NCBI GenBank assembly: GCA_000697355.1 | Contig: JNEN01000882.1 | Span: 1 to 64,000 of the forward strand | Direction of reading: 5' to 3' | Length of the DNA: 64,000 nt | Origin: Syncephalastrum monosporum B8922 | Lineage: Eukaryota > Mucoromycota > Mucoromycetes > Mucorales > Syncephalastraceae | In this document: piece by piece, positions 1 to 64,000 of the stretch | Layout: every line of letters begins with the position of its first letter | Numbering within the stretch: position 1 is the stretch's first letter | Position numbers and translations under genes: made by a program | The notes under the pieces: generated by a model | The model's database searches: none | The model's input: only the letters and a program-made list of their open reading frames with translations | What the model was told of the DNA's origin: nothing

Positions 1-1
1 G

Positions 2-178
2 CAACGCCTGGGCATCGAACCGCCCACGTCCGCGCAAGAAAAAACTATAACGACCGCAACCACGACACGCAAACAGCAAGCATTGAACAGCACAACACGT
101 AACAAGAGACAACGCACCAACAAGCCTATGGGAACGAATCAACGACGGAGCCGACGCCTGCAACACGACGCACATTAG
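2..178 (+). CDS. 3' end of an open frame entering from the left edge (probable retroelement Pol tail)
   Basis: An open frame runs from the window edge to a TAG at 176-178 and encodes about 58 residues rich in Thr, Gln, Asn and Arg (begins QRLGIEPPTSAQEK, ends RRSRRLQHDAH). I do not recognise a domain. It stops about 36 bp before a purine tract (GGAAGGGGG) that is followed by TGATGTGATCC. That is the order expected where a Ty3/Gypsy pol gene ends before its polypurine tract and 3' LTR. The basic, low-complexity tail fits the far C-terminus after integrase. It could equally be the tail of an unrelated host gene, and the upstream part lies outside the window. Confidence 0.35.
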   Translation, partial: QRLGIEPPTSAQEKTITTATTTRKQQALNSTTRNKRQRTNKPMGTNQRRSRRLQHDAH

Positions 179-204
179 TCAGCTATAACGGCTATAAAAC
201 AGCC

Positions 205-500
205 TGGAAGGGGGTGATGTGATCCATCGGTCACAGATTCACGACTTCAAGGAACAAATGGATAAAAACACTATCTCAACATCACCTTCCGCAACACCGC
301 TCGTACCACATCAGATCGTTCTTCATATAAATAGGAGGCCTGTCTCCGAGAATAAAAATCAATCTCAACGTACTTTCTGTTCGTTTGCTACAAAAACTCA
401 AAACATAACAGTCGTGTATGGGTTAGAAGCGGTGCAAAATAAATAAAGAGGTGTGGCCCTGATACGACCCGGCGAATGGCCAGCGGTTGTGTCACGGTTG
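205..500 (+). mobile_element. Probable polypurine tract and 3' LTR of a Ty3/Gypsy-like retrotransposon (right end uncertain)
   Basis: The tract GGAAGGGGG at 206-214 is followed at 215 by TGATGTG, a plausible LTR start. Inside are a TATA box (TATAAATA at 326-333) and A-rich polyadenylation-like signals near 350 and 437-446, in LTR order. The right end is not certain. ACATAACA ending at 410 would give an LTR of about 196 bp, and GTGTCA near 494 would give about 280 bp. The 5' LTR is outside the window, so target-site duplication and LTR identity cannot be tested here. Confidence 0.45.
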
Positions 501-2455
501 CGGAGTCAAGTGTTCTTTGATCTCGCTTATGTGTTCAGACAAAAAGACGAGGATCATCTGATATGCTTTTCCACGTTTTGTAAGTTTTAGCGTCGGAAGC
601 ACCCAAAAAGAAGATATTTCCATCCCGCATCTTTTTTTTTTCAATGTCTGCTGCATGCCAGAAGGTATGCGGCCGATGCAAGATGGACACGCGACCCATC
701 TAATGATGTTCTTTAGGACGATCATACGTTATCTGATCGTTGTGGCTGGGCTCGGGAAAGGAAAAAGCACCAAAAAAGAAAGTCCGAGAGACATTGCATT
801 TTTATGGAGTCGCGGTGTCGTTCGTCCCTTGAATCATATCTGGCATCATTTGTATATAAGCTCATGAGGTGCTCATGCTTTCTTTGTCTACAGCCTTTCG
901 CGGATGATCCGATAGGGGCATTCAATGAAGGCGAAGATGGACGCGAAAAATCAATCTCATATACTTTCTAAGTATTGCCATCGATCTCCCATAGCAGATC
1001 TTTTTAGACAATTGATACATACCAGGATAGCGAAACAGTCGTGCAACGTCGCAGACCTGGACCATTTTAGGACTCTGGTGGTGGTACAGGGGTATGAGAG
1101 CTGCTGACTGTGGACGTTCTTACTCTTTTATCGGATTTGAGGGGGTGGGGAAAAGCGACTGGGCAGCTGAGACGCCCTTCTGTTATTCCCACAACAGTGC
1201 TTCTCATTGAGACCTTACGCGCGCCTGAGTCTTTGATCACATGATCTACACAGGAGGCTTACATAGAGCAGGATCGGTGCTCTTTATACCTCTATTGTAC
1301 CTGAACGTGTCGTGCAAGGATGTACAAGCGTTTTTTCAAAAAATAATAAGCACCATTATAACAGTTCTTAAATAGTATTGAGTGATCATCTATTGTTCAA
1401 AGTTGACCGTAAACGGTGCTTACGCATTACACTGTCCTCTTGATTTATAATGCCTTTGCATACTCATAGGTACATCTATGTAGAACCGGATGAAGTGAAA
1501 GAGCCGAAATTAACGCGGCTGCAGTTTGAACTCTGGGTCCGATGGTCTTGAAGGTCAAGGAAATAAAATGCGTTTGACAGGCGCATACTCGTGGTATAAT
1601 TTATTGCACCAAGACACAGGCAAAATGAGACATACCTTATCAGTAAGTTCGATGTCGTAGAACACCATCAGAAATGCCTCAGGAAGCGTCGATTTTGCGG
1701 CCGTGGGCTGCGTCTGGGAATCCCTGTACCCAATAATGATCTCCATGGACCACTACGCTGGTATACGTCGAATTTCAACATCCACATAAATGCCAACTGT
1801 GTGGAAGTGACAATCCTTAAGGATGGAGCCCATTGGTGCAAGTCGTCATTGGGTTAGCCAGTCTGAAATTATACAACATTGGAACAGCTCCTCGACAGCT
1901 TTGATGGTTCTGCGAACTCATTGCCAGACTAGAGCAGCTAGTGCTAAGCTATAGAGTCAGCGAGAAGTCTACCGTAGCACCGTATAAAGTAGAATCTTCA
2001 TATTTCGGTTTTATATCTGCATTGCAACCCACCGGACACCCTTTCAAGCAAAAATGGTCCCAAATCTCTATTTCTTTTTTTTCCCACGTGCTTATGCCCC
2101 CGATAGCTCCGTTCCTTTATGTTTTCCATGACGTTTCCAGGGGATGCACAGATCATTACTGTAATGCTATATCAATGTGTGCCATCTTATATTACAGTTA
2201 AACGACAGATGCGTGCAAAGGAACCTGGTGATTGCCTAGAGTGCCAGCCAAAACGCGACATTTCAGGATAGCAAACCAATAAAACATGTCTTTACTGCGT
2301 AACTGATAAAGATGTCTTATAGCTTATTTTTGGACTCTAAAGACTATGGGGGGAGATGTATACAAGCGGCTGGTACATTGACTGTAATTGACTAAAAATG
2401 TCCTATCAAGGTAGTGTAGAAACCTTTCATTGTCGGCCAAGGTGGGGCTCCTTTT
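501..2455. other. Gene-poor stretch, no supported gene
   Basis: Only short frames are present and none has a recognisable domain. A segment near 925-965 shares the string AAAAATCAATCTCA and a following TACTTTCT with the LTR-like sequence at 353-384, so a second decayed LTR copy may lie around 840-1000. A minus-strand frame at 1555-1746 has a GTATGT donor but no convincing continuation. Confidence 0.4.
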
Positions 2456-2575
2456 TTAGAAAACCTCGTCGACTGGGTTGTCAATGTCGATAAAATCATC
2501 GGGCCGGGGAGCAGCAAAGACAGCACTGGACAGGCAGACGATGGCTGTAGCAATGACAAAGAGAGTGGAGCGCAT
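2456..2575 (-). CDS. Very small secreted acidic peptide precursor (39 aa)
   Basis: The 39-codon frame starts at the ATG at 2575-2573 and ends at TAA (2458-2456). The N-terminus (MRSTLFVIATAIVCLSSAVFAAPRP in outline) is a clean signal peptide: a basic start, a hydrophobic core at residues 4-18 and an AxA cleavage site near residue 21. The predicted mature part is about 18 residues, acidic (seven Asp/Glu) and free of Cys. A strong TATA box sits about 50 bp upstream on the same strand. I do not recognise the family. No CAAX box or dibasic repeats are present, so it does not look like an a-factor or a multi-copy alpha-factor precursor. The gene stands alone in a gene-poor region, as secreted peptide or effector-like genes often do. 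Confidence 0.55.
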   Translation of the reverse strand: MRSTLFVIATAIVCLSSAVFAAPRPDDFIDIDNPVDEVF

Positions 2576-2624
2576 GATAGTTTTGTTGGTGTAGTGTATA
2601 TTCCAGTACGCCGCGCTGCGCAGT

Positions 2625-2633
2625 CCTTTTATA
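2625..2633 (-). promoter_or_regulatory. TATA box of the small secreted peptide gene
   Basis: TATAAAAGG read on the minus strand, ending about 50 bp upstream of the ATG at 2575. A near-perfect TATA box at this distance supports the tiny frame being transcribed. Confidence 0.55.
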
Positions 2634-4014
2634 ACATCTGTTTTTGGAGGACCGACATTGTCTGTTCTCTTATATGGGCTTAATGAAAAAAGGGGCTTCT
2701 TCCTGATATAATAGGAAATTGATGAAGTAAATGGTTGGAATGTATGAGAGAAGACAGTCATCTCATATAGTAAATGAGCTATGATCATATGCCCGAGAGG
2801 TGAATATATTGATGGTGCGGCATATATGTGAGCAGACATATAGGCATCAGTAACTTTTTGCATATTGATTGACTGTAGTGTCCGTGCTCTGGTTGTCGAC
2901 CGAAGCCTGCAATCGCAAATCATCAGAATGTATATAGTCACTACTATAATAGATAGACTAGTAGCACAATTATAATCCCTTCCAAGGGCACCAATGATAC
3001 ATCTGTAGCTCTTTAATATTATCAAGCCTATTAAGTCTCTGCACCCATGTGGAAGAAAAGTCACCGAAGTACAGTAATTCGTTTTGAGAGTCGCAAAGTT
3101 TCCACAATAATATGCCTATATTAAGTAATTGCAAAGAGTATGTGTATGATACTACGAATCAAGTTATATATAAACCATTGTAGATTACAAAGTTTAGCTC
3201 TGACGAATCTAATTATGGGCTATATGGATATGAGCCTTCAATGTAAGCATGTCTATGCAGGAACCAGATAAGTCCCCATAAAAAGTCTAACGAGGCAGGG
3301 AGCATGCAAAGTGACACCTAGATTATGCAAGTCTGTGACAAGTATGGACATACGCAAGTGTAAATGTGTGTGTTAGTTAAAATTATTGAACTTAATATGT
3401 ACAACGTGCAGCCCGGATGCGAGTTTAATGTCATACGTAAAATACTCAAAAATATTGCCGATTATGATTGCCGCTGTCACATCGAATAAGGATGCTTTGC
3501 CCAAGTGCTGATATAGACGCCTAGCGACATATGCAAACGCAATTTGCCTTATACCTTCTGTCCTTATTCAGCACAACACATGGATGCCAGCAAAATTCTC
3601 TTTATGCGAGTAAAACATGTATCTAGAAAGCCTTTCGAAAGGATGAAGAGCTGGCTATATAATAGGAGAACCATAGAGTTTAGATAATGACTTACTACAT
3701 AACATTTGTGCCAGGAATGCTATCAGGTTTGGGAGTGGCTTCTGATAGACTGTGTCTCTGCTCTACTCGCAGCGAAATGCTAGGCATCATCACACGACTC
3801 CGTCTCTTTTATCACGAGTCTATAGGTAGGTAGGCAATATAAGGTAGCTGTCTACACACTTAAAATCGTGTCGAGTGATGGCCATTGTCAGTGCATATTA
3901 TTTATAAGGAACGCCCAGTGAGAAATCAAGAAATCTCGGCGCCAAGCGTGAAATTTAGAGTGCCAAGGTTCTTGATTCAAGTGCATTTCATACCTTTTTC
4001 TCTAAGCGACAGGC
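2634..4014. other. Non-coding, AT-rich stretch
   Basis: Stop-rich in all frames, with no recognisable gene, RNA or repeat structure. The right end presumably holds the promoter of the gene starting at 4015. Confidence 0.5.
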
Positions 4015-4084
4015 ATGGGCAAAGATACCCACACACACCCCACTGCCCAATATTACTACTCCTACTTTAGTCCAGCCGAACCGT

Positions 4085-4118
<34 letters not shown>

Positions 4119-5154
4119 CAGTGGTGATGCCAGCGCACCGCCATTAAACAAAAGCGATCTACCGCGGTCAACCCAACCACCACCTCCTTCATATGACGCT
4201 CCGTTGGAGCAAAGCACGATACCCTCCTTCAATCCACATACTGGAATGGAGGCCATTCATGTCCCCGATGCCGACATTGAAGGAGACGACCAGACACCAC
4301 TACTCGAAAACGATACAGAGAATGAATTTGCTGGGCGGCCACCTCCGCCGGGGTACAGTGTGTACCAGGCCAAGTATGAGACACGCAAGGACGGCTCGGG
4401 TGTCTTGTCGCGCGACCCACACCTGAACGCGGACGGTGAGGCCCTCGTTCAGTTCCTTAGACAGCACAACACCGCACCCACCATCAAGGTGCGTTTCTAT
4501 GGTAGGTCACCCCACTTGAGAGAGTAGACGCCGTGCGCTTAGCCAACCTGCTCAGGATACCACGAGGAAACCCACTGGCGAACGCGCAACACACGCGATG
4601 AAAACGGGAACTGGCAGGAAGAACGCGAACCGGTGACGCAGCGCGTGGATGACTTTTGCTTCCGCATCGAGGTCCCAGTGAGCCCGACGTGTCTGGCCAT
4701 GACGAGCGATAAGCCCGAGGCGGTGTCTGTCCGCGACCTGTGCGATCATTACGTGCACATGAATCACCCGCTCAAGGAGCTGCGCCTCACGAAGTCCGTG
4801 GCGTGGGACTATGCCGCGCTCACCCAAGCCCTGACGCGCGCCATCCGGACCCAGTATTTCCACTCGGTGGAGATCCAGTACGAGCCGAGTAATCACATCG
4901 TCTCTGTCAAGACGCGGTCCTGGTTCTCCCGCCTGGTCGATAACAAAGTGGCCCGTTTCTTCTCCTTTATCACCTGCTTTTGGGTCCTCTTGTGGCCCAT
5001 CGTCTTCTTTTGTCGCAAGCGGACGGAGCTACGGAGCCAGTGGGCCATGGCTGTGAGCGAGAAAGCATGGTATGACCAGCACATCCAGGCCATCATGGAC
5101 CAAGTCCGCCAGGGCCGCATGGCTTCTCTCAATACAGTACCGTTCATTTTGTAA
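4015..5154 (+). CDS. Fungal single-pass membrane protein of unknown function (361 aa)
   Basis: Two exons: 4015-4501 and 4556-5154. The 54-bp intron is GT-AG and phase 1; joining gives the run GYHEETHWRTRN. The N-terminal 110 residues are low complexity: an Ala run from a CAG repeat (residues about 26-34) and Pro-rich patches PPPPSY and PPPPGY, the latter PPxY-like and possibly bound by WW-domain (Rsp5-type) ubiquitin ligases. The middle is a charged conserved-looking domain (residues about 140-285). One hydrophobic segment (ARFFSFITCFWVLLWPIVFF) lies near residue 305, followed by a short basic tail. I recognise the pattern as a conserved fungal family but know no function for it. Tail-to-tail with the gene ending at 5339. 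Confidence 0.8.
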
Positions 5155-5338
5155 TAAAAACAAAGAATAACAAAGAGAATGAAACAAAGTCAAAATATAT
5201 ATGTATACGCAGGAAAGAAAAGAAAAAAAGGGCGGGACGGGGGCGGATGTATTTTGCAGGATGGAAGGAAAAAAAATAAGGAGATCTGTAATAAGTGAAA
5301 GAAGAATAAATATGCTACTACTATTGTATTCCCCGGTA

Positions 5339-6485
5339 TTAAGAGCGCAGATGCGGCTTGCCATCGGCAGTATCGGGCTTATAGTACTGCTCTCCTCCCT
5401 CATAGCCTCCTTGTTGTGAGGGGTACCCCTGGCTGGACGACACAGCCGTGCTATTATCGTAATAGTAACCGTGCTCGTCGTAGTAGCCCTGCTGGGGCTG
5501 AGTGTTGTCGTAATAGTAGGGCTGGTGCTGAGGTTGCGGCGAATAGTCCGCCTGCGACAACTGGGGCTGGTACGAAGGCACATAGTGGCGGTTGGTGCCG
5601 TATTCGGCGGTGGAGGGGTCGTGATAGAAGTTGCCTTGATCGTTCAGTCGCGGCAGCGTAGGCGAAGCGCCGCCCGCCGCTCCAGCCACGGCAGCACCGC
5701 CTGCGGCACCGGCACCCGCAGCAGCAGCCGCACCGAGGTTCGCATTGGCCATAGGCGGCGAGCGATGGTGGGGAAAGTCAGTCTCGGCCAGGCCAAAGTC
5801 CTCAAAGTCGTTGGGTCGCTGCTTGGCCTTGCTGCGGGAGGTACAACCGCCGCGTCGGTTGATCCAGGTCAAGAGACCGCCAATCAGGGCAATACCGACT
5901 GAGGAACACAATCAAACAGAAAATAGAAAAACGTGTTAATCATCGCGCTAACGTTTATAATGGACGCCATGTCGCTATCCATGGTTACGTACCAACTCCG
6001 CCAACAACAGCGCCAGCAATGGTGGCCGTGTGGTTATTGCTGCCATCATCACTGCTATGCGACGGAGTGGGCGAATGCGATGCGGACGAAGACGACGACG
6101 AGCTGGAGCTGTGGGATTCAGACGACGACGAAGACGATGGGGTGCTCGAGGAAGACGGGGGCTGCGAGCTCGAAGGCGGGGCGCTCGAGCTGCTCGGCGG
6201 CACGCTCGAGGAAGACGGGACGACGGACGAGGTGGGGACGACGCTGGATGTGGGCTGTGCGGACGAGGTGGGAGGGGGGTTGCTCGAGGTGGGTGCGACA
6301 GACGTTGTGGCCGGTGGGTTTGAACTGGTAGGCTGCGCGGACGTGGTGGGCGGGTCCGAGCTTGTTGGCGGCAGAGTCGCCGAAGGCGGGTCTGAAGAAA
6401 TGATAGGCGCCTCAGAAGAAATCAGCTGCGACTCGGCTACCAGGCCCAGGAACGCCACTATGAGAGCTATCAGGGCGATCCGCAT
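5339..6485 (-). CDS. Mid2/WSC-like cell-surface sensor (Ser/Thr/Pro-rich ectodomain, one TM)
   Basis: Two exons read from 6485: 6485-5993 and 5898-5339; the 94-bp intron is GT-AG. The 350-residue product has a signal peptide (MRIALIALIVAFLGLVAES), then about 120 residues made almost only of Ser, Thr, Pro with spaced Ala and Gln, built from repeats of the type TSSxPP, then a stretch with an N-glycosylation site (NHT) leading into a Gly-rich transmembrane helix that spans the intron (IAGAVVGGVG...GIALIGGLLTW). The cytoplasmic tail begins with basic residues and ends in a Tyr/Gln/Pro-rich region (QPYYYDNTQPQQGYYD). This is the architecture of fungal wall-stress sensors that signal to Rho1 and the cell-wall integrity MAPK route. 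No WSC cysteine domain is present, so Mid2-type is the better comparison. Function is inferred from architecture. Confidence 0.7.
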
Positions 6486-7102
6486 GGCTTATTGAAGACA
6501 CACACACACACAAAAAAAAAAAGTGCTTGTAGTGAAGAAAAGGAAGAAGTAAGAAAAATAAAATTGCAAGGTCAAAAGTGAGAAAGTTTGGAACCCAATC
6601 TTTTCGCATTGTGTAACGGTAACCTATTTTTGAGATATCTTCCTTTCCAAGGCAAACAGTTTTTATTTGCTTTTCTGCCTCTTTTTTTTTTTTTTTTTTG
6701 TGTCATCCGCCCCTCCGGTTTCCCTTTTCATCCACCTCTGAAAATGGATATGGCAGTACGTGTGCCCCTCTGTGTGTGTACAGGCCAGCGAGTCAGTCAG
6801 GACGTTTACAGTGTAGTTTAAAATTGTCCATACTACACACACAAGGAAAAAGAGGGGCGCAGGCTGAACCCGGTGTAACTCGCTTACTCGTCTTGTGTCC
6901 AGTTCCATCTCCTTGTTCTCGGTCCAACTTGTTCGCCCGCTAATGAGCCGGCAAACTTCTCCTGACACGTCCACCCATAGCAACTAGACAAGAGTGCCCT
7001 GTTCCTGGGCCAATTTGCCTTTTTAGCGATTCCTTTATTAGCGTTCCATTTCGTCACAACAACAACAACAACGACAGAAAATCCTCGGGGATAGGCATTG
7101 CA
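6486..7102. other. Intergenic region between two minus-strand genes
   Basis: Contains short CA and A/T runs and presumably the promoter of the sensor gene and the 3' UTR of the Apd1/Aim32-like gene. A long T run lies at 6681-6699. No gene seen. Confidence 0.5.
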
Positions 7103-8167
7103 TCACCAATCCAACAGGGTCTTGTTAACGACGGTATTGCCACACGGCTGAGGGGAGCCGGCCTCAAAGATACCGCGGACGAGATCGAGCAAGACACGGT
7201 TCTGACGCAGGGTCTGTTGCACGACGTCGACACAATGGCAGGGCGTGACGCGTCCGTACCAGATCGCGCGGTGGCCATGGTGGGTATAGATGACCATGTT
7301 GCCCGCGAACGCGTGTCCGCCCAAGTGGCTGACAAGCGTCACTGCCGTGTCATCGAGAGCGCCGTCCTCCTGGCCTTGCTCCCAGCAGGCGCTACGGCCC
7401 TGTTTGATCGCGTCCGTCAACGCGGTCTGCAGCATGGGGCCGACCGTGCCGCAGCGACGGTCCTTGCGTCCGTGACCGCATACCATGATGAGAGTGCGGT
7501 AAGGCGACGGGTGCACGTTAAAGTGGCTCGTCCCCCGCCCAAAGCAAAAGTCAACGAGTGGCCCCGCACGCCGCCGTGTGACGTTCGCGATGACCACGTT
7601 GTCTGGCAACAGAAGCACGTCTAAACTGCCTCGCTGCCTCGAGAACGGGGACGCCAATGCCGCGCACGTCACCAAAACCCGGAACGGTTCTTTTTTCTTG
7701 TTTCCATGCACCGCGGGAGCCTTCCCTGTGTGGTTTTCCTTGGCAGCGTCTGCCTCCTCCGGCGCCTCTTTCTCTTGGGGCTGGGCCACGTGGAAGGCCG
7801 CCTCCGGGGCCCTGTGCAACGATCCCTTCCTCTCGTGAATCGCCTCAATGAGGGCCTGCGCGACGCCTTCGTCGTCTTCGATATGCGCTGGCCAGTCTGT
7901 CTTGCCTGTGAGGAGCACCAGGTGGACGGTGTAGGTGGGGACGGTGTTGCTTAAAGGGCGTGTCTGATCAATGTTGAGATTCGACGGCACGGCCGGATGC
8001 TGTGAGCAAGGTTGGGTGCATGCGCGTTCGCAGGTGGTCTGGATGGGTGGGAGCGGTTCGCTTGCAGCTAAGGGCGGAAGGCACGGGGCAGAGCACACTG
8101 CACTGGGGCAACACTCACTGCTCGGGGAGCTATACAAGCTATTGACGCACTTTGATAGCCACTCCAT
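7103..8167 (-). CDS. Apd1/Aim32-family 2Fe-2S thioredoxin-like protein (sucrase/ferredoxin-like)
   Basis: Single exon, 354 codons plus stop, ATG at 8167. The C-terminal half carries the family signature: a Cys pair with eight residues between them (VCGHGRKDRRCG, around residues 228-239), then a His pair (HLGGHAFAGN, HxxxH). In yeast Apd1 these two Cys and two His ligate a 2Fe-2S cluster in a thioredoxin-like ferredoxin fold. All four are present here. The family is linked to redox homeostasis; Aim32 is mitochondrial and Apd1 cytosolic. The N-terminal 60 residues are unusually Cys-rich (CC, CxxxC, CxxxCxxxC) and do not resemble a mitochondrial presequence. A charged, low-complexity linker lies near residues 125-160. 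Confidence 0.85.
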   Translation of the reverse strand: MEWLSKCVNSLYSSPSSECCPSAVCSAPCLPPLAASEPLPPIQTTCERACTQPCSQHPAVPSNLNIDQTRPLSNTVPTYTVHLVLLTGKTDWPAHIEDDEGVAQALIEAIHERKGSLHRAPEAAFHVAQPQEKEAPEEADAAKENHTGKAPAVHGNKKKEPFRVLVTCAALASPFSRQRGSLDVLLLPDNVVIANVTRRRAGPLVDFCFGRGTSHFNVHPSPYRTLIMVCGHGRKDRRCGTVGPMLQTALTDAIKQGRSACWEQGQEDGALDDTAVTLVSHLGGHAFAGNMVIYTHHGHRAIWYGRVTPCHCVDVVQQTLRQNRVLLDLVRGIFEAGSPQPCGNTVVNKTLLDW

Positions 8168-8547
8168 TGTGACACATTTTAAAGGGTGGTATCTTTGTAA
8201 GAGGGAAGATGGGTCGCACGGCTACCCGACAGGTTTTTGTACAGGGAAAGAAGTATGAAAAGAAAAGAACAAAAAGAAATGAGAGTGAGAGAGTGCGACA
8301 AGGTATACTTCGAGAGGAAAAAGAAAGGCGAAGCAAAAAAAGAAAAAGGCGGTAATCAAACAAAAAAATCCAGGCACTTGGTGAGAGGTAATAATAATAA
8401 TAAGCTTCTTTTCGCCGATGATCCGACTTTTTTTTTTTCCTTATCCTGCGTTCATTTCATGTCTCATTCCATGGAACATGGGTTCCTTTATTGTTTGCAA
8501 ATTGTTCGAGCTAAACTACAGATGACTATCCTGCATCGTTACACATC
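8168..8547. other. Short intergenic region
   Basis: Holds an AAT repeat near 8391-8403 and A/T-rich sequence. It is the upstream region of the Apd1/Aim32-like gene and the 3' flank of the next minus-strand gene. No gene seen. Confidence 0.5.
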
Positions 8548-10330
8548 TCATTGTTCGTTTGTAGCAGCAGTAGCAGCAGCAGCAGTAGCAGCAGCAGCAG
8601 AAGAAGAGGAACGCGCCAAAGAGAAAGCACGACGTTCTTCCTCCTCCATGACCTCCTGTCGTTGCTGCTGCTCTTTTCGCTTTTCCTTTCTGGCAGCGGC
8701 TCGTTTTCGTCGCCCACTCTTCATTTCAGCACAGAAGAGTTTATACTGACAGAATAAGCAAATCCATTCGTCGGGGTTGGGGCTCGCGAGGATGGCCACC
8801 TCTGTAGAAGAAGAAGAAAATACATCACCTGATCCCTGCACAGCAGCAGCAGCAATGGCAGCAGCAGAAGAAGAAGCAGTAGCAGCTCGGCCGCCCTTCT
8901 TATCACTGTTGCTTCGCTGCTTCCTGTTGTTTTCGTCGCCCTTGTGCGGCTGATTATGTGTCTCCTTGGCTGCCTTTTTGGCCGTCTTCTTGGCCAGCTT
9001 TGTGGTTGTGTTCTCTGTCGCCGTGGTGGGAATGGGGGTTGATGGACTTTCTGCTTTTTTTGGTGCATCTGGGGTAATAGGGGCCGTGGTAGGTGGGCCA
9101 GGTGGGCCAGGTGTGTCAGGTGAGGAGGCATCGGGTGGGCTTTGGGTAGAGGAAGCCGCGAAAACAGCTTCTTGTGCAATCGAGGCCAACTTCATGGGTG
9201 AGTCGTTGCCCTTCATCTGACATGGACGCCATGTCTGATGAACGGGAACATTTAGATCGAAGGTAGTCATGGGTATTTTAGAAAGCACCTGAGGGGACTC
9301 GTTGAACTGGGTGCGTCTTTTTCGCATAGGTGCAATTTTGCGTTTCCCTTTGACGGTAGCCGCAGGCGTAGGCGTCGAAGGCAGTGTTTCGGGCGATGCC
9401 ATGGGAGGCTGCTTCGGGGCATTGGGCTGCGGTTGTGGCGACGGCATAGGCGGTAGTTTGCGTTCCTCGGCTTCATCCATAGCGACCTTGATCTGCGTGG
9501 CAGCAGGTCCTGGTAGGCCGGGTTTTATGACGGTAGGCGAAATAGCTTTCCCAAGACCAGGCTCAGGCATGGCTATGGAGCCTTTGTGCCCTGCCGCTTC
9601 CACGGGTGGGTCTTCTGGGACATCTTGCATGGATGAAGGAGACGAACGCGTAGTACGAAAAAGGGTAGATCTGTCGGAGAAAGGTGGCAGGTTTTGCATG
9701 ATACGCCCCGCGTCGTCTGCATGGGAGACATTGTCATTGTAGGAACTTTGTGTCAATACTACCGCCTCGTGCATACTTTTACATGGAATGGCCCTTTGTT
9801 CCGTTGGACCTCTTTCTCCAGGTGTGATTCCTGCAGCGCCTGAAGAAGGAACAAAGGACGCCGAGTTATCAGTTGTTTCGGCAAAGGCGACACACGGCTT
9901 GGCGGATGCCTGTGGACGAAAAAAAAATACAATATGGTGAGTGTCCTTTAGTGAGAAGATGCAGTCATAGGGAGAGGGATTATATGTACACACATATATA
10001 TATAGATATATATATGGGTGTGTGTTGGTAGTGGCGTGATTTAGCAAGATCAAAGCCAAGGGGTCATTGTACCTGTCGTTGAGGCACATCGGCAGAACTC
10101 AGAATAGGACCGCCGATCTGGGACCGTGCCATCCCTGATGTTAGTTCAGCTTCTTTGATCGTACTTTGTTGGCTGTTGTCATTGGTCCGGCTGTTGTCCG
10201 TGGAGTGTGTGGTAGTGAAGCTCGCGCTTTGGCTCATGGCAGGGGAGCCGCAGCTAGACGTTTCCGAGTCATCGCTGCTTTTGGTACCACTCGCAAAATC
10301 CCTAAGGCGATCAGACAACGATTGACCCAT
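8548..10330 (-). CDS. Large disordered protein with a C-terminal CxxC element, unknown function (539 aa)
   Basis: Two exons read from 10330: 10330-10073 and 9909-8548; the 163-bp intron is GT-AG and phase 0. The first 430 residues are low complexity, rich in Ser, Pro and Thr, with Lys-rich patches (KLAKKTAKKAAK) that look like nuclear targeting. Near residue 455 lies the only ordered-looking part, PDEWICLFCQYKLFC, followed by a strongly basic helix (RRKRAAARKEKRKEQQQRQ) and an Ala-rich tail encoded by CAG repeats. I recall the DEWICLFC pattern from uncharacterised fungal proteins but cannot name a function. The CxxC could bind metal with the nearby third Cys. The protein is probably nuclear, by inference. 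Confidence 0.7.
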
Positions 10331-10748
10331 GATGGACTTTGGAGGTACTTGATACCACCAGCAAGATAGAAAGTGAAAACGAAAGAAAAAGGGAAGAAAA
10401 AGTAAGATAAAATCAATGCGCGTTTCTGCTGCAGCATTGCTTAATACAGTAGTCAAGTGTTGCGTTTGGGCCACTTCCTTCAGCTTGTCCGCGCTCCAGC
10501 TCCACAATGGGCAGATGGGTAGAATACGATACTGTAGATACTGTTTCCAAGTACCAAAACCACACTACCATCCATGCACTGCTCACTTTGTCAGTGTATC
10601 TTGTGTATGTGCCGCACAGCGCATGGAGAAGTATAGCCATCAATGTATCCCTTGTCCTTGTTTCAAAAAAAATGATATATTTACTCATGTATACAGTGCG
10701 CAGATATACTTCGCTCCCGGCTTGATATATTAGCACATGACTGACTGC
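10331..10748. other. Intergenic region
   Basis: Lies upstream of the CxxC-element gene and downstream of the pterin dehydratase gene, both on the minus strand. No feature seen. Confidence 0.5.
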
Positions 10749-11224
10749 TCACTGAGAGAAGGGTTTGGCGGCCTGATCACAGAATTGCGCGAGGTCAATG
10801 TCGCGTGTCGACAAGCCTTGGCAATCGTGCGTCGACAGGGTAATGTCAACGCGGTTGTAAACCTGAACAAGGTTATTCACTATTAGAATACTCCAGCATA
10901 CACATACACACAGACAGAAAGAACGAAAGAAAGAGAAAGAGAGTGCGAGAACGGCATGCCTTCGTTTTGACTTACGTTAAACCATTCTGGGTGGTGATCC
11001 ATCTTATCAGCCTTGAGGGCGACGCGTGTCATGAAACCAAAGGCCTCGTTGAAGTCTTTGAACTGGAACTTCTTCTGGATGGCATCGCGTCCGTCGGTCT
11101 TGGACCAGCCAGCAGACAGGAGGGGTTGCAGTAAGCTTTGGCGTTGGGCGTCGGTGAGGGTGGACATAGACGAAGTACAAAAAACGCGGTGGAGTGAAAC
11201 GGCGCGTCTGAATAGAACTGTCAT
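10749..11224 (-). CDS. Pterin-4a-carbinolamine dehydratase (PCD/DCoH family)
   Basis: Two exons read from 11224: 11224-10976 and 10862-10749; the 113-bp intron is GTAAGT...CAG, phase 0. The active-site signature DHHPEW is at the end of exon 1 and continues across the join to [15 protein letters not shown], the usual PCD sequence; the C-terminus ([16 protein letters not shown]) also fits. PCD dehydrates 4a-hydroxytetrahydrobiopterin and so recycles pterin cofactor. The product is 120 residues from the start at 11224. An in-frame ATG at 11167 would give a standard-length protein of about 101 residues. The extra segment ([15 protein letters not shown]) is basic and hydroxylated, like a mitochondrial presequence, so two forms are possible. 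A further upstream in-frame ATG lies at 11266. Confidence 0.88.
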
Positions 11225-11955
11225 CTGCTTTTTTAAGAATAAAAAGAGTAACTTTCGCACGGTCACTCCACCTACTGTACTTTCTTATTTTGAATTAACT
11301 GGATTGGGTATGACGTATTGCGATCTGTCACAATATTGGTTACAGGCTTTCTAGCTGCAGTCAAATACCCGCGCACTCATTCTTCTGAAATCGAGCACTT
11401 GAAAGTACCCCAACGTAGAGATTGTCACACCTTTCCATGGCCATGTGTCCCCCTCAGCGCGTATTATCGTTCAATCATCCTTGGCTTCCCTTCACGTAGG
11501 AAGAAAGACGATTCAGGCATATTCAGTCGGCGTCTTCTGAGATGCGCAAGAACTCCGCATAATTATAAGGTCCTGAAATCAGGGCAGAGCTTTACAACCT
11601 AGTTCTTAATCCTATATCTGACCACCAAAGAGATGTACACAGTATTCTAGCTTAAGCTTAGGATTGCAAGCGTGATTCTCTATTGTTTTGATATAGACCC
11701 GCATAGGATACAGTTTTTTTTTTCTTGTTTGTGAATATACACACCCACCTTTTTTCGAACCCCAATATTTTTCCTTGCACGGATTGTGGGGGCGATAAGG
11801 TGAAATGCCAGAAATTCGGGTGGTGTCATTTGCACACACAACCCGAGAAACACGGAGAGGGAGAGACACCGTGCAGACTTTCCTACTCAGTTTCCTTTTC
11901 GTTTGCTATCCTTCCTCATTCTCACTTTACCACTCGGGGTCTATTCGATCGCCGT
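11225..11955. other. Divergent upstream region between PCD and GATA-factor genes
   Basis: No gene recognised. It is the only upstream space for both divergent genes, so it should contain both promoters. A frame open from 11725 runs in phase into the GATA-factor ATG at 11956, but it looks like leader sequence. Confidence 0.5.
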
Positions 11956-13075
11956 ATGGACGTCTCACAATTATGCTCTTCTTCTGCCGACGAAAGCGAG
12001 CAGGCATCTCCCGCCCGAGAACCTAGTCCGGAGAAGGCCTTGTTACGGTAGTAGCACGTTAACCTTGAGTTGCGCCATCAAGAGCGACAATTTACACTCA
12101 TGTCCTATTTGTATTCACAAGATCGCCCACGCCAGGCGAGAGCCGTCGTGTTCCGCGCAACCCGGTAACAGACAGTGGTCCACAGCAACAGCAGCCACGA
12201 CAACAGCAGCTACACTTGGGGTCGGCCTCGTCTACTCCTCCCCCTCCTCCCTCTCCTTTTCCTTTTCCCCTTCCGCCGCCACAGTCGACACTTCCAGCGC
12301 ATTTTACCTCGCTATCCGCTCTTTCGCATACCGATTTTAACTCTGACCCCCGGCGTATCCAGCAGCCACTTTCGAGTCCTTCCATACCACCATCACTGCC
12401 ACCGCCACGTCCCCTCTCAGCACCTTATTCTTTCCATGATCCAACCGAACGGGAGCTTGCCCTCGATAGGGTATGCATTCCCTTCTTCTTTGTCTTTTTT
12501 TTTAATTATTATTTTCTTTTACTGACGTTTTGCTGGAAAAGGTGATCGACCAATGTAATCGAATGTGTGCAGAGCTGCGTCGCCACCTGGATTTTCCTGC
12601 ATCGGATACTGACCGCGCGCCACTCGAGTTTCTTGCAGGAAAGAGTGCACGTAAACGACCGATGGGCCATGATGTTGCCCTTAATGCAAGGGCATGTGCA
12701 TCCATGAGCAGTAGCAGTAGCCACTATAGTGGCGACCTTGCTCCTGCTCGAAGGGTGCGACAGCGCATGGTATGTTTAAATGGAGGAGTAGAGAATACTG
12801 CTCACATGCATTCATTTCCTTAGAACACAGCAGGACGCAGGTGCCATTCTTGTCATACGACGCAGACACCCGAGTGGAGACGGGGTCCCGACGGTGCGCG
12901 AACCCTTTGCAATGCCTGTGGCTTACGTACGTGATTCCAACGCTGTCCCGTTACTGATATCATGAACTCAAGTATGGGAATTCTAGATTATTCCAAGTTA
13001 CTGCGGCGAGCTTCACTGACCATTCAGCAGCCCCCAGTGCAGACCGCATTTATTACTCATTCACCGACAAGCTAG
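11956..13075 (+). CDS. GATA-type zinc-finger transcription factor (286 aa)
   Basis: Five exons: 11956-12047, 12122-12470, 12542-12769, 12824-12926, 12987-13075; all introns are GT-AG, 54-74 bp. The C-terminal finger is CHSC, then 18 residues including [14 protein letters not shown], then CNACGL and, after the last intron, HYSKLLRR. The spacing C-x2-C-x18-C-x2-C is the fungal class seen in light and siderophore or sexual regulators rather than the x17 nitrogen type. The N-terminal half is Pro/Gln-rich with runs of Gln and Pro. A basic segment (KSARKRP) precedes the finger. The first exon join (CACAAG acceptor at 12121) is the only one that keeps frame. The target genes cannot be inferred. There is no PAS/LOV domain, so it is not WC-1-like. 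Confidence 0.82.
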
Positions 13076-13754
13076 ACACGGGTAGGCACCATCAGCCTCC
13101 GCGTTTGCGCAGACGTCATCGCGAGTCGTGAACCCGATTTCGAGATAAAGACGAAGCATGGATCATGGAACTCGTGCCCGACAACGCTTGAATGCGAAAA
13201 AGTATAGTAACAATAGTATAAGCAAACACACCCCTCCCCACCCATGACTCCCCTTAAAACAAAAGAATGCTACATAAGTCTACATATATCATGAATATGG
13301 AGAAATGTTGTAAATGTGAACCCATGCAAATAATTTAGCGCCATTTGCGAGATGGGGTCGCTGTATAATATTCCTTCTGTGGTACAAATGTCTATCAAAC
13401 TGGCTACAAAAATTCAATGGCTGAAATTTCAAATCACGATTCTCTCCCTCTCTCTCTTTCTCTCTATCCAAATGAATCGTGCATAGGAAAATGACGCAGG
13501 AAATGAATAAAAAGAAACAATAAGAAGCCCGGTTGAGATTCAAAAAAAAAAAAAAGAAATCAAGAAGATAGAGTCAACAAAGGAATAAGCAGGAGGGGGG
13601 AGGATCGACAAAAATGGCAACAAAATAGAAGAGCGGGTGCTAACACCGTAGTAGTATAATAGATAGAAAAAAAAGTCCGCCTAGAAGTGGAGAGTTGAAT
13701 GCGCTGTTTCAGGTGCGTGCAGCTCTTTCAGTCGACCAGAAGCAAAAGCAGCCC
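13076..13754. other. Intergenic region between co-oriented genes
   Basis: Contains a CT-rich tract near 13441-13466 and A runs. Upstream of the Abp2-like gene. No gene seen. Confidence 0.5.
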
Positions 13755-14465
13755 ATGAATCTGTCTGATCTCTTGCACCGACCTGCCACAGACGGCACTC
13801 GGCCCGTCAACATCAAATTCGAACAGTACCACAAGGACAGTCCTCCCCACTTTGAACGATTGCCTTCTACGCACACAGATGACGAGAATCCACTTGTACG
13901 ACAGAATCCAGATTCACGCTCCTTTGAGGATTCGGCATACAAAGCAGTAAGGACCCTGCTTGCGTCTGGAGGGATATGCGTATGAATAGCTTATCTTAAT
14001 ATATCCTTTACTGTTATCGCTAGTCGTCTCTACCAGTGGCAAAATCGCAACGATGGCCACCATCGCCCGCCGAAAACGAAATGAATCCCCCTTTTATATA
14101 TCCTTTATCCAACCAGGAGCCTTCTTTGCCCAAGGACGGCCATGCTGAGTCGACTATGCGTCCTCATCCGCCCTCGCTTACGAATGAAACCAAGACGGGC
14201 GATTCCCCGCTTTCACCCATACCCACCGTCGAATTGAGTCAGTCACCCACCACCTTCTTGCCGGAGCGTAAAAACTCGCATAGTCGAGCGTCGACGGTCC
14301 CACTGGATGAGGATGGCCAGGCGCTTCATCACCCACACACGCATCACCACCCCAGTCATAATCATAATCATAATCATCCTAATGACAATCACGCCAGCGG
14401 CAGCAGTGCAAGCAGCACCAGCCATAGCAGTCAGCCTCTTTCCCACCCCCACTCGCACCCTCACT

Positions 14466-14496
<31 letters not shown>

Positions 14497-15999
14497 TCAG
14501 TCTCATCCACGTAACGCTGCTGTTCTGCCCCACAGACAGCTGAGCAACCATTCGGCACCGTTGCCAGCCCCTCCACAAGTGACAGAGAACGACGCGACCG
14601 CCGCCTCGTTCCTCAGTTTTCCTGTGGTGAGGGAAAACAAGCGCTTCGTGTGCCCCGTCCTCAGCATCACGGGCGAGACCGTCAGTAGCGAGAACATCGA
14701 GGACGGCTATCTGCAATTCGTGCTGCACCATGACCCGCAATACGTGGGCGACAATATTGAGAACCTGCTCTATGTAAAGCGTAAATTTTCCTCTGTGCCA
14801 CGGACAGGTGATTTGTCATATACCACATGGGATGTCTTTGTGCTCGTCAAGAAGCTCCATAACCAAGAGGTGAGTTTGCTTCTCTTTTCATTCTCTCACT
14901 TTTTTCTTCATGTCTCTGTCGATGTTTGTCTCACACATGGTACATTCTACCTATTCTACCCATTCTACCCTTACAGCTCAAGAACTGGTCCCAGCTCGTC
15001 GGCCAGTTGGGCTTGTCCGATATGGCAGGCCGCCCCCAATTTGCACAGCGGGGGAAGCGCTGGATGCACAAGTACAAGATCGACTGCTTCTTTGACTACC
15101 TGCTGGGCAACCCGTACAACTTCCACTCGTCGGAAGAAAAGTACTCGGGCTGTCTCTCCATGGGCAACTACCAGAAGCGAAAAGGACCGTCTGTGACGCG
15201 GACAGACGAGACAGACTCGATGCGCTCCAGCGACGATATGGGCAGCGGCAGTGGGCCCGGGGCGACCACCACCTATGCTAAAGTCCACCGCGGTGCAAAA
15301 TACGTGAGCCATGTCCGGAAACGAGCCGAGCTCTCGAACGACGAGGACGAGGAGGTGGATGACAACGAGATGCAGCAGGAGGAGAGTGGCGACGAGAAGC
15401 GGCGGACACCCATCGTGCTCGCCGGAAGCAGGAAACGACTGAAAGGTGCACAGATACCCCACGCCGCCGAAGTCTCCCGGCTCTCTTCGCCCCAGAGGAC
15501 AGACGAAGAGTCCCAAGAACCAGGGTCGAAAAAGACAGATGGCGAGGCGTCTCCCGAAGACGAAGAAGACGAGCTGGCCTCGACGTCCTCCTCAGCACCG
15601 TCTCCCGTTCTGGCCGTTCGCTCCTCTTCTCACATCCACTCTGGGTCGGTTCATCCTAGCCACCACCCCATCACTGCATCCATACAGCACGCTGTTGCTT
15701 CGCCACACACGACCACTTACACCAGCGATACTACCTGCGCGGGATGTACCGCGCTCCAGTCCACGGTCGAGTCACTGACAAGCAGCTTGGACCAGCTTCG
15801 GGAACATATTTCAGGCTTGGAGCGGCGCCTGGACCTTGAGATGCAAGCACGCGAAGAGGAAGCGACCAGGAACTGGTCGCGTGTCGATACGCTTTGCACA
15901 GAGTATGACCGATGGCGGAAAAAGTTAGCAGGCGATCTTCTGAGTAATCCCTTTGCCTCCCTACGCGATCCTACGTCTTCTTCATCCACCTCCTCATGA
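13755..15999 (+). CDS. ARS-binding protein 2 (Abp2)-like DNA-binding protein (686 aa)
   Basis: Three exons: 13755-13946, 14024-14869, 14977-15999. The second and third exons encode the Abp2 core: ETVSSENIEDGYLQFVLH, then LSYTTWDVFVLVKKLHNQE and, after the 107-bp intron, LKNWSQLVGQLGL and KRWMHKYKIDCFFDYLLGNP. This matches the family pattern of S. pombe Abp2, which binds AT-rich autonomously replicating sequences. Upstream is a His/Ser-rich and Ser-Gln-repeat segment (HNHNHNH, SQSQSQSQ, residues about 165-220). Downstream are acidic stretches, KR-rich patches and a C-terminal predicted coiled coil (LTSSLDQLREHISGLERRL). The first intron has an alternative in-frame donor at 13980, which would add 11 residues. 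The role in replication is from family knowledge. Confidence 0.75.
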
Positions 16000-16638
16000 T
16001 AGTGTATAATATTCACCCCGCTGTAATACTCTGGATGCCACTCTACCTCACCTTTTCTCTTTATACGCACCTTCCTACCGCACATCCTTCTTCCCTCTTT
16101 CTCTCTGTCACGCGTCTCTACATCCCCTCCGCTTTTTTTTTTTTACCTCTTTCTTTAAGTTACTTTGGAAAAGACTTCTTTGTTTATAGTAGTAGTGCTT
16201 GAGAATACAAGTTATTTTCATTTTATCTTTCTTGTCTGAATTCATGGAGTCTTGTGTCCCTATCTACCTTTTACAGGACCATATGAAATCGCGCGAGGAT
16301 CGGACGCGTTCATATTTTTTTATCTTTTTGCGCAATGCGTGTTTGTATTTGAACACCGCTGTGGAGCACAAATACATTTCACGACGTCTCTGATTTTCTT
16401 TCTTTATTCATTCAAATCAAACCTATGGACACACGTCAGGAACGTGTACGTAGATTCTTCTATTTTCTTGCATGACAACCGATTGGCAAGCTCTGAATGA
16501 CCAACTTCTTTTCTCTTCCTGTAGGGGACTCCCCTTCGCAAAAGAAGCTCTATACCTCGACTTTCGTCAACCGGACAAAAGAAACCCGCTCCTCTTTCAG
16601 TAAACAACCACAACATTCGCCGGCCCCAACCCTCTGCC
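16000..16638. other. Intergenic region upstream of kinesin gene
   Basis: Pyrimidine-rich with several T runs. No gene recognised. Confidence 0.5.
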
Positions 16639-17468
16639 ATGCCGAAAGATAAGAGTACTCATAAACCCAAAGCCAGCTCGACGATGCGTAGTCGTCCCAT
16701 GGCTCTGAAACAATCCAACACACAATCCAATCGCACATCTCCCCTCGGATCAGTGTCTGCCTCGTCATCCTCTGTCAAGAATGCAGGTGCAGGTGTAAAG
16801 CGGACCAGCTCAAGCCCAAGCTCGCAAGTCGCAAAGAAGTCGCGTCCAGCGTGGGACGTGCGTGTATGTCTGCTATAACCCTACAAAGGATTATACGGTG
16901 TTCTGACCGGATTGACTGTAACTGTATAGGGCAAGCTGAACGACATGGAAGAAACACACGCCGAGAATCAGCGACGAAGTAAGTATTCAATACACGCTCC
17001 ATTTATTTTTAAAAGAAAAAGTCGATCGCTATTGAGGCTGACCTTCATGTTCTTCCTATACAACAACAACGAAAAGCAGCCGAGCTCGTGAACAAACGCG
17101 ACGAATCTCTCAACATTAGCGCAGCCAAGATCAACGAAGAAAGGGAAGCGACGCAACTGCATGAGGAAATCCAGGCACTCAAAGAAGCAGCCGATAAGCA
17201 ATTTGCCCAGACCAAGGCAAAGCTCCTGGGCCAATTTAATGCTGAGGACTCACAACTGGAGGCGGACAATGCGCGCTTCCTCGACACATTCAACCGCATC
17301 CACCAGGAAGATCAAGCCATGCAAGCCAGGATCCGTCAAGCCAAGGCGACGCGCGCCTCGGAAGCTGCCGAAAACACCGTCCTCAAGACGTCACTCCAAG
17401 AAACCTCCACGACCTTTGCCGAGATGCAGGTCAACCTGAAAAAGATCCAATCCCGCGTCGAGGTAGAA

Positions 17469-17514
<46 letters not shown>

Positions 17515-19216
17515 AAGCCATATTACACAGTGCGGGACGGACCGTGTTTTGCTAATATCAGAGTGTGTGCGATGGGTAGGAAACCGACAAGATGATACAT
17601 TCTCGCAAGGAAAACGCGGACCAGCAAAAGGCCGAGACGACCGCGATCCATGCCAGGATCAAGGAGATCCAGTCGAACCTCCTCAAGGCCGAACGCATTC
17701 GCCGAGGGCTCCACAACACCATCCAGGAACTTAAAGGCAACATTCGCGTCTTTTGCCGCGTCCGGCCACCTTCTGGTGCGTTATCGAGATCTATCTATTT
17801 ATACCTTGTGAAATCTTCTCTCTTTGCTCACAGGCTTGACTCACCCTTGTCTTTTCTTCTTCCTTTTTACATCTAGATGCGGAGACGCAAGCGGGAGAGC
17901 TGGCGCAGATGCGCTTCCATGGCGAGGACGGCGACAAACTAGACCTTTCTGAAACGACATCCAGCACATTAGGCCGCACCACGGTCAAACAATACCCTTT
18001 TGCCTTTGATAAGGTCTTTCCCCCCAGCGCCACCCAGCAGGACTGCTTCGAAGAAATATCACAGCTCGTTCAGTCCGCCTTGGATGGCTACAATGTATGC
18101 ATCTTTGCATATGGCCAAACGGGCAGTGGCAAGGTAAGCCGATCGAAACGGGAAGGACACACGAGACGGGCGCCAAGGGATCAGGGATAGGATGGGATAG
18201 GATGAGTTAGGTTGGGGGAGACAGGGGGGGGCAGATAAGCACGTGAGCACCAGTAAGAAAAGACCTGTCGATAACTAAAAATGCCTTATTAGACGTACAC
18301 AATGCAAGGCCCCTCCGGCCCCAGCGCCGTCGAGTCAGCAGGTATGATCCCCCGGGCTGTGCAACAGATCTACGAAGTTGCGCAAAAGCTGGCAGATCAA
18401 GACTGGACCTATACCATGGATGGTCAGTTTCTGGAGATCTATAACGAGACCGTCCACGACCTCCTCGGTGATGCCGCATCCTATGGCAAGATCAAACATG
18501 ATATTCGCCACCATAAGGATGGTCGCACCACGGTATCTGACATGACGATCGGTACGTATCTTTTCTTTTTTTCTGTATTTTTCTCTGAAATGCACGACAC
18601 CCAAAAAAAAAAAAAAAAACGGAGAGACTTAGCGTGGCCAGCCCCTTTCTATTTTTTGTTTTGCCTTCATTCTTTATTATTGTTTTTCTCACGCGGAGGA
18701 ACATGAATGCTAGTGAACTTGGACTCTCCGGCCAAAGTCAAGACCATGTTGCGCAAGGCAAGCCAAAATCGGGCAACGGGTGCGACGAACCTAAACGAGC
18801 GATCATCGCGCAGCCATAGCGTCTTCACCCTGCGACTGCGCGGCCACAATGCGGCGACGCAGGAAAAGAGCACAGGCGTGCTGAACCTGATCGACTTGGC
18901 CGGTTCTGAGCGGTTGGCCCAGTCTGGCTCGACAGGCGACCGGTTGCGCGAGACGCAGGCCATCAACAAAAGTCTCAGCTGCCTCGGCGACGTGATTCAC
19001 GCGTTGGGCTCCAAGTCGACGGGCCACATTCCCTACCGAAACTCTAAACTCACCTACCTCCTCCAAAACTCGCTCGGTGGGAACAGCAAGACTCTCATGT
19101 TTGTCAATGTGTCACCGACGCGCGAGCACTTGAACGAGACATTGTGTTCGCTGCGCTTTGCTACCAAGGTGAACTCCTGTCGCATTGGGACTGCCAAACG
19201 GATCGTCACGAAATAA
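16639..19216 (+). CDS. Kinesin-14 (C-terminal motor, Kar3/Pkl1/HSET type, 624 aa)
   Basis: Seven exons: 16639-16863, 16930-16978, 17077-17462, 17580-17775, 17877-18133, 18293-18551, 18714-19216. The N-terminus is a basic Ser-rich tail ending RPAWDV, then a coiled-coil stalk (residues about 90-270). The neck-motor junction reads [14 protein letters not shown], typical of minus-end kinesin-14. The motor has the P-loop GQTGSGKT split by an intron, switch I (SSRSHSVF), switch II (DLAGSERL) and the C-terminal [13 protein letters not shown] that ends this class. Such motors slide and crosslink spindle microtubules and act in karyogamy. Intron 3 holds a 40-bp AG repeat. The third-exon acceptor is purine-rich (CGAAAAG) but is the one that keeps frame. 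Confidence 0.92.
17472..17511 (+). repeat. (AG)n microsatellite in a kinesin intron
   Basis: About 20 uninterrupted AG units lie immediately after the donor of the third intron of the kinesin gene. Confidence 0.9.
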
Positions 19217-19650
19217 AGTTATTGTGTTTGTAAATTGTTTTTATATATATAAGACGGAATGCGTGTTCCGTATGATTAGAATACAAAAATGGCTATGTAA
19301 AAAAAAAAAGAATTCTATATGGATGGGCGGAGGGGATGCAGATGCGGTCGAAAAAAGAAAAAGAAAAAAGAAAAAACGTAGAGATGGTAGAATACAAGGG
19401 AGATAGGTGAAAGAAAAAAAAAAAAGAAAAAAAATGGAAAATACGTACACGGGAGCATCGTCGTTGGTGATTTACATACCTTGACGAGACAGGGACGATA
19501 TGTGTGTGTGTGTGTATGTGTTTGTGCGTGAAGTACAGAGAATGGAAGTAAGGAAAGGGTATGTATGACGGTCCCTAGAAATTAGATCTCATCTCGCTTG
19601 GAGAGAGAGAAAAGAAAAGGTTGAGGTTGAAACGCGGTATTATGGGAACA
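19217..19650. other. Convergent 3' region of kinesin and proline dehydrogenase genes
   Basis: A- and G-rich low-complexity sequence plus a GT repeat near 19501-19514. No gene seen. Confidence 0.5.
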
Positions 19651-21697
19651 TTACGCGGTTTCCGTGGACTCGTTCGAGTTTTCGACAGGCAAAACATCGG
19701 GTCCGGAGGAGACAACGTGGATTTCGGGGGTCTTGCCAGTGAGGCGATCCTTGACCTCCTGGTACATGAGCTCGCGCTCCTTGGTAACACCACCGAGCAC
19801 GGCCGAGTTCTCTTGGGCACGACGCAAGAGATAGGGGATGACCTCAGCGACGGCGCCATAGGGCAGGTACTTATAGATAGAGTAGCCGTTCTTGCCCAGG
19901 GCGTAGGAGATCTGGTCTTGCATGCCAAAGAGCTGACCAAAGTGCACGACGCCCGAGCGAGGCAGAACGTTCTGGCGCTCCATCTCCTGGATAGTCGTCA
20001 TGACCGACTCGCGGTTGTGGGTAGCAACCATGAAGACAATAGGGGCCGTGCCAGCCGTCAGCTGCTCACCCGTCTCGGTCTGATGGTCGTGCAGCTTGCT
20101 GAGCAAGAACTTGACTCCGCCATTGTAGGATGCGTGGGTATCTTCCAAAGTATCGTGAATGGGCGAAGCGTATCCGAATTCGGCCGCACGCTAAAAAAAA
20201 AATTCATTATTGAAGTGAGACATTGGCCCTGAATGATGGGTGGTCCGGTATCAAAAAAAAAAATTTTTTTACCTTGCGCTCCGAAACCATGTAGGCGCCG
20301 CGCACAAGTTTTGCCGCGAAAGTAAAGTTCTCACGCTTGGCGCGCTCGACGTCGATTTCCAACTTGCGCTGGGCTGCCTTGGTGTACATTTGATCTGCCG
20401 AAGAAAAAAAATTAGGTTCAAGATCTAGGTACCACAAAAAAAAGGTTCGGAATTTTTGAACCCACTTACAGGTATTGTAAACAGTGGGTGCGTGGTCCGC
20501 CGCGGAACGCTTGTTGAATTTGGTCTGCAGGTTCATCGCCACATGGTCAATCGCTTCCTGAAAGTAGGACTGCTCGGCATCGACCATCACACCAGCGCGA
20601 AGGTCGTAGGCCAGCTTGCAGATCTGGTCAAGACGGCTGACCATGCGGTCGTACGCAGCGAGATCTTGGGCATTGAGAAGGCCATCCTTCTGGTTGGACT
20701 GCCACCACACGTCGCGGTTGGCCTCGCGGACGCTAAAGAGCTTGGAGTATTCAATGAAATCCAGAGGACCCGCCTGGGACAGCAGGGCCTCGCGCTGAAG
20801 ACGCTGGGCGTCGTTCGCGGGGGCAGGCAGGACAGTGTCGACAACCTTGCGCAGGCCATCCACATCGACCTGGCCGTTGACTTGGTACTCGTGGAAGGCC
20901 TGATCAAGATGGGTGATGGCCCGGTTCAGGCGAAGCAGGACTTCGGGAGGCGCGAGCGCCGTCACCTTGACGGCGACCAGTGCGCCGGCAGAGCGGGCGG
21001 CCGTGCGCAGGCAGTGTTTGATCATCTCGAGCGTAAAATCGGCTTGCTTCTCTTCGTGCTCAAACTGGGTCTCGCCGCGCTTGCTGTCTACGTGCAGATC
21101 AGCCTCGACAGACAGATCAAGGATGCAGTGGATGCCCGAGCGCGAGAGCTTATCCATAGAGTCGACGCACTCCTCGGGCGTCTCGCCACCGCAGAATTGG
21201 CGGAAGAAGGTGTTCTTGACGAACCAGTAAGCGACCTGCTCGAGGCCAAGCGTCTCCGCAAACTTGATAAGATGGGGAGCGGCATCGACGAGCCACGGCA
21301 GAGTGCAGAGCTTATAGACGAAAAGGCCCAGCATGAGCTCTTCCGTCGAGCGCGCATGCATAGCAGCGCGGTTGTTGTCATCCTCGAGCTCGGCAAGCAC
21401 TGTTGCAGGCGAGGAGTGGCTGAAGGCAGAGATGGGAGGCACTTCAGAGTGCTCAGCAAATGCAGTAGGTCGGGACCACAGATAGTAGCCTGACGCGGCC
21501 GTCACAGCAGCAATGCTTGCCGTGATGGACTTGATGTGGGTGGTATGCGAACGCGGAGCGGTGCGTTGGTAATGGAATGCCTGTCGCTGGACATGTTGGA
21601 AAGGCCGCGAACAAAGACGAGATGATCGGAAGGCGACAGAAGGCGTAGCGGATGTGGTAGGTGGAGATAAGAAGGCGCGTGCAAGCGAGCGGTGCAT
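19651..21697 (-). CDS. PUT1: Proline dehydrogenase, mitochondrial (PUT1/PRODH type, 629 aa)
   Basis: Three exons read from 21697: 21697-20470, 20394-20273, 20190-19651; introns are 75 and 82 bp. The N-terminus is an Arg/Ser-rich mitochondrial presequence followed by a hydrophobic segment (residues about 58-75). The catalytic barrel carries LVRGAYMVSER and the C-terminal flavin and substrate region YLPYGAVAEVIPYLLRRAQEN, hallmarks of PRODH. The enzyme oxidises proline to pyrroline-5-carboxylate and passes electrons to FAD and then ubiquinone. A long insert (residues about 255-340) includes two EF-hand-like stretches (NGQVDVDGL and SNQKDGLLNAQDL). The length is greater than yeast Put1 (476 residues, from memory), mostly because of this insert. 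Confidence 0.93.
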
Positions 21698-22673
21698 TCC
21701 AAGTATGATATTTGATAACTACAGGAGGAGAGGAGAAAGAAGAGTTGTGGAAGCACTTGCTGGATTGTTATCGCTTTTTTATATTTTTTCCACTGGGTAA
21801 TGGGGGCCCCAGCAGCCCCCAGGAAAAAAAAAAAAAATTCAGCGGAAGGCGAGCACCTAGCAATTCCGATGAACTTGCCTAATCGAGGTATCCGTACGAA
21901 AGCGACCAATCAGAGGACGCCGTCACTTATTTAAGTTCATGGCCTGGCGATTCGCTCGGGCTGTCAAGCAATCCAGGTCGCACAAGTCGCGTTATCATCA
22001 CAGAACCAACGTGTCTCATATGCGTATGCTTGTGTATGTGTATCTTTCTTGCTGCAGGGTGATGAATTGGGGGGTGGGGCCTTGATGGCTGCGCGTTTTT
22101 ATTCCTAAAACCTAAATAACAAAGGATGCGTAGATGAATAATGATGACCATTTTTTCTTATGGTTTCTTCCTTTTGCCCATTAGCTCCGTGCCGAAAGGA
22201 AAAATAATAATAAAGAATAATGATGATGACCTCTGCCCCGCTCTCCACCAGCCCCTCCCCCCATTCAGTCGCAACCCGCACCCAAGGGAAGGAGACTAAG
22301 GACCCCGTCCCTTGCTTTGACTTTCTTTTTTTTTCCCCAAGGTTCGAACCAATCATGTCTCAGACAAAACCCGACTAGGGCACTTTTTCAGATACTCTAA
22401 CTCATTTTCTGTTTCTGCTTTCTTTTTATTTCTTTTATTTTCCCCGCGTTTATTGACAACGTGGGTTCCAAGGTAGAAAGAAAGAAAATATGGGGTTTAT
22501 CTTTTTCACCTTTTTTTGCCTTTCTGCTGCACACATGAGAGGCATTTCTGGCTTATCTTTTGTTTATTTGAATGCTCTTTTCTATCTCCAACCCATTCAC
22601 CACCTCAATCTCGCCTGTCTGAGATTTTTATTTATCCCCCATCACCAGACCGTTTTTTCGGGCGCTGTGCTTA
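21698..22673. other. Intergenic region upstream of proline dehydrogenase
   Basis: Contains a palindrome GGTTCGAACC at 22341-22350 and pyrimidine tracts. No gene supported. Confidence 0.5.
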
Positions 22674-24795
22674 TCAATAAATGGGGAAATTTTTGTCCAC
22701 CTCCGTCGCCCATTGGTATAATCCTCCTGTAATGTCGCGTGCCCCGTGGATGCCGTGCTCCTCTAGCATTTGCACAGCCAGCTGTGAATCGTTTCCCATC
22801 CGGCAGACGACATACACTGGTTGAAGGAGAAAGAAGGTTGAGTGGGAATTAAACAAATATTGCACACATACGCATACACACACAAACGTTGGTCGCGTGC
22901 GCGTGTGTGTGTATGCGTGTGTGTGCGCGCTTGCATCGGTTTACCATCACTGATATTTTGCTCCGCCATGGTTTGTTTGATAAACGGTATCTGTTTCTCC
23001 AGGCAGTCGAGCGGAATGCTGAGACTGCCGGGTAAACTGCAGATCCCATACTGAACTTGACTCCGCACATCCAAGAGAAGATGAGGCCTGGACGTGTCGC
23101 TGGCCACGCGCTCGTAATCCTGTTGTCACTCTTTCTCGTCAGAATAGACCTCATTATGATGGGGCGACGGGGTTACTCTACCTGGACGGCAATGCGATCA
23201 TCAGGTCCCAACAGGTTCAACGACGTGTCCTGAAAGGGAAAATGATAAAAAAAATGGGGGGTATGAGACATGCAAGAGAGAGGGATAGAAGATTCGGAAT
23301 ACCCACTTTGTCAGTTGCGCTGGCCCCGCAAAACTCTACATAATCCACGAGCTGCGTGATCGACGGATTATCCCCGCAGATGACACAATCTTGTTTTCTG
23401 CCTCGCAGTTTCACCGTGCGAAACATATGGGCCGATCCAGCACTGAACAAAAGCATATTGGGCTTGTTGTCTATAAGCAAAGTAATAATTAATCGACTGG
23501 GCGATAATAAATAAACATCAGGTCCCCAAATATTACCACACATGTCCGTAATAATTCTTGTCGCTTCCAGCGCCTGTAACACACCGATCACTCCCGGTAC
23601 TTTTTTTTTGTATGATTTGATGTGTGTAGAGTAAAAGGTCCCATGGTTAATATCGGATCGCATAACAAACACAGCCAACCCTAAAAATGAAAATGAAACG
23701 TACCAACGCCAAGCACGCCTCCATCAGAGCAGTTCGTCACCGTTGCTGGCGGTGGTGGCACTGGATGCAGACACCGGTAACAGGGCCCATCTCGGTAATT
23801 GTACACAGTCAGCTACATCACACGCATACACAGGAGAAAAAGAAATAGGGTTAGCAAACTCAGATAGCAAAACAATGCAGCACATGAGCACTGTCTGTTG
23901 CAATGAGACTTTTGCTTTTCACTCTACCTGGCCATCCAGACGCAAGGCGCTGCCGGACACGAGTGGCTTACCCGCCAAAACACATGCGTCATTGAGCAAG
24001 TAGCGTGTGGCGACATTGTCTGTGCAGTCCAACACAACGTCATATCTGTCTCACTCTTAGTATGCCGGGTCTGCGCTTTTTGGGAGGATAAAATAAAAAA
24101 CTTACTGTCGCACAATGTCCAACGCATTTGAGCTGTCGAGCACGCATTGGTAAGGGACGACATGACAAGCAGGATGCATTCTAGGGACACAATAAATGCA
24201 ACGTGATAAGGCATAAAAGCATGAATGAATCAATCAATCACATTCACGCGAGGTAGTAATAAAGTTGACCAACTTACTCTTGCAGGGCGAGTGCGGCTGA
24301 GACGGCCTTGTTGATGCCCTGCGTCGTCTCACGATGGATGACCTGCCGGTGCAAATTGGAGATATCGACGACATCATGGTCCACGATACCCAGCTTGCCG
24401 ATGCCCCCTGCCCCTAGATACAAAGCCGCGGGCGAGCCGAGTCCGCCTGCACCGACAATCAGCACCGACGTATTGCGTAACTTGAGTTGAGCTAAAATGA
24501 TACGTCGACGATACATCAAGTGTGTGTATGTGTGTGTGTATTGTATTGTATATTGTAGATATAGATAAATATATGTAAGCGATCAGCTGATCGGTCCGAG
24601 TTGAAAGGTTTGACATTGGCAGGTCATAGTACCTTCTATGCCAAAGCCGGGCAGGATCAGCTGCCGTCCGAATCGGCGAATCTCGTCATTGGTCAGGCTC
24701 TCAGCAGCAGAAAAGGTGTCGGACCGCGCTTCGAGTTCGGCAATGCGTGCGCGCAGTCGTCGATTCTCTTCACGCAGATCGTCCTCGGAGCTCAT
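22674..24795 (-). CDS. UBA4: Adenylyltransferase and sulfurtransferase Uba4/MOCS3 (423 aa)
   Basis: Ten exons read from 24795: 24795-24633, 24491-24278, 24180-24106, 24045-23928, 23812-23704, 23599-23537, 23470-23307, 23229-23182, 23119-22945, 22816-22674. The N-terminal part is an E1-like ThiF domain: nucleotide loop [14 protein letters not shown], then DVVLDCTDN, zinc-binding pairs CYRC and CVIC, and the adenylyltransferase cysteine in [12 protein letters not shown]. The C-terminal rhodanese domain has [14 protein letters not shown] and the persulfide cysteine in VVCRMGN. Uba4 activates Urm1 by C-terminal thiocarboxylation for tRNA wobble-uridine thiolation and urmylation, and in many fungi also the molybdopterin synthase small subunit. 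The intron before exon 6 ends in a pure A run (AAAAAAAAAG), an unusual acceptor, but the join restores [15 protein letters not shown] exactly. Confidence 0.93.
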
Positions 24796-24904
24796 GGCAA
24801 TGTGTCAAAAAGGTGTGTATGAATACCAGAAGGTTAAATTTTGTAGCGGCGGACGCTCCGCAACTCGTTGATATCCATTTTTGGCTTTCTTCTGTCCCTT
24901 CAAC
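24796..24904. promoter_or_regulatory. 109-bp shared region between divergent UBA4 and TXNDC9-like genes
   Basis: The two start codons are 109 bp apart on opposite strands, so the promoters and both 5' leaders must overlap or share elements. No clear TATA box is visible. Confidence 0.6.
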
Positions 24905-25832
24905 ATGTCAAACAGGTACCGACTGACACTGACACTGACAACAACGACAACGACAACGATTTGAGCCATCTGATGCCTTGCTCCTTTCTCCAGCCAGGCC
25001 CATCTCGAAGACCTCGAAGACGATGACGCTCTCTTTGAAGAGCTCGAGAAAGAGGAGGACGCTGACATGGCCATCATGCGCGAGCGCCGCATCGCAGAGA
25101 TTCAACAAGAGTAAATCCTGACTATCTCGCTTTTTTCTTACGGCAAGCGTTGACACTGTGTGTAGATTAGCACGGCGGCATGCTATGGAGGACAATGCCC
25201 ACGGCGCTTATACCGAAATCACCAACGAAAAGGAGTTTATGAACATCACGACAGGCACGAAATACGTTGTCGGTCACTTTTTCCACAAGGACTTTCGACG
25301 GTGTAAGATCATGGATACCCATCTTGAGGCATGTTCAGTACCATCCTTGAAACTATGCAACTGCAATGACTGATCACATCCATTCTCAGTAGACACTCAG
25401 CAAGAAGCATTATCAGACTCGCTTCGTCAAGATTGACGTCGAAAACGCACCCTTCTTGGTCGAAAAGCTGCAGGTGCGCGTCCTTCCGTGTGTGATGGCC
25501 TGGGTGGATGGATACATGCAAACCAAGTAGGGTAGATCAGCCTCTGACCGTGGCTATGACGCTTATGCACATGCATGATTTTCATTAGGTTGATTGGCTT
25601 TGATGAACTCGGAAACACAGACGGGTTTTCGACCGCGCTCCTCGAGCTCAAGTTGACCAACGCAGGTTCGTGTTTCACCTGATTCAGGAGAGATCTGGGA
25701 GAAGCTGCCACTGCAGTACAGAGAACTAATCATGCACCATATTTGCTAGGTGTACTGCGGAAAAAGCAAGAAGCCAAAGCACCAAAGAAATCGATTTTCC
25801 AGGGCACAGAGACTGACAGTGACGAAGAGTAA
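24905..25832 (+). CDS. TXNDC9 / Plp1-like phosducin-family thioredoxin-domain protein (194 aa)
   Basis: Six exons: 24905-24915, 24994-25110, 25166-25328, 25393-25526, 25589-25665, 25750-25832. Exon 1 has only 11 coding bases (MSN plus two). The N-terminal helix is acidic (HLEDLEDDDALFEELEK) and the thioredoxin-like domain reads HFFHKDFRRCKIMDTHLE, LSKKHYQTRFVKIDVENAPFL and GFDELGNTDGFST, which matches TXNDC9. The redox CxxC is absent, as usual for this family. The family assists the CCT chaperonin in folding tubulin and actin. The third intron has a GC donor (GAG|GCATGT...TAG); the GC-AG join gives exactly the family length across THLE/TLSKKH. A GT donor 10 bp downstream would insert three residues. 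Confidence 0.88.
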
Positions 25833-26090
25833 AGCAAGATCTCGCTACGTTATGCAATTTTACACATATGGAACACTGTTTTGCCAGTAATTTTTTGGGG
25901 CCACTGAGAAGACTTTGGAATGTGATGCATGAGTACGATTTTTCTTAAAAGCAAAAAATAAAGACAAAGAGGAAAAAAAAAAAAGGCGAAGATGCATGAA
26001 AATCATTTCGTCTGTAAAAGTGCTTTTCCCTCTTCTCTTTTCTCAACCGCTCTTTTTGCTTTGTCCCTTGTCATTGTCCCTTTCCTGATC

Positions 26091-27272
26091 ATGCTTTCAA
26101 CTGCCAAGTATGACGACTTGCCCTGTCGGACGAATGTATCCATAGAAGAGCTCCACTACCTCATCCAGCAAGTATCCGTCCTATCTTACGAGCGACATCA
26201 CGACGACCGCAAAATATGGTACACCCTCCTGGTATCTACATCACCCCTTCGACGTCGATCACCACGAGAGGTGGACAAGGGCGGGGACAGTGAAGACACA
26301 GATGAAGGAGACGAAGAGCAACAGCAAGACAATGGAAGCCGGCCCGTGTCAGCCGTTAACAACTACTTCATCGCGCGTCGGTTCGACCACTTCAAGCAGC
26401 TGGCACAGCAACTGGCGGGTCAATGCGCATGTGCTCCCAAGCTTGATCACAAGCGACGAGTGTGTTTGTTGCCAAAACAGAAGCATTTTCGTCGCCAGGC
26501 CCAGATCGCTCATTTTCTGAATGCCTTATTTCAACTTCCTCCTTCCATTACCCAGTCCATGATCGTCATCAACTTCTTTCGTCACGGTACTTGACCCCTT
26601 TCCCTGTCTTGGGATCTCATTTCTTCTTGCTCTTCTGATCTCGTTCGCTTTCCTCCCCATATTGTCATAGACACTATGCCTGTCTTGCATGCATCATCAT
26701 GGTATACCCACCTGACGGGCAAGTTCCGCTCACTTCGGCATCCCTCCTCCTCTACCTCCGCTCCACGATCACCACCTCCAGTACCACTATCGCCTGCATT
26801 GCATTCCTATTTATCGTCGGAAAACCACACACAGTCAAATGTACAGCCTCCTTTACTCCATGTCACGTCAGAGAGCACTACGACCCTCGGCACGGGGCCG
26901 CACACCGCGAGAGACCGCCTGTTTTCATATACTTCCACGATCAGTACCACAAGTACAAGCACGACAGCGAGCCACAGTCCAACACACATCAAGTTGAAGA
27001 TTGTCTACGACGTCCACAACATTGTCGTCCTTCAAGTCCCTCGTACCATCAGCTTTGACGACCTCAGGAACCGTATTCGGCAGAAACTCGTTCACGACGT
27101 GTCACTCTCACCTGATTTCTCCCTCCTTTTCAATGATTGTCGGTCTTCCGCTTCGTCCACTTATAGTAAATCCGTCGGCAACCCACTCGTCATATCCACC
27201 GACAAAGAGTTTGTGCAAATCATGAATTCATATTGGTCGTGCCTTGCAAAAGTAACCTTACGTGTACTTTAG
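26091..27272 (+). CDS. PX and PB1 domain protein, Bem1/NADPH-oxidase-adaptor-like but without SH3 (365 aa)
   Basis: Two exons: 26091-26586 and 26671-27272 (84-bp intron, phase 1). A PX-like domain spans residues about 40-165 (IWYTLLVST, then NNYFIARRFDHFKQLAQQL, a basic patch, and QIAHFLNALFQLP). A Ser/Thr-rich linker follows. The C-terminus is PB1-like (IKLKIVYDVHNIVVLQVP, FDDLRNRIRQKL, and an acidic ISTDKEFVQIM segment), ending right at the stop. Bem1 and ScdB scaffold Cdc42 polarity using SH3-PX-PB1; here no SH3 domain is visible. The chosen start is the ATG at 26091; an earlier in-frame ATG at 25992 would add a hydrophobic stretch that I take to be leader. Function as a polarity scaffold or PI(3)P-binding adaptor is inferred. 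Confidence 0.75.
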
Positions 27273-29382
27273 ATACTTTTACCCACATAGCTCTTCGCTT
27301 CCTCTCTCTCTCTCTCTCTCTCTCTCCTCCAACCATAATAAACCACATGGCCCACGCGTCACATATGTTATCATTGACATATGTATGTAGATGTAAACAA
27401 CATAACCCGATTTTCGTACAGTGGTCGGTATTTCGATATTATGGGGCAACAAACAGGTATACATCGGCCTTGCAATCTTTGCTACAATGAAAACTAATAA
27501 CTTATTTGTTTGAATCCAGACCTTGGCAACTTCTGGAACCAGGAGTCTGGTCTTTCCTATTTATTCCTTCCCCGTGTACTCATTTTTACTATGATATCAT
27601 TGCGTTGACTATCTATTGTCTCATAGATTTCTTGTTTTTCCAGGTATGTATATACGTACGCACACTTGCTTTGTCTTCGAACGATGGGTATGCGCAATGC
27701 TGTACGGGAAATGCTTTAGGAGTGAATAGAGACGCTTGCTCAATAATGCTAACGACGCGTACTTTTCATTTCCTAAAGTAGCTGCACTGCAGGGGGTTGG
27801 GGCCTGTGTGTCGCTCCTTTCGACGAGAGTTTACGTACACCTAGCAAAGAAGGTTAAATATCCCAACCAAATATGAAGAAAATATTCAGAGATCAGAAAA
27901 AGGTAAAGGACATCTGTCGGCTACGTCGCCCATACACCGCTGCTCAACTCATGTATAAATACATTGGGCTACGGCAAAGAATACTTCGGAAGATGCTAAA
28001 CAAAACCGATCTTTTATTCACTCATTGCGGAAAAGATAAACAAACTGACAAATAAAGCTTTGCTACACACCTGGCATGGACCTAGGCAAAAGTGGACCAG
28101 GCCAACACACATCTGGATCTGGCTGTCTAGGTTATGTGAAACCATCTCTATACACAGACGCGTATTGGAGGTTTTGTACGTATTGCTTCTACGTTTTTAT
28201 TGATTCATAATCTTGTTTCTGCGATTTATCAGATCAAAAGCATAGAAAGGAACAGATGAGTACAATAAGCCTTGGATGTGCGATATGACACTCGATGAAT
28301 GCGTTGATCCGATGTCTTCATGTATGAATATGCAATATATAAACTAACGGGAAGAAAATATGCATCGCATATACAGCCGTGCATACTAGGATCGGCTGGC
28401 TGGCAGTATCCATTATTATGGCGTCATAAGGATGATAACGCTCTTGTCGCATTACCTCAAGAAAGCATGTCACGCCAAGCTTTTTGGATGCACAAACTTT
28501 ACCACATATATCGAGGATGGGACTGACTAGTCAATCTACTTGCGTTGAAGAAGCACGATCCAGGCGTTTAGAGCGTCATAAGCTGGATTTTATCGAATGT
28601 CATAGTCAGAAAAACGTTGTGTAGACCCGGAAATGTGCGTGTGCTGAGACGGGGAGAGGGGGGGGGAAGGTTTGTCAATGCTCGGGTCACAGAATTCTGT
28701 CTACTGAAGAGGCTGTAAAGGTTATTCCTGATCTTGTCAGAAACAAAATGCTAAACACCATGGCGGCCTATCCAAAACCTACTCTGAAGCACTCTGCGTG
28801 CTCACACGATTCATTTTACAGATGTAGTTCAGATCAGATACCCATGCCTTACATCATTTGATAATACGGACAATTGCGTGAATTCAACATTTTCATATCG
28901 GCGTAGTAGTCAGCAACGTAAGCCTTGCCCGACCACTTTTAATATGTCCTTTCCATTTTACAAGTATGCACGGTGCTGAATTCGCCCTCTCCGTGAGAGA
29001 CCGAAATCTACAGGGAGCTTGTTCGAAACTCAAAGGAGCTATCAGCTCGCAAAAGTTGTACAGACGGTTGGCTAATATTCATATTGCATTACGGCAAGAA
29101 GTCAACACCCCATACATTTAGGCCAGCAATTTTCAAGCTATAAGTGTCACATTAACAGATGGGAGGACGGTGTCCTGATAATGGCACCAGTGCTTCGCTT
29201 TAAACAAGCAAGTGGTTGCAAAGCGTGAGGCGAAAGACGGAATACCATTGGTGGAAAGCGGGCTGTGCTGGCAAGATCAGAAAGGACATGATTATTTTGG
29301 TTTGCCGACACCATTGATCGTTGCCAATGGGGGAGGGCAAATTCGCCCACAGTCAAGCAGGTGCTTTGCCTTTCTTTTCCAT
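27273..29382. other. 2.1-kb gene-free stretch
   Basis: No frame with a recognisable domain and no tRNA or other structured RNA that I can support. It contains the CT repeat at 27302 and mixed AT-rich sequence. The right end serves as promoter of the SRP receptor gene. Confidence 0.5.
27302..27326 (+). repeat. (CT)n microsatellite
   Basis: About 12 uninterrupted CT units in the 3' flank of the PX-PB1 gene. Confidence 0.9.
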
Positions 29383-31754
29383 ATGCTCGATCTCTTTACT
29401 GTCCTAACCAAGGGCGGCTTTGTCCTCTGGCAGAAAGCGTACGCGCCCCTGAACGGCGCGCCTGTCGACAGCCTCATCAGAAACGTCCTCATTGAAGAGC
29501 GCGGCGGCAGCGACACCTACAACGAAGACAGCTACGCCTTGAAATGGACCTTTGCCAACGAGGTCGACCTCGTCTTTGTCGTACGTCCTGGATCCTCGCC
29601 TCATTCGTCTATTCCGCTCATTCCTGTGGCTTGATAGGTTGTCTACCAAAAGATCTTGCAGCTCGCCTACATTGACGAGCTCCTCGAGACAGTCAAGTCG
29701 CTCTTCCTTGATCAGTTCAGCGACTTTTCAACAGACGCCAAGCTGGCGACCGATTACAGTTCGTTCACGCCTATCTTTGACCAGTTGCTGCGACAGTTGG
29801 AAGACAAATACAGTCATTCGGTGGGTCCATTAAAGAGAAACCGCTGTCCTACGCGTTGACTGACCCTCCTTATTGCGCAGAATCGACAAAAAGCACCAAG
29901 GAAGTTCGAGGACACCAAGAAGTTCGAAAATACCGTCAAGGGATCACAAGCAAAACCTCGTACGTCGAAACGACGTGAACAGTTCATACAGATATTGAAT
30001 TTGATTGAGTAGAATCTGAGAGCAAAGCATCCACTACGATGAAGGACGTGGATGCAGACGAGATCGCCAGGAACGTGCAAGCCCTCAAATTGCAAGCAGG
30101 CAGTCCGAGGATCCGTGGAAAGAAGTCTCGTTCCAACAAAGCCTCACCCGCACCCTCTCCTAGTATTGAAGACGAGTAAGCCTTTTATTCCATGAGCATT
30201 ATGATGACCGGTGCATGTCTCATTCATCCTCGTTCCATGTCTTAGTGAGGGCGCTGGCAAGAAGAAGAAGTCGCAAAAGAAAGCGCGTGTGTGGGAAGGC
30301 CAGATTGCAAAGAACGAGATGGAGTCACTCGACTACAGCGCCAAGCAAGGCCCCACAACGGACGAGGAAGCTGCCGCCATGGCTGCCCAGCTTGCTGACC
30401 CGTCCAAACTCGGTACCAAGAACAAGGATGGTATCTATGAAGTACAGGATGTAGATGAACCCGAGGATGACGGCGAGGACGAGTCGGAGGATGAGAGCGG
30501 GAAAACCAAGAGCAGCGGAGGCGGTGTCTTTTCCTATCTCAAGTCCATGACGTCCCAAAGAGAAATCACGGCTGAGACGTTGGATCCTGTCCTGGTCGTC
30601 ATGAGAGAGCAGCTTGTCAAGAAAAACGTCGCAAGCAATATTGCTGACCATCTGTGCCAAAGTGTCAAGTCCAACTTGCTTGGTAAAAAGATTGGTACCT
30701 TTGAGCGTAAGTAATTCTACCACGTTTAGGTACGATTGGCTGACATAGCGTAGGCGTAACGACACTGGTGCGTAACAGCATGGAACTGGCATTGAAGCGC
30801 ATCCTGACACCCAAGACCTCGCTTGACATCCTTCGTGACATTGAGCAAGCAAAATCCGAGAATCGCCCCTATGTCTTGTCATTTATAGGCGTCAATGGCG
30901 TTGGCAAGGTATGCAGTGATGTGCACTAGATTGACAAAAAGGCGGATGGCTCATGCATGACGTTCCTTCCCTTTAGTCCACCAATTTGAGTAAAGTGTGT
31001 TTCTGGCTGCTTCAAAACAATCACAAGGTCCTCATTGCAGCGTGCGATACATTCCGAAGCGGTGCGGTGGAGCAACTGCGCGTCCACGCGCGCAATCTAC
31101 GAGCACTTCAAACGAGTGGAGGAGGTCAAGTGGAACTGTTTGAGCGAGGCTACGGAAAAGACGCAGCCGGCATTGCCAAGGACGCGATCCGTTATGGTAA
31201 GTCCAACCGAGGGATCCAGCGTGTTTGTGTTACATCTGCTAACGAATAAACGCTTGCAGCGGCCACGAACCATTTCGACGTTGTTCTGATTGATACGGCC
31301 GGCCGTATGCAAGACAACGAGCCATTGATGCGCGCACTGGCCAAACTTGTTTCGGTGAATCAGCCCGACAAGATCATTTTCGTCGGAGAAGCACTCGTTG
31401 GCAATGAAGCTGTTGACCAGCTTACCAAATTCAATCAGGCCCTCAAGGACTTCTCTGGCATGCAGAACCCGCGGCACATTGACGGCATGATCCTCACCAA
31501 ATTTGATACCATCGATGATAAGGTAATAAACCAAGGAAAAAGGAAAAAGGAACAAGGAACAAGGAAAAGGGTATCAGTGAATGGAGACAAGGAAATACTC
31601 AACCCCTGAAATTTGTATTCTATAGGTGGGCGCTGCTTTGTCCATGACCTATATCACCGGCCAGCCAATCTATTTTGTAGGCACTGGCCAGACCTACACA
31701 GATCTTAAAAACTTACGTGTATCGCATGTTGTGAATAGCTTGCTTCGTAATTAA
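29383..31754 (+). CDS. SRP101: Signal recognition particle receptor subunit alpha (616 aa)
   Basis: Nine exons: 29383-29580, 29638-29820, 29881-29959, 30013-30175, 30246-30706, 30754-30908, 30977-31196, 31260-31522, 31626-31754. The N-terminal longin-like SRX domain ([18 protein letters not shown]) binds the beta subunit. A charged Lys-rich linker follows, then the N and G domains: [17 protein letters not shown] (P-loop, split by intron 6), [40 protein letters not shown] and [12 protein letters not shown]. The protein docks SRP-ribosome complexes at the ER membrane through a GTPase pair with SRP54. All G motifs are intact. Confidence 0.95.
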
Positions 31755-31977
31755 TTAGATAGTTATAATAGTAAACAAAAAGTAGGATATTCACGCACGG
31801 ACGCATGGACATGGGATGATCGATGTAACCGACCCAAAGAAAGGGATGAAAATGGGTCACGAGCCTGTTCCACCGTGCTGTCACAACGCACCACGAACTC
31901 ATGCCTAAATGTAACGGGATGTAACCATAGGGAGCTTGCGAACAACTTCTTTTCGTGCGCTTACATCTTTCCCAGCG

Positions 31978-33657
31978 ATGCCCCCGAGCCATTCCGCTCA
32001 CTTCATTCATCGTCAGAGCCGGCGGACATGGAAGCCTCCTTGCCCCAAGTCACCTTCTCGACCGCGCCGCCGCGTCGTCTCGCCTTGGCAGCCGTTCTCG
32101 CACGCTACTTTTAGTATCACTTCTTATAGCGATCTCGAGCGCCATTTACGGTCCCTGGGCTTGCTGGAGGAAGCAGCGGACCCAACCAGGAAAATCCAAC
32201 AATTCACAGCGGCCGAGACGCCCCGGTCCTCACCAGAAGAGCAAGAAGCTACGGCCACCCTGATGACAATGATACCCGCCTCGGTTCGACTTGATTTGGA
32301 TACCTCACAGATGCTGGATGCCGTCATGCAAAGGGCCATGGCCCACTGGTGCTGCATTGGCTTCAAGGTGGCACCCATGCCGCTCGCGTCAGTGCGCAAC
32401 TGGCGACACGCCCCTGCGCCGATCATGTACAGCATCGCGGCTATCAGCCTCGTTTCGCTCTCAGAAGGCACAACCTGCGATGCGCATGATCGCAAAACGA
32501 TACAGACCGCGCGTTTCACAAAAGATGTCGCCATGGAGCTCTACCAGCGGGCTCGCCGTCAAGTCGACGACATTTTGTTTGAAAATACCCTGGACCCCGT
32601 CGTGATCCAATGCTACTTTTGTCTCAGTTACACGTCCAATTTGCTCCGACTTTACGAACAGCAACGCACCTGGGCTGGACTCGCCGCCATTGCATTGCGC
32701 CAGCGGTCCACTACTGTCTTCAAACAGGCTAGTGGCCACATGGATGGACTGGACGAACCGACGCTGCTCTGCTGGTATCGGTGGTACTACATTGACGCGT
32801 GGATGTGTCTCGCCAGCGACCGCGACTGCCTCCTGCCAGACGACCCGCCTCCGCCCCCTCTGCCTCGAGACAGGGTCGCCTACAGCCAGGACGAGGAAAC
32901 TGAGTTCAACCGGGGAAATCTGTATTCCTTTGCTGTCCTGGCGCGCTACATGCGTCGCTTCATCCGCGCCATCCACTCACACGCCCTGTTTGACCACAAC
33001 AATCAGCCTTCTCAACTTTTTTACCGCATCGACTACGAACTACACGGTTGGTACGACACTTTACCGTCCGCTGAAGCACAACGACCTGCCTTCAAGGCAC
33101 GCCAAAACTCGCCGAGCACCGCATTCAGCCCCCCGCATGACATCCATCTCTATCTGTGCTACCATGCCATGCGACTCGTCGTGCTCTTTCAGTTCCTGCA
33201 GGACATGCCACCAGAGCGTATCCTGATCGACTGTCTCGAGACGAATGTGCTCATCCTGCAAGGCTTGCAACACCTCAAGGACATTGGCTGTGATCAGAGC
33301 ACGTACCACCATATGTTCCTTGCAATCCACTCCACCGCACGCCGTGTCTATTCCCTCACATTCGTCTCCAAGGCGTATGAAAAGCTGCGCGGTTACGCCA
33401 TCAATCAGCTCCATATAAACTTGACCCTCTTGCGCAGCACTCTTGCCTACGTAAATGATACGTTTAAACTTCGGGTACATGCCGCCAAATGCCAGGAGGA
33501 GGTGAATCAATTAAACTTACATGGCACTGGCTCCACTATGGTTGTCTTTCGACTCAGCGCTGCACAGAATACGAAAAAGCAACCGCGTACGAAACAACCA
33601 GAAAACAATGCACAAGAATTGTCTCCTGTATCTTTATATAATGAACGGTGTATTTGA
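31978..33657 (+). CDS. Fungal transcription-factor core-domain protein without a visible Zn2Cys6 finger (559 aa)
   Basis: Single frame from the ATG at 31978 to the TGA at 33655-33657. The body matches the all-helical fungal transcription-factor regulatory domain: AHWCCIGFKVAP near the start, then NTLDPVVIQCYFCLSYTSN, CWYRWYYIDAWMCLASDRD and HDIHLYLCYHAMRLVVLF. Proteins of this group normally carry a Zn2Cys6 cluster at the N-terminus. None is found here, and only 220 bp separate the start from the SRP receptor stop. In another frame, 32028-32111 encodes FSTAPPRRLALAAVLARYF, which resembles the opening helix of the domain (LPPR..LA..YF) and then stops. The N-terminus may therefore be mis-framed, truncated or degraded. 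Confidence 0.65.
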   Translation: MPPSHSAHFIHRQSRRTWKPPCPKSPSRPRRRVVSPWQPFSHATFSITSYSDLERHLRSLGLLEEAADPTRKIQQFTAAETPRSSPEEQEATATLMTMIPASVRLDLDTSQMLDAVMQRAMAHWCCIGFKVAPMPLASVRNWRHAPAPIMYSIAAISLVSLSEGTTCDAHDRKTIQTARFTKDVAMELYQRARRQVDDILFENTLDPVVIQCYFCLSYTSNLLRLYEQQRTWAGLAAIALRQRSTTVFKQASGHMDGLDEPTLLCWYRWYYIDAWMCLASDRDCLLPDDPPPPPLPRDRVAYSQDEETEFNRGNLYSFAVLARYMRRFIRAIHSHALFDHNNQPSQLFYRIDYELHGWYDTLPSAEAQRPAFKARQNSPSTAFSPPHDIHLYLCYHAMRLVVLFQFLQDMPPERILIDCLETNVLILQGLQHLKDIGCDQSTYHHMFLAIHSTARRVYSLTFVSKAYEKLRGYAINQLHINLTLLRSTLAYVNDTFKLRVHAAKCQEEVNQLNLHGTGSTMVVFRLSAAQNTKKQPRTKQPENNAQELSPVSLYNERCI

Positions 33658-34599
33658 AGCATGATATCATATTAGTAGCTCATATATCATGATGTATATA
33701 TATACTGTATATAGTGGATACATGGAATACCAGGTGATACAGGAAGCTGCATGATTCTGTACATGTGTTACATCGGTGTGTTATAGCTCACGTCTGAGCG
33801 CATCAATACAAACACTCTGAATACATGGAAGAGTTTCATTTTGGTTTATAGAGTACTGCATTGATCGAACAAGGGATGACAGTAGTAGGCCATAGCCTTA
33901 GGCAAGTGCTCATGCGAGCATTTTTTTTTATCTTACATGAAATATTGACGGTACACATATCGCAATGATGTGAGCGAACCCGCTTAGGTGAACAGCCATA
34001 CTCAACGTGCCTTACCGCTCGAATGCTGATGTCCTCAATTCGATGCAGACGTATGCGCCTTTTTGTAACACGATCGACCAAGACGTAGGCTTGGTTCATC
34101 TCTTGCTTTGGTGTGGGGTAATGGGAAGACCAAAGTGATGTCCCACTCACGCCAAAATGAGTATGGTGGGATGCCTGTGCATATATGCAACGGCGCCACG
34201 CTGAAATGTAAGGCATTATTCGCTGCATGTATAATAATGCTCTCTTGCTTTCCATTTATTTTGTTCTTTTGCCACTTGCGCAATGGGCACAACTCGACTT
34301 CTGCGAGGTATTTTCGAGTGATTCATATCTTGCCTTTCCTAGCAATGTACGCTATTTACATATATATACTTACAGACATGTACTATCTGTCAGGAAAAAC
34401 TAATCGATATTCTCCTTTTCCGGGCTACTATACTTGATTCTATTTCTTTGATTTTCGAAAGCTGATTGGGTTCAGCTTTCAGAATAATTGTAGTTTTCAG
34501 CTCATTTCTTCGGCAATCACTAGCTATTCATATCCTTGGCAGATTAAACTATGTCACGTCAAATTTATTCAAACCACCTCTATTACGGGGGCCGTCGCA
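33658..34599. other. AT-rich non-coding stretch
   Basis: Only short frames. A minus-strand frame around 34035-34292 with a GTAAGG donor could be a gene remnant but has no recognisable family. Confidence 0.45.
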
Positions 34600-35940
34600 G
34601 ATCTTTGCAAACATTTTGTAAAGCAAGAACGAGGAGTTGGTCTCGCAGGTGTGAGAAAGAGTCGTGAAAAAATATTTATTGCTACCAAGCATGCTTTGAT
34701 TCTTCCCAAGGAGTCCGGACAGTGGCTCACGGCGACCGGCAAACCCAATCACATTCACGAGGCATGTGACGCGAGCTTGGAAGCGCCTTGGTAACGACTG
34801 CGTTGATCTTTACTTCTTGTGTGGCCGACGATACGTATGTATTATTCTTACTTCGACCCTGCCTCAGGTTCTCATATATCCTAATCATCGTACTAAATGC
34901 AGTCCTATTGAAGAAACAATCAAGGCCACGACCGAAAGGGCTAGGTAATTAATACTTTGGTACCTCTACTGCATGCAGCGCCGAGACGCTGCGCCGCGCT
35001 CACGCTGTCCACCCCATCACCGGCGCTCCACGTTAAATACTCCTCTCGAAAGATTGGCATTGAACAAAACGGCCTCCTAGACACCTGCCGAGAGCTCGGT
35101 GTTGCTATTGTGGCATAGAACTTTGGGAAAAAAATATTCAGGATATATTCAGAAAAAATTCAGATGTTCAGATGTTCAATTTCATCGATTTTTGAATATG
35201 TACTGAATATGTTTTGAACACGGGTTTGAATATATTCTGCAGACGTATACAGCAGATATTCAAAAAGTGAATATAACGTATATATCTATACTTATAGCCA
35301 TTCCATTCGACGTATTTGATAATTACATTCTTTCTGAAATAGCGAATGACTTTATTTCGGCTATGCAGTGTCCATACATGTACGCAAAAGGAGTGTTTTT
35401 GTAATATATAGCTTCACATCGGCGGGCATTTATCGTCTTTTAGATATACATACTCTACCGTAATCACCTTATTTATTATCCTCCCTATATCACAAGAAGT
35501 GGTTTTTTCTTTTCCTGTTTCTTTAACGCCCACTGCATCTTCCATTTATTTACTTAGCTCCTCACTCGGTCAAGACTTCCTGACGAGTGCGATCAAGTCG
35601 TGTAATGACTTCAGCGAAACCGATTCTCGCTGTTGTCACTCTAGATTACACGTTGCGAACTTCCAAAGGGGTCTGGATAATTTTCAAGCAAATCCAGACT
35701 CTCGGTGAGCGCAAGGGCAGCAGTGCTCCCAACTCACGCTTGCTTGGCTCCTCACTCAAGACAATGGCGCCTGTGTTATTCCCGGTAGCACCTCAAAGTT
35801 GAGAATCTGGAGTCGAACGTGGGCACTGTAAAAGTAAGCTCACGTATGAGCAAGTTAGAGAAATGCGTAAGATCCTGAACGCTATTTCTATCACCGGTGA
35901 CCGTTACACCGAGGCCCTTCTGGCCATGGAGGCTCGAGTA
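34600..35940 (+). pseudogene. Decayed aldo/keto reductase gene (AKR superfamily)
   Basis: Pieces of one AKR protein can be read in order but in different frames. They are: KIFIATKHA (from 34700), ASLE then RLGNDCVDLYFLC after an extra base near 34783, SPIEETIKA (34909-34935), SAETLRRAHAVHPI (34978-35018), then NGLLDTCRELGVAIVA after another extra base near 35021, ending in a TAG at 35116-35118. The C-terminal half resumes at 35566: SSLGQDFLTSAIKS, LTLAWLLTQDNGACVIPGS, VENLESNVGTVK and KLTYEQVREMRKILNAI...YTEALLAMEA, again with frame changes. The order and spacing match NADPH-dependent aldo/keto reductases of the YakC/AKR13 type. About 450 bp of AT-rich sequence separates the halves. With at least three frame changes and an in-frame stop it cannot encode an intact enzyme. 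Confidence 0.8.
35119..35565. other. AT-rich insertion inside the aldo/keto reductase pseudogene
   Basis: About 447 bp, very AT-rich, with repeated words of the type ATTCAGA, TTGAATAT and GATGTTCA in its left third. It lies where the intact protein would read VAYSPLGRG, so it splits a conserved motif. I see no clear terminal inverted repeats or long target-site duplication. Confidence 0.45.
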
Positions 35941-36190
35941 GAGAGGCTTTACTTTATAGACACATATTATTGTGCTGAGAGGTAGAGAGCAAATACCACC
36001 TTTTTGAAACGTATATAAAGTAAGGAAGTTCAGGCTGTTCCCCATAGGATAGCGCTTTGTTGGATATACATATTTGCAGTGCAGATGTCATGCCCTGAAG
36101 GCCCAGCCAATGATTTGTGACTTGAGATTTTGCTGGTGGGTTGCTCTTCTTTCCTTTCAGCTCGCGCGATCTTTTATTGCCAGATCTTTG

Positions 36191-38813
36191 ATGTATCGTC
36201 CTCCGCCTCACCCATTTTCCCCTACTCAGGTATGTACTGGAGACAACAACAATTTGAATGAGTATATTGAGAAGAGCTGCTTTTGGCAGGGCCCCGGTTT
36301 TCAAGGCAGCCCGCCTGTCTCGCCTCCCGCAGGCGGCGCCCCTTGGCAGCAACCGCCGCAACAGCCACCTCCGTCTGCTTCAAGCTCGGATGTCGGATCG
36401 CCTGCTTCTACTGTACGTGGCTATATACATTGATTCTCGATTACTGATTGTCGTCCTCGATTAGCCTGTTTGGAAGGAACATCAAACACCGGAAGGGCGC
36501 AAGTACTGGTTCAATACAGCGACGCGACAGAGTACGTGGGAAAAGCCAGAGGAACTGCTGACTCTGGAAGAGAAGGCATTGATGAGTTGTCCTTGGAAGG
36601 AATACAAAACTCCGGAAGGCAAAACCTATTACAGTCATGTCAAGACAAAAGAGTCGCGGTGGTCAATGCCACCTGAGTATCAAGGTAGCTATATTCAACG
36701 TCCTTTCTTTGGCACAGTCGACTGAAAAATCGTAACTCTTCACGGTAGAATTGGTTGATCGTATGAAGAAGGCAAAGGAGATGGCTGAAATGTAAGTATG
36801 GATGACGAGTTCCTAGGAAAGTTGTATTAACACTACGAGTAGGCGCCCTAATCCATCGCCTGCGACGCCTGCGACGCCCACGTCGTCGACTTCTACTCCG
36901 GTAAATGCTACACCCGAAATAGATCCTCGACGTCAGATCCGACAACCACCACCTAGCGCAGCTCTTTTGTCGCAAGCACCGGTCGTTGAGTTCGCTACCA
37001 AAGACGAAGCCGAAAAAGCCTTTAACAAGTTACTGAAAGAAACGGTAATAACGATCTACAATGTTGAACCTACCCGTCTGACACTACCTAGGGAGTGAGA
37101 CCGGACTGGACTTGGGAGCAGACCATGCGTGCTATCATCACGAATCCCATGTACAGAGCCCTCAAGACGATCGGTGAGAGAAAGGCAGCTTTCCAGGCGT
37201 ATGTGGAGCGCGAAGGCAAGAAAGAGCGCGTAAGTTGTCAGGGGGGGTCGCATATATCTATCGATCGGCGTCGAGCTCATCCATCTCTTAGGAATTGAAA
37301 GAGGAAAGAGAGACAAAGCAGCGTCTGACGTTTACCCACATGCTCGAAAACGCCAAAGAAATCAAACCCTATACGCGATACCAGACAGCCGTCAAACTGC
37401 TCGGAAACCACCCTGCCTTTACACAAATCAAATCGGACGCACAGCGGGAGCAGTATTTTGACGAATATGTGAGCGGACTGCAACGCCGCGAGAAAGATCG
37501 TTTGCGAGAACTGCGGAAAGCAAGCATGGAGGCATTCGCGCACCTTTTATCCAGTATCCCCGAGATCAAATTTGACACGACCTGGAAAAAGGCACAAAGC
37601 ATCTACATGAGCCATCCTGATTTCGAACGGCCAGGTGCGTTCGAGGGCATGGATATGCTTGATTTTCTTTCCGTCTACGAGGACCACATGCGCGTGATGT
37701 GGCAAGAGCCTGAAGCACAGATGGAAAAGATGGTGCGAGCGCAGCGAAGAAATGCACGCAAAGCTCGTGATGGCTTCAAGGTAAAATCTGGATAGACTCG
37801 ATATCGTGTCGACAAGGGCTAACGGTTGAACGTGTCGACAGATTCTGCTGGGTGAGCTCATTGAAAAAGGCGTGGTCAATGCTCGGTCCATGTGGAAAGA
37901 AGTTTACCCTCATTTGAAGGACGACGAACGTTATCTCGCTCTGATCGACAACATCGGTTCCAATGATTCATCACCTCTGGATATCTTTTGGGACGTTTTG
38001 GACGATTTGGACGAGCAGCTCTACCAACAAAAGAAGATCGTATACGACGTATTGAAGGTAAGCCTTGACCCATTGAATATGAACATCTATTCATGATTTC
38101 CTGCAGAACTACGACTTTGAGGTGGCAGTGGACACGACCTTTGAAGACTACATGGCCATTTTGGAGAAGGATAGCGAGAACAAGAACCGCGTAACTGAAG
38201 CGAACCTGAAGATTATATTTGAACATGTACGTTGATAGAAAGGTCACCATCATGTGTGCTCATGTGTCCTTTTAGCTGCAAAACAAAGCGATTCACCGGC
38301 AGAAGGAGGAGAAACGGAGACAAGAAAGAAAGCTCAAGAAGAAGATGGATGCACTCCGTTATGCCATGAAGCACGTACAACCTGAAATTGGTGTCGACGA
38401 GACCTTTGAAGCGGTGCGGCCACGGATTGAAAGCCTTCCGGAATTCCAAGCGATCGAGGATGAACAAGCCCGTATCGACGCTTTTGAGAAATACATGAAG
38501 CGACTCAAGGTAAGACACAATCACCACGTATGCGAGAGTGGCCTTGTTCATCCCTGAATAGGAGAAGTCGGAACAAGACGAGGAAGATGAGGAAGGCATG
38601 ATCAAGGAAGACGAGGATGCACCTCATGCACGGTCTCACAGCACCAGCAGACGGCACGGTAAACAGTCTCGAAAGGACTCTGACCGGGAAAGTGAGTATA
38701 GCGAAGATCCGCGGAGAAAACGTCAAAAGCAGTACACACGCGAGGGCGGCTTCTCGAGTGCAGAAGAAGGCGAAGCCTTGGACCAATATGAAAATGATCC
38801 GCGCCGTCGTTAA
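36191..38813 (+). CDS. PRP40: Pre-mRNA-processing factor Prp40 (WW and FF domains, 691 aa)
   Basis: Eleven exons: 36191-36229, 36290-36412, 36465-36684, 36749-36791, 36843-37044, 37092-37229, 37292-37780, 37842-38057, 38107-38226, 38276-38509, 38562-38813. Two WW domains come first ([15 protein letters not shown]...STWEKP and [15 protein letters not shown]...SRWSMP), both in one exon. Then a series of FF domains (residues about 190-590; for example [18 protein letters not shown] and [18 protein letters not shown]). The C-terminus is a charged KR/DE tail with an RS-like patch. Prp40 is a U1 snRNP protein that bridges the 5' splice site to branch-point factors. The domain order and length match the family. 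It fits a genome with many introns. Confidence 0.94.
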
Positions 38814-38927
38814 TGTGCTAAGAAATAAAACAATACACCAATTTCAATACATATGCGGAAAGGGAAATCCAGTTACATTTTCGGGCGTGTGCTGCACTTT
38901 TTTTTTTTTTTCTTTCTTATTCACCAA

Positions 38928-40764
38928 ATGACAACAGCACAGGAGATCCTCGAGAGCCAGTTTCCGGGCAGATCTAAACAGATCGCTACGCTCCTTCGTG
39001 AAATGCAGCCTGTACGTGTACGCAGCGTGGATTGAACAGTGACTCAGTCCTGAATGGAAACAGGGTACGGGCGATGCACAGCCGTCCAGCATCTTCGTCT
39101 ACGGACACCCCTCGTCGGGCAAAACGAGCGTGGTTAAAGCTGTCATGGAGCACACGCTACCACGCACTCAGTGGGCCTACATTAACTGTGTCGAGTGCCA
39201 TACGCCTCGTCTTATCTTTGAACATGCCCTGAATCAGTGGTGCGATTGGTCTCCTTCCTTTCAGAACAACTTTACAGGCGTATGTCGCGTCGAAAATATC
39301 CATCAGTTTATACGCGCTATCCAGGACGGTGTCAACATTGACGAAAACACCAACATCAAGTTCGGCGACGATAAAACACATTATCTGGTGCAGTCATATA
39401 AACCCCTCTCTGCTTCTTTCAACCTTACACATTCTCTCTCTTACACTGCAGATACTCGACCGCGCCGAACGATTACGTGATATGGGAAACACGCTTTTCT
39501 CCGTGCTCCTTCGACTTTCTGAGATGGTACAAAAGAAGAAAAGACAAATGTCGGCGATGGGCTCATATGTTGATATGTAGAGCGGCAAAAATATCTGCGT
39601 GATCATGCTTAGCACGATCGTATTTGAGAAGTTTCGCTCCAAGGGCGGTGCCTACTTTGTACCTCAGATTATACGTTTCCCAGAATATACCAAGGACGAG
39701 ATCTTGCGGATTCTCCAGCTCGACTTTAGAGCGTCAGGACGACGGATACCAGTCGAAACACAGCACGACGACGACGACGACGACGACGACGAAGAGAACG
39801 CATCATCGAATGAACCCAAATACATCGAACTCGACTCCGAGTTCTTTGCCGTGTTCGCCGAACAGATCTATCAGATCTTCCATCTGAACTGTAAAGACTT
39901 GAACGAACTGCGCTACATCACCGCCTTATTGCTACCCATCTACATTAAGCCGTTGCGAGACGGCCGAGGTAATGCCAATTACGGTTGAGTCGCTAAGCCC
40001 AGCTAAGACGAACCCTCCTTTACAGCACAAAAGCACGAGACATACAAGCTGTCCAAATATTCCCAACCCTACTTTGCACAGACGCTGGACAAGCTGTATC
40101 TACGGGAAATCTCGAGTGCAGAATGGGGAAAAGAGACACGACGGATCCAGGACGCCAAGGATACCACCCAGGTTGACACATCATTTACGGCGCGATCACG
40201 AAGAGGTAAACGGTGTTACCAGGAGGTGCGGTGGGTAGGCTCACTTAGTGGAACCTCTTAGGCGATTTTGAGCTCCCTTATTACACAAAGTTTCTGCTGA
40301 TTGCGGCCTTCCTGGCATCCTATAACCCGCCTCGGTATGATGTGCGTTATTTCTCAAGAAATGCCGAGGAACGGCGGAAAAAGCGAGGCGGTGGTGCGGC
40401 CAAGAGCAAGGAAATGAAAAACCTAGGTGGCAAGGTAGGTCAATCGAGTGTGGTGGAAGGGCTTCATATATATATGAAGACATGGTTTTCGTAGATGCGA
40501 CCGCAGCTGCTGGGACCCAAAGCATTCCCGGTGGAGCGTATGCTGGCCATCTTTTACAGTATCATCGACAACTCGCTGGAAGATACGATCAATATCCAAA
40601 TGCAGCTGACGAGCTTGACAACGCTGCGGTTACTGGTGCGCGCCAACAATATGGACCGCCTGGATGCGGCCAAGTACAAGTGCAACGTAGGATTCGATTT
40701 CATCAAGGCAGTCGCAGCCAGTGTGCGATTTGAGATTGGCATGTATTTGTATGACTTTTCTTGA
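38928..40764 (+). CDS. ORC5: Origin recognition complex subunit 5 (497 aa)
   Basis: Seven exons: 38928-39011, 39064-39387, 39452-39526, 39581-39968, 40026-40205, 40262-40434, 40495-40764. AAA+ fold: sensor start [12 protein letters not shown], Walker [13 protein letters not shown] (residues about 41-52), [13 protein letters not shown] and Walker B-like [14 protein letters not shown]. An Asp run from a GAC repeat (residues about 210-217) is an insertion between subdomains. The C-terminal half ([17 protein letters not shown], then [19 protein letters not shown] and [11 protein letters not shown]) is the conserved Orc5 C-terminal winged-helix region. Orc5 binds ATP and helps load the MCM helicase at origins. 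Its stop is 51 bp from the stop of the convergent NUS1 gene. Confidence 0.93.
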
Positions 40765-40815
40765 AGCAGAGAGGGTTATGCAATACGTAGTGAATATATG
40801 TATTTTGTCTTAGTT

Positions 40816-42047
40816 CTATCGTCCGCATCTTTGTTCGACTTTGGAATATCTGTACAGTGTCTTTGCGAAAAGATGGTAATCCAGATGGTGGTATTGAGGT
40901 TCATGTCTACAGAAGGATGGAAGACGAGTAAATTAAATTTTCCAGCACAGCATGGAAACGAGGTGAGGGGGGCCGGGGGACGTGAGGGGTGATGAAAGAC
41001 ACATACATGAATTCTGTCAACGGAATATGCCAAGGCGGGAAGCCGTCCAATGAAAGATAATTATGTGGCAGACCGTCGTACACAAGCATCAAGTCCGGAT
41101 CCGACATTGTTTCGTCTATGCGCACGTGAATATTTGCAACAGTGAGGAGGATCCGTTTTTTTTTTGTTTTTAATTACCGTGAACAAGCGTATCGATCATC
41201 TGAAGGTCGATCTGTGAGCTTGGAATGCCCTTTTCTATGATCGACTGGGTGAGACGAGCGAGCTGATTGCGACCGTCTTTGGAGGAGAGGATAGAGAATT
41301 TGAGGGCTGAATAGAATGCATTAGGAAAGAGAAAAAAATAAATCAGTCCGGATGTAAGAAATGAAATGAGATATGTGAGTATGTGCGTATGAAGGTATGT
41401 ATGAATGTATGAATGTATGTATGTGTATGTATGTTTGTACCTGGACCTAATTTAGTCGAGCCTGGCTGGCTGGTATGCATCCAGCGATGCAGGCACGCTG
41501 ACTGGCGCTTGACTATTTCATTTGCCTTGGCCTGTAGCTCGCCTGTGCAGTCATAGACCGAGAGGCGCTCGACACCCATTTCCCAAGCCCAGCATGAGGC
41601 CTCGCATATTTCACTTGCAATTTGATTCCACGATCGGTCAGTGTCCGTCATGTCGCTCGAGATGAGGAGGGCCAGGTGGGCTGGTACTTTACTCAGACAG
41701 GATCGATCGTGTGCAATTCGCTCTCGAAGCTGCTTGCCTGCTAGAGGAGCGGACGCAGTCCAGCGACGCACGAGAGCGGTCCGTGCCGTTTTGAAGGCAA
41801 TGGCGAGCAGGTATAGTAACTGAATGACATGGAGAGTGATGTAGCATAGGGCGTTAATGACGGGACTGGAGGGAGCAGGCTGTGGCGAGCGACGGAGACG
41901 ATGGTGGTTGTGGCGGGTAGGGTTGTCGTGCAGAAGAGGCGGTTGCGGCTGGGAAATGAGCTGGAGGGACGAAGGTTGCTGTGTGGCTACGGGCTGCGAC
42001 TTTGCTTTTACACTGTCATTGACGGTTGTGAGCGTTGCAGTCGCCAT
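40816..42047 (-). CDS. NUS1: Dehydrodolichyl diphosphate synthase complex subunit Nus1 (NgBR-like, 311 aa)
   Basis: Four exons read from 42047: 42047-41441, 41306-41178, 41115-41007, 40906-40816. The N-terminus is Pro/Gln/His-rich with a hydrophobic membrane segment (INALCYITLHVIQLLYLLAIAF, residues about 64-85). The prenyltransferase-like part has VPAHLALLISSD, CWAWEMGVERLSVYDCTG, DPDLMLVYDG and LDGFPPWHIPLTEF. The last exon ends in YRYSKVEQRCGR, carrying the C-terminal RxG motif that in NgBR/Nus1 contributes to the cis-prenyltransferase active site. Nus1 pairs with a Rer2/DHDDS-type subunit to make dolichol for glycosylation. An in-frame upstream extension to 42287 exists; the conserved-looking start is at 42047. 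Confidence 0.9.
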
Positions 42048-42725
42048 CTCGCACACTGAAAGGAGTAGAAATGGTGGAAGGAGCGAAAAGGAAAGGACAA
42101 AAGGAACAAAGGGAGAAAAGAAAAAGAAAAGAAGCCAAGAGAAGAGAGGCGGGGAAGTCCAAACGAATTTACCCTCTGAGCAGCACCCTTTTCTGTACGC
42201 TCTGCCTTTTTGACACCGCACCGCACGCACGGATATCAACCGTTCACTTATTTTTAGCAACATGCCCTTTAAAATAGACACACACATCTATCCGACCAAG
42301 ACCATTATGTACACTCATACTCGAGCTTCTTGTAAGAATATTCTCTAGAAGAATAATGCTGAAGAATACCCATGTACTACTACTTCTATTTCACTACACA
42401 TGGATCTCCTTTATGTTGTGTTGTATGGGAGTCACGTGCTTAGCAGCATCAATACCTGAATGTCTGAGAATCTACGAGGAATACGTCCCTGAGCATGCGA
42501 TGTACAGAGCGCGATGGTTATTACGAACGGACCATGAGCCGTTATCATGTAACGTAATCCATGTATAGCATGAGTGAACCGACCCAGATGGTCTAAGCGT
42601 GCAATGTGACTTTGTGTAAAATAGTCACGTCGTTGAGAAGTTCGACTGCAAGTCAGTATGTAAGTGAAGGTAAAAGAGTACTGTAGTTTGTATTGACAAA
42701 ACAAAGGAATAATTATAGGTCGGCA
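42048..42725. other. Region between NUS1 start and MAPKKK stop (both minus strand)
   Basis: Upstream region of NUS1. A plus-strand 70-codon frame at 42356-42568 begins with hydrophobic residues but has no other support. Confidence 0.5.
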
Positions 42726-45700
42726 TTATTGCTCATTAGTGGTAGTCTTAGCGTTTAGGTTTTTCATGTACTCCTTGAATTTGAAAGATGGGTCTTGCCG
42801 CACAAAGGGATGGACGAGAAGATCAGCCGCAGTAGGTCGCTCTTCAGGGTTGATAATGAAGCATTGTTTGAGGAAGTCAGTTGCTTGTTCCGAGACGCCT
42901 TCCGGCAACGGCGGTGATTGGTATTTTCCGAGCTAGAATGAGAAAACAGTATCAGAGATAGAGCTCCTAATTTGCTAGATATTATGTCACTTACACTATA
43001 GAGTGCTGCCAGCATATTCAAATCCAACCAGGGATGGTTGCCACTCAGCATCTCTATTACGGTACATCCAAGACTCCTATAGGCGCCAAATTGTGAGTAA
43101 CATTACCAACGCATACCTGAAAAATAAATCTTACCAAATATCAATCTTGGCACTGTATGACGATCCTTTGACAACCTCGGGCGCCATCCAGAAAACTGTA
43201 CCCTTCATTAACGTATTTGAATTGGGGTCGTAGGCTTCATCCTGGCCACTCGGCTTGGATAAACCAAAGTCGGTAATCTTGCAAACACCATTCTGATCCA
43301 CCAAAATGTTTCCAGCTTTGATGTCCTAAGGGTCGAGCGAAAAAAAAGAAGAAACAGAATATATGAATAATCTTCCCTCAAAACTCTCTTTTTGTATGCA
43401 CTTACCCGATGCATGATATTGCGATCATGGAGATACTCCAAACCAAGCAAGATCTGCCGTGTAAAGAAGCGGACAAGCACCTCCTCAAACCGGCCATTCT
43501 TGTTCAGCGCACTGAGGATACTGCCACCGGGAACGTATTCGAGAAAGATATGGATATGGCCTTCTTCTTCGTCATAGTCATAGCCAAGATATTGCACAAT
43601 ATTCTCGTGATCGAGATCTTCTAGGAGCGAGATCTCGCGGTACAGCGAGTCGACCGCATCCTTCATCTTGGCGTTGAGCATATCCGACTTGGTCTTTGGC
43701 AAGTCCACTTGCTTGACAGCAATCCATTCACCGGCTGCCACGTTCAGTGCGTGGTACACGCGGCCGAACGAGCCGCGGCCAATCAGCTCACCTCGCATCC
43801 ACTGCATTTTGGTCGGCACGGGTTTGTCGCCTGTCTGTTGAGCGACCGCCGCGCCCTGGCCGTCCAATGCCATGCCGGGCTTGACTTGCTCCACCTTACG
43901 GCCCCACATCTTGGTACTCCGCCGACGCAGGATGTGGTTGACGCGGATGACATTCATGGCCTGGCGCCAGTTCTTGTGCGCTTCCTTGGCAACGACACGC
44001 ACCGACTTCTTGTGGCCTTGGAGACGGCGGGGGGCAGGAGAAGGTGTCGTCGCGACAGGATTCGCCTGCTGACCTGGCTCGATCACGATCTCCTTGTCGA
44101 GATCATGCCCAGGCAGGTACTTGTCGATGTCGCGATACAACTTCTCCACAGAGGGACGCTCGCCCCAAGGCTCTTCTTCGACCTCGACATCGTGTGTTGC
44201 TGAGATGGGTGAATTACTACTGTTGGCTGAAACAGGCGTGCGTTGTCGGGGTGTCCGTGGTGAGAGCCGGCTGTGTTCACCAGCCGTGTCGTTCGAGGGG
44301 ATTTGGATATGCAGGTGACGGTTGTTACGGGAGCGGGAGGAGGGAGATGGCTCGTCATGAAGCGAGAGACCTTCCACGGTGTCGTCGGGCGGAATGTGGG
44401 GCAGGGGTTTCGTGGCTGCAAAGTGGACGGAGCGTACACCGTCTTCTCGAACTTGCCGAACGTTACCGCGGCTGTCCGCTTCAGTGATCGTTGACAGCTG
44501 CTCCTCCGAGGGCTGTCGTCGGTGGCGACGCTTCAGGTTCTCCATGGACATGGTCGGCCGCGGGCGCGGTGACGCCTTGGTCGTGTTGCTCATGGCCGGC
44601 GATGAATGGGCCGTGGTGGTATCTTCCTCCTCATCCACTGGCCACAGGTCACCATGCGGAGAATCCGTCTTGTCACTGTTACCGGACTTTTGGCTGCTTG
44701 TTGACGGAGGAACAGCCCAGAGCTGGACAGGAGGCGCATGGCTGCTGGACCCGTCGTCGCTCACAGTCACATCGTCGGCCCGTGTGCCACCGCTTGCAGT
44801 CGAGGCAGCATCCGATGCTGCTCGTGCACGCTGCCGCTGAGGCGGCACCGCCCACATGGAAACAGAAGGTGCAGGTTTCTCGGTATCTTCCGTAGGCTTT
44901 CTCGGTGGTACGGCCCAAAGCGAGGTCGAGGACGGCGCAGCTTTCGAAGCGGAGCCGTTGACGCTGCTCGCACTGCTGACGCCACTGTCCACTGGAAACT
45001 CTTCCCTGGTATCGGTCGAAGTTGACGAGGAAGGATGCTGCGGACGAACCGCCCATAGCTCGGTATGCGGCTGTGCATAATGCTGCTCAGGCGAGCTCAC
45101 AAAATCGGCCGAGCCTGTGCTTCTGCCTGACGAGCGCTTGTAGCTTCGTTCAAAGTAGCCGCTGTCGCCCGCGTTCTCTTCAGCTGGTGTCGTAGGGTTG
45201 GATCGTAAGCCTGTGTTGAAGCCATGTCCGTTCGATCGCAGCGTGGCATCTTTGAGTGGCGAGCTGGAGATGACAGGGCTATGCCGAGGACTAGAACCCT
45301 CTGCGTGCTGCATGAAGCCTGCCTGAGGAGGTTGGTGCTCGTAGTGGTCCGCATTCGAGGTGCCGTTGTTCATTGAAGACGATCCATAATAGGCATGGTC
45401 CGGTTGTCGCTGATACGGAGTAGTAGGTTGACTGTAAAGTAATGTATGCGTGTGTGAGTGAGAAAAGCTGACTGACCCACCTATAGATTTGTCACGTACC
45501 GGTGATAACCGTAGTTATAGTTTCCAGGCACTTCATGATTGGCATAGAGGCCATTGCGATCGAGCGCATAGGGGGGAGCCACCTGATCGACAGGCATAAC
45601 GAGTACCTGATCGACAGGACGCTCGTCTGACATTTGACATATACGCACGAGATCCTCATCACTCAGTGGTGCAACTATCATGCATGATCAGTACAACTGG

Positions 45701-47143
45701 CGATCAAGAGTCCGTTCATCTTTGACTTACAGTAGCGGTCGCCTTGGTCGTCATAATAAACTATCCCATTTTCATGGTAATACAAATAGTTTTTGTGATC
45801 TCCATCAAAGCTCATCTTTTTAAGGATAGCGCTCTTGATGGCCAGGGGATCGTTCATGTCGGTGACCGTCAAACTGTGGAACGTCTGCGAGTCGGTTGTG
45901 ACCTGAATGCGCTGCTCCCGAGCAACAGGGTGACGACGCTGTTGGTGAGGCTGATGCGACGGGTTCGTCTGATGGGTCTGGTGGGACTGATGCGATGGGT
46001 GAGACGGCTGGTAAGGTGGGTGTGATGGCGGGGCTGGGTGCGAAGGGTGGGACTGAGGCTGAGGGGCGTGGACTGTCTGCTGCTGCTGCTGCTGCTGAGA
46101 TGAAGACGGCTGGGGTGGATGGTATTGAGGATGATGAGGCTCCTGATTCTAACAATGAAAGTAAGATCGAGTATCCAGGCACATGTATAAGATATGCGAA
46201 ACGTACCTGGCGAACATACTTGCCAGCAATCTTCCAGCCTCCTTTCGGATCATTAGGATGTGCTCTCGGGCTTATCGGGCTGTGGGCCCATTCTGTTCCA
46301 TTCGCACTCGTAGCAGCAGATATACCGATGGGAGCGGGTATGCTAGGCGCCGCTGCACCGGTGGTGGACGCACCATAGCGGCCGACGTTCAGGTAATCTG
46401 AGCCGGAACTGCTTCCACTTGCTACACTTGCGGCGCCAGTGGGAGTGGCCGCGGCAGAAGGGCCGGGCCGCCTGCCAATGGGGATAGCAGACACATCATA
46501 ATTCAAAGCATTGACGTATTTCGAGATTTGCTGAGGACTCGACGATTTGCGCTCAGGAATGAGAGGCCGAATCCGAGCAAAGTCTTCCATCGGTGTCAGA
46601 CCCGGGCTGCGATTGGATACGTAGGCTGTCGACGGCGCTAAGCGACTCGGAAGCTGTGCCGAAGATGAGGCGGTTGGTCGAGCGAACTGATTCTGATTCT
46701 GTGCTGCAAGAGACCCATCGCCAAACGTCTATTAGCCGCGTGAACGTTAGAGCGAAGTGCACGAAGGGTTAAATGTCAAATTACTCGCGAACCGAGGGCT
46801 TACCTGAGACGCCGCAGGGTCATTATTGCGCAGTGCCTGAATGCTCATGGCAAGACGCCAAATCTCGTTAGGGGGCATGCCGGATCTGCGCAACAGAGAG
46901 TTGGCATCGGTGACAGACAAGCTGAGGAAATGATGGCCATGGAGGTTATTTTCTGAATGGAAAGGTGGGTGAGTGAGCTCGACTCGGGCGCGTCATCTGG
47001 TGAGGTGTACCTTTGAATGGACGGACCGCATTCTGCCAATTGTTGTCGTCTAGCCAGCGCAAGACCTTTTCGAGGGGCCAGTCGGAGCCTTGAGCATTGT
47101 CGTAGGTGCGATAGCTCAGTTGGTGCTTTGTGTCGACTGACAT
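42726..47143 (-). CDS. MAP kinase kinase kinase, Bck1/Ste11-like, with SAM and Ras-association-like regions (1288 aa)
   Basis: Nine exons read from 47143: 47143-47011, 46952-46804, 46698-46207, 46142-45731, 45674-45500, 45431-43406, 43325-43135, 43076-42995, 42932-42726. SAM-like domain at residues about 20-90 (WPLEKVLRWLDDNNW, GHHFLSLSVTDAN). A Gln/His/Pro-rich spacer follows, then a Ras-association-like fold (FHSLTVTDMNDPLAIKSAIL, DEDLVRICQ; residues about 355-430). A long disordered region contains five copies of an [LM]WAVPP-type motif (residues about 579-720). The kinase domain (about 999-1270) has GRGSFGRV, the lysine in IAVKQVDLP, HRDIKAGN, DFG, APEVV and WSLGCTVIEM. It should head the cell-wall-integrity or a related MAPK cascade. 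Head-to-head with MCM3. The start at 47143 is chosen just before the SAM domain. Confidence 0.9.
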
Positions 47144-47454
47144 GCGCTGGGAGAAGCTATTCTGGTCAAGATGGGTGGGGAAGGTGGTATTATGGAGGGA
47201 GGAAAAGGCGGAAAGGGGGGGACGGTGTTGTATTAAAAGTAAGTAAAAGGACAACAAGCAGTAAAAACTAATATTAAGGTAAGAGATCCACACTCCACCT
47301 ATCCCCTCAGCACCCGAACTGCATTCTCTCATCTCTCTCTCGCTCACTTGTGTGCCAGTTCATTCTCCGCTTTTCGTGTGACTTTAATACAAAATTATCG
47401 GCTGAAAGCCACTCCCCTTCTCTGCTCTAACTCACCTACCTACCCTCTTGCAAC
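47144..47454. promoter_or_regulatory. 311-bp shared divergent promoter of the MAPKKK and MCM3 genes
   Basis: Only 311 bp separate the two start codons. No ACGCGT box is present, unlike upstream of histone H4. Confidence 0.5.
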
Positions 47455-50420
<2,966 letters not shown>

Positions 50421-51709
50421 GCAGTCTTTTTCTTCATATTATTTTCAGTTGTCACTTCATTTTTCTTGCTACCCAAAAAAGAAAAAAATACATTGTATAT
50501 TGCATCTTTGATATATCAGCTGATATCGATGTGCTTTGACGCCAATTGTAAATGAAAACCCGGTCTTTTTGAATACACCTTGCCAAGGAATAATTGGCAC
50601 TAATATAAACGTAACTTCTATGTTCTTTTCTAGCAGCAGTAAAGTTCATCGGGTCCCCTCCCTAAGAGTTCTTCAGGATTAATTTTGTCCTAAGAACAGG
50701 AAGTTAGTGTTTATGTGCCTTATGATTTCGAGACATGTGTGGCTAGATGAGGCTTGAAAAATACCGAGTGATGTATTCATAGAAGGCGTAGGTGTACACA
50801 CTTCGGGAGGTTCGTAATAATACGTATCACATATCCCCAGAATTCAGCAATGGGTTGCAGTAAGCAGGTACGCAATAGCTATGCTTCATTCCAGTCACCT
50901 GACGTCTGTCTCGTAAATCATCAGTGATCGCAAAGAAGAGTATGACGCATTACTAGCTACGTAAACTGCAGCTGGCCTGATAGAAGCCCTCGCTAAAGCA
51001 TGAGCAGTCTTTGTCTGCTCGTCTTGGAGCAGGGCATTATTACGTCAAAGCAGCTTCATACCCGCCCATCAAGACAGGCCTCGAGCATAGCCTTTTAAGC
51101 AGCCAAATACGTAAAAATGCTTTTGGGCTTATTCTGCTCCCTGGGTGCCATGTCACGCTCTATTTTACTCTTCTACTGCTATATATATTTGATCCTAGAT
51201 TGCATCATTGGGCATGGTACCTTTTACCTTTATATTGAAATAACACGTATGGACTGATTTATAATTCATTGGTCTGCCAAAAAAAAAAAAAAAAGTTAAT
51301 AAAGTCCTCAAAGCGGATGGCGGGAGCTGTAAATCTGGATTTGGTCCCCCAAATTAGATTTTAAAACGAGAATTGTACCATTACGATTAACTGTACACTG
51401 TACAAAGCATGACGTGGTGGGAAACGGTGTTTGAGCGACGCCCCTGGTTATCTGTACGCAAGAGTCGGGCTTGTCCAGAGAAAAAAGAGGAAAATACATG
51501 TGACGCCTAGTTTTATGAAGCGCTCTCGATGAAAACTTCATCCACCGAAAATACATGGTAAAAATAGCGAATTGTAATAAAGGGTTTTTTCATATATGGA
51601 GCGTGCCACAGAGGATTTACTTGGGCTTACCGTGACACAGCTTTCCCGTGTCTTTGTTTCTTCTTGCTCATCTCGAGAGTTGAACCATTGTTTGCCTTTT
51701 CTTTAGAGA
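50421..51709. other. 1.3-kb gene-free stretch
   Basis: No recognisable gene or RNA. An A run lies at 51279-51294. The right end is the promoter of the F-BAR/RhoGAP gene and may contain a leader intron ending at TTTAG (51701-51705). Confidence 0.45.
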
Positions 51710-54700
51710 ATGTCAGCCGTGACTTCCACAATGGCTACTGCACCCACTGCACTTGCGCAGCACACTCCAAAGAAGACGGCGCGCAAGAGTCTGGCTGCAA
51801 CTCTTGTCGACAAGGCAACGCCCAAGATGAAGGTAATCTCTACACCTTGCACCCACTCATATATGTTTTATATATATGATACATGTATCGTCGCAACCTT
51901 GTATTGACACGTGCATAGAAACAACCCTCTGACGACCAATTGCTCGGTTCGGCCCAGTCTACCTTGATTGACGACATATTAAAAGCTGACAGCGACGATG
52001 TGGGTCGTTTTCTTGCATATCTTCGACAACGGCAAGTGCACCTCAATGAAACGAGTGTATCATGCTCATACTTCGCCATTCAACAGTGTCGAGCTCGAAG
52101 AAGGATACCAGAACTCACTTGAGCGCATTACGCAGAACCTACGACAAACCGACACCATGGGACGACCCGACGAGTTCAAGAGTAGCATGTATTCCGCTTT
52201 CGAGTCCTATGTCGGCATGCATGATACACAACGCATCGCACGTATTCAATACATACAGACCATGAAGCAACAATTGCAGATCATTGCCCATATGAAGGTA
52301 TTACGCGGTTAAAAAAAGTTCCAAATTAGGAGTAAAGCTCACCCGCGATTTTATTTGTATTTCAGGAACACCACGACCGATCGCGCAGGAGTCATCGTAA
52401 AAACATGCGCCATGTCAATCTTCAATACCACCGCACCCGCTCCGAAGAGCTACCTGCGGTAAGGACCCTTCTTTTCTTTTTACATCCATCGACGATCCTA
52501 TGCGTCCTCCCACCCCCAATCCCGCTTCACGTTGCTTCTAAAAGTAATCTATATTAAAATGAAACATTGTTCCAGGCTCAGGCCACCTATATCCAGAAAT
52601 GTCAGGATATTGAACGGGCGACTCAGGTTCAGCACCAGCACCCACTCGCATCCCCCACCACACCCTCCACACCTTTCCCGACCGATCATCCTCACCAGCT
52701 CCCGACGCCCGTTCTATCCGACGACGAGCTACCTCCGCGCACGCCGATCCACGTGAAATCCCCCGCCTTCATGTCAGAACCTTCTCCCATGACACCCACC
52801 ACACCCTCGCAAACCTCGCCCCAACGGAGGATCGAACGCTTCATGCGCCAGTTCTCGCTTAGCACAACTTCCCAAGCCCCGCTCGATCCTGTACGCCAGG
52901 CTGCGCTCGTCGCCAAACTCAAGGTCGAAGTCGCAGATGCAGACCGCGAGTACCGTCACGCCGTGCGTCGTCTCGATGCACTCAGCAAAAAGCAAATGGC
53001 CGCTAACGAGCACGCTGTTACCACCTTACACACGCATACTCTAGAGCGGTCTAAGACGATAAAAGAGGTCCTTCAGACCCTTCTCGATGCCGAGCTGTCC
53101 AAATTCAATGATCTACAAAGGGTACTTTGATGACCGGGAGCTCGAAGTAAGATATTAATATGCGATTGCATAGGTCATGCATGAAACGAGTACCACCGTT
53201 CATACCATTAATCCAGAGAAGGATGCCGTCATCTATGACAATCAGCTGAACGAGCAACGGGCCACCATTCCAGAACCTATATACTACCACAACTACCACG
53301 TTGGAGAATGCCGGAGTAAGTATCTTCTACTTCTCTCGAATATAACACTTATCATCTTCTTTATTACTTTATCTTTATGAATAGATCTTTTATTCGGCAT
53401 TTCATTGACAGAATACAGCCAACAGCACCAGAGATCACCTCCGCTCATCGTGACTAAATGTATTGAAGCAGTCGAACGCTTGGGCGGTCTTGAAAAGGAA
53501 GGCCTGTATCGAGTATCAGGAAAGCAGAGTAACATTGATAAGATGAAGCACGCGTTCGAACGGAACGAGGATGGTGTCGTGTTTGGCCAGGATGATATGC
53601 CAGAAGACGTGTTTAGCATTGGTAGCGTTCTGAAAATCTTCCTGCGGGACCTCGCATCGCCACTATTTCCATTCAAATTCGGTGATCGTCTCACATATTC
53701 TCGTACGTTACCTTAATTTCCAACGTCTGCTTGTCTTGACTTATATGTTCTCTCTAGAAATCCCGGACAAGGAACTGCGCTTGATGAATCTGCTCACGCG
53801 TATTCTTAAGCTACCTTCTACAAACTATGACACCCTCAAAGCATTGATGCAACATCTTGCCAAGTAAGCATAGACGAGCGATATCGACTTTGTAAGTCTG
53901 ACAAAATGGATACAGACTTGAAGCTTCGGTGGATAAGAACAAAATGAGTGTACAGAACCTGACGCTCATATTTACGCCGGCCATATTTCAAGACCACAGC
54001 CAGGCACCACGGTCACCTAACGACTGGATGAAAGACTGCGTCATCGAGGATTTACTCAACAACTGCGAAACGCTCTTTGCCAACAAAGACTTGCGTAGCG
54101 CATCCGCCATCACAGGTCGTATCGACTATGGATTTGATCACCTTCACAACGAGAATGATGAGGAAGACGAAACGGACGAGTATGACCCCTTCTTTTCTCC
54201 CTCCAGCTCAACCTTTGATCGCGAGCACGTGTCGTCGAAGGCTGACTCGGAAGAGGATGATCTCCTCCGGGAAGAATTCCCTCTCGCTGCTAGACCCTTC
54301 CAAAAGCAGGAAGAAGAACGCGCGCCGGAGGAAACGGATGTACAGGATCAGCTCTTGCCCGCTCCCGAGCAAGAACCTGAACTGGAAGCCGTGATCGGTC
54401 GTCGTCAGAGCCGCCCGCTCAGCACAGGTCCCAAGTTCCGCACCGTTTCGCAAGACAGAGGTCTCAAGGTGAACACGCGTGTGTCCATCAGCGAAAAGAA
54501 GCCTGCACCGCCAGCCAGCGCGTCTCTGGTACAAGCCGCCACTCCTACACAAGTGGTGCCGACAGCCATTCAGAGCGCGACGCTGCCGCCTGCCAACTAT
54601 GACTGGCTTTCCCAAGACCCTCTCGGCGCTTCCTCACCCACCAACCGTGTCCAGATTCCTTCCACCACATCCTCCTCCCGCTATCCCCTGCAGCGTTCGG

Positions 54701-54789
54701 CGACGGTCGGCGCCAACGCTGCCCTCAAGCGCACGTCCCGCGTCCAGCGTGCCTCTACCGCCATTCCCCTCCGCCATGCAAACTCATAG
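51710..54789 (+). CDS. F-BAR and RhoGAP protein (Rga7-like, 837 aa)
   Basis: Eight exons: 51710-51832, 51986-52297, 52366-52458, 52576-53121, 53174-53315, 53385-53702, 53758-53863, 53916-54789. The F-BAR-like part begins FLHIFDNGKCTS, then SVELEEGYQNSLERI, and continues as long helices with a disordered insert (residues about 190-260). The RhoGAP domain (residues about 395-600) has FGISLTEY, PLIVTKCIEAVERLGGLEKEG with the catalytic arginine in LYRVSG, and VQNLTLIFTPAIF. The tail is acidic then Ser/Pro/Thr-rich. Such proteins act on Rho or Cdc42 at the division site and cell tips. Exon 2 is placed at a weak acceptor (TTAAAAG, 51985) because the stronger TAG near 51917 leads into a frame that stops. 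Confidence 0.82.
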
Positions 54790-55154
54790 TGAGTTTATGT
54801 CATCTTTCAACTTTACTACTATATATTTCTGCTACTCAATTACATCTATATTCTTATATGCCGTAACATACAACCATACCGTGAGAATACATACCTACAT
54901 GGCCAACTTACTTTTGTGTATTGAAATGACTGGACATATGGTAAAAGAAGTCTGCGACCCGCCCAAATGGTCAGCTCTTTCGTCTAATGCTATTCAAGCG
55001 GAAATCTGCGATAAGCATTCTCGTGATACCCTCCACAGTATGTACTGTAAACAAAAGAGAATTGGTTCAGTGAAGATAAAACACCTCTGAGCTGCTATTA
55101 TGTCCCTAGCAGATGTCTACGTAACAAATAAGGAGTGTCAACGTGGGCGTCACT
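54790..55154. other. Intergenic region upstream of the LAGLIDADG/zinc-finger locus
   Basis: No gene seen; AT-rich compared with the flanking RhoGAP gene. Confidence 0.45.
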
Positions 55155-55304
55155 ATGCAGATATTGCCTGAAATACAGCTTGAAATTTTCTCAAGAGCTT
55201 TCTTTCCACTCTACCTTGTTCGCGTCATATGCAAACAGAAACACCTCAAAACCCGCACAAATCCTGTGACATACCCGCATCATCTAAAGCACCATATGTG
55301 CTGA
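55155..55304 (+). other. Overlapping upstream frame with an F-box-like sequence
   Basis: A 49-codon frame from an ATG at 55155 encodes LPEIQLEIFSRAF, then YLVRVICKQK, which fits the F-box pattern LPxEIxxxIFSxL...VxxVCKxW apart from the missing Trp. It overlaps the start of the LAGLIDADG/zinc-finger frame in a different phase. I found no splice pair that would join it in frame to that gene. It may be a leader frame, the start of a lost gene or chance. Confidence 0.35.
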
Positions 55305-58138
55305 TTTGCAGTACAAAAAAGAGCAACAGTACTGGCAAAAAGAATATCGATACCTTTGGAATCAAGCAACCACTAGAGGATACATCCCAATCTGAGAACG
55401 AGGTATCGAGTGGCCCGGTCAGTCACCATGTCAAGCCAAAGACAGAAAAAAGCCCAAGTCCGGGCAATACAGGACCAGCACACCATCATCCTTCCATTTC
55501 CAACGGCGCGTGCGATACAATAGTGCCCAGTTGTAAACAATCCGTCAGCACCACCAAAATCAAAAAGGAGACCCACGACGCAAACTCCGCAGCTGCAGTT
55601 CTTTTACACTCAGAACTGGAGCAGCATGAATCCAAAAAAGGAACGGCACTCAGTGCTCCAAAGAATCAAGAACCATCAGCAAAGACGCCGAACGATATAA
55701 AATCTAAATATAATGTCGATGGAGAATGGAGGGACAACTATCTGCCGCCAGGGTTCATCAACGACGAAACCGATCCGATGCGCTACTTTTTTATTGGTTT
55801 TTACGTCGGCGACGGCATCTACCTAACAAAACGCCCAGGATTCGCCATAAGAGTCAAAGCATGCCAGTTTATGGACCTATACAACCTACTTCTTCGCTGT
55901 GGTGTTCCCAATCCCCAACTCACGTAAGTCCGGATAGTGCACCTTGCAACTGCTTTACCGACTTTGATCATGATCAGCTTCTATAAAATGCGAGGGATCT
56001 CCAAGAAATACAATGCTGGGCATCTTGGTACCGTGAGCTGGGGTTACAGTAATCAGCACGAAAACTGTCTGTCCCTTGTTGATCATGGCCTACCCTCGAG
56101 TAAAACGAAATATTCAGATCCAGAACTGCTCAAGAGCTTTCTGCCCAACCAAAATGGGAAACAACGCGGCGATTTCTTCCTGCTTTTCATGCTCGGATAT
56201 CTCATGGCAGACGGAAGCGTTGAAACGGAACATGCTGGAAATCAACAGCAACCCATGATACGTTATCAATACGCGCGAATGTACGCAGTCGATGCTAACC
56301 TCTTGAAATGGATGTGCAGTGAGTTGATATCCCTCGGGTGTGATTCAATACATCTGGGAACAGATTTATGCAGGGCAAAGACAAACAAGGAAGAGAGCCG
56401 GAACAGTGCTACCATAGACTATAAAAGGGTCCTAAATTATCTCACAATCAACAAGTCGGTGGCGAACTTTACTGTGTTACGTCGCAGCATCGAACTCATG
56501 GAGAAACACTCTATACCGCTGAATGGAAAGATACAGCTTCTCAAGAAAATCTGCCAAAGCGACGGCCATCTGCCGCCAAGGCTATATCCCCCAAGGAGTC
56601 TTTCATTCCACCAGTATATACGGCACGTAATACCCGATCGGGCTGCGTGTGTTATCGCACAGTAAGTGTACGAATTGACAGATATAAATACATACCTGAT
56701 ATATCCATCTCGAATCAAAGAGACCTCTACGATTTCAATGTATTTTTTTTAAATAACCTATTATCTGCCGTCGGCTTCCAAGAGGAGAGCTTGGAAAGTG
56801 TATATGATTTTGATCTGGCTCGTTTCACTCTCTTCATAAGAGGACTTAAAAAGCAAGCCCATCGATCTGCTCTCCAAGAGTTACTACTCCGGTATTATCA
56901 CGTATGTGAGCTTCGAATTACCCAAGGCCCTATATTCGATTATCGGTACAAAGAGGTGAAGTATTTTATTGCGAATTATATAGTATGCGCGTATATCTAA
57001 CGTATTATACTAGCCACCATATCAGCGAGTCTGCTGCAGTGAGTGTCATAAGTTCTATCAAAGATATTATTTGAGACACCATATGCTGCGGGTACACAAT
57101 AAGGTTAATATACAATCTTTGCTGAGCAGCCTATAGTCAGAAGATATCGATAGTCGTTTAGATTCTCAATTTTTTTCTTGTTTTAGGGCGAGATTTTGAG
57201 GTGTCGTTACCAAGACTGTGATCAACAATTTACATATTTCGATAAACGAAGGAAACACTATGTTATGGCACACTGTACCTCTCAAGAAGAAGAGAAGGTA
57301 TGCACGCATGTGAACAGCTGCATTCTAGTACAAGATAACTATGTGCGCCTGACTCGATAAGGCTATCTAGCTTTCCCTCACTTGCCAAGTGGAAGGATGT
57401 AAAGCAAATCCCTTCAGAGCAAGAACTACGTTGGAAAGGCATATTCGTAGCTACCACACGAGCCTACCAGTAGTAAGATGGTTTGATTATTAAAGCCGTA
57501 CGCGTATCAGAAGCTGACTCATATGCCTTTGACAAAAAGCGAGAAAATCTCAGGTGTTCATTTCAGGGTTGTACAGCAGAATTTAGGACACATGCGGGTC
57601 TAAAGACACATCAAAACACCCATCCAGCCCTACCAAAAGTTCGCTCTAGCTCTGTTACATGCTGGTATACGAAGATTCTAACAAAACCATGGCAGATATT
57701 ATTGCCTGTAGGACCGTTACTCTGTGGGTTTGACGGATGCAGTCGGACGTACCAGCTCTATTCCAGCTACAAGAAGCATGTAGAGAGAAAACACCCAGCA
57801 TTTGTCGTAAGTGAAACAACTTCATGTCTGCATACCCTTGGCATCTATGTGACACTATATCTTTGCTATGTATACTGCAAATTCGAAAGAAAATATGTCA
57901 GACCTGCACTACCTTCAAGTACGTAGACGACAAAGAGCTCCAGGTCCATCGTAGGCGCTGCGACGATCCTTCTGTATGTTAGCGACGTATTCCATGTATA
58001 CTTATTTTCATGCAAAACTCTCATCGCTTGTGTGTTTAACTTTAGATATATCACTACAAGTGCGATTACCCTGGATGTGAAAAAAAATATCGCAGAAAAA
58101 CTTCCGTGTACAGACACAAGAAGAATACGCATCAGTAG
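55229..58138 (+). CDS. Two-motif LAGLIDADG-type endonuclease-like protein with seven C-terminal zinc fingers (784 aa)
   Basis: Nine exons: 55229-55923, 55978-56661, 56721-56955, 57014-57103, 57187-57297, 57371-57480, 57554-57806, 57890-57973, 58046-58138; the sum closes in frame. Residues 1-165 are disordered with Lys-rich patches. Motif 1 is FFIGFYVGDG (Asp195), motif 2 LLFMLGYLMADG (Asp310). Both keep the acidic residue that binds metal, and the 115-residue spacing fits monomeric LAGLIDADG enzymes such as the PI-SceI intein and yeast HO. From residue 540 follow seven finger units: CSEC-type, CRYQDC, CQVEGC, CSFQGC, CGFDGC, CQTC (ending in Cys) and CDYPGC, most C-x4-C-x12-H-x4-H. Several fingers have their own exon. 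A site-specific DNA-cleaving or DNA-binding role is inferred. The exon 6/7 join (57480/57554) uses a weak GTTTGA donor but a good CTGAC branch site and CAG acceptor. Confidence 0.75.
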
Positions 58139-58721
58139 TAACTATTTTGAAGGACCCACGGCCACGAGACAGAGTTATTGTTGTACCACTATCACAGTAT
58201 ACTGTGTACTGTATAGCTTACTATTCGTCTGCTGCTTTCGAGCACACGTTTCATTCTTTATGTTGTGCTATTCGATAAATGCTAGCTAGAGGTTCGTCAT
58301 TGGCATTTGTTTTCTTGCGATTGAATTCACCACTACAGGGCTTTATACAACATGAGTTGGACAGTGTCCTAGCCTGTCAGCTACAAATCAATGAGCCCCT
58401 AAAAGTAGTTTAACAAATGATTGTCCATTACTTATCCAAATGCAGCCAAGTTCAAAAAGCAAGGAAGATTGAACCTATTATAATATATTACGGCAGCTAT
58501 CTCATGGTTCTGATATGCAAGTATGTACATTTTATGTATTCGTGGCCCTGTCGCTCGGCTATTGTTTTACAGATTATTTAAGGGGTCTACATTCAGTACA
58601 TCATCTTCCCTTGACAATCGGTAGCCAAGCACGACACCATGATAATAAAACAAAAAGATCTCATAAACACCAGAGCAGCTGTGATCGGACTCGACCTTCC
58701 GTACTGTCATGCCTATACATG
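58139..58721. other. Convergent 3' region
   Basis: AT-rich, no gene recognised, between the LAGLIDADG/zinc-finger gene and the convergent Crt10-like gene. Confidence 0.5.
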
Positions 58722-61591
58722 TTACCATATCAGCATCTGTGATTTTCCTAGTATACAAAATATAGTCATCCTAGCAAGCCATGCTCCCTTACCATAAAGC
58801 GCGTGTCGCTGCAAGCCACTCACAGGGAGATACACTTCGTTATTAAAAAGGCATGTTTGCTGACCATCATCCAACTCAACCCGGAGAAGCCGAGTCAGGG
58901 CCACTGTACCCTTTTGACTTGCAACGACCAGGAGCTCAAGCTCGGGGATATATTCGGTCATGTTGAGTCTGTCTAGCATGGTCAGCATGCGGTCCGACCG
59001 CACGTCGACGTTGCTGACAATATTCCGTTCGACCCGAAGCGTCTCCAGCTTTGCTTTGTTTCGTTTCAGGAGGTATAGATGTTTCGGCGTTGTCAGAGCT
59101 ACATGCACGTCGCGCAGTTGGGGACGCCTCTGTTTTCTCTGTCGTCGATGAGGTTGGATGAGCTGAACTGTGGAGGACTGCATCACATTGGGTATCTTGT
59201 TCTTTGGGGAAGGTTCGTCATCCTCGTTTTCGCTTGATGATGACGACGATGCGGTATCCTGTCCTCGAATGTTACTTGTTTTCATTCTACGAGAACTCAA
59301 ATGTACCTGTTGCTCTATAAAACTGGTGTCAATCTGTGTTATTCGAAACGAGTTTCTTTGTTATTACCCTGTTGATGGTTCTCGTCAGTGTCCTCGGAAG
59401 AATGCGGCAAGCGTCGGATCCGCTGTATCATACGGTCAATTTCATCATGGTCCATCATTTCTGTTGCATTTAACAATGCCTCAGATTGTACCCATTGGTT
59501 ATCCGCCGTCTCGAGCGACACCCGCTCGTCCGGTGTCTCATCGTCGGCTGGAACAGGATCATCCACAGAGTCCTCCCATCCGTTTATCTCTGGGGCGATT
59601 GCTTCCTGCGCTGTCGCGTCTTCATCAGAGGCACCAGAGGACGAAGGATGGTAGCTACCATCCGAATGATCTTGATCTCCATAGAGGTCGTCTTCGTCGT
59701 AATGATGTTCCGATAGTTGATGGTTTTCATGTTCCATATCAGCGTCATACTCATCTGGGAAATAATCCACCTGTATGACACCTGCAACGGGCTCCATCCA
59801 GGCATCCTCCAGCCCGTCGTCATCATGCGAATGCTCCTCGTCTTGCGATCCTGGGCTTTCATTCCCTCCCCAGCGCCTTTCCTCGGCTTCAAAGTCGTTC
59901 CATCCTGCTCGATGGGTTGATGCATCCCCTAGTTGAGCCCACTGCAGTTCCGCATCGTCCCGCTCTCCCCAACCGTCTTCACCTGCAGTTCCAGCAGAGT
60001 CCGCGTCGCGTGGACCGCTGTAGATATCTTGTGCATCGTCTTGTCCTTCTTCATCTCCGGCATATTCTTGGCCAAGCTCTTGGGCTCGCTCACGCTCGTC
60101 TGGACTCCTGTCTCCTGCTTCTTCTCCTGCAAAACGCCAACCGAGGAACGCATTTAATCGTGATTCCCAGTCCGACTCCTCCACAAGCATCTGGTGGTCA
60201 AGTTCATCGTCATCTTCATCCTCCCCGTCATCCCATCCGTCCTGGAATAGCTCAGGCATGACGTCATCTGTTGGTCTAAGCGGACGGACGAGATCGCCTG
60301 GAACCCATGTATCGAGGACACCATTCTCGAGCTCTTCTCGCGTCATGCGGTATATGGGAGGGCGGGCGGAATGTCGAAGATGCAGCATTGACAGCGTGGT
60401 CGATCTCCCTTGAGCCAATCGCCTTTGTAGTCTCTCCTTGATGTTTTGGGACTCTAAAGTGGCGTGTTTGAATGCATCCTGGTTGACGAATTTGACAGAC
60501 CAGCACCTAGCAGAACAGGTAAACAAAACTGTAAGCTTATCGCTTCCGTGTGACACTCACTCCCATTACCAAGCTTGTAACTCCAACTCGCTGGTGCTGA
60601 TTCTTCGTCGGGCGATCTCGCGCTGATGCTTAACATCCCATATACGGCATGTCTGATCGATCGAGCAGCTTGCGATGTAACGGCCTGAGCTGTGAAAATC
60701 AATGCAGGGTATGTTGTTATCGTGACCCACGAGTTGCACCCGAGCGTTGTCTTTGAGCACATTGGGGCGTTTTCGTTTGCCAAAAACTGGGTTATTGCGG
60801 GTGATAGCCACCATGTTGAATATGGTCACTCTCCAGTTGTTGGCTGAGACAGCTACAAGGCCTTGTTCCCGGTGGATAGAAATACCCCAAGTGGATGAAT
60901 GACTGAGAAGATACGAATAAGATCAAGAAGGCCACGACAATGTAACCTACTTCTCCAATACGAGAGGTGGCTTCTCCAAGGCATCGGTCTGCCAGACACA
61001 GACATGGCCTCCATCGGTGACAGTGACGAGGACTTCTTTGTCCAGGATATAGTCGACTTTGATAGCGTTGATCGAGTATGGCTGAAAGTGGACTACTTAG
61101 AGAAGGCCAGGCACACGTAACTGTTACGTACGGTATGATCATCTCCTACGTTTGTCCGGTTGTGTGGATTGGAAAGGCGTTTTGCAGGAGAGCGAAACGA
61201 GGTCTCAGGCGTGTCTAAAATGTAAACGTCCACCTCCGAATAAATGGCTGCCAAAGCATTAATAAAGGAAAAAAAAAAAAAAGATAGAGGACGCGCTCGT
61301 CAACGTACCAACAAAGAAGGTGCAAGGGTCACGCTTGCTCGTAGCACATAGATTCATGCGCTAATGTCGTTGGCGGATTAAGATAACGGAAGAAAGCAGT
61401 AATGGCTACGTACCCAAGGCAAGGCGTCTCGCATAACGATCTCGCTGTCTTCCTGCAATGGAGTAATCTGGAAATGAAAAATAAGGATATTGCGTGGTCC
61501 GTAGTCCTTGTATGAGAATGGAGCTTACAGACAAGCTGTCATAATCGCCAAGAGCTTGATCCACTCGTAAATCGGGCAGGTCTTCGTCCAT
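58722..61591 (-). CDS. Crt10-like WD40 protein (826 aa)
   Basis: Eight exons read from 61591: 61591-61529, 61467-61414, 61360-61309, 61247-61132, 61081-60951, 60902-60570, 60506-59368, 59314-58722. The N-terminal half forms beta-propeller repeats: RMNLCATSKRDPCTFFV, AIYSEVDVYIL, INAIKVDYILDKEVLVTVTD with HVCVWQ, STWGISIHREQGLVAVSANN, and a canonical WD unit NIPCIDFHSSGRYIASCS...CRIWDVK. The middle is a very acidic disordered stretch of about 300 residues (exon 7). The last exon holds a further conserved-looking domain (RDVHVALTTPKHLYLLKRN, ELELLVVASQKGTVALTRL, LPVSGLQRHALYG). The order fits fungal Crt10, which in yeast influences ribonucleotide reductase gene expression. A 45-nt in-frame GT-AG segment near the 3' end may be a small intron. 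Confidence 0.72.
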
Positions 61592-62788
61592 GGAGGATAA
61601 AAATAGTCCAAGAAACAAGAAAAGATATGGGTTTTTGCGTGATGCAGGACTGATTTCAATTATTATGGCATTCAATCCCGCTCGACCGAGCGAAGTACAT
61701 ATCAAACTGCTGCCAGCTTTGATAGATACAAGTCATTGCTTTATGTATATATATATATATTTGATAGCCGTGTGTATGGACGATAGACTGATGAGCGTGG
61801 TATGGTACCGAATATGACCGTATATCCTGCAAGTTCGACGTGACACCGGCACTTGTCATATCACATCATCGATGTCATGGAAATCATTGCAATCAGCTAC
61901 TTCGGTTACCTCAAAGTAGAGAATGGAAGACCTACAAGAGAACATTGTCAGTACTTGTGGCCAAATCCCTAGTTAATTTCTATAGCAGTTGCTGAACAAA
62001 TATTTCTGATGCCTGCAAAAACCTCGACCAGGGGAGCAAGACGAATGATTATGCAGAACAATATGAACACGGTTTTCGTCATTTTCCTCTCCCAACGACA
62101 CCCGTTGACCATCACTTACCTCGCTTTCTTCCCATTCACCTTCCCATTGCCGACCCCTCTGTTTTTCTCTAGACAGAACCGATAGCTGAATCAGTCGTAA
62201 ATCAGTGAAAATTTCTATCTGTGCAGCGGGACCCTGGAACCTCGACATTTTCTCCTTCCACTATCTTCATGAATAAAGCTGTACTTTGTTCTTAATAGCC
62301 TCAAAGTGGGACTTTGTCGGCGCTGCTGGGAACAGTATTATCACAAAGGATTATGTAGCAACAATCCTTTATTCTGAGTGGGTGACGCATGTAGACTATA
62401 TTTAGGTACAGCGTTTTGACCTGGAGACAACAGGTACAAGACTTGTCTACAGTCCTTTCGTCAGAAACTCATCTTTGGTCATTTACATGGACATGTGATA
62501 GGTCTCGAACCCAGTGCTGTAAGATCTCCATCTCTCTCTATATCATTTCCATGATGTGAAACCCTCCTTGCCATATCATGTATTTCACGTACGTTCGGCA
62601 AGGGAGCGGGCTTGACATTGGCCATTCGTCACTTGACGAATATGACCTCTAATAGTTTATCAGCGGCCTACATTGTCATAACAGTAGTTTCTTCGACCAA
62701 AACCAAGTTCGATCACCCGGGATGCGGCGATACCTATGTAGAAGACTGGTAAAGAGATTTCAGGCGGCGATGACAGCGTCAATAGGAA
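61592..62788. other. Mostly non-coding region upstream of histone H4
   Basis: Contains a TA repeat near 61747-61760 and one possible small minus-strand gene (see next entry). No other gene seen. Confidence 0.4.
61973..62248 (-). CDS. Hypothetical small protein, possibly spliced
   Basis: The 91-codon frame from the ATG at 62248 starts MSRFQGPAAQIEIFTDLRLI and has a good GTAAGT donor after WEGEWEESE (exon 1 end at 62120). Splicing to a TTGTAG acceptor at 61933 would give a protein of about 49 residues. Read-through gives 91 residues. A frame beyond that acceptor (VTEVADCNDFHDIDDVI) is acidic but out of phase. No family recognised; it may not be a gene. Confidence 0.3.
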   Translation of the reverse strand: MSRFQGPAAQIEIFTDLRLIQLSVLSREKQRGRQWEGEWEESEVSDGQRVSLGEENDENRVHIVLHNHSSCSPGRGFCRHQKYLFSNCYRN

Positions 62789-62789
62789 A

Positions 62790-62807
62790 ACGCGTCCTGC
62801 GACGCGT
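62790..62807 (+). promoter_or_regulatory. Pair of MluI cell-cycle boxes upstream of histone H4
   Basis: ACGCGT occurs at 62790-62795 and again at 62802-62807, 12 bp apart. ACGCGT is the binding site of MBF/DSC1-type regulators that activate G1/S genes in fungi. A related site, ACGCGAAA, lies at 62871-62878. Confidence 0.6.
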
Positions 62808-62871
62808 CGTGAGGCGCCAGCGGAGGAAGCCTTGAAATGCTGGCGGTGAAAGAGCTTACTGAGGTGCGTGA

Positions 62872-63402
<531 letters not shown>

Positions 63403-63834
63403 GCATCCCGCAAGTGATCTTTTGACCTGTTTTGCTTCTGCAGTCATCGATCCTCGCATGGCGCCCTATCTTTTGCTTCTCTTGCTTGATATCATCACAA
63501 ATAAAACCCTGGAGTCTCATTCTCCTCTCTTGTTACCAAACTCTGCCGATCACCGAGCGCTAACTCTTCCTATTATAACACATGAACTTACTGTCATCCG
63601 TGCTTGCTTATATTAAAGAGAAGCGTCATTTCGTCCATACACATGCTCAGGGTTGGCCGTACACAGACATTTTGATCGGGATAGAGATTGGATGATAGGC
63701 TGCGTGGCCTATGCAATTCAGTGCTATAAGTGATATAGAGGGGGGAGGGGGGAAGAAAGAGCGGGTTGGAAGTGTGACACAAGCAACAGGCGTTCTCTGG
63801 GTGAATTGAGACCTGCTTTCCTTCTTTACAAGCG
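63403..63834. other. Intergenic region between H4 and the Mcp1-like gene
   Basis: 3' flank of H4, with an AATAAA signal near 63499, and the upstream region of the next gene. No gene seen. Confidence 0.5.
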
Positions 63835-64000
63835 ATGTACCTTTACAAGATCTACGGCGGTCTAACGACTCTCCAGAACGCGTCTGCCTATGCATTTTCA
63901 AGTTTTGCAGTTGTGCATGCCTCTCAGATTGCCGTTTCGGCCGTGGGTGGACCTGACGCTGGCAATCGATGGCTTCTTCTGGGCCGGCCTTTCTACCAAG
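63835..64000 (+). CDS. Mcp1-like (DUF1691) mitochondrial membrane protein, 5' part only
   Basis: The frame starts at the ATG at 63835 and is open to the window edge (55 codons). It reads MYLYKIYGGLTTLQNASAY, then AVVHASQIAVSAVGG and WLLLGRPFYQ. The pattern of short hydrophobic helices with a conserved His resembles the DUF1691 region of yeast Mcp1, an outer-membrane protein that suppresses ERMES loss. The match is from memory over a short stretch; the rest is outside the window. Confidence 0.55.
   Translation, partial: MYLYKIYGGLTTLQNASAYAFSSFAVVHASQIAVSAVGGPDAGNRWLLLGRPFYQ

Follow-up and report, generated by a model that had tools for sequence, protein, structure and literature searches.

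What kind of protein is encoded by a spliced nuclear gene that joins two LAGLIDADG motifs to an array of C2H2 zinc fingers, and could it still cut DNA? The question is raised by a stretch of 64,000 nucleotides from the fungus Syncephalastrum monosporum B8922 (contig JNEN01000882.1, positions 1 to 64,000), which we call the window and in which a sequence-only reading had proposed the independent capture of a homing-type nuclease. The LAGLIDADG homing endonucleases PI-PfuI, I-Tsp061I, I-DmoI, PI-SceI and I-CreI reside in inteins or self-splicing introns (the titles of their structure entries agree in part). According to PMC7282813, HO and WHO were the only known intein-zinc finger fusions as of 2020; their fingers are described there as Cys-X-X-Cys and GATA-like, and WHO as present in multiple copies with a cycle of degeneration.

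A single nine-exon gene

Hand splicing gave one open frame of 785 aa in nine exons on the forward strand (55229..58138), with eight GT-AG introns of 54-83 bp each, introns 3-8 being in phase 0 throughout (Table 1). The start codon is uncertain, as orthologue P0004 has an earlier in-frame Met, and the composition of residues 1 to ~160 looks disordered. The splicing bore out the motif pair, both Asp residues, their spacing of 115 residues (Asp195 to Asp310) and the seven C2H2-type fingers of the sequence-only reading. The neighbours named in that reading also hold: the gene is free-standing between a RhoGAP gene upstream (E 8.6e-20) and a CRT10 gene downstream (E 2.8e-8), and does not lie inside a host gene as an intein or self-splicing intron would. 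Elsewhere in the window, positions 14024-15196 match Abp2 (ARS binding protein 2; Pfam E 2.4e-7).

The locus could be read as two adjacent genes, a LAGLIDADG-only protein that stops at intron 2 and a separate finger protein. Retention of intron 2 leads to a stop, and the NCBI protein P0001 of Syncephalastrum racemosum ends where this intron begins; such a truncation is expected of a missed intron, because any GTRAGT donor in phase 2 yields a stop codon. Two genes are also very improbable in view of the relatives described below: the place and phase of intron 2 are the same in seven of seven family members, and linker and fingers follow in six of six open paralogues. The nine-exon structure, as far as sequence goes, is established.

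Table 1. Features of the gene in the window (first 13 rows, window positions) and of one repeat found beside other copies (last row, contig positions).
Feature	Position	Strand	Remarks
Exon 1	55229..55923	+	probably disordered N-terminus and first LAGLIDADG half; orthologue P0004 93.5% over 232 residues
Motif 1, GFYVGDG	55796..55816	+	Asp195 at 55811-55813
Intron 1, 54 bp, phase 2	55924..55977	+	position common to 7/7 family members (C136 copy: one residue off)
Exon 2	55978..56661	+	end of first half, second LAGLIDADG half, start of linker; orthologue P0002 91.3%
Motif 2, LGYLMADG	56192..56215	+	Asp310 at 56210-56212; aligns with the motif helices of I-CreI and I-Tsp061I
Intron 2, 59 bp, phase 2	56662..56720	+	position common to 7/7 family members
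Exon 3	56721..56955	+	conserved helical linker
Exon 4, finger 1	57014..57103	+	
Exon 5, finger 2	57187..57297	+	
Exon 6, finger 3	57371..57469	+	alternative donor 3 bases on (end 57472) also in frame
Exon 7, fingers 4 and 5	57540..57806	+	
Exon 8, finger 6, C2HC	57890..57973	+	
Exon 9, finger 7 and stop codon	58046..58138	+	
Repeat up to 1.7 kb, 97-99% identical	C164:244582-246246, C136:1-1661, C112:96-1432, C132:382836-383114		

The LAGLIDADG domain

Structure comparison of predicted models, a check proposed in the earlier reading, established that the window domain has the LAGLIDADG fold; the matches include WhiA. The models are of modest confidence, with a mean pLDDT of 54 (6 rows) and 52 (5 rows), and the better one is that of a relative that has neither Asp residue. 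The P0001 model contains both alpha-beta-beta-alpha-beta-beta-alpha units and the window’s own model the second unit; a Foldseek search with the latter gave no match at E <= 0.001. Single-sequence Pfam scores for LAGLIDADG fall under the cut-off. LAGLIDADG_3 alone is listed for residues 1-460 of the window protein at E <= 10, and five of the seven family members have zero LAGLIDADG match in such a scan. A PHROGs search yielded three families without a name, each with one member, at E 0.09-0.34. These Pfam scores would suit a chance pair of motifs in a domain of another fold, a reading that the fold comparisons and the profile matches, both indicating LAGLIDADG, render extremely improbable.

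The window protein shares the double-motif fold and the position of the motif 2 catalytic Asp with PI-PfuI, I-Tsp061I, I-DmoI and PI-SceI; I-CreI, with one motif per chain, agrees in the latter position. Unlike these intein- or intron-borne enzymes, the window gene is a free nuclear gene with fingers, and the Pfam scan of residues 1-460 detected no Hint or intein domain. The P0001 model has two N-terminal strands (pLDDT under 40) and several intein structure matches begin at its residues 4-11; going by the model, a decayed Hint remnant may be present at the N-terminus. Searching the own genome with the Pfam families LAGLIDADG_3, Hom_end and LAGLIDADG_1 found nothing and revealed neither an intein nor any other LAGLIDADG source, a weak absence, as LAGLIDADG_3 misses the family itself too.

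Linker and fingers

The domain is followed by a conserved helical linker of ~113 residues, encoded by the end of exon 2 and by exon 3 (56721-56955), whose alignment (starting in exon 2) has 14 invariant columns across seven members. Pfam gave no match for the part before the fingers. A covalent cytochrome trimer (E 0.0035) was considered as a relative of the linker and dropped, since no single stretch passes alone, and three other matches (E 0.5-0.7) were rejected as unconvincing.

The seven C-terminal fingers are encoded one per exon, except in exon 7 (two), and the sixth ends in Cys instead of His. At E <= 0.01 the finger part matches 25 distinct solved sequences, which we take by name to be C2H2 zinc-finger proteins throughout (GLI, TFIIIA, WT1, YY1, AEBP2 and others). 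The Pfam zf-C2H2 family matches the window protein in two stretches (E 4.8e-5; 24.0 bits, slightly below the cut-off of 25.2).

A family of at least seven copies

With the window domain as query, the 198 contigs (27.5 Mb) of this genome revealed six further copies whose LAGLIDADG region is open, two on C164 (107k and 239k) and one each on C24, C146, C136 and C135, plus one decayed copy on C187. The gene is thus a member of a family of at least seven copies and a decayed one. With a spliced aligner all six open copies show the layout of the window gene, including C-terminal fingers after the linker, at 26-48% identity to the window copy. All seven members share intron 1, inside the LAGLIDADG core at residue 232 (233 in the C136 copy), and intron 2, just after the core at residue 460; both have phase 2, and one of these introns has a GC donor. 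Together with the recurring fingers, this agreement goes beyond chance. In some paralogue models the alignment shows frameshifts or stops towards the finger end, so that not every paralogue may be intact to its C-terminus. Within 179 query positions the decayed copy (L026, about C187:174953-175516) carries seven in-frame stops, five TGA and two TAG, and the 7.5 kb examined contain no recognisable fingers; its spliced alignment is mostly untrustworthy, and it was omitted from the alignments, the tree and the Asp counts.

Protein searches covered 5.8 billion sequences and required shared five-residue words, so distant relatives in other Mucorales could escape. None of 2205 candidates of the single-sequence search reached E <= 1, and the profile searches retained 4 of 1626 and 5 of 5710 candidates at E <= 10. 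These matches are P0001 and pieces on 11.8-kb and 13.1-kb contigs. Identity to the window gene is 91-94% for P0002, P0004 and P0005; P0003 matches the C135 copy at 96% and P0001 the C164:239k copy at 78%. In a tree of ten rows the window gene pairs with its orthologue at full support. The position of this pair among the C164, C24 and C146 copies is loose, and the long branches of the C136 and C135 copies are placed with little certainty. None of the open-licence PMC papers listed in literature searches reports this family.

Loss and retention of the active site

Of the copies found in this genome, the window copy alone has kept both catalytic Asp residues; five of the six open paralogues have lost both, and the sixth the second. 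In the catalytic columns (motif 1/motif 2) the window copy reads D/D, the C164:107k copy D/N, the C24 copy S/S, the C164:239k copy S/N, the C146 copy K/N, the C136 copy A/A and the C135 copy R/N. Outside this genome the window-gene orthologue reads D/D and P0001 S/N, and in P0003 the motif 1 residue is missing and motif 2 has N. All seven aligned copies retain the structural glycines of the two motifs. Two further columns, which we take from the anatomy of PI-SceI to be the active-site Lys positions, are both K in the window copy and in its orthologue; of the six paralogues, one has the first K and four have the second. Conservation of Asp195 and Asp310 together, a point raised at the outset, is seen in the window orthologue, and every open paralogue is without at least one of the two.

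Most copies have probably retained the fold and dropped catalysis, and nuclease activity cannot be assumed for the whole family because most copies are without the catalytic Asp. Asn stands at motif 2 in four of the six paralogues, and the family ancestor may already have been without Asp310. Catalytic residue loss is common among LAGLIDADG proteins: PMC10085805 cites seven such cases among 14 fission-yeast mitochondrial enzymes and reports the same of all three S. osmophilus enzymes.

Are all copies, the window copy included, domesticated non-cutting DNA-binding regulators, with the two Asp residues a mere leftover? The losses just described fit such a role. The same S and N stand in the C164:239k copy and in the S. 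racemosum orthologue of that copy (78% identical), which means that a dead copy persists across two genomes this divergent. WhiA, among the structure matches, exemplifies the use of the fold for regulation in bacteria. Both Asp and both Lys occur together only in the window lineage, that is, in two orthologues, and residues that were merely a neutral leftover should have decayed, like those of the paralogues. Retention of these residues in the orthologue is weak evidence at ~92% identity. Changes between the two amount to 26 of 300 residues in the nuclease part and 8 of 160 in the N-terminus (Fisher P 0.19); the nuclease part has changed no less than the N-terminus, and a special constraint on the domain appears unsupported. 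We consider regulators throughout rather doubtful.

Possible re-targeting by tandem duplication of fingers

In the C146 copy we count 13 finger patterns, of which 12 belong to two types in alternation. This copy contains a tandem array (L024:5294-7313) whose 386-bp unit comprises two finger exons and is present in 5.3 copies. The array has grown by tandem duplication, and its DNA-contact residues are the most variable. At contact positions -1, 2, 3 and 6, compared over six copies per type that as tandem copies are not independent and have a high pS, pN is 0.55 and 0.52 for the two types versus 0.18 and 0.22 outside the helix positions, and pN/pS is 1.26 and 0.97 versus 0.36 and 0.46. For a wider helix set pN/pS is 1.36 and 0.58, the second type being barely raised (0.58 versus 0.46). 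Among 4845 four-position sets with metal ligands excluded, contact pN ranks 56 and 92. The pattern is evidence of changing specificity, short of proof of positive selection. PRDM9 and KRAB zinc fingers are fast-evolving C2H2 arrays with their fingers in one long exon. They resemble the C146 copy in tandem finger duplication and in change focused on the DNA-contact residues, and differ in that exon arrangement and in a partner domain unrelated to LAGLIDADG.

A probable captured nuclease with a re-targetable array

We favour, as the probable explanation on balance, a captured homing-type nuclease that turned into a re-targetable DNA-binding family, whose window copy likely still is a site-specific cutter. 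We infer that a double-motif LAGLIDADG homing endonuclease was captured and joined via the helical linker to a C2H2 array built mostly from one-finger phase-0 exons. Labour would be divided: the fingers would dock the protein at a DNA sequence, and the saddle of the LAGLIDADG domain would bind the DNA that adjoins the finger site. Because the catalytic Asp is gone and the fold kept, most paralogues would most likely be non-cutting DNA-binding proteins, re-targeted through finger duplication and change. The window copy, with both Asp and with two Lys at the places expected in this fold, likely would still make a site-specific double-strand break in an HO-like manner. That the family should amount to an independently evolved natural zinc-finger meganuclease family, with an active nuclease, a finger-per-exon array re-targeted by tandem exon duplication and dead sisters kept as DNA-binding factors, is a bolder proposal, which we offer as possible and tentative.

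How does the gene relate to known systems? HO and WHO of budding yeasts likewise combine a stand-alone LAGLIDADG nuclease domain with a C-terminal zinc-binding region. They have an intein-like region, whereas Pfam detected none in the window gene; their fingers are Cys-X-X-Cys and GATA-like, whereas the window array is C2H2; and the window gene, in a Mucorales fungus, has nine exons. On its sequence the window gene resembles HO in outline and is not a member of HO/WHO, because the finger type differs. From the initial proposal of an independent capture, a real double-motif domain joined to C2H2 fingers stands, and nothing in the sequence points to an origin from HO or VDE; the capture itself is the part that we infer. 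The window copy is a candidate natural zinc-finger nuclease that would have arisen separately from yeast HO. WhiA (DUF199) is a bacterial transcription factor in which the LAGLIDADG fold has been reused. Its partner domain is a helix-turn-helix, and the Syncephalastrum family has zinc fingers instead.

If the bolder proposal is true, the family would have arrived at the HO-like plan a second time, and could serve in programmed DNA cleavage or in homing. As a second separate case, in Mucorales and with another finger type, it would show repeated capture of homing-type nucleases by targeting modules. It would also give a natural series in one genome, from two Asp residues to none, of a nuclease turning into a DNA-binding protein, and a natural model for finger arrays that re-target a cutting domain.

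Flanks and mobility

A selfish life, as suggested at first, would make the gene a WHO-like homing element, able to cut a target gene and to insert a copy of itself alongside, with the paralogues as failed or decaying copies. Many scattered copies, one of them with seven stops, and repeats within 10 kb of several copies are compatible with this. So is the mixture of intact and degenerate active sites in a narrow distribution, as in the WHO degeneration cycle outlined in PMC7282813. The flanks of the window gene, however, match nowhere else in its genome and show no duplicated target fragment, a result that leaves a selfish present-day life unsupported. The copies are multi-exon, and the identities of the open copies to the window copy given above argue against a recent burst. 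We also compared the other copies' flanks with each other and with the window, and two shared stretches proved to be repeats present elsewhere in the genome. Pfam matches were obtained for 5 of 18 flank frames (RhoGAP, RRM, HOOK, NGP1NT/GTPase, GATA), and neither these 18 frames nor the two window neighbours revealed a single target gene common to the copies. A WHO-like selfish life of the window gene is now less likely, and we regard it as unlikely; the captured nuclease with re-targetable fingers remains our preferred reading.

The shared flank stretches were rejected as family-wide element boundaries, being repeats found elsewhere in the genome. The stretch shared with the flank of the C135 copy has seven genome matches, itself included. 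A 1.7-kb stretch common to the flanks of the C164:239k and C136 copies likewise has seven, including itself, two of them at contig starts (Table 1). A dispersed repeat of ~0.6 kb (L021:1109-1722; C135:79100-79671; C122, C188, C60), 71-82% identical to the query, lies upstream of two family copies, and the C164:107k copy has upstream of it a 484-bp inverted repeat with 87% identity (L028:6682-7160 and 7510-7988). A RhoGAP domain is also found ~9 kb from the C164:107k copy, at a distance and with neighbours that differ from those at the window locus, and in a frame-by-frame comparison a few other protein families are shared among flanks.
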